A stretch of DNA of 64,000 nucleotides from Globomyces pollinis-pini (Eukaryota; Chytridiomycota; Chytridiomycetes; Rhizophydiales; Globomycetaceae). This document shows positions 1-64,000 of the stretch, piece after piece; the first letter of the stretch is position 1, and the number at the start of each line of letters is the position of its first letter. The position numbers were made by a program, and so were the translations under genes. The notes below the pieces were generated by a model. That model was not told where the DNA came from, searched no databases, and saw nothing but the letters and a program-made list of their open reading frames with translations. Where the stretch lies: assembly GCA_025399215.1 (NCBI GenBank), contig MU621102.1, forward strand, positions 43,493-107,492, written 5' to 3'.

Positions 1-2
1 TC

Positions 3-251
3 TGTATCAAACATCATCATTCAAAGCCTGTGGTCGAAAAATCTTGTGGAGCTTCTGGTGTTAATGCACCACAAGGAAAGATTGAACAAAAGACGGAAGA
101 ACCTATGGCAGTGGTAAAAGAATGCATTAATGCAATCGATATGTGCCTTAGCAAGAATGAATGCAAAAGTATCTGCCAAGACAAGAAGCAATGTGAACGT
201 ATTTTGAACATGTTTCCAACTGTCAAACAATTGTGTGCAAATCATAAATAA
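3..251 (+). CDS. 3' end of a Cys-rich protein gene (partial)
   Basis: An open frame runs from the left edge of the window to a TAA at 249-251. The visible C-terminal part of about 82 residues is Lys-rich and holds seven Cys, six of them in the last 43 residues, including a CxxxC pair (C-K-S-I-C). This pattern suggests a small disulfide-bonded or helical twin-Cys fold. No family is recognised. The start and possible upstream exons lie outside the window, and an acceptor site within the first bases cannot be excluded. Confidence 0.55.
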   Translation, partial: CIKHHHSKPVVEKSCGASGVNAPQGKIEQKTEEPMAVVKECINAIDMCLSKNECKSICQDKKQCERILNMFPTVKQLCANHK

Positions 252-409
252 AAACATTTCAATTTGTTTAAGTTTGGAAATATTGCAATGTGCCTAATAA
301 TCTGATCTATGGAGTTTTATATCATTTCGAATTAAGTTTGAACTGATAAATTTTGTTTAAACTTCCAACCTAATATTGAATTGAAAAATTGAAATGTATT
401 AAAAACTGA

Positions 410-1308
410 CTACTTTTTTCTTCGATTTAACCACTTGTAAACGGGTAACCCATTTGCATCTGTTTTACCAGCTACTTTACGACGTGCACCTTTCCCAGAT
501 AAATTCCTTTGCAGCTGTAATTCATCAGTGGCAGCGGCCAATTTCTGATCTCTAGCTAATCTTGAAGCTAGTTCTACAGCATGACGTTGTCGTTGTCTAG
601 TTAATTTCTAAGAAATATAAGAGTGGTTCTAAAAATTGTGGAAAAGGGATTTAAAGAAAGAGTGATTAAAAGTAAATTACCTTTATCGCGTCCTCTTCTG
701 GTGCCTCGATTAAAGTATTTTCCAAAGTAGATTTTCTAATTCGGTTAATTGGTCTGTTTGCCATAGCAGGAATGGTATCAAAATGAGTGGCTAGGTCAAA
801 GTTCTTAACTAAAAAACATTAAAATCATTGTACAATATACCTAAAATAATGAGCTTATACGATATAAAATACCATCTTTTTCATCTTCCACAAAAACTAT
901 ATGATTTGGATTCTGACTTGGACCTTGATCATCAGTAGGTTCCACAATATGCAAATGATTTTGAAGTTTTTCAATTTTCTTTCTATTTATAGATTTCTGT
1001 AATTGAATATAATTTTGATCCTGAGTTTTCAACAATTGAATGGTGTCGTTATCATATAAGTTTTCATTTTTTAACAAATGGACACCTTTCACTAGTTTCT
1101 CCTTCTCCATTTTCAAGTAAAATTCATCGTTATTTTTAAAAGCAGCTTTCTGTTTTAACTTTAGGAGTAAATTTTTCTTTTTCTTGTAATCCTGAGCTCT
1201 CAATAAATAGTCCTTTTTCTTCTCCAACAACCCCATATGTTCCCTAGCCTGGGGTTGACTTCGTTCCCGATGAGTTCGTCTTGGAGCTGCCTTTCTTAGT
1301 GATGACAT
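410..1308 (-). CDS. UTP11: U3 snoRNA-associated protein Utp11 (SSU processome)
   Basis: Component of the U3 snoRNP/SSU processome that acts in the nucleolus in early 18S rRNA processing. The N-terminus (MSSLRKAAPRRTHRERSQP) and the segment after it (GLLEKKKDYLLRAQDYKKK) are the hallmark of the family, and the C-terminus ends VYKWLNRRKK. Three exons: 1308-873, 808-681 and 607-410, giving 253 aa, the usual family length. Intron 1 (809-872, 64 nt) is needed to join ...FVEDEKD to VKNFDLATHFDT. It consists of two 32-nt GT...AG units placed head-to-tail. Intron 2 (608-680) is 73 nt. The splice model rests on family similarity. Confidence 0.93.
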
Positions 1309-1551
1309 GTTTTTAAAAAAGAAAAAAAATTTAAAAAAGAAATATAGACATCACTTCAATGTTTTGAAAGTCATATCACAGTCCATCAGTGTACAATTAA
1401 AGAAAATCCAAATTCAAATGAGCAAATACACGAGGGCGATAGACGTCATCGCTTATCCTAGACCTGTACTATCAGCATGGTCTATTGCCTCGTTGCCACA
1501 ATGAGGCGACTAATGATTATAGTCGAATGCTTCCAATTCGCTTTCACTTGA

Positions 1552-2070
1552 ATGTCCAATAGACCTCAGAATACTACACTCAACAACACACTGCCCACTA
1601 CTACCGCATCATTAGTCGCGCAAACTACGTTAGCTACAATTGTAAAGAATTCTACTGTTGTAAATACTCAAACAAATCTATCGGTATCGGCTCCCTCAAA
1701 TAATAGCTTCCTGTATACAGTACTGGGTGTTGGATTAGTAGTGGTAGCTATAATGGCTGTCATGTTTAGAAAGGTTTACCACTCAAACTCTGTAAAATCA
1801 AACAATAGACATTCATATCCTGAACATATTACTAGAGAGAAGGGATTTGATAAAAACCACCAAATACTGTCCATCCCAGAACCATGTGAACCAGTCACTG
1901 CTAAATCTGCTTCTTTGAGTGATGAATATATGAACACGGAACCCAAACCTAAACTGATGTTGAACATCCCACCACCACCTGATTATGAGCCGGCCTTAAC
2001 AACCAGAAGAGTTTCCATCAACTTGCCCAAGACTCCAGCATTTGAACCATTTAACCTAGAATTTCCTTAA
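1552..2070 (+). CDS. Single-pass membrane protein with Ser/Thr-rich ectodomain
   Basis: A 172-aa protein. The first 50 residues are Thr/Asn/Ser-rich with several N-glycosylation sequons, followed by one transmembrane helix at about residues 53-72 and a cytosolic tail. The tail has a Pro-rich stretch (IPPPPDYEP) that could bind SH3 or WW domains. There is no classical signal peptide after the chosen ATG. An ATG at 1501 in another frame begins a short hydrophobic peptide ending just before this start, so a missing first exon is possible. An AATAAA overlaps the stop codon. The layout resembles the genes at 3972 and 4428, but no family is recognised. Confidence 0.6.
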   Translation: MSNRPQNTTLNNTLPTTTASLVAQTTLATIVKNSTVVNTQTNLSVSAPSNNSFLYTVLGVGLVVVAIMAVMFRKVYHSNSVKSNNRHSYPEHITREKGFDKNHQILSIPEPCEPVTAKSASLSDEYMNTEPKPKLMLNIPPPPDYEPALTTRRVSINLPKTPAFEPFNLEFP

Positions 2071-2115
2071 TAAAACAATTTTTAAAAGCAATATGTTTGT
2101 ATAAATCATTGTATA

Positions 2116-2241
2116 TTAAAAGTGCAATGCTTCCCCGTTGGAGTGGAAAAAGAAGGCAGCTACAGCGAATATGGTTCCGTGAAATAAGATCTTCAAGTTT
2201 CCTGGATTTGTAATTTCTTCAAGTACACTCTTTGAATCCAT
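2116..2241 (-). CDS. Candidate 41-aa membrane micropeptide
   Basis: A short ORF with ATG at 2241 and TAA at 2116-2118. A charged amphipathic N-terminus (MDSKSVLEEITNPGNLK) is followed by one hydrophobic helix (ILFHGTIFAVAAFFF) and a short polar tail. The size and design resemble small tail-anchored subunits of organelle complexes such as Tom5 or Tom6, but no specific match is claimed. It runs opposite to TPK and is separated from it by about 270 bases. Supported only by its protein-like composition. Confidence 0.4.
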   Translation of the reverse strand: MDSKSVLEEITNPGNLKILFHGTIFAVAAFFFHSNGEALHF

Positions 2242-2509
2242 GTTGAAAGTTTGTGAAAAAAAAAATTATTCATTGAGATACAAAGATACCTATAAGCAAA
2301 TAAAAAAAACAATAAGAAACTTGAATGAAGTTAGTGCTCATATAGTATATGTTGATAGGTTGAATCTCTGCCTTGAGAGTACCATTCGATACTATGGATT
2401 GCTTGTTAAAACTATCTCTCTAATCAACTCTAAATTTACCATTGTATACTAATTCCTAATATCCAAAGAAAGAAATTTAAAAGGGGACACGACAATCAAA
2501 AAACTTTGA

Positions 2510-3400
2510 ATGAATAAAGAAAACATCTACCAACCAAATAACATTTTCAAAACAAGGAATGAATCTGCTATTTTATTGATACTCAATCAACCTCTACCAA
2601 ACATCAAGTATTTTAAATTATTATGGGAAAACAGTAAAAATAATTCAATTGATTATTAGCTGCAATACATGTTGTTGCTGATGGTGGAGCAAACAGATTA
2701 TTTCATCTATTTGATACTGAACAGGAAAGAGATCAGTAAACTTGATCCATTCATCATAGATATTTACCAGATTTTATTGAGGGTGACTTGGATTCGTTAA
2801 CGGATGATGTCAAGAATTATTATTTATCCAAAAACATTTCAATCAAGAAAAATCAATGTCAGGATTCAACGGATTTTATGAAATGTTTGGCTTTACCAAT
2901 GGTCAATAAATCCGAGGATTATATTTACGTATTGGGAGCGTTATCAGGAAGGTTAGATCATACCATTAGTGCTATGCATGTACTATTGTTGAATCCTTTG
3001 AAACGTATTGTTCTTTTGAGCAACGATTCAATGGCATTCTTGATACCCATTGGTATGCATCTCTCTTATCTAACACAAAGGTAATCATTCCACTTATTTT
3101 ATTTTTCTTAGGATCAAGTACCATTCATTCTTGTGTAGAAATTGAAAAGGATACGTGTGGACTATTTCCATTGACGGGAAAGGCTATCTGTTTCTCTGCA
3201 GGCTTAAAATGGAACCTGGGTACAAAAGATAACGTTTGTCTAATCTGTTAGATCATACATTACCCCTTGCTTTCGGAGACCTTATTAGCACTTCGAATGC
3301 TTTTGATCCTAATTACTACGATGAAAATCTAGGAATTAGAAAGGTGGTTTTGAAAACGGATCGAGAACTTATTTGGACTGTTGAGTTGGATTTAAATTGA
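2510..3400 (+). CDS. THI80: Thiamine pyrophosphokinase
   Basis: Transfers pyrophosphate from ATP to thiamine to make the cofactor thiamine diphosphate. Five exons (2510-2633, 2660-2735, 2760-3052, 3112-3219, 3252-3400) give 249 aa, close to the usual length of eukaryotic TPK. Family landmarks in order: ILNQPL, VVADGGANRLF, FIEGDLDSL, DSTDFMKCL, LGALSGRLDH, GLKWNL, and FGDLISTSNAF. Introns are 26, 24, 59 and 32 nt. The 24-nt intron (2736-2759) is required to join ERDQ to YLPDFIEGDLDS, and the 59-nt one splits into 28+31 at an internal AG|GT. Without these introns the catalytic region would be broken. Confidence 0.92.
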
Positions 3401-3971
3401 AATAAATACAGAAATAGATGTCTTGAACGTGACATTTTTGGGTGATTGTGTCCAATTTACATGCCAACATACGCCATTACAAAGAATGTGATAGTTTCTG
3501 ACTTCTTTTAGTAACAATTACCCCCATGAGCCAACAAAGTGTGTGTACTAACATAGCACACACAACCCAAAAACGTGAAAGCAAGCATACAATGCTACTT
3601 TTATAGATAAATCATAATCATTGGCTTGTTTATCTTTAGACTAGATTAACAGTGCTCTTCACCATGTTGTGATGAGATAACTGTCTTCACGTTTGCCACC
3701 CCCTGAGTGGCCACAATACTTGATGATGTTGAACAATGATCAGCTACCTTACGATTAAATCAATCACATATATTTTAATTTTAATGTTTTCTCATTCTAA
3801 AGTTCAACTGCCTCTTTGAATTGTAGAATCCAAAAGTGTACATGTGTAGTATCGTTTTGACATGGTGTTTTTCAACAGCCACCATCATTTTTCATGGACT
3901 TGAAGGGACTTAAAACGGTGGCTCACAGATTTCGTATTTAAAAGGTGAACAGTGATTCACATCCATTATCA
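3401..3971 (+). other. Intergenic, no gene seen
   Basis: 570 bases between TPK and a small membrane-protein gene. It holds a short GTGTGTG...CACACAC inverted repeat near 3540-3570 and AT-rich promoter-like sequence. No coding frame or RNA gene is evident. Confidence 0.5.
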
Positions 3972-4286
3972 ATGTCTTGTGTATCAATTATCTTCTTATC
4001 TCAACTAATACAGACTGTTACCTGCCAGCCAATAGTAACAAATGACGATGACATTCATCCACCTATGCTTATCATTATCCTTCCAGTGTTGCTGATGGTG
4101 ATGTTTATGTTTCTGTTTTGCCGGATGATAGTTTCTTTGTGTTGTGTTAGGACAAAACGCGTTGATGATGATCTGGTTGGAGATGATGCAACGTTGAAAT
4201 CTTGTGATTCAAGCGGTGGTGTACATCCAATGGGACTTGCTGAATCTCTTAGGTCGATTGGAGTTGACATGTCCACGACATCATAA
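3972..4286 (+). CDS. Small secreted-pathway single-pass membrane protein
   Basis: A 104-aa protein. The N-terminal signal peptide (CVSIIFLSQLIQTVTC) is followed by a very short acidic ectodomain, a transmembrane helix (MLIIILPVLLMVMFMFLFC) and a 50-residue acidic cytosolic tail. The ATG at 3972 was chosen because it opens directly on the signal peptide; the frame itself runs further upstream only through a GTG. It is convergent with the gene at 4428, and an AATAAA follows near 4316. No known family. Confidence 0.55.
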   Translation: MSCVSIIFLSQLIQTVTCQPIVTNDDDIHPPMLIIILPVLLMVMFMFLFCRMIVSLCCVRTKRVDDDLVGDDATLKSCDSSGGVHPMGLAESLRSIGVDMSTTS

Positions 4287-4427
4287 GAGTTGATATAGAT
4301 TTAAATGAAATGTTACAATAAAACTTTTTAAAGTTGCTAATCCCAGTTCTACATCAATGAACTTTTCAAACAACACATTTACTCTCCAGTATAAAATAAT
4401 CATCAAGTATTATATAATCTGGTATTT

Positions 4428-4916
4428 TTATTTAGAAAGTTTGGCAAACTCTGGTATAGCTAATGATTCAACAGTTTTACAAGAATTGGATCGTTCAAGA
4501 TTCTTTAATGTAACTGAATTATCATCAAATACATTGTAATGAATGTTATGATTCATTGGGACAGTAGACTGTTTAGACCGACCACTTGCTAGTTTACGAT
4601 AACCAATAAATGAAATCCCAACAAACATCGTGAAGCATGAGAGTCCAATGAGAGAGATTCCCAGGATTGTTTGATAGAATGGTTTTGAGGCGGGTTGTGT
4701 AGGTTCAGTCACGGTTACTGCTTTTGGTTGAGTAGAAACAGAATCTTGAACGCTCAAGTTCGATATAACAACAGTAGGAGTTGGTCTTGTTCTTGATACG
4801 GTACTGGTTCTATTTGGGGTATGATTCTGTACTTCTGCTTTCATTAATCTGTGTTCATCAATTGGGGTACAAAACACATGTGTGATTATCATTAACATCC
4901 AAATACTGATATTCAT
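4428..4916 (-). CDS. Type I membrane protein with Thr/Pro-rich ectodomain
   Basis: A 162-aa protein with a signal peptide (ISIWMLMIITHVFC), a Thr/Ser/Pro-rich ectodomain with N-glycosylation sites, one transmembrane helix at about residues 83-107 and a basic cytosolic tail. The stop codon overlaps an AATAAA, giving a very short 3' UTR. The architecture parallels the gene at 1552, including a short aromatic motif just before the helix, so they may be diverged paralogues. Possible roles are wall or surface sensing, but this is inference. Confidence 0.6.
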   Translation of the reverse strand: MNISIWMLMIITHVFCTPIDEHRLMKAEVQNHTPNRTSTVSRTRPTPTVVISNLSVQDSVSTQPKAVTVTEPTQPASKPFYQTILGISLIGLSCFTMFVGISFIGYRKLASGRSKQSTVPMNHNIHYNVFDDNSVTLKNLERSNSCKTVESLAIPEFAKLSK

Positions 4917-5447
4917 TTCTTCCTATAAATAATTTCTTCTTGGCACGATGAGTTGGTCGTTTATAAAGAAATAACGTTCGTTGTTGCCACCTTCAATTTG
5001 AAACAAACCAAGCCCACTTCAGATATAAAATTGATGTTTTGAATTCATGAAACTGACCCTATAGGAAACCTATCAGAATCCTAAACGACATACGATACAA
5101 GTTGTGTAGATTTGACGCGTTGCTGATTGGTTACAACCTACTTTCTAATCTGTTTTGGCGCTTTTTTCAACGGTGTGTATGAGCCTCATCCGAGTATTGA
5201 CCATATTCTAAATTGATTCTTGTCAAAGACCCCAAGGTGTTTCATAACGTTTAACAATGGGTCAATATATTCCCCGATCCATTTTTTGGTTGGTCAACCA
5301 AAAATTCTAATCCTGTACTATCAAGAATGTGCCCATGAATAATGCTTCATTGGATACTGATCATTCACCAGTTGTTTATGTTTATGAATCCTATCTAACC
5401 TTTCGTCTTCATCAACGTCAATTGAAATTTAAAAAATCAAGTTATAT
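4917..5447 (+). other. Intergenic, no gene seen
   Basis: About 530 bases between two minus-strand membrane-protein genes. AT-rich. No convincing coding frame, RNA gene or repeat was seen. Confidence 0.45.
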
Positions 5448-5993
5448 TTAAAGTAACGATGTCAAATACTTTTTTAAATCATCTTTTGAAATGGTATGAT
5501 CCACATTACCATTTTCAACCACATTGAAATTCGTCCAACCAATTAGAATAGTCACCACAACATGATATACTGTTTTAAAAACAATAGAATCAGTCATGAG
5601 TAAATTGATTGCTACCGATTTGGAAGGTTTTGGCAATGTGATATTTAATGGTAATGAAAAAGTCGTGTTGGCATGATTATAAATTGTCACTCCATTTAAA
5701 AATCCAGTTCCATTCAAAATGCTATCATCCAAGTTCCATGTGGTGTTAAAGTTTGTTTGGATACTTGAAATCCATATATCAATATAATTTGTAGAATAGA
5801 CAGATATATCAATCGAAACTTGCAAAATAATGGAATTGTTTGTTAGAATGGATGAGATGAATTTAGGTGAATGTGTAATGATTTCAGGTTGACGTGGATA
5901 TAGAAAATAGATTGTGAGACCAATGCCGATCAGTAGAAGAACTCCAATCAATGTACAAATAGCACAACAGTTTTTATGCGATCTTAAACACAT
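5448..5993 (-). CDS. LEA-2-like single-pass membrane protein
   Basis: A 181-aa protein. A short Cys/basic cytosolic N-terminus is followed by a transmembrane helix (TLIGVLLLIGIGLTIYFLYP) and then an Asn-glycosylated beta-rich domain. The PRQPEI sequence after the helix and the repeated hydrophobic strands (IILQVSIDISVYSTNYIDI) fit the LEA_2/NDR1-HIN1-like fold found in fungal and plant membrane proteins. That fold assignment comes from pattern recognition, not a search. Single exon, no close partner. Confidence 0.6.
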   Translation of the reverse strand: MCLRSHKNCCAICTLIGVLLLIGIGLTIYFLYPRQPEIITHSPKFISSILTNNSIILQVSIDISVYSTNYIDIWISSIQTNFNTTWNLDDSILNGTGFLNGVTIYNHANTTFSLPLNITLPKPSKSVAINLLMTDSIVFKTVYHVVVTILIGWTNFNVVENGNVDHTISKDDLKKYLTSLL

Positions 5994-6173
5994 GAATCAT
6001 AATATCAACATTGTCCTGACTTATCATGAATCCGTGGGAACTAAGTGTGAAGAACCAAAAACGTAAGCGGAATGATAATAATGTCAATGAGTAAATGAGG
6101 TTTATTATGAACATCAATGAGATTCTATACTTTTGACATGAATATTACAAATAATGTGGGTAAGATATTAAGA

Positions 6174-8003
6174 TCACAATAAAGTTTTGTGTGATAAAGT
6201 TCGTAAAGCACTTAATCGCTCAAAAGATTCTTGATGTCCTTTTTGAGCAGCAACTTCATACCATTTGATTGCTATCTTTAAATGACTGACACTAGTTTGA
6301 TTTCCGAAATCGTAAAACTGTGCTAGATTAAATTGTGCCGATAAGTCGCCATTGGTAGCAGCTGTGGTGTATAGTTGTAAAGCAGTGTCCATATCTTCTT
6401 CAACTCCCATTCCAAATTCATAACATAATGCTAGGTTGTTTTGAGAAGGTCCGTATCCAGCTTCGGATGCTTGTCGATACCAATAGATGGCTTGCTTGAT
6501 ATCTTGTTCTACACCTTGCCCAACTTGGTAACAATGCGCCAGATGATGCTGTGCTTGTATATGTCCTTGGCCAGATGCAAGGGTATATAAATTGAATGCT
6601 CGTTTTAAATCTTTCGCAACACCTTGTCCATTCATGTACATAAATGCCAAGTTATTTTGGGCGGGTGCGTAATTTTGTTTGACTGCTTCTTGGTACCAAT
6701 GGATAGCTTTAGAGTTGCTAGGATCTAACCCACGCCCGTTTTGTAACAGGTATCCCAAATTGTTTTGTGCCAATACGTAGCCTTGCTCTGCTGCCTTTTC
6801 AAACCATTCGACTGCTAACTGGTAGTTCACATTAACTCCGTGACCATGCTGGTAACAGCAGCCGACATAGTATTGTGATAACGAGCTACCCTGTAGCGCA
6901 CCTCGCTTGTAGTATTGGAATGCATTAGCATGATCTTTGGTATAACCGTTAATTCCTTGGTCGTAAAATTGGGCAATATCTAGTTGCGCTTCAATATTAG
7001 ACACCGCTGCCCGTTCCAGATACTTTACCGATTTTGTAATATCAATTTTACAGTGAATACCAAGAAGATAGCATCTTGACAAGTACAGCATGCCTCTGGT
7101 ATCCTTGGCCTTTGCACTTGTTTGGAAGGCTTCAAATGCCAGATCGTGGTTTTTCTCTATTCCTGTGCCGTTCAAGGAACAAAGTCCAAGTTGAACAACC
7201 GCATCCATATTTCTAGGGAATCCTTTTGCTTTCCCATTCGCTGCTATTTTCAAAAACTGAATTGCCTTTGTAGGCTCCTTTGAAATATCTTCATTTCCAT
7301 TCAAATATACCATTGCTAATTTATAATAATCATCTCCAGTCTCCAGTTTGTATTTCTTGAAAATCTTTTTCATATGCTGATGGACTTCATATAAACTATC
7401 GACCAAATTGTCAGTCGTAAATTTAAAATCTTTGAAAATGGTTGCGTCAAGGTAATCACTAGTTACTCGACCATCTTCCGGCTTTCTAATTAGACTAGTA
7501 ATGGTACTTGGATCCACTGATATCTCTTTGGCATACTCATCACATATACCTTGGATGAATAATTTGAACGGTATCGATGTCATCTTTTCAAACAATGATT
7601 TCAGCAATAGCGAACCAGCTGTTGGGTTGTCGTTGTTGTCCATCTTTAAAAAGTTCATCGAAGATGGATTTGACACTGGGTTTGCTGATGGGAGCATTTC
7701 GCTTTGTGTTTTGATTGAATTTGCACTGAATGGTAAAGACAAGTCGATTTCAGAGGTATTTAATAAGGGTAATAGATTATCAAAGGTTGTGACTAAAGAT
7801 TCCAAGCTATTGTCTTGAGATATTAAAGGAGGGGAGCTAATTAAAGTTCTTGTATCGCTTGCGTTTGTACTATTGGAAATGGCAGAGGAAATTGTAGACA
7901 GTTTCCTGGTCTTTGTGTCATTTGGAATATTTTCAGGAGTTCCAGCCAGCCAATCTTGCAATTGCTTTGGCTGCGTGTTTATCGAATCCAAGGTAATTGA
8001 CAT
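6174..8003 (-). CDS. Sel1-repeat protein
   Basis: A 609-aa single-exon protein. The N-terminal ~190 residues are Ser/Thr-rich and of low order. From about residue 220 to 600 there are around ten Sel1-like repeats (for example LAVEWFEKAAEQGYVLAQNN and its neighbours, with the A-x-x-x-L-G/A-x-x-Y-x-x-G pattern). Sel1 repeats form superhelical scaffolds in signalling and in chitin-synthase regulation. There is no CaaX box, unlike the Sel1 protein at 24580. The specific partner is unknown. Confidence 0.85.
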   Translation of the reverse strand: MSITLDSINTQPKQLQDWLAGTPENIPNDTKTRKLSTISSAISNSTNASDTRTLISSPPLISQDNSLESLVTTFDNLLPLLNTSEIDLSLPFSANSIKTQSEMLPSANPVSNPSSMNFLKMDNNDNPTAGSLLLKSLFEKMTSIPFKLFIQGICDEYAKEISVDPSTITSLIRKPEDGRVTSDYLDATIFKDFKFTTDNLVDSLYEVHQHMKKIFKKYKLETGDDYYKLAMVYLNGNEDISKEPTKAIQFLKIAANGKAKGFPRNMDAVVQLGLCSLNGTGIEKNHDLAFEAFQTSAKAKDTRGMLYLSRCYLLGIHCKIDITKSVKYLERAAVSNIEAQLDIAQFYDQGINGYTKDHANAFQYYKRGALQGSSLSQYYVGCCYQHGHGVNVNYQLAVEWFEKAAEQGYVLAQNNLGYLLQNGRGLDPSNSKAIHWYQEAVKQNYAPAQNNLAFMYMNGQGVAKDLKRAFNLYTLASGQGHIQAQHHLAHCYQVGQGVEQDIKQAIYWYRQASEAGYGPSQNNLALCYEFGMGVEEDMDTALQLYTTAATNGDLSAQFNLAQFYDFGNQTSVSHLKIAIKWYEVAAQKGHQESFERLSALRTLSHKTLL

Positions 8004-8562
8004 AGCAAAGCACTAGAATGAAAGAAATAATGAGGTCTTGCGTTGTGGCAATGAGGCTCTTTCTTCTTAGGGTACAGTTTCAAATATTCCTGAGGGGGCT
8101 TAAGCTCATTGTGCACGGTTCCTGCTTGGCAGTGTGAATTCTAAGGTCCTTTCCTTACCCCGGCGCGTTTGTTTTTGTTCTTTAGTGTCTGTCACTGTGT
8201 GTAACTGAAAACTCTTTCTGTTAAAATGGGTCCCTTGTTTGCGTCACTCGGTCCGCAAGCAATCGGAGAAAAAGCCACGAATTTGTCCAATTGGTATTTA
8301 CTTCTCTTCAAACTAGATCGTGAATTATCTTATTTGATCATTAGGGATGTTTTCTTAACTGCAAAGGTGATTTGGCACTGCTGAAAAATACAAAATAGTG
8401 AAATGACTTCATACTCACAAAGACATGCTTTAGGATAATGACTTCATAATTCTTAAGGATACAAAGTTGGACCCACAATATACTTAAAACCATTTTGTAT
8501 CATACGTAATAAGTAATGATGCTCTAGTGTCTTGTTTAAGTATATATTTAAAATGTATTTAT
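8004..8562 (+). other. Intergenic, no gene seen
   Basis: About 560 bases between the start of the Sel1 gene and the 3' end of the WD40 gene. It likely holds the Sel1 promoter. No coding frame or structured RNA was recognised. Confidence 0.45.
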
Positions 8563-9774
8563 TTAAACAGACATTAAATCAATTGCAATTAGTAACCCAT
8601 CATCACCAGCAGCAACCAAGCTGTGTTCATCAACCACCAAACATCTGATCGCATTTTTGCAACTGGTTTTAATTCGTGTTTGTGTTAATGTTGCGATATT
8701 GCAAAGTGAAATGTCTCCATTTCCCCACCCAACAGCAACCATAGTATCGGAAATTTGTAAAATGCTGTATGGTGTCAGCGCGACTATAGATAATTGAGTC
8801 TGCATATATGGTCAATACTACTATGATTGACTTACATTATTGGTGGTATGAAATGTGTGGATAATTTGCACTCCATTCGTTAGTATACAGGTTCCATCAC
8901 CACCACCAACCACAAAAATCAGATCATTTCGTAATATAATAAAATCACTTATGCCTCCTTCAAAGAGATATTGGTTTTTTATGCGTCTTCCCTTTGTTAG
9001 AGGCAAACGATCATCAAAACACCTAAGATACCCGTCACCTTTTCCAATTGAATAGATCAAACAATCTTCAAAGATGATCTTTGGTATCGGTCCAATATGG
9101 GCTTTAATTGATGATTGAAGTTTGTTGTCAAGTTTGCTGATTGTGATTGTGCCTGCTAGGTTACGGAAATTGTTCTACCTGCTTTATCTGCAGCTAATAG
9201 AGTTGACTGGTTGATCAGCAATGCATCCAAAACTGGCACTGATAATTTTAGAGAGTAAGAACGCTCTAATGTGTGGCCTTTGAGGTTATAGATAAATATC
9301 GAGCCATCATAAGAAGCAGAGATCATTGAATTGTTCACTAATGATAGTTTCGAAATTGGTCCTTGATAAAGAAGCATATTGGTAGCAGTAAGACTTGAAT
9401 CCCAAGTGATAATTTGCCCATCCATTCCACTAGTGATATAAACATTGTGAGTTGATGAATAATTGCAGTTAGTGATCCAGTCCGAATGCGAGTGTAGTTT
9501 CGATTTAGGAGTTCTGTGAATCACTTTCAACGGCACAGACTTTGTGGGATTACGAAAGGAAGAGGTAGAAAGGGACAAGAGATGAGGGATATGATCAGCA
9601 CCGGCTACAAAGTATTCTGATGGATGGGATAGCGACAGAGAGTATAAAGGCAAATGTGATACTTGGAAGGAACGTGATTGCATTGTAAACAAGAGAGAAC
9701 GCGTGAAAGACGACGACAATACCACTATAACAGTATAAATAATTGGGCAAGGATGAGGTACCGTATAGAAGCAT
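8563..9774 (-). CDS. WD40-repeat protein of unknown role
   Basis: Exons: 9774-9762, 9724-9179, 9152-8836 (or starting at 9155) and 8799-8563, about 370 aa. WD-like strands include VYITSGMDGQIITWD, MISASYDGSIFIYNL, LIYSIGKGDGYLRCFDD and MVAVGWGNGDISLCN, enough for a single seven-bladed propeller. Introns are 37, 26 or 23, and 36 nt. The second intron ends in a tandem acceptor TAG-CAG, so two isoforms differing by one Ala are possible. The first coding exon is only 13 nt (MLLY), which makes the exact start uncertain. No specific WD40 family is recognised. Confidence 0.75.
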
Positions 9775-9969
9775 TTTCAAAGGGTGTGATTACATGATAA
9801 AAGATGTAACGCGTAAACAACGGCGGTTCAAGTGTAACTTTATTGTACAATAGATTGACTGGTATTAGCACTAAGCTATAGAAAATAAATTACAAAATAC
9901 ACACTTTGTTCTCGAGTGTGTAACAGACCCTTGGATTTTTTTCACTTGTTTTTTTTTCCCTCTTCATTC

Positions 9970-12900
9970 ATGGCCAGTCATCAGAACCGACTTAATCACC
10001 CTCCACCTCAATATCAAATGCAACAGCAGCTACCCATTCAGTCTCCAAAACATCTGCCGGGTAATCGCATCATCGAATTAATGGACTCTTTGAAACATGA
10101 AATTGATATGCTGAATGAGGATTCTACCCTATCAAAACATCATCGTAAAGACTTGGAATTAAAATGTATTTATTCTTGTTTTTTTATTCACTTTTATTCA
10201 GTAACTGCCCAAATTAACGAAGTCGCTGCCATGAAACAGTCCTTGTTCGAACTGGAGCGCGTTTACTCAAACTCAAAGATTCAGTATGAAGAGGAAATTA
10301 TTAGATTGAGAAGAGAGTTGGAGAGTAGAGGAATCCCTTTACCAACTGCAAATACATCCTTGGATGCTAGAAACTACAGAAAACAAAGTATACTACCGGA
10401 TGGAATACCCCCTCCAAACTTAAACAACAACCCAAGGAATCCTAATACTCAAAACCCTCCTTTCAATAATAGTCAGCCCCCATATCCTCCAAATCCTAAC
10501 GCCCACCCTTCATACCAAGGTAATGATTACATACAAACTCTGTCTATTTACCTTTCGAAAATCATATTTTCAAATATCTTGATATGGCTAAATTTGAATT
10601 TTTTTCATTGCTCTTGTCCGATCACTAATTTTGTCAGACAAGGCTGGTTCAGAGAGACATCCAAAACAAATGAAACTCCAAGATAATAGTGGACAAATGG
10701 TTGGTGGTCCTCCACCCCACCTTCAACAAAGACATCGGGATTCTATTCCAAACTTGAAACCAGTTCAAGGGGTGCCACCAATGCAAAAACCAAGAAATGC
10801 AGAAGAATATCGCCAACATGAATTCAGACAATCACATTACAATGGACATGTTCCTCCTCACATGCAATCAGGTAAGTGGTGTATATTTCATTAACCTTAG
10901 GCCCTCCAGGTAATTTGTTAATCTTTTAATTTCTAGGTGCTCCTCCAGGTATTATTTCTTCATCATAATAACTTCCTAGCTCATCCACAGCAAGGTAATA
11001 ATATATTTAACTCACATTAAGGTCATCCGCCTGCCCAACGTAAATATTCGTATATCTCATCACTAAGTAGCGCATCCACAACATGCTCCTCCTCCTCAAC
11101 CAAAAATTGATCAAAGAGCTGGCGCTCCACCTCATCCAAATAATGGTATTCCCATTATTAATTCTTACCAAAAGGGCATCCTCCTCACCTTATGCATGGT
11201 GCTCCTCCAAATGCACATATGCCATATCCTCCTCCTCAAACAGTTTGTTCTTTATGTTATAATGCTAGGCCACCCCACCAGTTGGACAATATCCTCCTGG
11301 ACATGGACCTACTGCTGTGACTGCTTCCTCAGAGACCTGGAAGCAAGAGGATTTAACATTGGCCCTGCATGCACGTCTTCAAAAAGCCAATGTGTCTGTT
11401 GATTTATTACATAGTTTTGAGCACTCTAGGTATTATGAGAATTGCTAAATTTGAAAGCGTTGTTTGTTGTGTCAAATTTTCACCAGATGGAAAATACCTG
11501 GCAACAGGATGTAATCATTTTGCACAAATTTATGAAATATCTTCTGGAAGAAAGATTCTGTATTGATTGATAGACTCATTTTAGTGCATTGGTTGATGAA
11601 ACAATCTCAAAAGATGACGATCTGTATATTCGCTTTGTTTGTTTCTCCCCTGATGGTGTTTATCTTGCAACTGGTGCTGAAGACAGTGTCATTCGTATTT
11701 GGGATATTGTTAATGGTCGAATTAAGTTGAAATTACAAGGACACTCACAAGACATTTATTCGCTTGATTGGTCACGGGATGGTAAATTGGTTATCAGTGG
11801 ATCTGGAGATGGAACTGTCAAAGTAAATAGCTTCAAATGTTGATTAATAGGTTTGGGATGCCGAAAATGGAAACTTATTACGTACATTGACCAGTGATAG
11901 TGTTGATCCTGACAAGCAAGGAAAAGATTCTGGAGTAACATCAGTTGCGATCGGACCAAAGGATAGCAGATGTGTTATTGCAGTAAGAGAATGAATTCAT
12001 TGAATTTTAGGGATCTTTGGATGATATTATCAGAGTTTGGGATGTGAAAACTGGGCATTTATTGGAGAGATTTGAAGGACATGGCAATTCCGTATATTCC
12101 GTTGCATTTTCACCTGATGGTCGATCCATAGTATCTGGGTCATTAGACCAAACGATTCGTATTTGGGATTTTTCACCATCCACTTTACAAACTCTCATGA
12201 CTGCCCCTGGACCTCGACCTGAAGTCGCTGTGACCAAGCAATGCCGTCGATCTTTTGCAGGTCATCAAGATTATGTGTTATCGGTTGGGTACCCTGGATT
12301 AACATCATCAATTGGTAGAGTAGATCCACAAGGAAGACCGATTCATGATACCAGCTTTGATATCGAATGGGTAGTCTCTGGTGGTAAAGATCGACATGTA
12401 TTGTTCTGGGATGTAAAGGATACATCTGAAAAAGCAACACCTCTAATTCAAATGTCGGGCCATAAAAATTCTGGTATTGAATAGCTATGATTTATTAACG
12501 TTAGTCATTAGTGTGGCTGTTGGTCCAATTGGAGGAGTGTTTGCCACTGGATCTGGAGACCAGAAAGCTAGAATATGGAGAGTTTCTCGTATGCCTGTTT
12601 CTACTCCACCCGTTCCTCAACAGCAACATCAAGGACCACCACAAGCTGTGCATCAACCACCTACTTCTCAGCATCAACCACCTAGCGCACAACATCAACC
12701 ACCAAATCCACAGCATCAGCTACCAAACCCACCACCACACCAACCACCAAACCAACTACATCAACAGCCGCCAATCCCCCAACATCAACAGCCACCTAAC
12801 CCACAACATCAACAGCCACCTAACTCACAACATCAACTCCCTCCACATCCATCACAAGCACAGCAAAGTACTCACCATCATTCTCTTCCGCCACAACCAC

Positions 12901-13355
12901 AACAAGGGCATGCACCTCAAGGAAGTAACCAACCGTCAGGAGCACCTCCTAGTCCATGGGACCGTCGCACCTCTTTAGCAAAGGAAGGCACCCCAAGTTC
13001 ATCTCCAAAAGTGCCAGTCATAAATGGTTCACCTGGAACACATACCCTTCCACCAGTTTTATCTTTACCAAAGTCCTCACCTATAACAGGATCACCTATA
13101 TCGACTCCAGCTACTACTTCAAATCCTACCAGCAGTGGAGCACCTTCATCAAACCAACCGTCAGGTCCAAATACAAGTGGTGGTGCTGCAGCTCTCAGCT
13201 CATCAACCCCTGCTACATCTTCTCCTTTAGCTGCCCCAGCGCGACTTCCACCAGCAGAATCAAAAGTTGCTGTAAAAGAGGATATGGATACACCAATGCC
13301 ACCAGCAACAGAACCGCTTGTAAAGGCTGAAAGTGGTGAAATGGAAACCAATTAG
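9970..13355 (+). CDS. TUP1: Tup1-family transcriptional corepressor with many mini-introns
   Basis: General corepressor that works with Ssn6/Cyc8. The N-terminal tetramerization helices ([19 protein letters not shown] and onward) lie at residues 30-120, a Pro/Gln-rich linker at 120-360 and the WD40 propeller at about 370-705. The propeller carries the family signatures [20 protein letters not shown] and [14 protein letters not shown]. Fifteen exons give about 963 aa. Fourteen introns: thirteen of 25-36 nt and one of 118 nt (10520-10637). Four exons in the linker are only 9, 12, 15 and 18 nt (10901-10909, 10937-10948, 10980-10994, 11022-11039). Unusually, about 255 Pro/Gln/Ser-rich residues follow the propeller, where Tup1 normally ends. 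An AATAAA lies just after the stop. Confidence 0.93.
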
Positions 13356-13589
13356 TTTGGCAAATAAAACAAATTTCTTAATAATTTTATTGAAGTGTAT
13401 TGCTAATCTGGTCTGGATTGACTCCTCAGAGACGCGTGTCATATGATTATCTGGAACTTGTTTGAAACAATAAATACCATCACCTGCCAACCAGGGGTTA
13501 TGAAGCCATTCCAAATGATGATCTGCTGATTTTTAAGAATGATTTAAATGTAATTAAACTTTCTTACTTCTTTCTCGATGTTTAACCAT
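13260..13589 (-). CDS. Doubtful antisense ORF between TUP1 and the TLC gene
   Basis: A frame on the minus strand looks protein-like over 13514-13375 (WLHNPWLAGDGIYCFKQ...). It can be joined through a 42-nt GT...AG intron to an ATG at 13589. It overlaps the first bases of the TLC gene and about 95 coding bases of TUP1, and contains its own AATAAA at about 13385. No family is recognised. It may be a small gene, an exon of a non-coding antisense transcript, or chance. Confidence 0.25.
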
Positions 13590-14291
13590 ACATCAAATAT
13601 CATCAAAGATTCAAATATCATCAAAGATTCAAATTTGATTGGAACGTTCACTGATAACACTTTTTCCACATCATTTCTAATCTACAGTTTATTCCAATCG
13701 CTTTTTTATGGGTATTTTGCTACTCAATACCCGCAAACGTTTTCCAGAAATTCTCGACCATTAGCATGGCTATTGACGTGGTTGATTGCCATCATAATCA
13801 TTCCAGTTTCTGTGCCATTTGCCTACCATATTTTGATTCGGCAAGATGTTAATTGGATCAATAGTTTCCTATCTAGATCTATTGGTGCTTGTTTTGTGTC
13901 ATACCTTTGTGTAGACACTGCTGTTGGAACATTTCATTACCCTAAACAATTCAATACCTTATCCTATATCCATCATGCAGTTTATGTAATTATCATCATG
14001 GATTTTTGCCGTCATCAAGTACCTGGATTGTTGGGTCCATTTTGTGTTTTGGAATATCCAACTTTCTTTTTGGCGATTGGAAATATCAATCAAAAATGGC
14101 GTACTAACCTTGTATTTGGATTCTTATTTTTTTCAACTAGAATTGTTTATCATTCCTTTTTGATTTATCAGTATTTTAGATGGTTCACATACACACGATT
14201 TTGGGTCTATGTTGCCATTTCATTACCAATGCATATTCATTGGTTTAGTAAATGGGTTAAACAGCAATTTAAAAAAGAGAAGGTGGAATAG
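13578..14291 (+). CDS. TLC-domain multipass membrane protein (TMEM56/TLCD4-like)
   Basis: A 237-aa single-exon protein with six or seven predicted helices. TLC (TRAM-LAG1-CLN8) landmarks are the YLCVDTAVGTFHYPKQ loop, the paired His in SYIHHAVYV, the FCVLEYPTFFLAIGN motif and the FFSTRIVYHSF helix. TLC proteins bind or synthesise lipids; ceramide synthases carry a Lag1 motif that is absent here, so a TLCD4-type lipid-sensing or transport role is more likely. The N-terminus contains a perfect short duplication (IIKDSN twice) encoded by a tandem 18-base repeat. Confidence 0.85.
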   Translation: MFNHTSNIIKDSNIIKDSNLIGTFTDNTFSTSFLIYSLFQSLFYGYFATQYPQTFSRNSRPLAWLLTWLIAIIIIPVSVPFAYHILIRQDVNWINSFLSRSIGACFVSYLCVDTAVGTFHYPKQFNTLSYIHHAVYVIIIMDFCRHQVPGLLGPFCVLEYPTFFLAIGNINQKWRTNLVFGFLFFSTRIVYHSFLIYQYFRWFTYTRFWVYVAISLPMHIHWFSKWVKQQFKKEKVE

Positions 14292-14830
14292 TTTGTTTTG
14301 TTTTTTTAATACACGTTAATTTCACATTTCTAATTGCTTCTTGTTTGAATTAAATCTTTCAGTATACTATCTACAAACAAATGTATTTAAGGTTATCTTA
14401 AGATTGGGTGTGAAAAACTATAACAACTATCCCGATTAGGCAAACTTTGAAAAGTTTGTGTAATGACAAATGATACGATGATTCCTATTGCAGTATTGCA
14501 TCAAACAAAAAAGTAATCATTACACATCAGTTTCATAACTCTCTGGCGGCATGACCGCTGTGAATAATTCTTGCAAGTAAATGAAGATTCATGACGTGTT
14601 TTTTTGGATAAACTCCACCAAAGCCATGAAATCCACATACAATCAGAATTACACAAAAGAAAGCTGTTACAAAATGCGTCAGTTTGAATAGAAGATACGC
14701 TTAAGGGCACAGAAAAAAATGGGCTTTTTGAGGCTCCACAAAAATGTGGAGACTTTGGAAGTAAAGGAGAAAGCCCAAGAGTATATTTAAGAGCCACAAC
14801 TATTGCGAAAGTTCCAAAATAAAGTTACAA
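14292..14830 (+). other. Intergenic, upstream of tyrosinase 1
   Basis: About 540 bases. The last 100 bases carry a perfect hairpin (see 14734-14751) and a TATA-like TATATTTAAG at about 14783. A 98-codon frame on the minus strand overlaps this promoter and looks like noise. Confidence 0.5.
14734..14751 (+). promoter_or_regulatory. Perfect inverted repeat in tyrosinase 1 promoter
   Basis: CTCCACA-AAAA-TGTGGAG, a 7-bp perfect palindrome with a 4-base spacer, lies 80 bases upstream of the tyrosinase 1 start codon and about 35 bases before a TATA-like box. It could be an operator for a dimeric regulator. Function is inference. Confidence 0.3.
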
Positions 14831-16693
14831 ATGAACATTTTAATAGTCGCTTCCTTGTTGGCCCTACAAGTGTTGGGTCAATGTACTCAACCGGCTGTGC
14901 GACGTGAATGGAGACAACTTAGTCCAAGTGAACAGTCTGACTATTTGGTATTTTTGATTAGTGATTTATGTTAGGATGCTGTCAGATTACTGAAAAATAG
15001 ACGTCCTGGAGGTCAAGATGCTTCCACTTGGAATTACGACCAATTTGCTGATTGTCATAATGCCTACAGTCCAGCGAACCATGGAACAGTAACTTGAATT
15101 TTTTTAATATCTAGCCAATGTTCTTTCCATGGCACAGACAGTTTTTAAACAATTATGAAAAAGCACTTCAATCTGTTAAACCAAACCTTGTTGTTCCTTA
15201 TTGGGATTGGACCTTAGACTCTCAAAACCCAGGTGGTTCTGTTTTGTTCAGTCCAAATGCATTTGGTAGAAACGGAAACCCATCACAAGGTGGTTGTGTT
15301 ACTGAAGGTGTTGCCGCTGGTTGGACCACCAGTGTTGGAGGTTCCCACTGTTTAAGAAGATGTAATTCGTTCTCTGCGTTCTATCCACCTGCTGCTGTAT
15401 CCGGTTTAATCTCACGTTCTACTTCCTTTGCTTCATTGGCTTCGTCAGTTGAAGGTGGTCCTCATGGACAAATCCATAACCAAGTAGGTGGATCCTGTGG
15501 TGATTTCACCCAAATGTGGTCTGCTAACGATCCTATCTTCTTCTTGCATCATGGTATGGTCGACAAAATCTGGTGGAGATGGCAATCTCAATGTTCATCA
15601 TTTGAAAAACAATTTAACTCAAACCCTCGTTCATCAATGCCTCCATTTAGAGATACTGTTAGTGACATGTTGGACACACAAGGTGGTGTTCTTTGCTATA
15701 CTTGTAAGATATCACATTTATTCTGATTGTTTAGATAGCCGAAGTGCGGGAGACACCCCTTTGCAACTAAGTTGCCCGTCTGGTCAATTGCCTGCACCTG
15801 GTGTAAATGGTGAAATTCAAGGAAAGGGAAGTGCAGTACAATCTACTACTACATCTGCCAATGCTCAGCCTACTGCCACTACTTCTACTGAATCTGCCGC
15901 TTCTCTTTCATCTCCAACTGTTACCAACGACACTGCCCTCGATGCTGAGATTTTCTGGCTTGAAAAAGGAATTCAAGGACTATTGTCTAATTTGGACAGC
16001 TCTGCAGTTCAGTTCAAATCAAGAAAGAGTGTCAATAAGAGAGGACTTCTTAAAGAAGGCCAATTACAATATCTTGATCCAGTATCGGACACTAGTTCAC
16101 TTCCAATCGAAGTGACTCTGTTGCCAAGCCATACTTCCACCAAAGAAGAATCATACTACTTGACCTCTTCGATTCCAGCACCTAGCTCTGTAAACATTAA
16201 GCCAGTTTCTAGTGATGCTGCTAGTCCAAGTGGTTATGGCCAAGTCCCTGTCACCAACACTGAAACTATCGTACAGTCTACTACTCAAGCAACTTATGCA
16301 GCTGGGCTCAGCCCAACCTCAACCACTACTGCTTATGTTACTGCAACCACCCCAGATGTCATTATGACGTTTACCCCATTACCAATGGTACAGAGACCAC
16401 TCATCAATCTTCCATTACCTACATACACTTTCAACACCACCTACAAAATAGAAGCTCCAAAAGTTGGAGACTTGAATGATCAAATTCATTTAAGACACCC
16501 AGAATACATCCCAAAAACTTTTATCAAAAACATGATGTTGGATCCATATGTAGTTCGTGAAGTTGAAGTTTGGATGCAGCATTACATTGATGATCTCAAT
16601 AACAGAAAAGGTTATGTGTCTCCTGCTGCTCTTAAAAACTTTGACAAGTATAACTGTGAAAGTAAAACTCAACCAAAGCAACCAAACTACTAA
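14831..16693 (+). CDS. Secreted tyrosinase (copper oxidase) 1
   Basis: Oxidises phenols to quinones with a binuclear copper centre; fungal enzymes of this class make melanin-type pigments or crosslink walls. Four exons (14831-14947, 14975-15088, 15115-15703, 15735-16693), 592 aa. Signal peptide MNILIVASLLALQVLGQC. CuA His are in ADCHNAYSPANHG and FFPWHRQF; CuB His are in GPHGQIHNQVGG and PIFFLHHGMVDKIWWRW. After the catalytic domain come a Thr/Ser-rich linker and a conserved C-terminal domain (QIHLRHPEYIP... GYVSPAAL) shared with the two paralogues below. Introns are 27, 26 and 31 nt. Copper ligands all appear present, so the enzyme should be active. Confidence 0.92.
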
Positions 16694-16946
16694 TTGTTCC
16701 ATATTTCCAATAAAAAAGTTTCCACTTTAAATTTACGTTCTTGTGTCCATATTTTGTAAACTTTTAAACTCGATCGTGTTTACGTTTAAAGTGTATCAAC
16801 GACTCTTATAGACCAAAGAAACAAATTTTATCATGTAATTGATATTGTTAAATTTGTATAGTATTTGTATCAAATTCCAAGATTTGGGTTCAAAAACAGT
16901 GGCTTTAATACTTGAATGACTGGTTCAGTAGTTACAAAATAGCAAT

Positions 16947-18638
16947 ATGAAATTACACTACAGCTACAACTATTGGATACTACTACTATTACTGATAGTA
17001 CCATCCCTCAGTCAATGTACAAATATCAGCGTTCGAAAAGAATGGCGACAACTATCATCACAAGAACAAGAGAATTATTTGGTAAATCCAATTGTGTTTG
17101 TTTAACGATAGAATGCGGTTAAAGCGTTGAAGGCTAGACCAAGGTCCAATACCAGTGATTTGGCAGCTTGGAATTTTGACCAATTTTCTGAAGCTCATTT
17201 CAAGTTCAATTCTGCTAATCATGGAACTCCACTCTTCTTTCCTTGGCATCGTAATTTCATAAATTATTACGAAAGAGCTTTACGTTCTATTATTTCTTCT
17301 GTTACCATACCATATTGGGACTGGACCCTGGATTCTCAAAGACCTTCTCAATCAGATGTGTTTGCTTCAAGGTTCTTTGGTGGAAATGGAGATCCAATAA
17401 CTCAATGTGTAATGGATGGAATCGCTGCTGGTTGGCAAGTCAGCACAAACGCTAAAGGATGCTTGAAGAGATGCAATCAATTTTCTTCCTTTTATGGCCC
17501 TGAAGCTGTCAGTGATTTGTTATCTCGTAGTGATACCTTTGCGGAATTCCAGAATTATATTGAAAATGGACCACATGGTGCTGTGCATAATCAGATTGGA
17601 GGGTTATGTGGTGATTTTTCAAGTATGGCTTCCACAAATGATCCCGTGTTCTATCTACATCATGCAATGATTGACAAACTATGGTGGAGATGGCAAAGTG
17701 GTTGTTCCAGCAACGTAAATGCGTTCAGTTCCAACACAAATGTTGGCCTCCCACCGATGCCTTACAGAATCGCAGACATGCTTTCCACTACTAGCAATAC
17801 TCTATGCTATACGTATTCGCGATCCGCTGGAGACGTTCCACTCAATTTGGAATGCCCAAATGGGAGTGTTCAGATGCCAGGGCCAAATGGTGAATTGGTA
17901 GATAATAGAATGGATTCTAAATCAACCACTCTCTTTTCAAGTTCAACAACTGTATCTGGGACTCAAGCCACTGCTGGGGCAACTAGGACAGGCTCTTTCC
18001 CTGTTGTCTCCACAACCGCCACTAGAAGTAGTTCAACAGCAACACCAGTGATTTCCAAAACAGAAATTATACGAGAAGACGAAAAAAATCAGCAATGGCT
18101 AGAGATATCCATTCAGTCTCTGATTCCTGGTATGAAGGATATTGCAATCAATCCTCTTAAAATACAAAGTAAACTAGCAATCAACCAAGATATTATCATC
18201 GAGCCAAAAATCCAATTGGAAACTGCTAATGTTGGTGCTCCAGAAGATATTATCGAACCTAAAATCAATCCCTCAATTGAGCCTTCAACTGTTGGTATGA
18301 CCATGTCCATAGACCATGTGAAAAGGCCTCCTTTACCTATCTACAGATTTAATCAGAATTATACAGTCAAAGCACCACCTTGTCGTAACTACACAGACGC
18401 CATTCATCTTCGTCACCCAGATCCAATGCCCGAATCATTCATCAAGCAGATGATGTTGGATGAATATTATGTTAGGAAAGTTGAAGTTTTGGTGAAACTC
18501 ACCACTGATCGAATCAACAACCAACGAGGATACATCTCTCCTGCCGCCTTAAAATACTACAATACACATAATCTTTTGAATCGATGGAAACCACCTAGTG
18601 TCACATCCTCTACTATAAAATATGAAATCAAAAAGTAA
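16947..18638 (+). CDS. Secreted tyrosinase 2
   Basis: Tandem paralogue of tyrosinase 1, 553 aa in two exons (16947-17081, 17112-18638). A hydrophobic signal sequence ends near VPSLSQC. CuA: FSEAHFKFNSANHG and FFPWHRNF. CuB: GPHGAVHNQIGG and PVFYLHHAMIDKLWWRW. The Thr/Ser linker is followed by the shared C-terminal domain (AIHLRHPDPMP... GYISPAAL). Only the first of tyrosinase 1's three introns is present (30 nt, same position after ...YL). The upstream 250 bases hold the 3' end of tyrosinase 1 and this gene's promoter. Confidence 0.92.
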
Positions 18639-18802
18639 TAAAAAAAGATCAGTTATCAAATCTTGGATACATTGGTTTTGAATAAGACATTCAGATGAAT
18701 AAATGAGATTCAACAGACCATCGTGACAACTATTATGTCATCAGCTGTGATAAAATCTACTGCTCCTTACCCCCCCTACCGGCTAAAGAGTCATTCAATC
18801 AA

Positions 18803-19675
18803 ATGCTGTGTTACCAAGGGCCTGTAATTCTTTGTGAAATGAGCCCTGAAAATGACAACTGGGGTATGTGTGGTAACACAAAGAATTGTATAAATCATCA
18901 ATCAATCCCCAATATGGAGTCAATGGTTAACATCTATAATGGACTCCAACCGAGCAAACCTACCAAGGTTAAAAAGCCAATGAATTCTTTTTTCATCTAT
19001 CGACGTGAAATGCGACAACGTATCATTGAAATGTATGGTGTCAACAAGAGTCAAGATATTTCCAAAGTTGCTGGTGAGTGCTGGGCATTAGAACCAACGG
19101 AAGTTAAGCAGCATTTCCAAAATCTGGCTTTAATTCATCAATTGGAAAAAGAAGAAGCTGAACAGAAACAAAAGGCTGAAATGCATCGACGATATCATTC
19201 ATCACCAGTTTCAATGCCATCTTATCAATTGGATTCAGCAATGATGTATTCAAATAGTTTGCCCTCTTTCGATTCTCCTTTAACTTCCATCAACACCACC
19301 CTCAAAAATGAACAAATGAATTACTCTCCAATCTCCTCAAGTTGTCCAACCGGTAAATTTGATTACCATTTGAACTCTTCAAAATCAATAGAGAGTTTCA
19401 ATAGTGATACTTCAACAATTATTGAAAGTCAGCATGGTGAATCTTTGCCCTCCTCATGTTCTATTCAATCATCTGCCTCTAGTATTAGCTATGAAAGTCC
19501 AATGACTTTCCAAAAGTTGGATCTGAGTGAATTGACACCCAAATCAACATACAATTACCTTCCCCCTCCTCAATTGTCTCCTTTTGAATTTGAAAACATT
19601 GATGGAATCTATAACTTTGATTCACTCTTGTCTTCTCTTATCAAGTCAGAAACTGGCTTTGATATTATGTCATAA
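18803..19675 (+). CDS. HMG-box transcription factor (MATA/SOX-type)
   Basis: A 290-aa single-exon protein. One HMG box at about residues 54-115 begins VKKPMNSFFIYRREMRQRI and continues with the helix-2 sequence SKVAGECWALEPTEVKQHF. The PMNSFF(I/L)YR form is typical of the fungal MATA_HMG group, which includes mating-type and developmental regulators. The rest is Ser-rich and acidic, suited to transactivation. It sits between tyrosinases 2 and 3, so control of the cluster is an attractive guess. No neighbouring sugar/triose transporter or RNA helicase marks a sex locus. Confidence 0.85.
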   Translation: MLCYQGPVILCEMSPENDNWGMCGNTKNCINHQSIPNMESMVNIYNGLQPSKPTKVKKPMNSFFIYRREMRQRIIEMYGVNKSQDISKVAGECWALEPTEVKQHFQNLALIHQLEKEEAEQKQKAEMHRRYHSSPVSMPSYQLDSAMMYSNSLPSFDSPLTSINTTLKNEQMNYSPISSSCPTGKFDYHLNSSKSIESFNSDTSTIIESQHGESLPSSCSIQSSASSISYESPMTFQKLDLSELTPKSTYNYLPPPQLSPFEFENIDGIYNFDSLLSSLIKSETGFDIMS

Positions 19676-20027
19676 ATTCTTATTGACTTCTTAAAGTACC
19701 TCATACCCAAACCTCATGGAAAGGATAAAACGTTTAGACCTCTTATATCTTGTGGATAAATTGTAAAAAATAAACAGTTTGTAAGCTTAAAATCATTCTT
19801 ATTTACATACAGATGAGGAGATCTTTGAAGTTTAAGTCATTCTTGATTTAACCACTTTCATATAACACTGTGATTGAAGTTCAATTAAAATTGAACCATA
19901 CTTGAATATCTAGCAGTTTCCAATCTCTGTTCGCAGACGCGAGTGTTGGCAAGCTAGTGCTTTTATCTCTCACTTGAGTTCAAAACATGTTTTCAATAAA
20001 TACTTGAGCTATGATCAACAAAACAAT
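19676..20027 (+). other. Convergent intergenic region, no gene seen
   Basis: 350 bases between the 3' ends of the HMG-box gene and tyrosinase 3. It contains AATAAA signals for both strands and no coding frame. Confidence 0.5.
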
Positions 20028-21622
20028 TTATTTAGAATGATTGTGTTTTACACACTTATGTTTTTTACCCGATTCTTTTGAAGGTTCAGGTTCTGAAGCT
20101 TTGTATGCAGCAGTTTTTTGCTCATGGGCCTTTGCTTCAGCTTCAGCCTTTTCTTGTGCTTTAATTTGATTGACAAGAGCAGCTGGTGAGACATATCCAG
20201 GTAAATTGTTGTAGTAATCAATAACATGACGAGCTTCAACTTCCAATTTACGAACAGCATATTCATCCATTCTCATGTTGATAATATAATCTCTATCGAG
20301 CGAACCAATATGACGGATGTGAACTTTATCAGTCAAGTCGCCAATTGGTGGGGCAAAGATAGTAACATTAGGATATGGTTTGTAGACAGGCAATGGTTTT
20401 GGTGAAGGATAGGAACCGGCAGCCTGTGTCATGGTGACAGGATAGGCACCCATTGTAGAGTAAACATCAGCGGCGAGGGTCATAGTGGTGACATTTCCAG
20501 CACCATATCCATTAGGTTGAGCATACAAATCACGCTTGCTTTGTCTTGTTTGTTTGACGATCAATTGCTTAATCAAAGATTTAAGCCATTCGCCTTCAGT
20601 GGTTGGAGCATTAGTAGGAGTTGCCTTGGCAGTACTTGTGGTGGTAGCAGTTGCAGCAGCAGTGGTAGTGGTGACACCCAATTGACCAGATGGACACATA
20701 TTCTTGTCTAAAGTGAATGCAGTATCACCTCTGCTAGCAGAGTATGTGTAACAAAATGGTCCAGCTTGTGTGTTTGATACATCTGCAACTGTTCTTGGGT
20801 AAGGGGCTAATCGATATGATGAAGAACCGGCATACTTTCCAACATTCTCCTTACAAGCACTTTGCCATCTCCACCATACTTTATCAACCATACCATGATG
20901 CAAAAAGAAAATCTAACATAAGTATTGAAAATCAGTTTACTGGATCATTGGTACTCCACATTTGTTTAAAGTCACCATTTGCTCCTCCAATAGCATTATG
21001 GACCATACCGTGAGGACCATTTTCAAGGGAAGTCCAAAATGTGCTAAAATCAGGTGTTCTTAAGAGATTGGTGACAGATTCTGGACTCCACAACTTTTTG
21101 GACCAGTCATTGGTTCGTACCAAACACTTTCCAGCCCTGTTTGGACCGGCAGTTACAGTCCAGCCTTTTGCAATCCCAGTAGTCATACAGTAACCCGATG
21201 CAGGATTTCCGTTCAAACCGAAGTCTTTGAAAACGTCAGCGGCGGTTGGGTTTTCTGAGTCTAACGTCCAATCCCAGTAAGGCAGGATGATGGAAGGATT
21301 AACAGATTGTAACGCTTGTTCGTAATGGTGAATAAACCAACGGTGCCAAGGCAAGAAAGGGGCTTTTGAATGATTATCAAGTGCCATTTCGATGTGCAAG
21401 TCAGCAAATTGATTGTAATTCCAACGAGCGTAATCTGTTCTACCGGCTGGAGCACGATTCTTTAAAGCAGTAACAGCATTCTAACATAAAAAACAAACAC
21501 CTTACCAAATATGCATCTTTTTCTCCGCGAGACAGTTGAGACCATTCTTTACGAACTGATGGATTCGAGCATTGTGCAGCGACATTGGCGACCAAGAAAG
21601 CAAGAAGTAAACTGAGCTTCAT
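20028..21622 (-). CDS. Secreted tyrosinase 3
   Basis: Third paralogue, on the opposite strand, 513 aa in three exons (21622-21506, 21480-20941, 20912-20028). Signal peptide MKLSLLLAFLVANVAAQC. CuA: ADLHIEMALDNH and FLPWHRWF. CuB: GPHGMVHNAIGG and IFFLHHGMVDKVWWRW. The C-terminal shared domain (KVHIRHIGSLDRDY... GYVSPAAL) is followed by an extra Lys/Glu/Ala-rich tail ending KHKCVKHNHSK. Introns are 25 and 28 nt; the first is shared with tyrosinases 1 and 2, the second (inside the CuB motif, after NDP) is not. An AATAAA overlaps the stop codon. Confidence 0.92.
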
Positions 21623-21984
21623 TTCTATGTTGTATTATAATGAAAAAAGGATCCCTTTTGCTTCTTAACTATTCTGGTTCTGGCCGTTCGTGTGACTTTG
21701 GGTTTCAACCTAGTCGGGACCTCACATCGTTTTCTTTCAAGGAATCCTTCGACGTTACAGATACGATCCATCCATAAACTGTTCATTAAATAAGTCCAAC
21801 CATTGAGAAAATCTAAGGTGCAGAATATGATTGAAATGGTTGTTTTTGTGCAGCACCCTCACGCTGTTTCACTGTTGTTTGAACTACTCCTTAATCAACT
21901 TACCAGTTGACTAATGATGACCTAGATTTCATCCGGTTAAGGTAATAATTAAACGCCAAATGGTTTGAAATGCACAACGCAATT
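21623..21984 (+). other. Intergenic, no gene seen
   Basis: 360 bases between tyrosinase 3's start and the 3' end of hydrolase A, likely the tyrosinase 3 promoter. It does not contain the hairpin found before tyrosinase 1. Confidence 0.45.
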
Positions 21985-23180
21985 TTATTTCTTTGTTGTT
22001 TTGGCTTTATCCACTTCATTCAAAAACATTCTCACAGTCTCAAAGTAAGCGGGTTGTGAGACAGTATCGTTATGGTTCCCTTTTGCAAATGATTTAAATT
22101 TAATCAATTTTTTGGTAGAGTTTTTGGAAATATCATGCAACTTTTTCATGTGAGAATTTGGAACGATTTGATCAGAGTCTCCACTACAAATTTAAGATTT
22201 TTTATCGAATGGCAGTATGATGGTGGATTCAAGATTCGGAAGAATGTCCATTCAACATTAACTTACCTCAAAAACAGTATAGGAAGATCAATAGAGCCAA
22301 TTAATTTTTCGGAATCCCAAACAGAGCTGCACAAGAAAGTTAACGGTGCGAGTAACGGTACAGCATTTGGTAACACTTTGGGCTAAAATTTGAATTAAGT
22401 TCCCTGAAAAATAAATTACCACACTCAAGAAAGTATTTTCAATCATCAATGCGTGAATTTTTCCTTGGTTCTTGGAAGCAACATGAAGGGCAACTGCTCC
22501 TCCGAGAGACTGTCCATAAACGATGATCTTTGATTTTTTCAAATGTTGATGCTCCAATATATATTCCATTGCAGCCTTGTATGTCAACAAATATGATATC
22601 TTATACCTCTCCATCCAATCGTAATCCTTTTTCGTTTGCACTGCCTTCACTAGCACCATATCTACAAATTTAAATTAATTGCCACAAACCTAACGTGTTA
22701 AAATAATCCACAGCAATACCCTCGATAGGATACCATAAGAACATTGCAGGTCAGGTACATTTGTAATGCCTTAGCAATGGGTAATCGGTGACCAATGTTA
22801 CCAGCCTGTCCATGAAAGTACAAGATAGTAGTATTTGATAATGGTCCAGTTTTATTTCCAGTTCTTGATTTAATCAAATATGCTTTAATCTTTACGTTAT
22901 CACTAGTTGTGATAGTGACATCCTCCCAATCAGCAATTCTAGGGTCAATTTCATACACTGATAATACTGATGTTCGTTTGGCTTTGGGATTTCAGTGCGA
23001 GCACCTTGAGGAAACTCACTTGCGTAACTATAAAATCAGATAAACCACCACCGTTAGTTACATGAATAAGTTCTGGTAAAAGTATAATAGCGTTAAAGCT
23101 AACAACAACAAAAGAATAAAAACGATCGAAAGTCCTTTCAATATCCAAATGATCCAACCTCCTACAGCTGCCAACTCCAT
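21985..23180 (-). CDS. Bem46/ABHD13-like alpha/beta hydrolase A
   Basis: Membrane-anchored serine hydrolase, 307 aa in seven exons (23180-23062, 23027-22968, 22938-22720, 22661-22607, 22575-22420, 22382-22267, 22183-21985). An N-terminal transmembrane helix is followed by TTILYFHGQAGN (oxyanion region), LMVSYRGYGASEGSANE, the nucleophile elbow VYGQSLGG and the catalytic Asp region SGDSDQIVP. The late His is in the GNHNDTVSQP segment. Introns are 34, 29, 58, 31, 37 and 83 nt. The 58-nt intron (22662-22719) splits into 30+28 at an internal AG|GT. It is a tandem duplicate of hydrolase B, with matching exon lengths. Bem46 proteins act in cell polarity and ER/plasma membrane lipid metabolism. Confidence 0.88.
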
Positions 23181-23254
23181 GTTAAAAGCAAAGAAAAAAT
23201 CAATTTGTATCTGGTCGCACGAAAGGAAACTCATGGGAATTGCTAACACAGAAT

Positions 23255-24416
23255 TCATTTATTTAATTTGCCCTTGTCTACATCATACCAAAAACTTCTT
23301 ATCGTTTCAAAGTACTCTGGTTGAGATACGGTGTCGTTGTGACTACCTTTTGGGAATGATTTAAAACGAATCAACTTTGACGAGGACTTTTTAGCAATCT
23401 CATGTAGTTTTTTCATATGTGATGGTGGGACAAGTTGATCGATTTCACCACTACGATTTTAGTAAAATGTCAGTTGTATCAAAGTAAAAACAATAGTAGA
23501 AACGTATAAAATTGATATGCTTACCTTAAGAATAGAATAGGCAAGTCGATGGTTGCAATAGCAGATTCAGAATCCCATATTTGATTGCACAAAAAGGTTA
23601 ATCTGGATAAGACTGGTAAAACATGTGGCATCAACTTCCTCTATAATACTAATCAAAAATACCAGCTTACTAGTCCAAGGAACGTATTTTCCAGTACGAG
23701 AGCATCTATTTTACCTTGGTTTTTGGCTGCCAAGTCGACGCTAACTGCACCTCCAATGGACTGCCCATAAACTAAAATCTTGGAATTTTTCAAAGAAGAA
23801 TGGCTTGTAAGATAGTCTAATGCGGCCTAAAACATTAAATCTATTGGTATTTATACTTGAGCATCCAATTTCATCCCTTGTTCGTTTGCACTTCCTTCAC
23901 TGGCTCCGTACCTAGATTTAGACCACTCCAAAATACCTAGAATTCATTAAAATTTAAAACAATACCCTCGATAAGACAACATGAAAACATTACACCCCAA
24001 TGCCATTTTCAAAACATTTGAAATTGGTAATCGATGACCCATATTCCCTGCATTAGCATGAAAGTACAATAAAGTTGAATTGGCCAATGGTGCATTAGGT
24101 TGTGCTCGATGTCTGATGAAGTATCCCTTTAATTTAACCCCATCACTTGCTGTCAAAGTAACATCTTCCCAATCATCCATTCTACCATAAACTGATTAAT
24201 GAAATACCCATGTTCATTTGGTTTTGGAATGTTTGTTCGAGCACCTTCTGGGAAATCAGCAGCATAACTGAATGATCAAACCGGATCAACTTACATCATC
24301 TTGTTCTGATTGAAATATAACAAACTGATAAAACCAGTTGCAAGTGCTAGTGAGAAATAAACTGCCCATTTTAAGGTCCAAGTCGTCCAACTAATAAAAC
24401 TCGCACTTAATTCCAT
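23255..24416 (-). CDS. Bem46/ABHD13-like alpha/beta hydrolase B
   Basis: Paralogue directly upstream of hydrolase A, 306 aa in seven exons (24416-24295, 24267-24208, 24181-23966, 23911-23857, 23826-23671, 23640-23525, 23450-23255). The same landmarks are present: N-terminal helix, STLLYFHANAGN, MLSYRGYGASEGSANE, VYGQSIGG, SGEIDQLVP and GSHNDTVSQP. All six introns sit at the same places as in A. Introns are 27, 26, 54, 30, 30 and 74 nt; the 54-nt one (23912-23965) splits into 29+25. Five of seven exons are identical in length to A's, so the duplication kept the gene structure. Confidence 0.88.
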
Positions 24417-24579
24417 TCAATACCAAAAAGTGAGAAATTTACGTGGAATTAAAACACAACACCAGGATACAATACGTATCATTAATAAAGAATTATTATT
24501 GTAGAGTCTACATACTCTGACTTTGAAGATCAAATGGCATGGTAGCCAAACTTTGAAGGACTATTTATATTATAATTGA

Positions 24580-26025
24580 TCATTGAATAACGCAGCATTT
24601 AGATGACTGTATTTCAGTTACTGTTGCCTTTTCTGTATGTGCTTCGAATTGCTTTCGATAGTCATGCTTTTCCAGTTCCAAGAACTTTTCAACATCTCCC
24701 ATATTTGGAGGCTCCAATTTGCAAATTAGATCTACAACAGTTGGTTCGGTGATTCCTTTGGTTAAAATCATGTATGCCGCTGTTTGGTAAGGTTCGTCAA
24801 TGACAAAAGCATCCCCAAGTCCCATTAATCCAAGAACATGACCTCTTTTCGCTGCATCCCAATAAAACGGAATTGCTTTCTTCATTGCAACCTTCTCCGT
24901 TAATTTACACCATTTTCCTCGGTGATATTCCAGGTGTCTTGCATATTCATATGCGCCATCAGAACACTCGTAAGCTGCAGCTACTGCAAAAGTAGGAGCA
25001 TAAGTGTCAACTGATGTGAGTGACCCGAATCTAAGTAAATTACAGGCACGATATAATTCTAATCCAACATTTTCAACTTCAGGCAGCAAAAACCTTGGTA
25101 AATTAGCTGTTGTTTTGACCAGTGCTTTATCAGCCATTAAATAAGAACCATATAGCCTTTGGAATTGTGGTAAGATGGTTTTCTCAAATATTTCGGCATT
25201 GTATTTTTCCAAACCACGGTCAGCACCGTATTGCATAAAGTTAAACCCATCAAGCAGAACATCCATCTCCGATTCAGTGGGGGAAGTAGATATCGAACCA
25301 TTGGTTGTCATTAGAGAGTTTACCATTCGCAGTCCAATTGAAAATGCCGCATCACCGAATCCCTGAACTGCGGATCTGTATGCCCATTTCAAGGATTCTT
25401 CTTCATCTACTTCAGCTCCTCCATATCCATTTTTCAAAATCATGGATATTCTATACTGTGATTTTGGATGTTGCAACTTATAAATTGGGGTTTCATTTGT
25501 TGTATTCCTTCCTACAGTTTTATAGATTTCAAGTGCCTTCACTACATTGATATCTATCAGCTTTTTCCCTTCACTATCTTGTACACCATTCTCATAGCAT
25601 AGACCATGATAGTAACAAGCTAACAAATAACCTTTTTTAGCAGATTCTGACAGGTATTCTATGGATTCCAAGGTATCTCCCCCGGTAATATTTTGAAGTT
25701 TATAGAATTCATATTGAAATACAGGATCTTTCGAATCGTCAGCAGCCATTTTCATCCAATCTCTTGCATTTACATACATTTTCTTTTCATATAGTATTTT
25801 TGATATCTTGACCATACATTGTGAAGGAGAGAAATCTTTAGATTCTAACAATTGCTTGTACATCAAGTTCAAAGTTTGTTCCAATACTGCAACTGACTCC
25901 GCCTTCCATTCCAATGGTTTTGGGCCATTCACAACCTTGCTTGGTAAAACTGGAGAATCAGCAGTTGGTAATGTTGAATCTGAGTCTGATATCATTTTTG
26001 ACAAAGTTTTACTTACTACTTCCAA
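24580..26025 (-). CDS. Sel1-repeat protein with C-terminal CaaX box (Chs4/Skt5-like)
   Basis: A 481-aa single-exon protein. Sel1-like helical repeats cover much of residues 60-420 (for example SIEYLSESAKKGYLLACYYH and KAIPFYWDAAKRGHVLGLMG). The protein ends SKCCVIQ, a CaaX prenylation motif with an adjacent Cys that could be palmitoylated. Sel1 proteins with a C-terminal CaaX are known in fungi as chitin synthase III activators (Chs4/Skt5). Repeat number and sequence here are divergent, so membrane recruitment of a wall-synthesis or signalling partner is the likely but unproven role. Confidence 0.75.
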   Translation of the reverse strand: MEVVSKTLSKMISDSDSTLPTADSPVLPSKVVNGPKPLEWKAESVAVLEQTLNLMYKQLLESKDFSPSQCMVKISKILYEKKMYVNARDWMKMAADDSKDPVFQYEFYKLQNITGGDTLESIEYLSESAKKGYLLACYYHGLCYENGVQDSEGKKLIDINVVKALEIYKTVGRNTTNETPIYKLQHPKSQYRISMILKNGYGGAEVDEEESLKWAYRSAVQGFGDAAFSIGLRMVNSLMTTNGSISTSPTESEMDVLLDGFNFMQYGADRGLEKYNAEIFEKTILPQFQRLYGSYLMADKALVKTTANLPRFLLPEVENVGLELYRACNLLRFGSLTSVDTYAPTFAVAAAYECSDGAYEYARHLEYHRGKWCKLTEKVAMKKAIPFYWDAAKRGHVLGLMGLGDAFVIDEPYQTAAYMILTKGITEPTVVDLICKLEPPNMGDVEKFLELEKHDYRKQFEAHTEKATVTEIQSSKCCVIQ

Positions 26026-26407
26026 CTCACTTTCACTCAGTATGTTTCACAAAAAGTGGTGACCGTTGGTTGGTTGCACAAACAGGACAGGTTGACAAGC
26101 AGAGTTAAAAAAAGTGAGACTTTGATATGACTACCAGGAAAGAATTGAAGGATGCAGTGCCGGACTTTGTTTTCCACCCTTTGTTCAAGTCAAATCATTT
26201 GCACAGCCTGGTTTTTGGTTGCTTTGAATGCAAAAAGGGGGGATAGGAAAAGTCACTAAAATGTTACACAAATCAAAGCATTTTGTGATGTTGATTTGAT
26301 GAATATTTATATCGAAGATCAAATAGGAGTCCAGCTCAAATTGCACTGGTTGCATTATTCACCTTACTTAGGTAAGCTATATATATATGTAAAATATTTT
26401 ATTTTCA
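26026..26407 (+). other. Intergenic, no gene seen
   Basis: About 380 bases. A short TATATATATG run lies near 26380 and serves the 3' side of the next minus-strand gene. No coding frame. Confidence 0.45.
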
Positions 26408-28585
26408 TTACACTAATGGTTGAAGTTTCCCTTTTCTATCAAGCTTCACATTTGAGATCTGATTAGCCAATACTGGCTTGTCGATCGCTAATTTCTGCAT
26501 TTCATTTATCAGTGGAAAGTTTGCAGACGTTATAGTGGGAGACACGACTTCATAGATAGTGCCAAATCTCCATCTATCTTGTTCTTCCTGTGTTAGTTTG
26601 GCAATTGCCGCTAAGACTTCAGACACTTTTTCTAAAAGGTTAAAGGTTTCCTCATCTTCTAAGGTATATAGTTTAATATTATCTGGTATTTTTGGTTTCT
26701 TTCTTAACACTTCTTCCATCATTAGCATTGCTTGGGTAGCCATACTAATGGTCTCTTTAGTTGCATTAATAGGTTGTATATCTTTCTCCAAACTCTTTCC
26801 AGGTAGGATGATCAATTCTTCAACCTTTTTTTCATCAGATGCAATAGCCTTGCCCGCTTCATTGAGACCACTATGAATAACATCCTTAGCAGCTGTGCTA
26901 GGGTCTTTATTTTCTTCTTGGTGAACTGGATCAATCACTGATTTTGATATATTCTGATTTGCTTCTACCAAATCAACATTGTCACCCATCTCAAGCTTTA
27001 CTGATGGGTGTGTTTCTGATTCTCTAACATCGCTGGTGATCGATTCTCGCATAAGTTCGATGTTTTTGTTTTCTTGAAGAAAGAATTCCTTTGGTAAATC
27101 AAACTCTTCAACCCGTAATGCCTTCATAGTCATTGAAATAACCCCAAATTCAATTGGCAAGTCAATGAATGGTAATTGATTTTCAGCCATTTTGGTCCCA
27201 TTAATTTCTGAATCGTATGAGACTGATCCTTCAACAGCTGAGTAGCACTTTAAAATTTCCTTAAAGAGACTTATCTCACTTGCAGTTGCGGTTGTAAATT
27301 GACTGGTGTGTTGAGAATATGTCAGAGTCATTCCATATACTCTTCCACTTTCGTTTCGTTCAATGTCTGACTTTAATACTTCTATTGGGACTTCTGAATT
27401 TTCCAAATTTCTATTTTCTATGGGATATACATCTTTGTTGCTCATTCCTGTGGTTAGGTGATCACTGATAGGTTGAATTTTATCCGTTTCAGCGTATAAC
27501 TCCGCTGGATCCAAGTGGAGTGTGGGACCAGTATTGAGTATCGCATCTTGAGATAAAACATTTGCATCTTCTTTTGACCAATTGTTGTCATTCATACGAT
27601 CTAGTGCGGTATGAATTGCAATGTTAGTCGAAGCCAATTCACTTGGACCACGTTGGTCCATCGATTTATCCCCATCCTCAGTAGATGGAAGTCCCGCAGA
27701 TAAGGTATCCGGAACTATGGATGAGGTTTCTATAAATTGTATTGGTGCGGAACCTTGATTTTTTTCAGTGACTTCCGGTGAAATATTTTCTCCATGAGGG
27801 TTGTCTGTATAGACAGTTGTATTTTTGTCCTGTTTAGAATTTAATATATCCAGATTGGCGTCACACTCTGTAAAACTTCTCTTTTGTATTTCAGGATCCT
27901 CTTCAATAGTGACTAATGATTTTCTAATGGAGTTTCGCTGAGCCAAAAGAAACGCTTTATCTTGGACCTCAAGTTCGCCTGATTCGTCAACTTTTACAAT
28001 GGGACTGTCTGCTGATAGCGACTTTTCTATCACGATAGATTGTATTGTGCTAAACCAATTTAAAAACATATCTTGTTGAAAATATGGATGTGTATCAGGT
28101 TGATTCCAATAGGCACCGTGATGGAAATAAAATGTATAATCAGTAGAATCAACAGATTTGTCTTTTGAATTAATTTTAGTAATCTCTTCTCGGCTATTTA
28201 AAGTTGTCTCACAGTAGTCTTTTTCGGTTTTCGATACAACTTCTATCAGCGACTTGCCACCTAGCCCATTTCTGACGTTCACGGCTGCTATAGATTTTAG
28301 ATGGGGTCCAGCATAGACAGAAATATAAGAACTGTGATACCTCTCAGAATACCATTGGGAAAAGTCTTCAGAGGTAAACCATATATGAGTTCGAGGTTTT
28401 GTCCAAAAACAACCATGATGCCAATAATACAATCTTCCTTTGTATACTATTGGGTCTTCCAGAAAGGGTTGTATAATTCCATCCTTGACAGGTGGTTCCA
28501 TCATCAAATCTACAGGGTAAAGCCAAACCTCTTCCTTGTCCATTGGAGTGATTTTTGAACGGAAAGTGGATGCGCTGCATCCCAT
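26408..28585 (-). CDS. N-myristoylated protein with twin WHHG-type modules, unknown family
   Basis: A 725-aa single-exon protein. The N-terminus MGCSAS fits N-myristoylation (Gly2, Ser6) plus Cys3 palmitoylation, so membrane attachment is expected. Two related modules follow at about residues 45-95 and 148-185: YYWHHGCFWTKPRTHIWF...FSQWYSERY and FYFHHGAYWNQPDTHPYF...FLNWFS. Both share a (W/F)HHG-x-(F/Y)W-x(2)-P-x-TH-x(2)-F core. The remaining 500 residues are acidic and disordered until a C-terminal helical region (residues ~630-690). No known domain was recognised. Confidence 0.75.
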   Translation of the reverse strand: MGCSASTFRSKITPMDKEEVWLYPVDLMMEPPVKDGIIQPFLEDPIVYKGRLYYWHHGCFWTKPRTHIWFTSEDFSQWYSERYHSSYISVYAGPHLKSIAAVNVRNGLGGKSLIEVVSKTEKDYCETTLNSREEITKINSKDKSVDSTDYTFYFHHGAYWNQPDTHPYFQQDMFLNWFSTIQSIVIEKSLSADSPIVKVDESGELEVQDKAFLLAQRNSIRKSLVTIEEDPEIQKRSFTECDANLDILNSKQDKNTTVYTDNPHGENISPEVTEKNQGSAPIQFIETSSIVPDTLSAGLPSTEDGDKSMDQRGPSELASTNIAIHTALDRMNDNNWSKEDANVLSQDAILNTGPTLHLDPAELYAETDKIQPISDHLTTGMSNKDVYPIENRNLENSEVPIEVLKSDIERNESGRVYGMTLTYSQHTSQFTTATASEISLFKEILKCYSAVEGSVSYDSEINGTKMAENQLPFIDLPIEFGVISMTMKALRVEEFDLPKEFFLQENKNIELMRESITSDVRESETHPSVKLEMGDNVDLVEANQNISKSVIDPVHQEENKDPSTAAKDVIHSGLNEAGKAIASDEKKVEELIILPGKSLEKDIQPINATKETISMATQAMLMMEEVLRKKPKIPDNIKLYTLEDEETFNLLEKVSEVLAAIAKLTQEEQDRWRFGTIYEVVSPTITSANFPLINEMQKLAIDKPVLANQISNVKLDRKGKLQPLV

Positions 28586-28851
28586 TGAAATGATTAATTG
28601 TATATAAAAGTAAGATTAGCCATCGATTTGGTCGTGGATTTGACCAAACATATTCGGAATAATTTTACCACAACCTCCAATAAATATGTAGCTTGAATCA
28701 ATAATAACTTCCACTAAACAGGTAGTTTGATATCTCTAGTCTAGTATTTGGTGTATAGATACAGCAACATGTTTTCCTCTATTTTTAAGGGCAAGAAAAT
28801 ACCTTTGATAATCTTTAAACTTCAGTCGCATTCAATTTCACTTTTTATCCA

Positions 28852-29902
28852 ATGGATCTCAAATTTTCTCTTAGAGTTCATACAGCATCGGTTACCTGTC
28901 TTGATTTAGTTCAATCTCTTGGGGATAACAAATTAAATGGGAATAATGCGCTTGTTTCTGGAGATCAAAGTGGTCGTTTGGTTTTTTGGGATTTGCTATT
29001 ACGAAGACCAATTCATCAATGGATTGGTCATGATGGTGCTATTATTCAAGTTGGAACTTATACTCTGGAAAATCAACTATTTATCGTTAGGTTTGGAAAT
29101 CATTAATTTATTGCTAGGTTTGTGTTTTAAATATTAACTCTATTCTACCAGTCAAGGTCGTGACGATTGCATTCGAATTTGGAATTCAAAGTATCAATTA
29201 TTCAAGTCTTTTGCTGTAAATTCATTACATTTCTGTCAATTTAAATTAAATCATCTCAATCATATTGTATTTATCCAACCAAACGATACTGTAAATTTTT
29301 AATTAGTATGTAATACTATAGATTGATGTATTAAATCTATCAACCCTTCAATTAATACCCAATGAATTCACATATCCGACTACGTCAGGATCCTGCTTGG
29401 CTTTAGAATGGTACTCAGATTCCCAGATCCTAGTTGGAAGTGATGATGGTTCACTGCATATGCTGAGTATTACAGGAATTCAGATGTCTCTTAAATGCCA
29501 CTCTGAACCTGTTTTATCTATTGCGGTGTTGAATGACACAATCGTATCTGCTGGTGCCAGTCAGAAAATTGTTGTCTGTACTTTAAAATCTGATAAACTT
29601 GCAATCTTGGTATTCAGAATTCGGTTTAATTTTAGTGGGATATAGATTTAGAAAGTCAAGGTTTATCTCAAGTAGTTGCATTCCCTTTTAAGAGTCAATT
29701 AGGACTTGTAACGGCAGGCTGGGATAGCAAGTTAAGGCTTTTTAAACAAACTAAACAATTGGCCGTCAAGCAGGAACATAGAAAGTCAATACGCTGCTTG
29801 GCAATTGGTCAGATTACTGACCATGGAAATACTATGAATGTATGTATCTGTGGATCAGATGATACTAGAATTAGCGTCTGGGATATTCATGATGAAAAGT
29901 AA
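28852..29902 (+). CDS. ASA1: ASTRA-associated WD40 protein Asa1 (GNB1L-like)
   Basis: WD40 propeller protein of the ASTRA complex, which assists folding of PIKK kinases in the nucleus. Four exons (28852-29090, 29152-29290, 29322-29609, 29636-29902), 310 aa. Family landmarks: LVSGDQSGRLVFWDLLLRRP near the start, SQGRDDCIRIWN, TAGWDSKLRLF and SDDTRISVWD at the very end. Introns are 61, 31 and 26 nt. The 61-nt intron (29091-29151) splits into 27+34 at an internal AG|GT. It is divergent from the myristoylated-protein gene with a 265-base shared upstream region. Confidence 0.82.
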
Positions 29903-30015
29903 CTTCATATCAGCATTCAACTATTCTGCAAAATAAATTCATCTTATCATTGATACTTTGGTTACATGTATACTTATAACAACTCTATATCAAGACTTGA
30001 AGCCTCAGCTCTTTA

Positions 30016-32822
30016 TTATAAATAAGTTGCATTTCCAAGAACGATAGTGCTCCCGCCTAGTCCCAATTCCTCCAGAATATCGCAGGCTTTGGAATTCATG
30101 GCTTCTGGTCCACAAACAAAATTGACTGACTTGTCTCCTTTCTTTGTCGAAATGACGGAGGACAGTGAACTGGTTGTGAATTGGTTCTGTTCAAAAGAAT
30201 GGCATTCAATCAAGTGAGGGAAGCTGACCTGAGCACCTTGAATAATATTGTGTCCAATCATATGCTCCAAAGATCTACCGATATTGATGATCACTAGCCG
30301 CGTTACGCCAAATGGTCTAGTACACCCAACTGGGAATGAACCTTCTAATTTACTTGATACATTTTTTCCAAATGCCCAACCTTGAGGTTAATATTGATTA
30401 CATACCATCATAATAGTGACAATCGATTGAAACTGCATCCCCCAATCCTAGAGATAGCTCGTCAGGTAATTCTGCAGTGTACTTTTGATTTGCCTTTTAG
30501 AAAGTTAAAATATTTAAATCTTACAAAAACAGGACAATTTACTGACAGGAAAAAGTTATGTATAAACTGCAGACATGGTGTAATTCCTGTACCCCCCGAG
30601 ATAAAATAGATTGTATCTGGCAAGTCGGTATACCCGAATCTTGATGGTACACCAAAATGGGGTTTTCCATATGGACCTCGAATCTTGAATTGTCTAGCTC
30701 CAACTTCCTCTTGAGATAAGTAGAGAGACATAGCTCCTTGAGGTTGTAATCGAACAAGAATTTCAAAGGCGTTCAAATCACCATTTATGGGAGTATAATA
30801 CCTACAGATTCGTTTTCCAGAAGGTAAACGGATTTGTAACTCTATACATTGTCCTGCCAAAAAAGATTTTGGATAATCGACTCGAGTTCCAAACGGGTAA
30901 AGAAGACAAAACTTCATCAGCAATGTACGTTTTGGTTCATGCGGTTGAGAGAGAATTTCAATTTTTGTCAAAGCATATCGACGATATTCATCGGGATCGA
31001 AAGCATTACTTGCATTTCCAGCTGTTTCTTGTTTCTGACTTAAAGTACCAATGACAAGTTTGGATAGTTTTTCAATTGCTCTTTTCGTATGGACATGAGT
31101 TCTTCTTGCTCTTAAAATAGAAGTAAAATCGGATTTGGTGATTAATGCATTAGATTTAGTAGCTTGTTCAAAAAGTGACTCGTTTTTAGAATCAACAGAA
31201 AATCTTTGATCAGGATTGAACTCTGATTTAGCAACATCTTGAACTTTCTGAAGTACAGTTGACGATCTTTCTTTCATCTTAATGTTATCTATTCGGGGTA
31301 CAAATTCTGCTGCATCAAATCCTGCCTCACTAATGGTAAGTGATAACGCTTTACTGAAAGTAATCATTTGTAATATCTGTGCCATTCACAGCTTGAAGTA
31401 CCAATTGCCCACCAGGATGTGAAGATATCCAATTGGAAATATCATAGACAAATTTGTTGTCCGCGATGGCCAACATCTTTCTAAAAATGAATATATACAT
31501 GATTCAACGTACCCATTCATAATTGCGGCGTCAATACTCTTCCAAGTATAAACTTCAAGAGCGGTAGTCTTCTCTTCCATTTTCAATTTCAGATATTCAT
31601 TTGAAGGTTCTTTGAAACCACTATCTTTTTGTACAAACTTAGCCCGGTAATAAATTTCGGCAACAAAGAATAATCCAAACCAGATAAAAATGGCCCCGAA
31701 ATAGAATACCCATAGTATATAAGTAGTTGGTTCTACTAAAGGATAGAGAATATCTATACCAAGTCCTAGTTTTTTTTAATAATTCTAGTTATACCAATTT
31801 GAACAATCGAAAACAGCATTAAAAGCATCCCAATAGATTGATGGATCAGTTTAATCGGTCTTTTGTATCTTGCAGCTGTCTCATTTGAAAAAGCAGAGAC
31901 ATTAGCAAATCCTAACGCAGCTTCAGCGAAAACAAACACCAAAATAATTATGCCAATATAGATATGAGGTCCTGTGTAAATTGGCCCGGAGAAGAACACG
32001 ACTATTGCAAAGCAGAATGTCAATAGTACTGCAAGTAATTGACACAGGGATTTGACTGTAACCCAACCTTGTATGGAACGCGCATATCTTGCATAGAATA
32101 CACCAAATGGAATCATAATTAACCATACGATCATCATTCCTATTCCGTGTGTTGCTTTTGTTCCAAAATTGGATACTTGTGAGAACATAGTTGTTCCTTT
32201 TTTGAGAGATATTTTGAATGCTCCCCGATGTTCATCTGAATGATATGACGCATATTTTCTCAGGTAATTTAATGTTGATACTGGACTAAACGCCCAAATC
32301 ATATCATCTTGGTCTATATTGATTGATTTGTGTATCCCATCACCAATAGATAGTTTTCGTTTAAAATAACATGACAGCAGTTTGTCATTCCCAACAGCCT
32401 GTCTATCAAAAGTGATTTCTTCATTGTTTGGAAAATTCACCTATAGTGTTATTTAATTCAATAGACTATCTTACAGGTACCAAGTATTTTTTTTGAGATA
32501 TATGTTCATGAAGTGATGCAGTCTTGCTTAACGTTGTTGAATTATAGGAGTTGTGACACATTAGAAATTCACTGTTGAGCATTGATGTACCAAGTCCAAT
32601 ACTTGCCCAACTTTTAGAAAAAGGAGTTGGAATATTGCTCTTTAGTTGTATCATTGCCTCCAAAGTATCAGTTCCAATAATGTTCCAGTAGAAGGTGAAC
32701 TGATATTCATCATCATATAATATGGAATTGTATTTAAAACTGGCTGAATCTGGACTTCCAAGTGGATCGTCTTGTCCAAGTACTGTAGAAACGAATATAA
32801 TAATTAAGAATAAGCTGATCAT
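30016..32822 (-). CDS. DOMON-cytochrome b561-cytochrome b5-b5 reductase fusion with SH3 insert
   Basis: An 870-aa predicted trans-membrane electron-transfer chain in seven exons (32822-32475, 32440-31795, 31765-31513, 31480-31355, 31329-30543, 30493-30406, 30380-30016). In order: signal peptide (ISLFLIIIFVSTVLG); extracellular DOMON-like domain to about residue 190; cytochrome b561 core with His in KATHGIGM, GPHIYIG and KLIHQSIG; one more helix; cytochrome b5 heme motif ISSHPGGQ with a second axial His in DYFHEAGF; FAD motif RYYTPI and FKIRGPYGK; NAD motif GGTGITPC; an SH3-like segment (AELPDELSLGLGDAVSID...DGWAFG); then the end of the NAD domain (VNFVCGPEAMN). Introns 34, 29, 32, 25, 49 and 25 nt. 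Likely a ferric/cupric or quinone reductase. Confidence 0.85.
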
Positions 32823-33160
32823 TATTTTCTGCAGAGATTGTGGAAGATTCAGTAAGGAATACAATCGCTTGACGCGTTATTTAAACACTTTTATAAACAA
32901 CAAATGTGTCAAATCAAGATACAAATGATGGAACAACCCACAACAAATTAGGTGATCGGCTTAATATAATTATTGAAATATCTGTCTTAACTCAGAACCA
33001 TCCCTTCATTAGTCCTCTTCTGATGTAGTAATCATAAAAGGAAATCATGCTAAATGAAGCAAGTATATATATCGATATTTTACAATGTATAATTTCAACA
33101 AACCCTTAGAATTTCAATATTAAGTAATGGTATAAAAGGTATATTAAACAAGTAAAAATC

Positions 33161-33411
33161 ATGGAAACGCCTCAGACATCCAAGGAAGGGTGCTTTAAAC
33201 TGTCATGGGACCTACATCAAAGGACTACACGTAACTTTCGTACTGGAACACTCCATTTCTGGAAGCTCAACAGTACTAAGAAACTTTCATCCAAAGTGCG
33301 TTAATGATCCTACAGAGGAAACTGCGAAGTGGGTATGTCTTCATCATTGGCCATTCACATGATTTCAAAGTTTGCTACCAGTAACCATTCGATTCAGCAG
33401 ACTAAAGGATT
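33161..33411 (+). CDS. Doubtful small ORF with two possible mini-introns
   Basis: An ATG 30 bases after TATAAAAGG opens a 48-codon basic frame (contains SWDLHQRTTRNFRTGTLHFW). It could be extended through a 20-nt and a 38-nt GT...AG intron to a TAG at 33409-33411, with AATAAA following. No family is recognised, and the 20-nt intron would be the shortest in the window, so the model is weak. Confidence 0.25.
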
Positions 33412-33424
33412 AGTATATGAACAT

Positions 33425-33565
33425 TCAAATTGCAATAAATTGTATGAAGGTCATACGAGAAAGGGTCAGAAGAGCACTGGCAAGTAACAACCGCACTCCG
33501 AAGAATGCGGCGACATTTTCATCAGGGTCGATATGATGAGGAAAGAAGGTATAAGTTGTTATCAT
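33425..33565 (-). CDS. Candidate 46-aa small membrane protein
   Basis: ATG at 33565, TGA at 33425-33427. The frame is strongly protein-like: DPDENVAAFFGVRLLLASAL followed by a hydrophobic end (LTLSRMTFIQFIAI). The frame stays open further upstream (reading LVLSYYRLGA), so a first exon may be missing. No family is recognised. Supported by composition only. Confidence 0.35.
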   Translation of the reverse strand: MITTYTFFPHHIDPDENVAAFFGVRLLLASALLTLSRMTFIQFIAI

Positions 33566-33992
33566 CGCTCCCAATCGATAGTATGACAGGACTAGGGTAA
33601 TTTTTACTTACATTGAAGGATTCCAGGTAGAAAAGTTTAAGATTGAATGAGAAAAAAACGATGAATTTATAGACCAAACGCCACATTTGAAATCAGAAAT
33701 TGTCCGATGTTTTCAACCTGATTTTCAATCAATAAAATTAAATTTTTATTAGTGGAAACAAGTGACGTTATCAAAGTATTCATTCCTGTTTTAGGAGTAA
33801 ATGGGTCTCATATAACGGACTTGAATCATTAAAAAACTTGAGTTAAATACTTTCTATAATCATAAATCTCATCATTGATCCTCTTGATTGTTCATGTAAT
33901 GAAGATTCCAAAGGCGGAATCAAAGCGGGAATCCCGCTTATTTCTTCATATTACCAAATTAGAATTTTCACACCAGTTTTTATCCACTTTTA

Positions 33993-35080
33993 ATGTCTGT
34001 CACCGAACTAGTTTTTCAATCATGCGCTGTAGTCGGAGCATTATATCTGGCCACTTTATCTTACTCTTTCTTACAAACTTGTTTCTCTTTTGGAACTTAC
34101 AAGTTTAAACCTACTGATGGGGAATGGGCAGTCGTTACAGGTGCTTCCGATGGTATTGGAAAGGAATTTGCTTTACAATTGGCCAAGAAAAAGTACAATG
34201 TGGTGCTTTTAGCTAGATCTAATGATAAACTCACAGCAATCGGTGATGAGATAAAGAAACTTGGGCAAGAAGCTCTTGTCTTTGTCTTTGACTTTTCAAC
34301 AAAAGATGACCAGCTATGGAAAGCTCTCCAAATGAAATTGAATTCGTTACAGGTTGGAGTATTGGTGAACAACGTTGGTGTATCTCATGATTTCCCAGTA
34401 TCGTTCTTGGATGAAGGTAATTGAACTTTCATTTAAGTTTGTCAGATCAAAAGAAGATTGACCAAATCATGACTGTCAACGTCCATTCATTAATGAAAAT
34501 CACCAGAATTGTCCTTCCACAAATGGTTGAAAGAAAGAAAGGATTAGTGTTGAACATTGGTTCGATGGCTGGAAAGGTTCCATCTGTAATTGCTTTGTTA
34601 TACTCATCATAGCCACTCTTAGCTGTTTATGGTGCTTCTAAATCTTTTGTTTCTGCCTGGTCTCAAGGTATTATATTTTGATAAGCTGATGATTCTATTT
34701 TGCTTTCAACATCAATGATAAGTATTAATTCTTTTAGGTCTGTCAAGAGAAGTAAACAAAGCCAACGTTCATGTGGAGCACATTAATACTTACTTTGTTC
34801 AAACCGCGATGTCCAAAATCCGAAAGTCTTCTTTGATGGTCCCAACTCCTAGAGCATTTGCCAAGTCAGTTTTGTCTAACTGCGGTTCCAAGTATGATAC
34901 AACCCCATACTTCACTCATGCTTTAATTGATTGGGTACTCACGTCTTTTGTAAGATGAATCTTTAAACTTACCATTAGGTTCCAGAACAATTTAAAATCG
35001 AGCAAAGTGGTAAAATGCATGTAGACATTCGTAAACGTGCGTTGAAGAAATTGGAACGGGAAGCAGCCAGCAAGAAGTAA
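33993..35080 (+). CDS. IFA38: Very-long-chain 3-ketoacyl-CoA reductase (17-beta-HSD12/Ifa38 type)
   Basis: ER enzyme that reduces 3-ketoacyl-CoA with NADPH in fatty-acid elongation. Five exons (33993-34416, 34446-34585, 34613-34667, 34738-34949, 34979-35080), 310 aa. An N-terminal helix precedes the SDR fold: cofactor motif TGASDGIGKEF, NNVG, the catalytic Ser region LNIGSMAGKVPS, and the YGASK active-site motif. The C-terminus KKLEREAASKK ends with a KKxx-like ER signal context. Introns are 29, 27, 70 and 29 nt. Confidence 0.93.
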
Positions 35081-35278
35081 TGACTTACGGTTGAATTAAT
35101 GTTTACTAATAAATTCATCTCATTTTCCATTACTCTTTCTGGTTTTTACAAAGTATGTGGATGCATGATGTCAATGGGCAGTGTGTGGGTCTTTGCCTAA
35201 ACTGTCTCACCTCCGCCGATCGTATCCCAATCAGGTTTATTCTAGAATTTGTTGATCAAATAACTTGCAAGTTAAAAA

Positions 35279-35875
35279 ATGATGAATATTATAATGCTCC
35301 TATTGACACAAGCACTTGCACAAATTACCTCCATTCCAGCCTTCATTGTTCACTACCAGTCATTCTCTAACAACACATTAGAATATATATCAAATAATGT
35401 AACAGATGAATTCACACTTCCATTCACTGACTACTTGGATTCCAGACACGCAGCGACACATTTGCCATTGAAGTTAAGAAAACTAGAGAATTCAAGAGCC
35501 GTTCAGATTTCTAACTTCAATGAAGAGCTACTTCTGAATGTATTCAGTAACCAATTGCATGATTTGCAGCTAAATTGGATATCAATATCACACTCCAGTC
35601 CAAATTCCACTTGGCATTTTATACCAAAAACTATTTCAAACCTTCATGTATTTCAGATAGAGAATTCGGTTACCAAGACATGTTTAAGCAAGTCTCATCA
35701 CCTCAATAATACTCGAATAGTTACTGTCAGTTGTAACGCTACGAATGAAAATCAATTTTGGATCTTAATTGATTCAGAGTTAAAAGCTACGCTAAACTTG
35801 AATTTTGTGAAGCAAAAGCATACTGAACTGAATATTACACTTCAACTTAAAGATTACGTTGACGAGAAAAAGTAA
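35279..35875 (+). CDS. Secreted N-glycosylated protein, possibly lectin-like
   Basis: A 198-aa single-exon protein. The signal peptide is MMNIIMLLLTQALAQI, and at least seven N-glycosylation sequons are present. The C-terminal third contains VFQIENSVTKTCLSKS and TVSCNATNENQFWIL, reminiscent of one ricin-B-type trefoil unit (C-L...C...NQ-W). Only one such unit is visible, so the lectin idea is tentative. Confidence 0.6.
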   Translation: MMNIIMLLLTQALAQITSIPAFIVHYQSFSNNTLEYISNNVTDEFTLPFTDYLDSRHAATHLPLKLRKLENSRAVQISNFNEELLLNVFSNQLHDLQLNWISISHSSPNSTWHFIPKTISNLHVFQIENSVTKTCLSKSHHLNNTRIVTVSCNATNENQFWILIDSELKATLNLNFVKQKHTELNITLQLKDYVDEKK

Positions 35876-36049
35876 CTCTATTCAGTCAGTTACTCGATTC
35901 AAGTATAAGTGATAGCGATATGGGTTTATGATAGATAAAGTAAATAAAATACACAACATTAACCAATCGTGTTGATTAGTCTTTGCTGGGATATTAATTG
36001 CCCTTTTCATTGCTTTTGATCAGAATTTTTTTCAACTCCATAATCGTAG

Positions 36050-37191
36050 ATGAGAGAAAGAGTTGGATTGTCCAAATTGAAGCAAATTAGGAGAGCAATT
36101 AATGAGAAAGACTTAGATTCACTTCGTACACTTGCTTTGTCTAAAGATGGTTTTTTAAAGGACTCTTTTAGAACAGAAGCTTGGATGTTGCTCTTGCATT
36201 GTGAGAGCGGAATATTTCAACATTTAAAATATGTAGGTATGGTATTGTTATTGTAACAAAGTTTCAGACTTGGATGAAGCGACAGAGCGACAGATTCAAC
36301 TGGATGTAGACCGTTCTTTTGTTCACTATCAACATATCTCTTCGAAAAATATTAGCCGGTTTAGATCCGCTTTAAAAAGGCTGACATCTCATGTGTTTCG
36401 ATGTTTACCTTGGTATGGATCACACTTTTCATGTTAGGTTGCACTATTATCAAGGATTTCACGACATTTGCTCAGTTTTATTGATGGTTTTGGGTGAATA
36501 TAGGGCAAAGCGAGCAGCTTTAGTGTTGAGTGCTGTTTGGCTGAGAGAATTCATGGAGCCAACTATGGAGTCAACAATGTCCCAAGTGTCAATGATTTTA
36601 TTGGTTTTGAAGCAAATGGATCCAGAATTACACAGTTTCTTTCAGTCAATACCTGATTTTCAACCTATCTTCTCTGTTTCTTGGTTGATTACATGGTTAT
36701 CTCACGACCTTGACAAATTTCAAGGAGCTAGATTATTTGATGCTTTAATTGCCACAAACCCACTATTCATCATATACCTGGCGTGTGCACTGTTGAAAAC
36801 TCAGCGATCACTTATTTTGGAATGTGATGCAGATATGGCTGATGTTCATGGAATCCTATGTCATGTCAAATTTCAAGAATTGGATTTTGAAAATTTAATC
36901 CAAGAGACGGTAGACTTTTATGATAGATATCCCAACATTCTCCAAAAAAATATCCTACCTTACTCTGCTAGTGTGTACTTTAAAGAATCTTACTTGAAAA
37001 ATGACTTGAATTTCAAGAATATAGAGCAAACTGTTAGAAAGAAACTGTCTAAACCTACATCAAGTTTGCGGCATTTCATAGCTGGGATATCAATAATAGG
37101 AATCATTGGGGTGTATTTTCTTTATTCATATAAAGTCAACCTTGATTTCTTGGTGGTCTCAATCTTCAAAAACAGAATGTTTTTACAATGA
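36050..37191 (+). CDS. TBC-domain Rab GTPase-activating protein (TBC1D20/Gyp8-like)
   Basis: Accelerates GTP hydrolysis on Rab1/Ypt-type GTPases at the ER-Golgi interface. Three exons (36050-36236, 36262-36413, 36439-37191), 363 aa. Both catalytic fingers are present: arginine finger in IQLDVDRSF and glutamine finger in LHYYQGFHDI. A C-terminal transmembrane helix (FIAGISIIGIIGVYFLYSY) anchors it, as in TBC1D20 and Gyp8. Both introns are 25 nt, and the second lies exactly in front of the glutamine finger. Confidence 0.9.
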
Positions 37192-37296
37192 ATATAATAC
37201 TTTTTCATCCAATGTCGGTTTTATTATCTTTCTGATTTGATACTCGGAAAGTGACGCGATTTCACTACCATCGTGTTCTCATCTCAATTAAATTCC

Positions 37297-38376
37297 ATGA
37301 AAAATTTATCCAGAGTTCTTCGGTCATTAATACACCCAAAAGAATACAACAAAGCACCCAGACTACCAAATGGGAGATTTCAGTGTCCAGAACATTGGGG
37401 ATTTGCTCTTCCTAGTAAGTGTCCAGGGTATTTCAATTATTAGCGACCAAAGAAATAGTTAAATGGAACTTGACTAGAACCTTGCCCAAAATTCCACCAG
37501 ATGACATTTTAAATTTACATCTTCCAGTCATAAAACCTGATTTTACACCACCTACTGAGGATAAATGTAAATTAACTTGGTTAGGACATGCCTCTGTTTT
37601 ACTTCAAGTCAATGGATTTAATGTTCTCACAGACCCAGTTTACTCAGAACGAGTTAGTCCAGTTTCATTCGCTGGCCCCAAACGATATCGTCCACCACCC
37701 TGTTCTGTTGAAGACTTGCCTCCACTCTCAGCGGTTTTGATATCACATAACCATTATGACCATCTTGATATGGCTACAATATCTCAAATATCCAAGAAGT
37801 ATCCCGAGGTCAAATGGTTTACACCACTTGAAAATGCCAAATTTTTACAATCTGCCGACGTAGATATCAAGCAAATTGTTGAATTGGATTGGTGGCAAAG
37901 TCAAGATATTAGCTTTGAAGGATCTCGGTTTAAAGTTACATGTGTGCCTGCCCAACATTGGTCAAAGAGAACCCTCTTTGACACAAACAAGTCTCTGTGG
38001 GGTGGATTCATCGTAAGTGGTCTAGAAGGCTCATTCTATTTCGCAGGCGATACTGGATATAGCCCAGTGTTCCATGCAATAGGTAATCGATTTGGAAAAC
38101 AAAGCATCAGTGCAATTCCAATCGGCGCATATCAGCCAAGGTATGATATTGTTGCTTATATGTTTTAGGTCGGTCATGTCCCCTCAGCATATCGATCCAA
38201 TTGAGGCCATCAAAATACACAAGGAAGTGTTCAGTTGTCATTCGGTTGGAATTCATTGGGGAACATTTGTATTAACTGATGAAGACTACTTAGAGCCAAG
38301 GGAGATGCTTGAAAATGAAGACAGTTTTTCGGCAGTGAATCCTGGCGAATCTTGCGTTGTCCCTTGGAAACTCTGA
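37297..38376 (+). CDS. NAPE-PLD-like metallo-beta-lactamase-fold hydrolase
   Basis: Zinc hydrolase related to N-acyl phosphatidylethanolamine phospholipase D. Three exons (37297-37414, 37444-38140, 38169-38376), 340 aa. Motifs: LTWLGHASVLLQ, the zinc-binding SHNHYDHLD, PAQHWSKRT, YFAGDTGYS and IHWGTF. The order and spacing match NAPE-PLD rather than glyoxalases. Introns are 29 and 28 nt. The 3' end lies about 150 bases before the intersectin-like gene on the same strand. Confidence 0.9.
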
Positions 38377-38522
38377 TGATCAACGTTCTGGATACTTGCT
38401 TTATTGAAATAAATTAGTGTCTTTGATGTCTCTTTTGTGTAATTTTATGTATGGCTCTTTGAATTGTGCAGAATGAAATTACGCTTGGTGACGTTTTTGT
38501 TTTTAGACAAAATTCCACCAAA

Positions 38523-41500
38523 ATGAATGGAATTCTACCATTTATTGATCGAATAGAACTGAATCAATCTGAAGCATTGTTTAAACAGCATGCAGTTAAC
38601 AACACAGTCACAGGTGAGTCATTGACTGACTTACTTGTAGCATCCGTTTTACAGAATATTCTTACTCAATCCGGGCTAAATCAAGGTATATTGGGCCAGA
38701 TATGGTATTTTGTTTCTTCTCATGTATAGGTATTTGGAGATGTGCAATCTAATTTTATAGGTGATCGATTTTTAAAATTAACTTTTACAGGTACAGCAAT
38801 TCTATAGTTGATAGATTTATAGGTATAATGAAAATAGTTTTTATTCGTTAGGAATTTGTCTATTAGAGGATCGTCGATTAGTTTTCCTGAGTTTGCCCTA
38901 GCAATGTTTCTTACAAAGACTGCGCTCAAGGGTTCTCAGTTACCTCAGCAACTTCCACCACAAATTCAAAAACAAGTTACTGATGCAATTCAGATGGTGT
39001 CCCAGACCAGTAATGTATCGGCACAGAACATGTCACAATACACTCAACCTATCATGACTCAACCAACTGGATTTGGAGCAGTACATTCTCAGCCAATGTC
39101 AAACCAACCAACAGGGATTGGAATGATGCAATCTCAGCCAATTATGACCCAGCCTACCGGGATTGGTATGCATCCTCAAACTATGATGAATCAACCCACA
39201 GGAATGGGGATGGTACCACAACCAATGATCAATCAACAAACAGGATTAGGAATGATGCAATCTCAACCAATGAATCCACAGGTAACAGGATTTTCCGGTC
39301 AAATGCGCCCAACACCGTCCATATCATCAGGCAACTACAGCTCCTCGATGTCAACACCAGGAGGACATTTGCGAAATGATAATCATAGTAGAGTGGGCTC
39401 TAACGTATCTCAAACCTCGCAATCCTCTCAAGCTACTTGGGGTGTCTCTGCACAAGAAAAGCAGAGATATGAAGTGATTTTCAAATCTTACGATCCAGAA
39501 AATGTCGGATTCATATCAGGTAAATTTTGATAAGTAGATATTCACCAGCAAACATTCTTGACCTATTTCAATTCATTAATATTCTAATGATTCAGGTGAA
39601 AGGGCCCAAGCTGTCTTTGCACAATCAGGTTTACGTGAAAATATGTTGGCTCATATTTGGAACTTGTCTGATATGCAAAATCGAGGAAAGCTTAACTTGG
39701 ATGAATTTTGTGTCGCAATGCATTTGGTTTACGCAAAGTTAAACGGCGAGCCATTACCATCTCAACTACCACCAAATTTAGTTCCTCCTTCTCAACGGGA
39801 TTTAAGTGCCTTGGCCGATTTTGCTAAGCTCAACGCAATCCAACAGCCAACTGTAAAACGAATAAGTCCTGCATCCTCATTAGTTGGACTTTCAACATAT
39901 GCACAACCTATCCCTACTCGTTCAAATATGTCAAATGTTGTATCACAGGATGAAGAACTTGATGACGAGAGTAAAAAAAGCTTGTTGGAACTCGTCGAAG
40001 TTAAACGGAATACTATTGCACAAACAAAGGATATTATAGGTTTCCCTTATTCAATCACTAATGTCGAATAGATTCTTTCAACAAAAAGGCTACCCAACTT
40101 GAAGTATCGTTCACAGATATGAAGTCAAAGAGTTTAGTTGCTAGAGAAAAGACACTTAACCTCCAGCATTTGATATCTAATATGAGCGCATTAAAATCTG
40201 GATCTCATACAGCTGCCATTCCTGATTCTGACATTCAGCTATTTGAAGAGCTAGAAAAGAACATTCCAGGTATGTTTTTTTTATAAGAAAATTGAACCAT
40301 AGCCTTGGTATCTGAATGCAAGCAAAGACAAATAGTTTGGGCTAATAATCAAATAGAAAAAATACGAATGAACAATAGAAACCAACCAGCTGGAGAGAAT
40401 GTTGTTGTAAATAGAGCACAGCAGCTATTGGCAGAACGAATGGCTGCTTTAGGAGTTAAATCAACTTTAGCTTCAACGTCAGCAACTATAGCAGCACCAG
40501 TCAATACTATGGCCGACGATATTGCAAAGATTGAAAGAGAGAAGGCGAGTAGATTACAAGAAGTAAATGACATTGAAACTCGATTCAATGTATATTCTAA
40601 TCAAATTCGTGCGGCAATAAATGCTCAAAGAGTTCATTCCACCTCAGTCAAATTCTGGAATCCGTCAGTGCCTGAGCAAGTCAAATTCGGAGAAGGAGTT
40701 GGGTTGAAAAGCAACTTTGTTTTATCAATGTTCATGGAAATTCAGTCGTTAATTCCTAAATTATCAAATGAATCCAATGGGTTTGTTCATGCAAATACAG
40801 CCAAGCCTATGCAGTTCCACTTTGAGAAGCCGACTTTGATGAACACAGCTGAACAAAATGTATCTTCGATACCAACAGCTCAAATGGCAAAAATCACACC
40901 TGAGCTTCCTTCACCACTTTCAGACTACAAGAAATTTACTCAGCCTACTGTTCCAGAAAGACTTTCTGCATCCCCGTCTGTTACACTTCCATCAAACATT
41001 GCGTCTGTCTTAGAACAAGCCGAGGCATCTATTCAGGCTGTGAAGGATAGAAATGCATCTTTCTTACTCCAAAGTCAATCGCCGCAATCAGCAAATAAAC
41101 CAGTACTTACTCAAGCGTTCTCACCAAATACTCAAAAACTGGAACCAACTAAACCACACTCTATGGGTGGAGCCATTAACGAAAACCCTGTCACAAAAGC
41201 TTCTAATTCACCTTATAACTCCAATTTTGCTAGTGAAAAAGTTGAGCCAGTGCAATTCAATCCTCCCTCTATCCCAAAAAGGCTTGAAAACCTTCCACAA
41301 TCAACATCCAGTGAAAATAATGTAAATGCCCTTCCAAACGTTAAACCCAAAAATACCAATAGCTTTACGTTCAGTTCAAGTATTCCAGAAAGCAACAAAC
41401 CTATTGAATCGACTGCTGGTTCACAGATTAGTAATGAATTCAATACAGGAGTCCCAAGTAACAATGGTGTTTCGGCGATGAATTTGATGAAATTGAAGGA

Positions 41501-44500
41501 GAAAGAGAATTTGCAAAAGAAACAACAAGAAGATTTGGAGAAGCAAAAGCACTCTGTTAAAAGAACTCCATCCCCTGTGAAAATAATTGATTCCGCTCCA
41601 AAGAAGGCGGAAACCCCTCCTATTCACGCTAATGTTCATAAATCAACTTACTCAAATCCTTTTTTCAATCAAACCGCCACAAAAGAATCTGCCGAACCTG
41701 ATACTTCAATTAAATCCACATTACCCACACCACCTCCTCCACCTCCATCACAGGTCAATACCAACACTGCTGTTTCAACTGGTTTACCACCACCACCTCC
41801 TCCTCCTCCTGCTCTGAGTTCTGTTAATGTTAACACAAGTCAAAAGGCAAATGATAGTGCTAGCAAATCAAAACCAGCGTCTTTTAATCCATTTGCTTCG
41901 GAAAATGCAAACCCATTGAAAGAGGCACTCTCACAACACAGAAAGAAAATTGGTGACGATTCCGACTCCGATGTAGAGTCCACATGGTCTACAAGTACCA
42001 GATCTCCAACAAAACAGTCTCCTGATATCGACTTTTTTAATGTTCGGAACACTCCTTTTGTTTCAGCAAAACCTGCTGTATCTGCACCTCCACCGCCTCC
42101 AACCAAATTATCAGTTCCTGCAGTACAAGGCGAATCACTGTTTGATGCAATTCGACGTGGAGCTTCTCTAAGAAAGACAGAAAGTGAGTATTCAACCCCA
42201 AATCCCTACTTTGATACTGTCCCATCGACCGCAAATTCTCAACTGGATAGTGAATCATCTATTTCTACTAAAGAAAACACCACATCTGTATCTATCGCTT
42301 CAAATGTTTTACCACCAGCACCACCGGCAGCACCAGTAGCCCCACCAGCACCTCCCGCTGCACCACCAATTCCGTCTGGTGGATTTGTAACTCCCCGAAA
42401 TAACAGTGAGTCAAATCCGAGATCATCTTTACTGGAATCTATTCGCCAAGGCACATCATTGAAAAACTCCAATAGTAAATTTAAACCAGAAAGAAACAAT
42501 CAAGCTACTAGCATATCAGCATCACCACCTTCAACAATAGCAGTTCCTAAACCTACAGAAACAGTACCAATAACGGTTGGAGGGCCTCCACCTCCCCCAC
42601 CACCAATGCCCAAAACTAATGCTGATGGAACCGTAGTTGCTGTAAAACTTCCTACGGCACATATCGATACACAGCCCAAAGTTAAACAGAAACCTAAAGC
42701 TGCTGATATTGGTGGGGTTGGACCAAACATGGCAGATTTATTGAAAGGGGGTATAAATTTGAAGAAAACCAGCAACGCACCAAAGTTTGCAATTGGAGAT
42801 TCCTCGAAAAATTCTGTCCAGGAAACTCCAGCAAAGGCTATATCAAATCCATTTGGAGTATTCCCATCTAGCGATGTAAAATCAGATCCAAATCAATCTG
42901 CAAACCAATCAAATCAAATCAGTAGTACCAATCCATTTGGAATTGTGGAAAAGGCAAAGAATTCAGATGAAGGGTGGGAATTTGTTTCTTCTAGCGTTTC
43001 ACCAGCAAAACAAGGAGATACCCTTCATGGAACTCCTAGCGATGATGTATTCCCCGCTGTGGTTGACGGAGAAATAGTTGGTAAATAGTTACTCTAACAT
43101 TTAGAACCAGTGTTTGAAAAATTCAAAGTGACTGTTCTGTTTGACTTTCAAGGAACTAGACAAGATGACTTGACAGTACAGACTGGTGAAACAATTGTTG
43201 TAGAAAAAGAAGAGGGAGAATGGTTTATCTGTAGGACCAATACAGGTGTCTCTGGGTGGATTCCGAAAGCATTTGTTACTCCTGAAGAAACTAAAAGTGC
43301 AGTTGTCGTTCCAGTGAAGAGTTTGGTGTTTGCAAAAGTGCTATTCGATTTTGAGGCAAGAAACATAGATGAGTTAACATGTGCCTCTGGACAAATTGTT
43401 ACGGTAGTTGACAGACCCGAGGAAGCTTGGACGCTAATTAGCCATAGTGACAAAAGTGGATTAATTCCTACCAGTTTTTTGGAAATAATTGATGAGTCTA
43501 AAGATACAGATACTCTGTCTCGTTCGAATCATCCTGGTGGAAATGGATCTTCAAGAGAACATCGAAACAATGAAGATTTTTCAAGCGGTACGGCTGGCGA
43601 TCCAACAAACGATCACCAGTTCAATCATGGCACCTTGGGTGGAGGAACTCATTTCGGATCATACGAAATGATTAGCACACCAGAGGTTTATGAATCTGTT
43701 AAGCTTGAACATGGTGAGCATTTGTCACAAGAGGATACAAGACGATTGGAGGCCATACACGAAATGATTCAAACGGAGAGGTCTTATGTTGAATCATTGA
43801 AAATTGTTTCAAAGAATTTCTATGAACCACTGGCCAATATGAATATTCGCATGGATGTATTATTCTCGAACTTCTTACAGATTCTTGAAACCAATAAAGG
43901 GATCTTACGCGACTTTGAACAGTCTGATTCATCAAAGACGCCTATAGGGTCGGTGTTTCTACAACATCTTGATAGTCTCGAACCATACAAAGTCTATTGC
44001 GAAAATCTATCAACTGCATCTGAATACCTCCAGCGTGAAAGGACTATGCAACCTCAATTGCAAGAATTTCTCAAGGTTAGTGTCTATTGAATAAAGGGAT
44101 TTTCAACCCTTCTAATTGTTTCTTGTTCAATCTTTTTATACTTACTTATGTGCTAATTTTGAATAGAAACAATTGAATGGCCCTGACTGCAAGCATCTAG
44201 ATCTCTCGTCGTATTTGTTGATTCCTATGCAACGTGTTGCCAGATATTCATTGCTTCTGAGAGCAATCCTGCACTATACACCAAAATCGCATCCTCACCA
44301 TGACGCAACTCTCATCGCACTGCAATTGAGCGATGAATTTTTAGACAAACTCAATCTTGGGATTAAAGTAGCAGAGAGTCGTAAAAAAATCAAGATGATT
44401 AGCGATACATTAGATTTGGAAATCCCCTCAGAGGTAAGAAGGTGAAAGCATTTATTTGTAGCATTATGTTCTGGATTTGAACCATCCTACCAGAACGTTA

Positions 44501-45357
44501 GGAAACAGAATTTTTTTGCATGAGGGAAATTTGTCAAAGAACAAAAGTGGCAGAAAGATATTGGCTTATCTTTTTAATGATTTTCTATTGCTGGCACATG
44601 CTAAACCGAATTCTGGACATCAAAAGCCTTTCTGGTTATATCGAAAGGTAATGCACATGAACTTTTGTGTTTACGTTAGCCATTAATGTTGGATTCACTT
44701 ATTGTTAGAGAGGCAATTCGTGTTGCAGGAAAAGATTGTGGCCCGTTGGATAATTGTTGTCTTCAATTTGTTTATGAAGATGAAGTGATGACGTTTCGGG
44801 CTGCTAACGTGTCAGAAAAACGATTATGGATGAATCAGGTAGAGTCAGCAATTAGAACAATCTCTTCAATAGCAAAAAGTACAACAGGTCTAAATGCGAC
44901 ACTCTCAGAAACCATGGGAACCTTGAGTGTTCACTTGGTCGAAACCAGAGGAAGAACAGAACCTGGCAGTAAAATTATGCTCATATGCTAAATGGTAGAT
45001 CGTAAAGAACTTTTCGTAGTTGCCAAACTCAGTGGCCAAACGTTGAAGTCTAAATTGATTCATCCTTCTAGACCACAGTTTAACCAGTCCTTGATGTTTT
45101 CTGTGACTTCCTTGGTAAGCATATCGAATACGTAACCTTTAGGATTCAAGTCTACAGTTGTCACTCTACTACTATGATAAGTACTCTGCCGATGGTAAAG
45201 TGAATATTTCATAACTATAGAATACCTTGGGTCATCTGAGATACAGCTCGACTTTTTAGAGTATTATGGTGGTAAAGAGACTGAGTTAATACAACTCGCC
45301 CTTAAAAATGGAGGATACGAAAGTATATCGATAAAATTAATGTATCGCCCTGCTTAA
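38523..45357 (+). CDS. Intersectin/Pan1-like endocytic scaffold: EH2-CC-WH2x3-SH3x2-DH-PH-C2
   Basis: Predicted 2083 aa in 13 exons. EH domain 1 at residues ~1-80 (IWNLSIRGSSISFPEFALAM), EH domain 2 at ~250-345 (HIWNLSDMQNRGKLNLDEF), coiled coil to ~520, NPF motifs and poly-Pro runs, three WH2-like actin motifs at nt 42139, 42427 and 42730 (e.g. LFDAIRRGASLRK, DLLKGGINLKK), two SH3 domains from nt 43130 and 43333, a DH (RhoGEF) domain from 43740, a PH-like domain to ~44860 and a C2 domain (GTLSVHLVETRG...) to the stop. Role: endocytic coat and actin patch assembly, with Cdc42/Rho activation. Twelve introns; nine are 24-39 nt, others 76, 91 and a 147-nt array (38705-38851). Confidence 0.9.
38705..38851 (+). 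repeat. Head-to-tail array of five mini-intron units
   Basis: The non-coding gap inside EH domain 1 of the intersectin-like gene. It divides exactly into 38705-38729 (25), 38730-38760 (31), 38761-38790 (30), 38791-38822 (32) and 38823-38851 (29). Every unit begins GT and ends AG, with AG|GT at each junction. The flanking exons join as ...GQIW|NLSIRG..., the EH consensus. The units are not similar in sequence. Confidence 0.75.
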
Positions 45358-45766
45358 GAATCGAAAGAGCGTAATAAAGATCATTGTATTAATGTGAGTA
45401 TCATTTAGTCTTTTCAGTTGAATTACTGATACATGAGCGTATGAAATATAACAGTATTCTTGACGCTAGAATGCTGGTACCATTTCACAGAGTTAACGTC
45501 TGTTTTAGTTTTTATGTGATAGTGAGAATATGAATCAAAGTGACTCGTGTGAGTAACAATATACGTGTTAACTATACCTTCCAATAAGAACAGAGACCTC
45601 GACAGTAACCTTCCAATACGGACTCATCTGCACATCGCTCTCTCCTCTCCTCAATCCACTCTATTTTTTAACAAGCATGAAACGAAGGTGTGCATAAAAT
45701 AGTTAAAATTCAAGCACGCCACACAACAAGTATAAAAAAGAAGGAACCGTAAACTTTTGCATTTTG
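45358..45766 (+). other. Intergenic, promoter of RRM gene
   Basis: About 400 bases with a TATA-like TATAAAAAAG at about 45731, 36 bases before the next start codon. No other feature seen. Confidence 0.5.
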
Positions 45767-48186
45767 ATGTCAAATTGGAAACAAGAGGAGGGAATTCCTG
45801 CTTGGGACCAACAAAAACAACCCTATGAATACAGGGGACATCAGAATAACCCTGTTAATCAACATTCTTACCATGAGTGGGAACAAAGACCAAAATTACG
45901 GCCTTCTCAGTCTGTCGATACACTGTCTTGGAGAACTCGCTCGGATCCTACTTCTGTAAGTTCATCGATTTCTTATGTTTTTTGTAGAATGTACAACTGT
46001 CTCTGTTTTGTTAATTTTTAGAATCAAATTAGAATTCCAGCGGGATGGGACAGCAGCTCAATCTCTCCTGTCGTTCATGGTGATTGGAATCCCCCTTCTC
46101 ATATACTTTTGGCCCAAGCTAGTTGGAACTCGCCAGTTAATACCAACTCTCAACATCCCACAAAGGATAGGTCTCCAATTAACATGGCACCATCTGATAT
46201 ATGGAACCCATCTCTTCCCCAATCAAGTACCTCTCAACAGAAACCTGTTCAAAATTGGAAATCAGTGAATAGCAGTTGGAGAACTAATGCACAAATACCT
46301 CATAATATTGGGTTAGAGGATAAAGAAGTTCAAAGGCCATCTGAGCCTACTGAATGGATTCGAAGAGATTCTGCTCAACCAAAAAGAGAGATACGACGAG
46401 CCCAGTCATCAGTACTACTATCTAGACCTCAAAACACTTCCAGTCATTCAAACCGAAATTCATTTGGACAATATACAAAACCAAAATCAGATAATTTATA
46501 CACACCGCATAAAGTTGGTGCTGTAGTGGAGCCTCATCAGAATGTTAATGCTCCACAATTTGAAAAAGGGAATCATTTTGTGTCGAATCTGAACACAGAA
46601 TCTTCTAAATTTTCCATAAAGAATCAGGAGCATAAGCATAGACCCTCATTTCCATCTACTCCTAACAGATTTGTTACACAGCAATTGAAGCAAGGATCTC
46701 GAGAGTCGTTAAAAGCAACACCGCTAATGAAGAAAAAGTCAAAGTTATTGACCGAACCAATTGGTATGCATATTCAAAAAATCTAACGTTCAGGTATATT
46801 TATTTGGGGCTTTGGGGAATCGGTCCGTGTAATTAATCTAATGTCATCATTTGCTATTTACGGTGAAATTATAAATGGTAACATCTTTTATTAATAATTT
46901 TAGTTGGATTTGATGTAAAGAATGGAATTCGATACGCTTTTGTGGACTTTGAAACAGAAGTAGCAACCAAGAAAGCATTCAGTAGTATTCCGAATCAGTT
47001 TTGGTTTGGAATGTCTACACCACTTCAAGTGAGATATCGATTTGATAAGACCTCCTTACCATCCTTCGATGCCCCAATCCGACGACCTTCTAATGATTCA
47101 TCGTCATCTGACTTAGACTACAGAACAATCCATGTTTCAAATCTTCCGCATAATATTAATAAGGTAAAAAAATTTCTGAATAATATTTAGCCTGAAATCG
47201 AGTCGGTTTTATCAAAGATTGGCCACATCCATCGTATAAAGATATTCCAACGGGCAGTGGAGAAAAAGTCATCTGTATTTGTAACTTTCAAAAGTACAGA
47301 GAAGGCAAAATCCGCACGATTATTTTTGGAAACCCACAAACTTCCATTTAAGGAGATGAAAGAATCTTTGGAAGTTGAATATCCAGCGCAAGATATTTCG
47401 AGAAACCCACCATCTTTTACATTGCCTGGACAAACTGGTGGGCCTTTAACTCTATCCAAAAAGGCTCGAAAATTATTGGCGGCGGAAAATCGAATCGTTT
47501 ACGTCCGATCATTAGAGCCGTTAGATTATGCCACATTAAAGGCTGGGCTTGAAATTATTGGTCCTTGTGAAGTATACATCACAAAGGTTGATTCTCCTTC
47601 AACAGCCTTTGTTGAATTTGCTACACCTGGATATTGCTCAACGGCACTAGCGGAGAAAGCTATGGGAGCAACTCTTCCTCGTCACAAAAGGGTTGATTTT
47701 CCAAATGATCCTAATTACACCGAAGTGGATCTGAAAGAGTTTTTATCTTCCATCGCTGATATAAAAACTGTTAGTGAGCCTACAGCAGAAGTTACTACTG
47801 TTGAGTTCATAACAGCTTTAGGTGCTGCAAAGGCTATAGTTCATTGTAGAAGCGTCGCTTTCAAAGGAGTCAAGATACTTGCTGATTACACACCATCAGT
47901 GAAACCTGAAGATGGTATTGATGAGTCTGTGGCAAGTCAAGAGGGATTAGACGATAAACTATGTAAAGATGATAAATATGATGTTGATTCTGAAACCATT
48001 TCTCTTGAAGTGCTGGAAAAACCATTAAAGGAATTAGATATTGGAGCCCCACCATTGGAGGAGATTATTGCAATGGATGTAATTTCTTTGGAATCTTTAA
48101 CTCATGAAATAATTGAATCTAATGGTCAAGATGATATGGAGGATAATGGTGTTATATCTTTGTCAGATCTACAATCTCAAATCTGA
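45767..48186 (+). CDS. RNA-binding protein with three RRM-like domains
   Basis: About 756 aa. The first 330 residues are Ser/Asn/Gln/Pro-rich and disordered. RRM-like domains follow: one with IFIWGFGE and RYAFVDFE, a second with RTIHVSNLPHNINK and SSVFVTFK, a third with RIVYVRSLEPL and TAFVEFA. The acidic C-terminus has repeated (V)ISLE/D-L motifs. Exons: 45767-45955, 46022-46763, 46794-46877, 46904-47163, 47191-48186. Introns 66, 30, 26 and 27 nt. The 66-nt intron (45956-46021) is two GT...AG units of 32 and 31 nt around an in-frame AAT that could be a 3-nt exon. The specific RNA target is unknown. Confidence 0.8.
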
Positions 48187-48222
48187 ATTGTCTGTGATTA
48201 TCAATAAATATTGGCATTATAA

Positions 48223-49097
48223 ATGACTGGGATTGAGTTTACTGAGATAGTTTCTTTGAAGAGATTGATCGATCTTATGATATGGTTTTCACATGATTCT
48301 CACCTTAACCAAAAATTTAGAATGGATGGATTCAATGCTGCGATAGATGTTATGAACGAAATACATACATTAAAGCTACCTGTTCAGTGGTTTGATAAAG
48401 ACACATCAGATTACATTCCATTCAGTTATTTTCAGCAGGTATATTATCATAGTTTAATGCATTGATGGAAGGCCACTAACGGAGATTGTAAGCTTAGTCC
48501 TACATATTTCTGGTGGGAAACTGATGAGAAACATAGATATCAAAGTTGGTTGAAGTTACGTGGTATAACGAAACAAAACGCTAGAACAGAATATCTAAAG
48601 AATACCATTAAGGTGTTATCTAAACTTGCAAAGATCCCTCAATCAAGTATTGATCAATTTGTCGGATGCTCGCCAGTGAAAGATTCGTAAACAATCGACG
48701 TTCATCGTAGTGCCATTCAATTCTTTGTCTCTCTACAAAAAACCATTGACAATCTGTATGTTGTTAACCAAAAACTAAAACTAGAAACCAAATGCTGGAA
48801 GAATCCGAAAAGGGCACCCAGGAAAGAAAGGGAGTACAACAGAACGAATTTCAGAGTGGACAAACGTCACCAGAAATGATCAATCGATCGGACTTAAGTC
48901 CTGAATTCACACAATCTACTTTAGGACTAATCTCTATAAACGAAAGCAGGTCTCAAAGTGATCCAACCTTGAACGATATGAAATTGGTGATTGAAAGCCT
49001 GAAGAATCGTGTAGAGTCGCTTGAGTATTTCTTGCGTATTGTTCTCAGACGAAGAGACACCCAGAATATAATCGTTCATTCCCTAGTAAATGCTTGA
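48223..49097 (+). CDS. Acyl-CoA-binding protein with coiled-coil tail (ACBD5-like) 1
   Basis: Four exons (48223-48438, 48472-48686, 48711-48755, 48785-49097), 262 aa. The ACB domain occupies residues ~10-105 with SYFQQATNGDC and HRYQSWLKLRGITKQNARTE, the acyl-CoA-binding pattern. A linker and a coiled coil (KLVIESLKNRVESLEYFL) follow. Introns are 33, 24 and 29 nt; without the 24-nt intron (48687-48710) the frame stops at TAA 48688. Intron positions and phases (0, 2, 2) and the 45-nt third exon are the same as in the gene at 58867, which supports the model. No clear transmembrane helix at the end. Confidence 0.82.
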
Positions 49098-49214
49098 TCC
49101 ATACTCATAGGCTAGATTACCAGTATTGGAGTAATTCTTCACTACTGCTTGTATAAACGACATTGACTTAATAAAATCAATCATCAATTTTTTTCAAGTT
49201 TTAATTTCATTCAG

Positions 49215-49739
49215 ATGATATCGATCCCGTCACAAAACATAGATAATGACAGTGAAGCATCGTATAGGGTTGACTCTAAGTATTTGCAGAATTTGTTACT
49301 CGAAAGTGAAGAGCTGAAGCTAGCTACTATTGAAGTATATCACCAACCTGAACTCAAGGAGTTTGAAGAGGAAGACCCTCATTCAATAATTTTAAAAGGA
49401 TCTCTGCCGGCTAAGTTCGATGGTGACTTAATTCTGTATCTGTCAGAGTTAAAGACTCGAATCAGTAGTTTTGTATCCGAGGTGTCTATTCCAACAGATG
49501 TACAAATATCGAATCCACCAGATCAGTTTTATGACCAGTTAAATCAACTGAAAACAGAGTCAACTGCATTACTTGATGCGTATCACAAATTGTCAGATTT
49601 GAACATATCGGAATTACATATATCAAGAAAACAATCAGAGTTAAAGACCACTTTTGAAGAACTATTGCAGATTCAAGCTCAAATTATTAGATTGAATACT
49701 CAACTGGACGTAATTAGCAGTCAATATGGTACATTGTAA
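49215..49739 (+). CDS. Coiled-coil protein of unknown function
   Basis: A 174-aa single-exon acidic protein. The C-terminal 75 residues are heptad-rich helix (for example SELKTTFEELLQIQAQIIRL). The size and layout fit small kinetochore or tethering-complex subunits, but no family is recognised. It is convergent with the kinesin-like gene; their 3' ends are 100 bases apart. Confidence 0.6.
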   Translation: MISIPSQNIDNDSEASYRVDSKYLQNLLLESEELKLATIEVYHQPELKEFEEEDPHSIILKGSLPAKFDGDLILYLSELKTRISSFVSEVSIPTDVQISNPPDQFYDQLNQLKTESTALLDAYHKLSDLNISELHISRKQSELKTTFEELLQIQAQIIRLNTQLDVISSQYGTL

Positions 49740-49840
49740 AATAATATATGTAAATTTAAACAACCTAGCATAAAGTCACCCATACTGAATATTTCGCTCT
49801 CTCGATATCGAATTGCTTCAATGAATATTGTACTAGCGTA

Positions 49841-52689
49841 TTATTGGTTACTCAGTTCTTCCTCCAGTGCTGCACATTTTGCAATTAATGAGCATCGATC
49901 TTTTTCCAAATGCAACATCGTATCTCTGGTAAATTGGTGCAGCTATCGTTTAGCGGACATATTTCACCTTTAACTCTAATGCCTACCGTCTCATTAAGTT
50001 TTGTCTTACCTTATCTGTTGGTATACTCCCGTTAGTTGTTTTGAACACCTTATACGTTATCAAATATCAATTACGGATGATAAGGTTTCTAATTGAGATT
50101 GAAGTCTGGTTTCATTTGCCTTGTACGTTTCAATTATTTCTTGATACAATTCTAAATCGTTAACTCGAAGGATTTCACAACCATGTATATCTAATTGGTC
50201 TGTTTCAAACTGAGATGTATAATCGTGAAGTTTCATTCTATATTCTTCCATTATGCTTTGATTCTACTGTCAATTTGTGTTTGTTACTTGCTGTGACAAC
50301 TCTCCTAATCTCGAGACCACAAATTCCAGGTCTTTACGCATTTCTGTGCATTCAGTTGTGGTGGGTGGTACTGAAGCTGTAGACAGCATTTCCTTTTGTT
50401 TCGGAACCTTCGGCGTATAGTTATGTTGAAGGAAAAGATTGCTTTTGGTCAGATCAGAATGCGTTCACTCACTGCTTCTTAAGCTGGGACATGCTGGTCT
50501 TTATTCTTTCATTCTCTTTGGTTAAAGATGTCTATTGTCAATGGGATTTTGTAACCTTATTGGAGAGTAGTTGAAGTATTCTAAACTCAAGCTCTGTGAT
50601 TTTGTACCCAGTCATTTCCATTTGCTTTTTGAGCGTATTTTGATGTCCAACCTTCAATTATTTGAGTAGTTACTACCTTTTCAGTAACCATTTTCAAAGC
50701 TTTCTTTTCCTTTTCAATAGCCTCACGAATCTCAAAAAAATTAACAATAAGATAGGCCTACCTGTTCTTTTAAGAGCATTATATCATCTTCTAATCTACT
50801 GGATTGAATTTCAGCGTCAAGGGCCAGCTTTTCCTTCATTATCAACCGATTACTTGTTTGTTTCAATTCATTTTCGACTTTAGCTTTTGCTGCAATAACA
50901 GAATTCAATCTACTGTTAGATTAAAATTTCAACCTTAACGTAATATCTACAATTTTTTGATTTTCAATTATTTCCACATTGTTTTCGGCATTCAAGACAG
51001 ATTGTTTTTCCATGCAAAAATTTGCCTATCGATTAATAAACCACCGTTATTTATACAAAATCTCGTGCCCTAATTTTTTTGTAATTGAAATCATTCTGTA
51101 TGGGATAGTTGTATAAGCCGTTTATGTTTTGACACCACCGAAAATGCCAGAATGTTCTCATGTGATCTAATTCGTTGGTGTCTACAACTGACAACCATCT
51201 GGATTTGCAATTCCCACCTAATTCTTCTAACAGCAATCTGTTTAAGAGTCCAGAACAGAACTGGACGTCCTAATGAACATCAGGTAAATGAAATTACCCG
51301 CTTTTCAACAGTATCATAAAGAGCCGAGACAGAGTTTGAGAAGTTGAAACCTGATATTGAGTATTATTAATTTTATACCTTCACTTAAGATCAATTTGTT
51401 GCGATCCATAAATGGGTAATTTGTGCTGGCACATTTCACGATTGTGATTCTGGATGAAAGTGAGTTATTCCCTATAGCTGTACTCTGCTCATTCTTAGAA
51501 AATTTTCATACTTGAATATTGCTTTGTTCAAAAGCAATAGAATAAAACACAAAAACCTTCCCCAGATCTGCTTTATGACCTGCTTGATTGGCCTTTACCT
51601 GGATAATTAGCTTATAAATTACCAAGTTCTGGACTGTGGAGATATCTTGCAAATTATTAATATGATACCGTTTCAAATGTTTTATGACATAATCTGAATC
51701 AACAAAATCTAACTGCAAGTTTCCTGTCTGCGGGGAAAGAAGGTCCCTTAAAACTTCCCCATGTAGCTCATAAACGGACGTGGTCAACGTACTTGATTTT
51801 AACTTTTTGTTGAATAACGATAGAAGCAAATCCGGAAATAATCCTTTTGGGTAGGTTAGATTGATGATTTACCTTCATATAAATCATCTCCTTGTATCAA
51901 TCGATTGACATCACAACTTTGGCTATTTGTGAGCAATATTGAACTGTTGAATCCATTGAATGAGTCTTCCAACGTCTGATTCACTAAATAGCCATGAAGA
52001 GAATTTGAATAATTTTCAGGTTTGATAATCTTATCGAAGCAATAAGTTCTAACATAAGCTACCTTTCAATGCTTACTCAGAGGGACTTTCCATTAGCTGC
52101 GTTTTAATAGTATTTGCATCCGTATCCAGCAGTAAGTGAACTGCACTCTCCAATGTCGGACTGTTGGTAGATTGTAGTATACATAGAATTGATTGATTGG
52201 TATATATCATAGAAAACGCGAGAAAACAGTCGTATTTGGTTAACAACTCAAGTATTATCAACAACCACATCATAATAGGATGAACAAAACCACACAATTA
52301 TTCAATGCCGAACCAACTTACCTTAATGTATGAACGGAAATTCCAAAGAGAAGCAAGCATGACATATATTTAGAGCAAGAAACTCTAACAAGTCAAGACT
52401 TGAACTTGTAATAATTCGACGCAGTTTCCAGCTTCAATCAGGTGCTCAAAATATTTGAAATTACTAGTAATCCCTGTCATTGAATATGTTCTCCCCCTAT
52501 TAAATTTCTAGGTTTGGACTGAATTCGAGTGTTCTGATCCGAACGTTGCTCCAGATACTTATAATCAATCATTGGCAGACCCAATATTAATTGGCCAATC
52601 TTTGAATTCCATACAATGCCAATATTCGATTCTTCCAAAGTCACTACACGGATGCTATGAAGAAATCGGGAATGCTTTTTAGAAAACAA
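49841..52689 (-). CDS. Kinesin-like protein with degenerate motor and coiled-coil tail
   Basis: Assembled from many short exons. Resolved part: CFDKIIKPENYSNSLHGYL...LEDSFNGFNSSILL (about 52050-51890, kinesin core), SVYELHGEVLRDLLSP (51780), SLSSRITIVKC (51450), LLLEELGGNCKSRWLSVVD (51200) and NINGLYNYPIQND (neck side), then coiled coil to a TAA at 49841-49843 (end ...AALEEELSNQ). The P-loop GQTGSGKT is replaced by TNSQSCDVN, so ATP hydrolysis is unlikely. The order of motifs is kinesin-like. Introns are 24-31 nt with few exceptions, and exons include 15 nt (49982-49968) and 39 nt (50048-50010). The N-terminal exons above 52080 are unresolved: the frame from ATG 52689 is open for 70 codons but its link to the core is unclear. 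Confidence 0.65.
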
Positions 52690-53030
52690 TGATATTTAAT
52701 AGATTGAAGTCTATCTTTCATTCTTAAAATTGTCAAATTATACAGAGAGACACGATGACTTATAATAAAAATGTATTTTCGACAAAATCCTAGAAGCATT
52801 AAGTGGGGGTTAAAAATTAAGCACTTTTTCCAATGAATACAATTATTTACAATTAAATTGCACACACAAATTTGATTGTCTAAAAAATTTTAACTAAAAC
52901 TGATGCAAATCCAATACTCTTGTCAATTATAACTTGCCTTCAGTTAGGTATTGATCGTACCAGTTTGAGATCAATGGTGTGGCGACTTGTCACAATTTCT
53001 TATTTAATGTCAGAACTATAGAAGTGTAAT

Positions 53031-53095
53031 TGTAAGTAATATAAGTTTTAAGTAGTATTTTATTACCTGTAAGTAATATAAGTACTTAAGTAGTA
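53031..53095 (+). repeat. Direct repeat, 27-28 bp, two copies
   Basis: TGTAAGTAATATAAGT...TTAAGTAGTA occurs at 53031-53057 and again at 53068-53095 with a 2-3 base difference. It ends in the same AAGTAGTA motif that dominates the repeat at 63631-63755. Confidence 0.6.
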
Positions 53096-53584
53096 CGACA
53101 ACTACTTTAAACCTCCTTCCTTACAGGTTTATATAGAGACTAGTTAACGGCACACGTATGGTTCTCTGTCCCAATCAGGAAACTCCCATCCTCTTCATAA
53201 ACGCCATCACACGATTCCATTAATTCAAATGGAACTACATGAAACCCACTGATACTACTGACCTTCACTTTCTTAGCTCTTGACTTGCCCTTCCTGACAT
53301 TTAACCCATTAGAATATCCACTATGCAAAAAATCATCTTTTAAAGATCATCAAATGAATTATCATGAGCATAATTCATCTTGACACAATTTTTGGGTTTA
53401 CTTTTTTAACAAATTTGAGAACAATAATTTATAACATAAAGCTTGAATCAAGCGATTTTAGGGCCCCTCCTTCAATTCCGTTACTTAAACCAGATGGGGG
53501 TATACCACACAAATCCCTGTGTGGCGACGTCAATGGACAACCCATTTTTTCTTTCAACCAACTCTTTTGAAGTTTTTATTATTC

Positions 53585-53642
53585 CCTAAATAATACAAAC
53601 TACTTGATAACTTCCTAAATAATACAAACTACTTGACAACTT
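53585..53642 (+). repeat. 29-bp tandem repeat, two full copies
   Basis: CCTAAATAATACAAACTACT followed by TGA(T/C)AACTT is repeated at 53585-53613 and 53614-53642 with one mismatch. A decayed third copy (CCATAAATAATACTCC) follows near 53671. Confidence 0.75.
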
Positions 53643-54362
53643 TCCAGAACTATTCTCGAAGTTTCGTTTTTCCATAAATAATACTCCTCCGTGACCTTTT
53701 CATTAGTAATTTTGATGCGCAGCAGTGTCACAAATGGCCTGATCATCTTTTATTGAATTGATATATCTTTTCCAGATTTAGGAAATGTTAGTATAATGGA
53801 GTTTTGTGATTGGCGTGATATTTGTACTGGTGTTTCTTGATGGAGTAAAATGATCTGATAGCGCGCCAAACAGGCTGTAAAAATGGTAGATATCTGCTCA
53901 TTGGATAAGTCTCTTCTACTCTTTTACTTGATTCAAAAACTGAATCCATTTCCTTTTTTTTGTCGGTGTCCATTAGTGATCTGGACGAAAAAAAATGTTA
54001 CTAGGACCTTTTAACAATAAATCAAAAATTTAAAATTTGGAATCTGTCTAAACATTATAAATACCTTCCCCGCTAAACATTAAGTCAAAATTATAAAGGC
54101 TAGTAACTTTAATAGGCCAAATGAAAAAATTTGCTAATGAAAAGATCACGGAGGTAGTAGAAACTAAGTGTCAAAATGACTGCTATTAGTGCGTTTTTAC
54201 TCAGACTACCACTCAGTCATCTTCGCTAGTGAAAATAGAACTAGAAAGAAAGACTACTATGAAATTCTGCTCGGCTATTTTCTTTTAAATAAGTACAGAG
54301 AGAGGTCACTCTTTTTTGAACTTGAACAGTAATCCTTCAATATAATTGTTAGTATTGCGAAA

Positions 54363-54614
54363 TTGTTTATACTCAATATTCTTGAAGAACTATCTGGTCT
54401 GGGGTCGATCACACAATGTCTCCCGCCCTCAAAACTAAGCGTGATTGAACGATCAATGGCTTTCATGATGTTTCAAAAATGCAGAGAAGTTCTTCGTAAC
54501 TCTGAAGCTCAGGTGATCTTGCTGTTTAGTCCTTCCAATCAAAAATTGGAAGCAAAGAACATTCATACTGTCCAGTTTCCACCTGGCGCTTACGTTTTTA
54601 CCGACAGGACTTGA
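54363..54614 (+). CDS. Hypothetical ORF, possibly incomplete
   Basis: An open frame of 83 codons (contains SVIERSMAFMMFQKCREVLR and HTVQFPPGAYVFTDRT) with ordinary protein composition. A second open stretch to TAG at about 54803 (YGFTISLYGVINQ...ILIPDSPNEEM) may be a following exon, but no clean mini-intron joins them. No family recognised. It may be a decayed gene. Confidence 0.35.
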   Translation: MFILNILEELSGLGSITQCLPPSKLSVIERSMAFMMFQKCREVLRNSEAQVILLFSPSNQKLEAKNIHTVQFPPGAYVFTDRT

Positions 54615-54790
54615 GAGTTAGTAAATCACTCTTATTTCCCCAATGTTCCTCTCACCAATTTATATTGCACTAATGGAATAAATGTTCCGTTGATCCGGTG
54701 ATGTATACAGATATGGGTTTACGATTTCTCTTTATGGGGTAATTAACCAAATAGAAACTGGAGATGATATTTTGATTCCGGACAGTCCTA

Positions 54791-55084
54791 ATGAAGAAAT
54801 GTAGTAAATGTGAGATCAAAACTAATCACAAGCGAAAAAAAAGTGAAATATGCAATACTTGTTTGAGTTGTAAGTCAATTGGCGCTGGGAAACAACAAAA
54901 AGTCCAGGAAGCAGCAAAAAGAAAGCATAGTATGCAATCCAATTTAATATACTATTATATCCCTACCATCTCTGAATATTACATGGAGCCCTTTATGTAC
55001 AGTAATGAACAGTCTCTAGTACAGGAAAATAACGGGGAGTTACGCAATCAATACCCAATTCCTTTTCTTTATTTGAAAGACTAG
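54791..55084 (+). CDS. Small Cys-rich, Lys-rich protein (possible zinc ribbon)
   Basis: A 97-aa frame. The N-terminal half has paired Cys (CSKC...CNTCLSC) in a strongly basic context, compatible with a zinc-binding nucleic-acid module; the C-terminal half is Tyr/Asn-rich. The ATG overlaps the possible end of the upstream hypothetical frame. AATAAA follows near 55110. Function unknown, and it lies in a gene-poor region. Confidence 0.4.
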   Translation: MKKCSKCEIKTNHKRKKSEICNTCLSCKSIGAGKQQKVQEAAKRKHSMQSNLIYYYIPTISEYYMEPFMYSNEQSLVQENNGELRNQYPIPFLYLKD

Positions 55085-55403
55085 ATGCATATGAACAATT
55101 TATTGTAATAAAAATTTATTAGTTGTTCAATTGAATGAATGCATCAACACGACTGCATTACAAAAAAAAACATGCAGTCTTCAATAATTCTCGTTTTTGA
55201 TAAATAATTACTATAAAAATTTTGGAGGCAACACAAGAAATAGATTGTCTTTATCCATTAAAAATGAATCAACGTCGAAATCATCTCCTGTTCTCTTTGC
55301 GGCTTCTAAATTGATCAAAGAGATTGTCTTTAAGAAGACACTCTTTATGAGAGGCATATTGGTGCATACCTTCTCAAGAAAAGACAATCTGGATTAACCT
55401 TTG

Positions 55404-55422
55404 CCTAACCTAACCCTAACCC
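55404..55422 (+). repeat. Interstitial telomeric repeat
   Basis: CCTAACCTAACCCTAACCC, about three CCCTAA units (TTAGGG on the other strand, the common fungal telomere repeat), with one degenerate unit. It lies inside the gene-poor island, about 8.6 kb from the window's right edge. Confidence 0.7.
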
Positions 55423-58400
55423 TTATATTTCCAAGAGGACACGTCAAACATTGGTGGAGTTCCTGTTAGAGGAATTATCCTCAATAATGTAAATGCCACT
55501 AATTGGATGTCCTCCCATTAATTACTTTCACATTGTGTTACTTATCAATTGCTTTAGTTGGTTATATAATTCTTCTTAGGATGGTGTTTCTCTTTAAATA
55601 TAGATTCATTATAAAGAGAAAAAGAAATTATAGTCCTATTGTATCTTTAGCATGTTGAAATATAATGATAGGTAATGATTCATTAACTATTGCTCACAAC
55701 ATGCTATATTGCGCTCTCTCACATCTTCCAGTACGAGAGTCTTAACTAGGTTGCACAATCCACGGTTTTAAAGGTGAAGAAACTACATAAAAAACCGAAA
55801 AATGCACTTGTTTCTTACTCTCTTTAATTTTGCTTTTTACTACTCTATGCAAAAAAACCAGAGCTTATTCGACGTTCGTAATGCTCTTGCAAATTAATTG
55901 CTATTTACTTTGAACCACCATCACAAAGACTTACTTAATTGACCAATTGAGGTCTTTTATTTAGGATCTGTCAAACATAGTAAGGAAACACATCAGAAAA
56001 GCAATGGCCACAAAAGAGGAGCAGTGTTTTTTCCGTTTTCGATAAAAGCATAAAAAAATGCCATTTTTGAAGTGAAAATCATTTTTAAAGTTAGAAATGT
56101 TCCATTTTTGCGGCTTTCCGAAGATGAGCATTCTCACACTGACAGGTTTAGCTTTTAGCTGTAAACTGGGCTTTAATCCAAGACTTATAGGCCTTACTGA
56201 AAGTGAAAGCTCATGAAGGGAGTATGTCATGAAACTTATACCACGAAGTAAACGCCTTCGTGAAGGAGTGTTGAACTATCTATAATTTTTGGAAATCGAT
56301 CAAAATCCTTTGTGAAAAATAATGGAGGAAACCTGGAGCAATAGAATGAATAGTTGCATGAACAGTTTTTTAAAGTGCAAATGGAATTCTACAAAAGGCC
56401 ATCTAATAATAATTCAAGTGTATTTAAATGCATTTGTTGTAAAGCATAAACAATAGAGACTTTCAAGGTGGTATGTATCACCATTGTATCCAATGGAAGC
56501 AAAAATGGGATCCTAGTGGTTGCCATAAAAAACGCATTAGATACTAGACTTTATGACTATATTAAATGACGTTCAATAGGTTAGTTCATAGATTTTAAGT
56601 TGTCACGTCAGTTTTGCAGTGTCAAATATCAGAGATTCGATATTGTGGCATCAAAGCAGATCAGGAGATAAAAAAGGAACCAATTGATTTAATTTTCGGT
56701 CTTTGTCAGAGAAATTTTAATGAGATAAAGCTTCCGTGGATGTGAAACTGAATTGTCGATTTTTGTGCGGTAATAAACTGCCATCAAAGGGCAACTATGA
56801 CGAATTGTTGTTGTTCTGAAAGCCATCGGTCGCAATCAATAAACCTGAACGCCAACAGTGAATGCTGGTCGTAGGAAAATACTGGACGACTTTCAAAAAT
56901 CGATTTTTTCACTTTTTATTTCTGTCATAAACTATTTGAAACAAAATTATGGGGACAAATCGACTTTTGGACCGTAGTTTAAACACAAAAATACATCGTC
57001 TTTATGCTTCTATTTTCAAAGGGTTGAACCCAACCCTACTGAACTTGTTAGTATCTATGGAAAGACAACGTCCACTATAAAATCATTGGTAGACAAATAC
57101 AACTTTAGAAGGAAATGTTGGAAATAGACAGAAAGTATTTGAAGAACATAAGGAAGGATTACTTTGACACTTCATTAAGATAAGCCAAGCTTCAGAAGTA
57201 TTTATAATCAAGTTCATCTTACATATCTCAGTATCAACTATGTGAAATAGACTAAATGAAAATGAATTCACTCCTTTGGTTCTTCGTCACTGATAGTTAC
57301 ATTATTCTCCTCGATTAATGCTACCTTTTTTCGAGAAAAAGCATTCCACAACCTTGCATTAAATCAGCAATCAATAGTTCCAAACATACCACTTCAAAGA
57401 GTTAGCTCAAAAACGAAATTAATCACAAGACATATGTCTTACGTTTTTGAAATATCTGTTGAATTACACTGGAAACAATCTTAAAGAATTGAAATATGCA
57501 AGCCATTCATGATTTGAATACTTTTACAAATACCTCTACTGTCATTGAACTTACTAGTGACTGAAGAATCATTTAAGCAAATGAATGAAGTGTGTCATTT
57601 ACTTCATTTGAAGGACTAGTTTTATATGAAAATGCCCATTTTTGTATAAAATTATCAAGCTAAATTTTTTAATGGGAACTTTATGGGGATTTGAGCGGTT
57701 CGGTTTAAGGGTTGTTACACACAAATAAATTTTCAACAGTAGAAAAGTTATTCTCTCAGTTGGGAATCCATACTTTGTTGCGCTAAATAAGCTTTCAAAG
57801 GGTGAAAGACTATCATCTATTGTCTCTAAGCATGATCTTTGGTTATAGTTCTTCATTCATTCAAGTACAAATTGAATTGACATCAAATCTAAATACCATT
57901 CATAGATTTAACGCATCTTTCGTAATAGTAAACCAGCAATTTAAACAAAACACCAGTATTTTAATATTGTGGTAATTCTGTTACATTTAATACTCCCTTT
58001 TCTTTAATTCCTATCTCAAATTCATAAGTTATACAGTTATTCTAATGTCCTTGTTGATAGCGTTTGAAAGAGGTAAAGATATCGTACCGATATTATTCAT
58101 CTATCATTTAATACCTTCGTGAAACCTTCTAACTTCTTTAGAATTTCTAGGCTTGCTTGGATGGTCTTCATCTTTCTTGAATTGTGACTTCATCATTTGA
58201 AATCGAGTTTTTATAGGATTATTATTTGTGTGTGTTTCTCTTCTTTTCCCTTCAAGGACTGTGGTTGTTGCGTTTCATTTTAATCAAGTTTAAATTTTTC
58301 AAACGCGTCTTAGAAATATAACAGCAAGTAACAAACAGTATTGGTCCAATCCATGTCAAATTTTAGGCAGTTATAGCAATAAAGATTGTATTGAGGTGTA

Positions 58401-58866
58401 TTTTTATACTGTGATCGAATGATGTGGCAGCTTTTAAAGTTACTTTGAAAGAGTATATCAAGGAATAGTCAGATTTTTATTTTAAAAAATGAATTAGATC
58501 CCTGTGAGATTGAGGATTCTATTCAACTATCTATCTTTCTCAAAAGATCAGTATTGCCTTAGAATGAAGTTCTAATTGCCTAGGTTGTTTCATGTCAACC
58601 GTGGAAAATGCCTTATGTGTTAGACTGAAATGCGAAATATGTATTTGAAAGTCCGTGTAAATTCTACACATTACTCACGTGATGTGTATAGTCAGGGAAG
58701 TGTTTTTAGAACTGCGTAGTGATGTTCTGATAGAATGTTCGATAGTCGACAATGGATATCCATCAATAACATACCGAAATGTTTGAATATGATTTAATTA
58801 GTATGAAAAGCTGCCGCTAGATTTCAATATGGAGGAAATTGCGATTAGGTATTTATTGGTAAATTT
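55423..58866 (+). other. Gene-poor island, no supported gene
   Basis: About 3.4 kb of AT-rich sequence with dense stops in all frames. The longest frames (56230-55961 and 57856-57599, both minus) show no motif or initiation context. No tRNA, rRNA or intact transposase was recognised. It may be decayed mobile-element or gene sequence. Confidence 0.5.
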
Positions 58867-59788
58867 TCAATTAGTTAATGAGTGTTTCAATTTGATCATA
58901 AGTTTGGATATATTGTAAGATTCTTTCCAAAAATTTTCAGTTAATATTCTTTTCCAGATTTCTTGTAGCTTCAATCTCATTCGAAAAGAACCAAGAATAA
59001 GAATGAACAGTAAAGCCATCTGATGGTTAGAAAAAAGAGATAATACATATGGCCAGCGATATGGTTTTGACTTGCGTACTTCAGTGGGAAGGATAAATAT
59101 TGGTGCTAATCGTTCCTTAAATGCTACAGCAGCATCAGCAATATCAATAGGTCTGTGATATTGAAATACAGGCGATACGCCATGAAATGATTTTTGTTTT
59201 TGAAGTTGTTTGGTGGTATTGGATACTTCCACATTATTCTCTGATACATTCTCCAACGATGTCATTATAGTGTTAGAGTCATCTATCATTGACCTAAAAG
59301 ATCAACCATACTTTCAAGTTACAATCTTGCAATTAATGGAGGTAGTGATTGAAGGACTTTCGTGGCCCTATTTGTTAGTGACTCACACCATACTGTTCTC
59401 TCTGTTCATTATTTTTCAATCCTTTTAAATAAGTATCAATCTCTTTTTGAGGAATTGTGGTGATGGGTGTCAAGATTTCAATGACAAGCTTGATATATCC
59501 TAGTTTTGCTTCCCTTTCAGACATATCTCCTAGTTTCTTCCATGCTTCATATTTATATCTAGAAGTTGCATCCCACCACTCTGGTTTATCCCCCTTGCAC
59601 GGTCCTTTTTTAGCCTTTTAGACTTAGTAATCTTAGTTAAATACTTGTTTGAAAAATGCATAGGATAATAGTTTATGCTGAATTGAAACTACTGGCCAAT
59701 GTGCTGGAAAGCTTTTGAGTGAAGAGAACTCTTTTAATCCTTTACAACCTTCTTCAAATAACTTTGTTGCCGAAACTTCACTGCTCAT
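58867..59788 (-). CDS. Acyl-CoA-binding protein with C-terminal membrane anchor (ACBD5-like) 2
   Basis: Four exons (59788-59645, 59614-59394, 59367-59323, 59293-58867), 278 aa. ACB domain at residues ~5-105: YAFFKQAKKGPCKGDKPEWW and YKYEAWKKLGDMSEREAKLG. A linker leads to a C-terminal hydrophobic segment (NHQMALLFILILGSF) and a basic helical end, as in peroxisome-anchored ACBD5. Introns are 30, 26 and 29 nt, with positions, phases and a 45-nt third exon matching the gene at 48223. Probable role: handling acyl-CoA at an organelle membrane. Confidence 0.85.
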
Positions 59789-59836
59789 TAAAATGTCAAG
59801 AATTTTTTTAGCTTTACGTCTATATTAATACTACTA

Positions 59837-62800
59837 TCAACAACTAAAATCAGACAATTTGAATTGTTTAAAATCAATTTGATAAGACTCTGGAGTAACA
59901 GGTGAAAGTTGTTTAAAGCTGGACTTGAGCGTGTCCACTTGATCACCAGCAGTAGTAATCAAAACAGTAGCACGTACACTATCACTCAAAAACTGTTTGA
60001 AATACAGTTCATACACCCGTTGAAGATCTTTTACCGTTACTTTATAGAGATCCTCTATAAAATCTGTGTAATCGTCCAAATTTGCATAACCTTGTAATGA
60101 AGAGCGTAAAGAGGTGGCAATCAAAGTATCCGCTGTTGAGCCATGAGAAACCCATCTATATGCGATAGAACATTGTGAGGTTTTGATATCAAACTCATTG
60201 CAAAGTTTTGAAAATCCTTCAGGAGTAGACATACTTGATAAAATGTCATAAAACACATTTAATGCCTTTTGCGGTTCAGAAGCACGATATAGATCGAAAG
60301 ATATCTGGCCAGCCCAGATATAACAGTTTAAACTGGCACCATATGCATATCTATTTTATCAGTAGCCTCATTCATACCCTAATCCTCGAATTCCTACATA
60401 TAAAGGTCCTTCAGTTCTTGATAAAAGCTCTGCGAATAAAACGGTAGGAAAATAATCCGGATGTCTTGGTTGTCGAATTAAATCGCAAGGCACAAATTGG
60501 CTCATGTAAGATGACCCCAAACCGGAAACAGGTACCAAAACGGATTTTGAAAAATGTGGGTCTAAATGCTGAATGCTGTATGGAATTCTGGGAAAAGGAA
60601 ATGGTTGAATAACATGATCACCTAAATGTCTTGAGTCACGTTTCGAAAGGGTTGTTTGTACAGATTCATATTGAGCCACTTCTGATGTCCAAATTCGTTC
60701 ACAATCTTTTGCTATTTCATACGTAGATGACTCAATAGTAGAGCGATTCAAGGAAAATTTGAATGGCACTGCTAATCGAAGAAAACTTGGTGTAGTAGAT
60801 CGATCACCACATGCAACCAGAGACCTTAAAGTATTTAACGATCCAATAATTTTCTTTTCATTTCCATTCTACTGTCAGACCATGTCGAAACTTACTTTGC
60901 AATCTGCAATAACCGTTTTTAAGAATGACTCCTGACTAAAAATACTAATGGCCGCCTCATTTGACCCTAATGTAGTGACCATTGACTCTGGACAGCATAT
61001 TTTATTCACCACTGAGCTGAGTACTGCTTCTCCATTCCTCTTGTTATCCACAATATTACTACTCAAGTTTTTCGCAATCGTCAAAATTCTATCAGTGGTA
61101 AATTCTGAAAACAAAAGAGATTGTATAGCAAATCGTATCATTCTTTCAAAATCAGTAGGTTGAGAGGTAGTGAACATCGTAAAGAGTTGATTGAGTGATG
61201 ATGTACTAAAAAGTGAATTTCCAAATCCAACCCCACAAGAATGAGAAACAAACAACTCGGATGCATATCGTGTTACTTCTTGATAGCTCATAGCAATTTT
61301 TTCTCCAGAATCAGAAACAAATTCCATTGGAGTTTGAAATATTAGTTCTTGAAACAATACCAAAAAAGGTCGTAATTCCATTGGTAATTGAGATATGTTT
61401 AATCCAACCCCTAAATGGCAAAAAGAAGTTTCAGTGTGAACTACTTGAACAACGGAAAAGGGAAATTCTGGTGAATGATCTGAAAAATCAATGTTTTCCA
61501 TCTTGATTGGTATCCTTCCCACTTTAGATGCATCGGGGACATCAGGCATTGACAAGAGCAGTTCGTTAGAGAGATTGATTTCATTTTCCTTTACTGCAAG
61601 AGCTACATTGTTTTTGATAGCTTCCAGTCCAACTGTACCAATGATTTTCTTTCGTTCCTCTTCTTCGGCTGACTAGCATAAGCAAAGAATCAATCATTAC
61701 AACTTTGTCAGAAAGCTCTTTTGCTAATTTCGAATCAGGTCGCATCATAACTTCACACACAGGATTATCAAGAAAGAAAGTTTTTGCTAAATTTTGCCAA
61801 TAAGATGCAGGCTATGGTCAAAGCGAACATTAGGATACCTCTTTTTCCAATGATTCTATCACGGACAGTACTTGCGTTCTTATACCAATCTTTGGGCGAC
61901 AGTTGTTTATGCGTAAGTCGTTTAAGGTTGAACTGAAAAGTGAGATGAAAAAAGAAGGGATACGTAGTAGACAAGTGAAATCTCAAAATATCTGGAATGA
62001 TATTCATGGCAACCATTTCGTGTGGAGAGCTTTCGAGAGCTTCTTGGATCTTAATATACTCACGTTTGAGCATAGGTAGCATTCCTTCAGTGGTGGGGAA
62101 ACCGTTGTTAACAAAATCTTCAATGCATTTTTTTAATATGGTGTAAAAATATCTAGGTTCATATAAATCTCTTTTTTCAGTTTCTGTATCGCTCATAGCA
62201 TCATCGCTGGATGATTCCATTGACTCATCCGAATCTGCATCCGATTGAGAATCCTCGTCGTCGTCGTCATCATCATCATCTTTAGCTTGATCGTTAAGTT
62301 CAACTCCACTAAATATCTAAAGTTAGATATAGAAACAAACCAAAAATATGGAGGTGTCAATATAACTCTTGACAGAGATATCAATGTCAGATGCTAAAGG
62401 AGTAACAGATTCGGTAAAAACTTGAGGCAAGATACAACTAGGATTATCATTAAAGTACGAAGCCAGGACTTCCAAGGCAATGATTGTTTTTGCATCTTCC
62501 GAAGGTGGACCTCTCCAACCTTATTGTCAATCAAGCGAGATAAATTACCATAGGATATGGAACCACTACTTTCATCCTCTGATGGAAAAGAGACAGTTTT
62601 TGTGGAAAACGAGGGATGATTAGGTGAATAAGGTGGAGGATGTATATCAGATGGTAAATGTTGAGGAAGTGATTGAAGTTCATCAACATTCAATTTTGAA
62701 AATATGGGATGAAGCAATAAAGAATCCAAAAATTTCATTGGGTTGACTAATCCACAGATAACTACGGTAGTGTTGTTTAAGTGGTAGAATTGTTTGTGAT

Positions 62801-63607
62801 ACTCTTGAATTTCAGCGTTTGTCAAATTAGCAATATCCTGCGTCAAACCACCACATTCAAAAGAATAGGTCGTTTTATTTTGATAGACCATTTGTCTCAT
62901 GTGTAAATCCAGCTAATAATAATGATTAAATTGTCAATGGAAATACCAAATCAGCTTCTGAATTTTCTCTACCGGCCATCTATATATTAAATAATAAGTG
63001 ATACCTCACAATATACGACACCTTGATGTTTAGCAGTATGATCCAAGTGATAGACTTCTGTCATGAATTGTGAATCCAATAAAGTAGGGTTGAGTATATG
63101 ATCCAAATAAGTGGGCAATAGATTTATCATTCCTTCCTCACCTTTTTAAATTAGTACAAGAATGATATACCAGCAGTGGTAATTTCGTAACAAGTATGAT
63201 CTTCAGCTGTGTATGCATTTGTACCAGTGGATAGACATCTTGTAGCTAAATTATCTATATGATGAGAATTGATATAATATAACCTAGAAATCCACGATGA
63301 GGGATTGAAGTAGAACCACAAAAGATGAGATGCTTTTGGTTAAATTAAGTCTATATTTACCTAATGATTAATAAGAATTGAGATACCTAATGATTAATAA
63401 GGATGTGAATACTTCTAGAGTATGAGGTAAACCTTTATTATTATAAGATAAAGTAGGTAATATTATAGAAGCGGATACTAAAGGACCTGGGATGTCTATG
63501 AATAATATTCTGAATTGAGTATTTTTTAATAGGAAAGATTTAATGTAAGAATTTGAACAAGGTAGTTTAAGTGGTAGTTTGTCTTCGAGTATAAAGTGCG
63601 TGTTCAT
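59837..63607 (-). CDS. M16 (insulinase-family) metalloprotease, Sdd3/YOL098C-like
   Basis: Large zinc peptidase, 1126 aa in 13 exons from 63607 to 59837. The inverted zinc motif is complete: HTLEH in LPHTLEHLIFCGST, followed by the family's NAYTAEDHTCYE and YHLDHTAKHQGVVYCEMAGRE segments and the GG-containing helix. Two M16 halves follow. Between them at about residues 350-380 is a highly acidic insertion (D-rich, encoded near 62200-62290). Twelve introns: eleven of 24-34 nt and one of 80 nt (63333-63412) that lies inside the HxxEH motif and consists of three mini-intron units. One exon is only 33 nt (62979-62947). Confidence 0.9.
63333..63412 (-). repeat. Array of three mini-intron units, two duplicated
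   Basis: Read on the minus strand: unit 1 63412-63387 (26 nt), unit 2 63386-63361 (26 nt), unit 3 63360-63333 (28 nt). All start GT and end AG. Units 1 and 2 match at 21 of 26 bases and share the 3' half CTTATTAATCATTAG. The exons on each side join as HTLE|HLIF, the zinc-binding motif. Confidence 0.8.
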
Positions 63608-63630
63608 CTGATGAATAAAAAAAAATAAAA

Positions 63631-63755
63631 CTTAGTAGTACTTGATGTACTAATAGTACTACCTTACTACTATCATTACTACTAGGACATGGACTAGCAA
63701 TACTACTAAGTAGTACTACCTAACAAGTACTACCAAGTAGTTATTGGTACATAGT
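63631..63755 (+). repeat. AGTA/TACT low-complexity palindromic repeat
   Basis: Dense interspersed TAGTAC, AGTACTA, TACTACT and AAGTAGT motifs that can pair with one another, in the divergent promoter of the M16 gene and the secreted Thr-rich protein. It shares AAGTAGTA with the repeat at 53031. Confidence 0.6.
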
Positions 63756-63804
63756 CAATTAGGGTTACTTTGTAAATTAAGGTTCCATCAAAGTTTCACC
63801 TTTA

Positions 63805-64000
63805 ATGCTCAAACTATTCTTACTAGTGACGTTCTCTCTAGCTCAAAATACTACCATTCCTATCACTAGCAATATCCCTACTATCACTAATAATCCTAAT
63901 ACGATCAATCCTACTACTACTATCACTGCAATTCAAACTACTTCCACAATTCCTACTACTATAATTCAAAGAACCACTCTCATAAATACTATCATAGATG
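63805..64000 (+). CDS. Secreted Thr/Ile/Asn-rich protein (5' end, partial)
   Basis: ATG at 63805 opens a signal peptide (MLKLFLLVTFSLAQ) followed by a low-complexity Thr/Ile/Asn/Pro ectodomain (TIPITSNIPTITNNP...) that runs off the window. Such regions are usually heavily O-glycosylated surface or wall proteins. The rest of the gene is not visible. Confidence 0.65.
   Translation, partial: MLKLFLLVTFSLAQNTTIPITSNIPTITNNPNTINPTTTITAIQTTSTIPTTIIQRTTLINTIID

Follow-up and report, generated by a model that had tools for sequence, protein, structure and literature searches.

Predicted head-to-tail mini-introns with zero-length exons in a Pan1/intersectin-like gene and elsewhere in the genome of Globomyces pollinis-pini

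The window, meaning the whole 64,000-nucleotide stretch of DNA analysed here, is C13:43493-107492 of a Globomyces pollinis-pini assembly that has 18,547,825 bases in 459 contigs. Coordinates without a contig name are positions in the window. G. pollinis-pini is a chytrid of the order Rhizophydiales. One gene adjacent to the array matches a deposited protein of this fungus at 100% identity over its aligned part, which covers 92% of the query. The window contains a Pan1/intersectin-like gene in which one EH domain is interrupted by an array of five short units.

38523..45357, + strand: host gene, Pan1/intersectin-like, with EH, WH2, SH3, RhoGEF, PH and C2 domains; deposited as BC833DRAFT_617246, 2095 aa
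38614..38640, + strand: candidate mini-intron of 27 nt in the same EH domain, upstream of the array, in-frame; coding in the deposited protein
38705..38729, + strand: array unit 1, 25 nt, GTATTT..TATAG; without a YTRAY motif
38730..38760, + strand: array unit 2, 31 nt; branch-point motif CTAAT ends 7 nt before the 3' end
38761..38790, + strand: array unit 3, 30 nt; TTAAC ends 8 nt before the 3' end; weak donor GTGATC
38791..38822, + strand: array unit 4, 32 nt; TTGAT ends 10 nt before the 3' end; weak donor GTACAG
38823..38851, + strand: array unit 5, 29 nt; without a YTRAY motif

The first-pass annotation had claimed that the 147-nt gap at 38705..38851 breaks exactly into GT...AG units of 25, 31, 30, 32 and 29 nt that meet as AG|GT wherever two of them adjoin, and that each unit alone has the normal intron size for this genome. 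Both claims are borne out. The units add up without a base left over, and solitary introns (n=347) have a median of 29 nt, a mean of 28.5 and a standard deviation of 2.7. All five units have the GT donor, the AG acceptor and the normal size of U2-type spliceosomal introns. Units 2, 3 and 4 have a YTRAY motif at a distance of 5-10 nt from the 3' end, and units 1 and 5 have none; 187 of the 347 solitary introns have it. Our gene finder parsed the region into the identical five units. It was not given the array, and its training sequence included the window.

Splicing between the outer sites (ATATG|GT...AG|GAATTTG) would give the joined protein GILGQIW^NLSIRGSSISFPEF. The deposited G. pollinis-pini host protein lacks the array exactly between these boundaries and has the same join, and residues 1-420 of our spliced model are 98% identical to it. 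The EH domain joined over the array matches intersectin-1 EH structures in an alignment that runs across the join (2khn, E 7e-8) when the 27 nt at 38614-38640 are also taken out of the query. We think that these 27 nt are another mini-intron, because their removal better fits the expected length of an EH domain.

One can imagine that AGGT simply recurs by chance in AT-rich intron sequence. The spacing had been called very unlikely by chance in the first-pass annotation, and we tested this by dinucleotide shuffling of the 147 nt. Four or more copies of AGGT occurred in 162 of 50,000 shuffles, and none of the 50,000 decomposed perfectly into units of 22-38 nt. A second line of reasoning requires a background sample. 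We joined the window to C1:1-200000, for a total of 264 kb or about 1.4% of the genome, and applied a simple gene finder to both strands. It uses a coding model, splice-site weights and intron lengths, and its gene models are predictions. It found 625 intron gaps in the sample: 608 single, 11 of two units, and two each of three, four and five units. Requiring well-scored exons on both sides leaves 11 composites, 19 long single introns and 347 single mini-introns. Two composites out of the 17, [216, 28] and [42, 28], look poor. They were kept in the 17, the 216-nt piece was excluded from the unit statistics, and both fall outside the 11 that have well-scored exons. Extrapolating from 17 composites in 264 kb would give about 1,200 genome-wide, provided that the sample is representative. 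A further candidate feature of these introns was rejected. Some ciliates have intron lengths biased to multiples of three, and no such bias is seen here, where 117 of the 347 solitary introns are divisible by three.

The well-supported gaps of 45-160 nt separate cleanly. There are 26 of them; 11 decompose perfectly, against 0.47 expected after shuffling each, and the remaining 15 have no AGGT at all. Zero-length exons are also far too common. When the length of the exon between two mini-introns is left free and only intron-side weights are used, there are 23 exons of length 0 against a total of 12 for all lengths of 1-17 nt. With exon-side weights added the count is 24 of length 0 against a total of 24. 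Removing the four target junctions leaves 19 against 0.7 per length in the first case (about 27-fold) and 20 against 1.4 per length in the second (about 14-fold). The 23 zero-length exons divide into 11 in the window, 4 of them in the target array, and 12 in C1, a region that was not picked for arrays.

Chains that do have exons between the introns occur as well. At 10872-11070 on the + strand, in what is presumably a Tup1-like gene, there are five mini-introns of 29, 27, 31, 27 and 31 nt. They are separated by micro-exons of 9, 12, 15 and 18 nt, all multiples of three, which encode a Pro/His/Gln-rich stretch, GPPGAPPAHPQQGHPPAQ. This is an intron-plus-micro-exon chain.

The whole genome was searched with two patterns. 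The loose pattern, AGGT-N-AGGT-N-AGGT, has 1041 matches (490+551), below the 2385 of its reversed control (1105+1280), and coding-repeat-like stretches such as one at C1:106 kb also match it. For these reasons it was dropped as a test of arrays and kept solely as a source of unit sequences. A stricter pattern with permuted controls was substituted. TAGGTA-N18-28-TAGGTA-N18-28-AGGT has 163 matches (67+96), its reversed form has 28 (12+16), and two letter permutations have 1+1 and 0+2. In favour of chance, AGGT chains of exactly two steps show no excess in the sample (3 against 3.17 in shuffles), and three-step chains are hardly in excess (1 against 0.33). However, there is an excess of single steps, 94 against 66.9, and of four- or five-step chains, which occur 3 times in the sample and never in 40 shuffles. 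Given the failure of every shuffle of the target to decompose, the spike at length zero, and 163 genome-wide chains against 2 and 2, chance is barely credible as an explanation.

Composites in other genes of the window are as follows.

809..872, - strand: composite 32+32 in the Utp11 gene; the Utp11 match crosses the join
3053..3111, + strand: composite 28+31 in a thiamin pyrophosphokinase (TPK)-like gene; two TPK domain matches flank the join
22662..22719, - strand: composite 30+28 in alpha/beta hydrolase tandem paralog B, at the same codon position, SYR^GYG, as in paralog A; gene finder, Pfam match across the join
23912..23965, - strand: composite 29+25 in alpha/beta hydrolase paralog A; gene finder, Pfam match across the join
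29091..29151, + strand: composite 27+34 in a WD40 beta-propeller gene; join-spanning matches, below curated cut-offs
63333..63412, - strand: composite 26+26+28 in an M16 peptidase-like gene; first two units 24/26 identical in a gapped alignment

More arrays were delimited in an MCM gene, which we take to be MCM8 (six units of 27, 28, 31, 25, 27 and 25 nt), in a DOP1-like gene (three units of 29, 26 and 24 nt) and in a gene for a small secreted protein (two units of 32 nt). We assume the last to be LCL2-like; the protein has no Pfam match. When nine joined pieces were compared with Pfam, six matches spanned the join: Utp11, M16, the two hydrolases, Dopey, and WD40, the last below curated cut-offs. 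The MCM match begins one residue before the join, TPK matches lie on either side of it, and one piece has no match. It may be added that the window also carries three tyrosinase-like genes close together at 14831-21622, with few introns; the family name is given by sequence appearance.

The longest array delimited in a gene in this analysis is in VPS24/CHMP3. It has ten units of 26, 29, 30, 32, 27, 29, 28, 29, 29 and 30 nt, or 289 nt. With the 289 nt removed, VPS24 aligns to CHMP3 across the join with no gap (3frt, E 9e-45). The deposited G. pollinis-pini VPS24 begins in residues read from array units 7-8, and it does not have the N-terminal part that is present in the five other chytrid VPS24 proteins compared. 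The array has probably misled the annotation at this start. Separately, Kappamyces VPS24 has a 19-residue insert after QQQL, where G. pollinis-pini has a 28-nt intron, and this insert is possibly a retained intron.

We argue that the 147-nt gap is probably five complete spliceosomal mini-introns with zero-length exons between them, each of which would be removed by its own splicing reaction. This is a reading of sequence. The first-pass annotation had proposed either a chain of recursive splice sites, with zero-length exons, or a single composite intron that grew as insertions recurred at an AG|GT site. The structure with zero-length exons is well supported by the zero-length excess, the genome-wide chains, the branch-point motifs of internal units and a two-unit intron in two paralogs; the second is taken up with the growth of arrays below.

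The rival scenario for splicing is that the gap is a single 147-nt intron removed in one step between the outer sites, with the internal AG|GT tetramers as unused relics of unit duplications. There is a reasonable case for it. The gene finder also predicts plain introns, 73-91 nt long, that contain no AGGT, and the two that it places in the host gene (76 and 91 nt) are not part of the deposited protein. One-step removal of an array is therefore possible, and the idea that the spliceosome cannot remove introns much above 30 nt is rejected on the same grounds. The array too is missing from the deposited protein, but either model predicts that. The difficulty is that internal sites that are not used should decay, and there are several indications that they have not.

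Consider branch points. Among the 28 non-last units of the 17 composites, 14 have the YTRAY motif at 5-10 nt from the 3' end, as do 187 of 347 solitary introns and 391 of 2800 shuffled interiors (p 6e-6). Without the target array it is in 11 of 24 non-last units (p 1.7e-4). Branch points were not modelled in the finder. Its acceptor weights, however, span the last 8 intron bases and overlap part of the motif, so selection may have contributed to the count of 14 of 28. We therefore also used units chosen by AGGT spacing alone, which are independent of splice weights. Here the motif is in 56 of 153 units against 896 of 7650 in shuffles. This set consists of the matches listed for the loose pattern in C1-C11 and partly overlaps the 264-kb sample. 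It has 99 rows, all within the unit-size filter; a second reading of one C10 place was excluded, and five C12 rows from the TAGGTA pattern were left out of the 56 of 153. Some features count against complete, separate introns: the donors of target units 3 and 4 are weak, target units 1 and 5 have no such motif, and the last units of composites have it in just 4 of 17, less often than non-last units or solitary introns. Internal donors score no worse than outer donors, where it must be noted that the composites themselves were picked with a splice-site model. At the level of sequence, motif context and branch points fit a putative use of AGGT as both a 5' and a 3' splice site.

The hydrolase paralogs offer another view. 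The pair was fused as one model by the finder and split for this comparison. The proteins are identical at 164 of 255 residues (64%), and four-fold third bases agree at 22 of 60, which is near saturation. Five intron positions are held in common. At SYR^GYG both paralogs have a two-unit intron (29+25 and 30+28), and at another common position both have a plain intron without AGGT, of 74 nt (23451-23524) and 83 nt (22184-22266) on the - strand. Since the pair keeps a two-unit intron as well as a plain long one, both kinds of long intron persist. The internal AG|GT appears to have outlived divergence on a scale at which neutral sites are lost, although the comparison covers a single pair and independent gain is possible. 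This speaks against one-step removal, under which the junction would be an unused relic. The VPS24 array makes the same point in another way. Its nine junctions are all intact, yet its neighbouring units are mostly unlike, with one pair above the random 99% level. On this evidence we regard one-step removal of the target array as improbable.

If the units are separate introns, each would be recognised by intron definition and removed in its own splicing reaction. The units could leave in any order and yield the identical mRNA, because excising one rejoins an AG to a GT and leaves an intact array one unit shorter. By reasoning from established splicing biochemistry, donor and acceptor factors could hardly occupy one AGGT simultaneously, so neighbouring units would leave one after the other.

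How do such arrays grow? The clearest cases are local duplicates. A candidate array on C12 opens with two identical copies of a 28-nt unit. Behind them come two more units of 28 nt that are similar, one of 27 nt that is related, and one that is unlike the rest. In gapped alignments, unit 2 of the DOP1 array agrees with unit 1 at 24 of 29 letters and with unit 3 at 23 of 26, and the two LCL2 units agree at 27 of 32. A genome search, which skips very common words, found no other copy of the duplicated C12, DOP1 and M16 units within 3 mismatches. This points to local tandem duplication and not to dispersal. We suggest that unit-sized tandem duplication and deletion would lengthen and shorten the arrays, aided by the recurrence of AGGT where units meet, and that selection would afterwards keep every unit spliceable.

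The alternative is that new introns, unrelated to those already present, insert at AG|GT time after time, by transposition or reverse splicing, and that arrays arise mainly in this way and not by tandem duplication. Most neighbouring units show no detectable likeness in the 99 pairs of the AGGT-spacing set. The adjacent pairs above the random 99% level number 8 of 99, with 1 expected, and 2 of the 8 are in the coding-repeat-like stretch at C1:106 kb. For most arrays independent insertion is therefore possible. Three things weigh against it. The clear cases are the local duplicates above, and three of the duplicated units match nowhere else within 3 mismatches. The 347 solitary introns show no introner family over the shuffled background (the best of 60031 pairs scores 12, shuffled 11); this search covered the 264-kb sample, in which a rare family could be missed. 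Finally, saturation would also hide old duplications. We consider insertion as the main route less likely than not. The second proposal of the first-pass annotation stands in so far as growth at AG|GT fits the arrays, but the direct evidence is for whole-unit tandem duplication, in a few of them.

A relative may give a glimpse of an earlier state at the target site. The Boothiomyces JEL0866 ortholog has, at the protein level, seven extra residues (YLSYNSR) after GQIW, exactly at the position of the array. There is room in the codons of these residues for one GTA..AG segment of 21 nt, and it is plausible that the model mistakenly kept a solitary mini-intron. The Boothiomyces protein is thus a hint that the ancestral site may have held one intron.

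Taken together, we lean, by a little, towards a picture of introns as a kind of microsatellite. Mini-introns would multiply in place and form arrays of two to ten or more units, with perhaps around a thousand arrays genome-wide. The units would be spliced separately in any order, and copy number would drift freely and be invisible in the mRNA. Such arrays are a natural, countable system for intron multiplication. They differ in age, some have identical units, and several are in conserved genes. They make it possible to test where new intron copies come from, how many splicing reactions are tolerated at a site, and whether an overlapping AG|GT serves two neighbouring introns. They are also a warning for annotators, as the deposited VPS24 start inside a ten-unit array illustrates.

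It remains to set these arrays beside known systems. Introner elements are dispersed, similar intron copies. The arrays resemble them in that introns proliferate, but unlike introners the duplicated units tested here are local only: neither the three duplicated units, searched with up to 3 mismatches, nor the 347 solitary introns of the 264-kb sample show similar introns dispersed over many genes. In tandem genomic duplication a new intron reportedly arises from a duplication, whereas here whole existing introns would be multiplied in place. Intron gain by this route has been reported, and the likeness is that a tandem duplication supplies the intron sequence (PMC4974935). Among the matches listed for openly licensed PMC papers, titles and the beginnings of abstracts contain no head-to-tail arrays of spliceosomal mini-introns.

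Stwintrons, as outlined in PMC9024468, occur in ascomycetes and come in [D], [L] and [A] classes. Like our arrays they place several U2-type introns in one fungal intervening sequence, and they need more than one reaction, as is predicted for the arrays. In a strict stwintron, by that outline, a splice element of the outer intron is split by the inner one, which has to leave first (PMC9024468). Here the units are complete and none is interrupted; every target unit starts with GT and ends with AG, with no split element. The human polyubiquitin gene UBC is described as having tandem dual-specific AGGT splice sites (PMC10809524), and the likeness is a tandem row of AGGT sites that could, in our arrays putatively, serve as donor and acceptor. 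The UBC repeats are coding, according to the same description, and splice to a variable number of monomers (PMC10809524), while in our arrays it is introns that are repeated, which would leave the mRNA unchanged.

A further parallel may be drawn with recursive splicing, whose ratcheting points or zero-length exons are known, as summarised in PMC2773006, from large animal introns in Drosophila and mammals. There too AG|GT is the acceptor of one segment and the donor of the next with no exon between (PMC2773006). In our case AG|GT lies inside the intervening sequence at the four target junctions and throughout the zero-length excess. The scale is different. Recursive splicing subdivides large introns from the 5' end, in the account given there (PMC2773006), and here the fungal genome is compact and each unit is a minimal intron, about 24-36 nt long. 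No large intron is subdivided: the target array is 147 nt and the longest delimited here is 289 nt. Unlike recursively spliced large introns, these arrays line up as many as ten minimal introns in a row.
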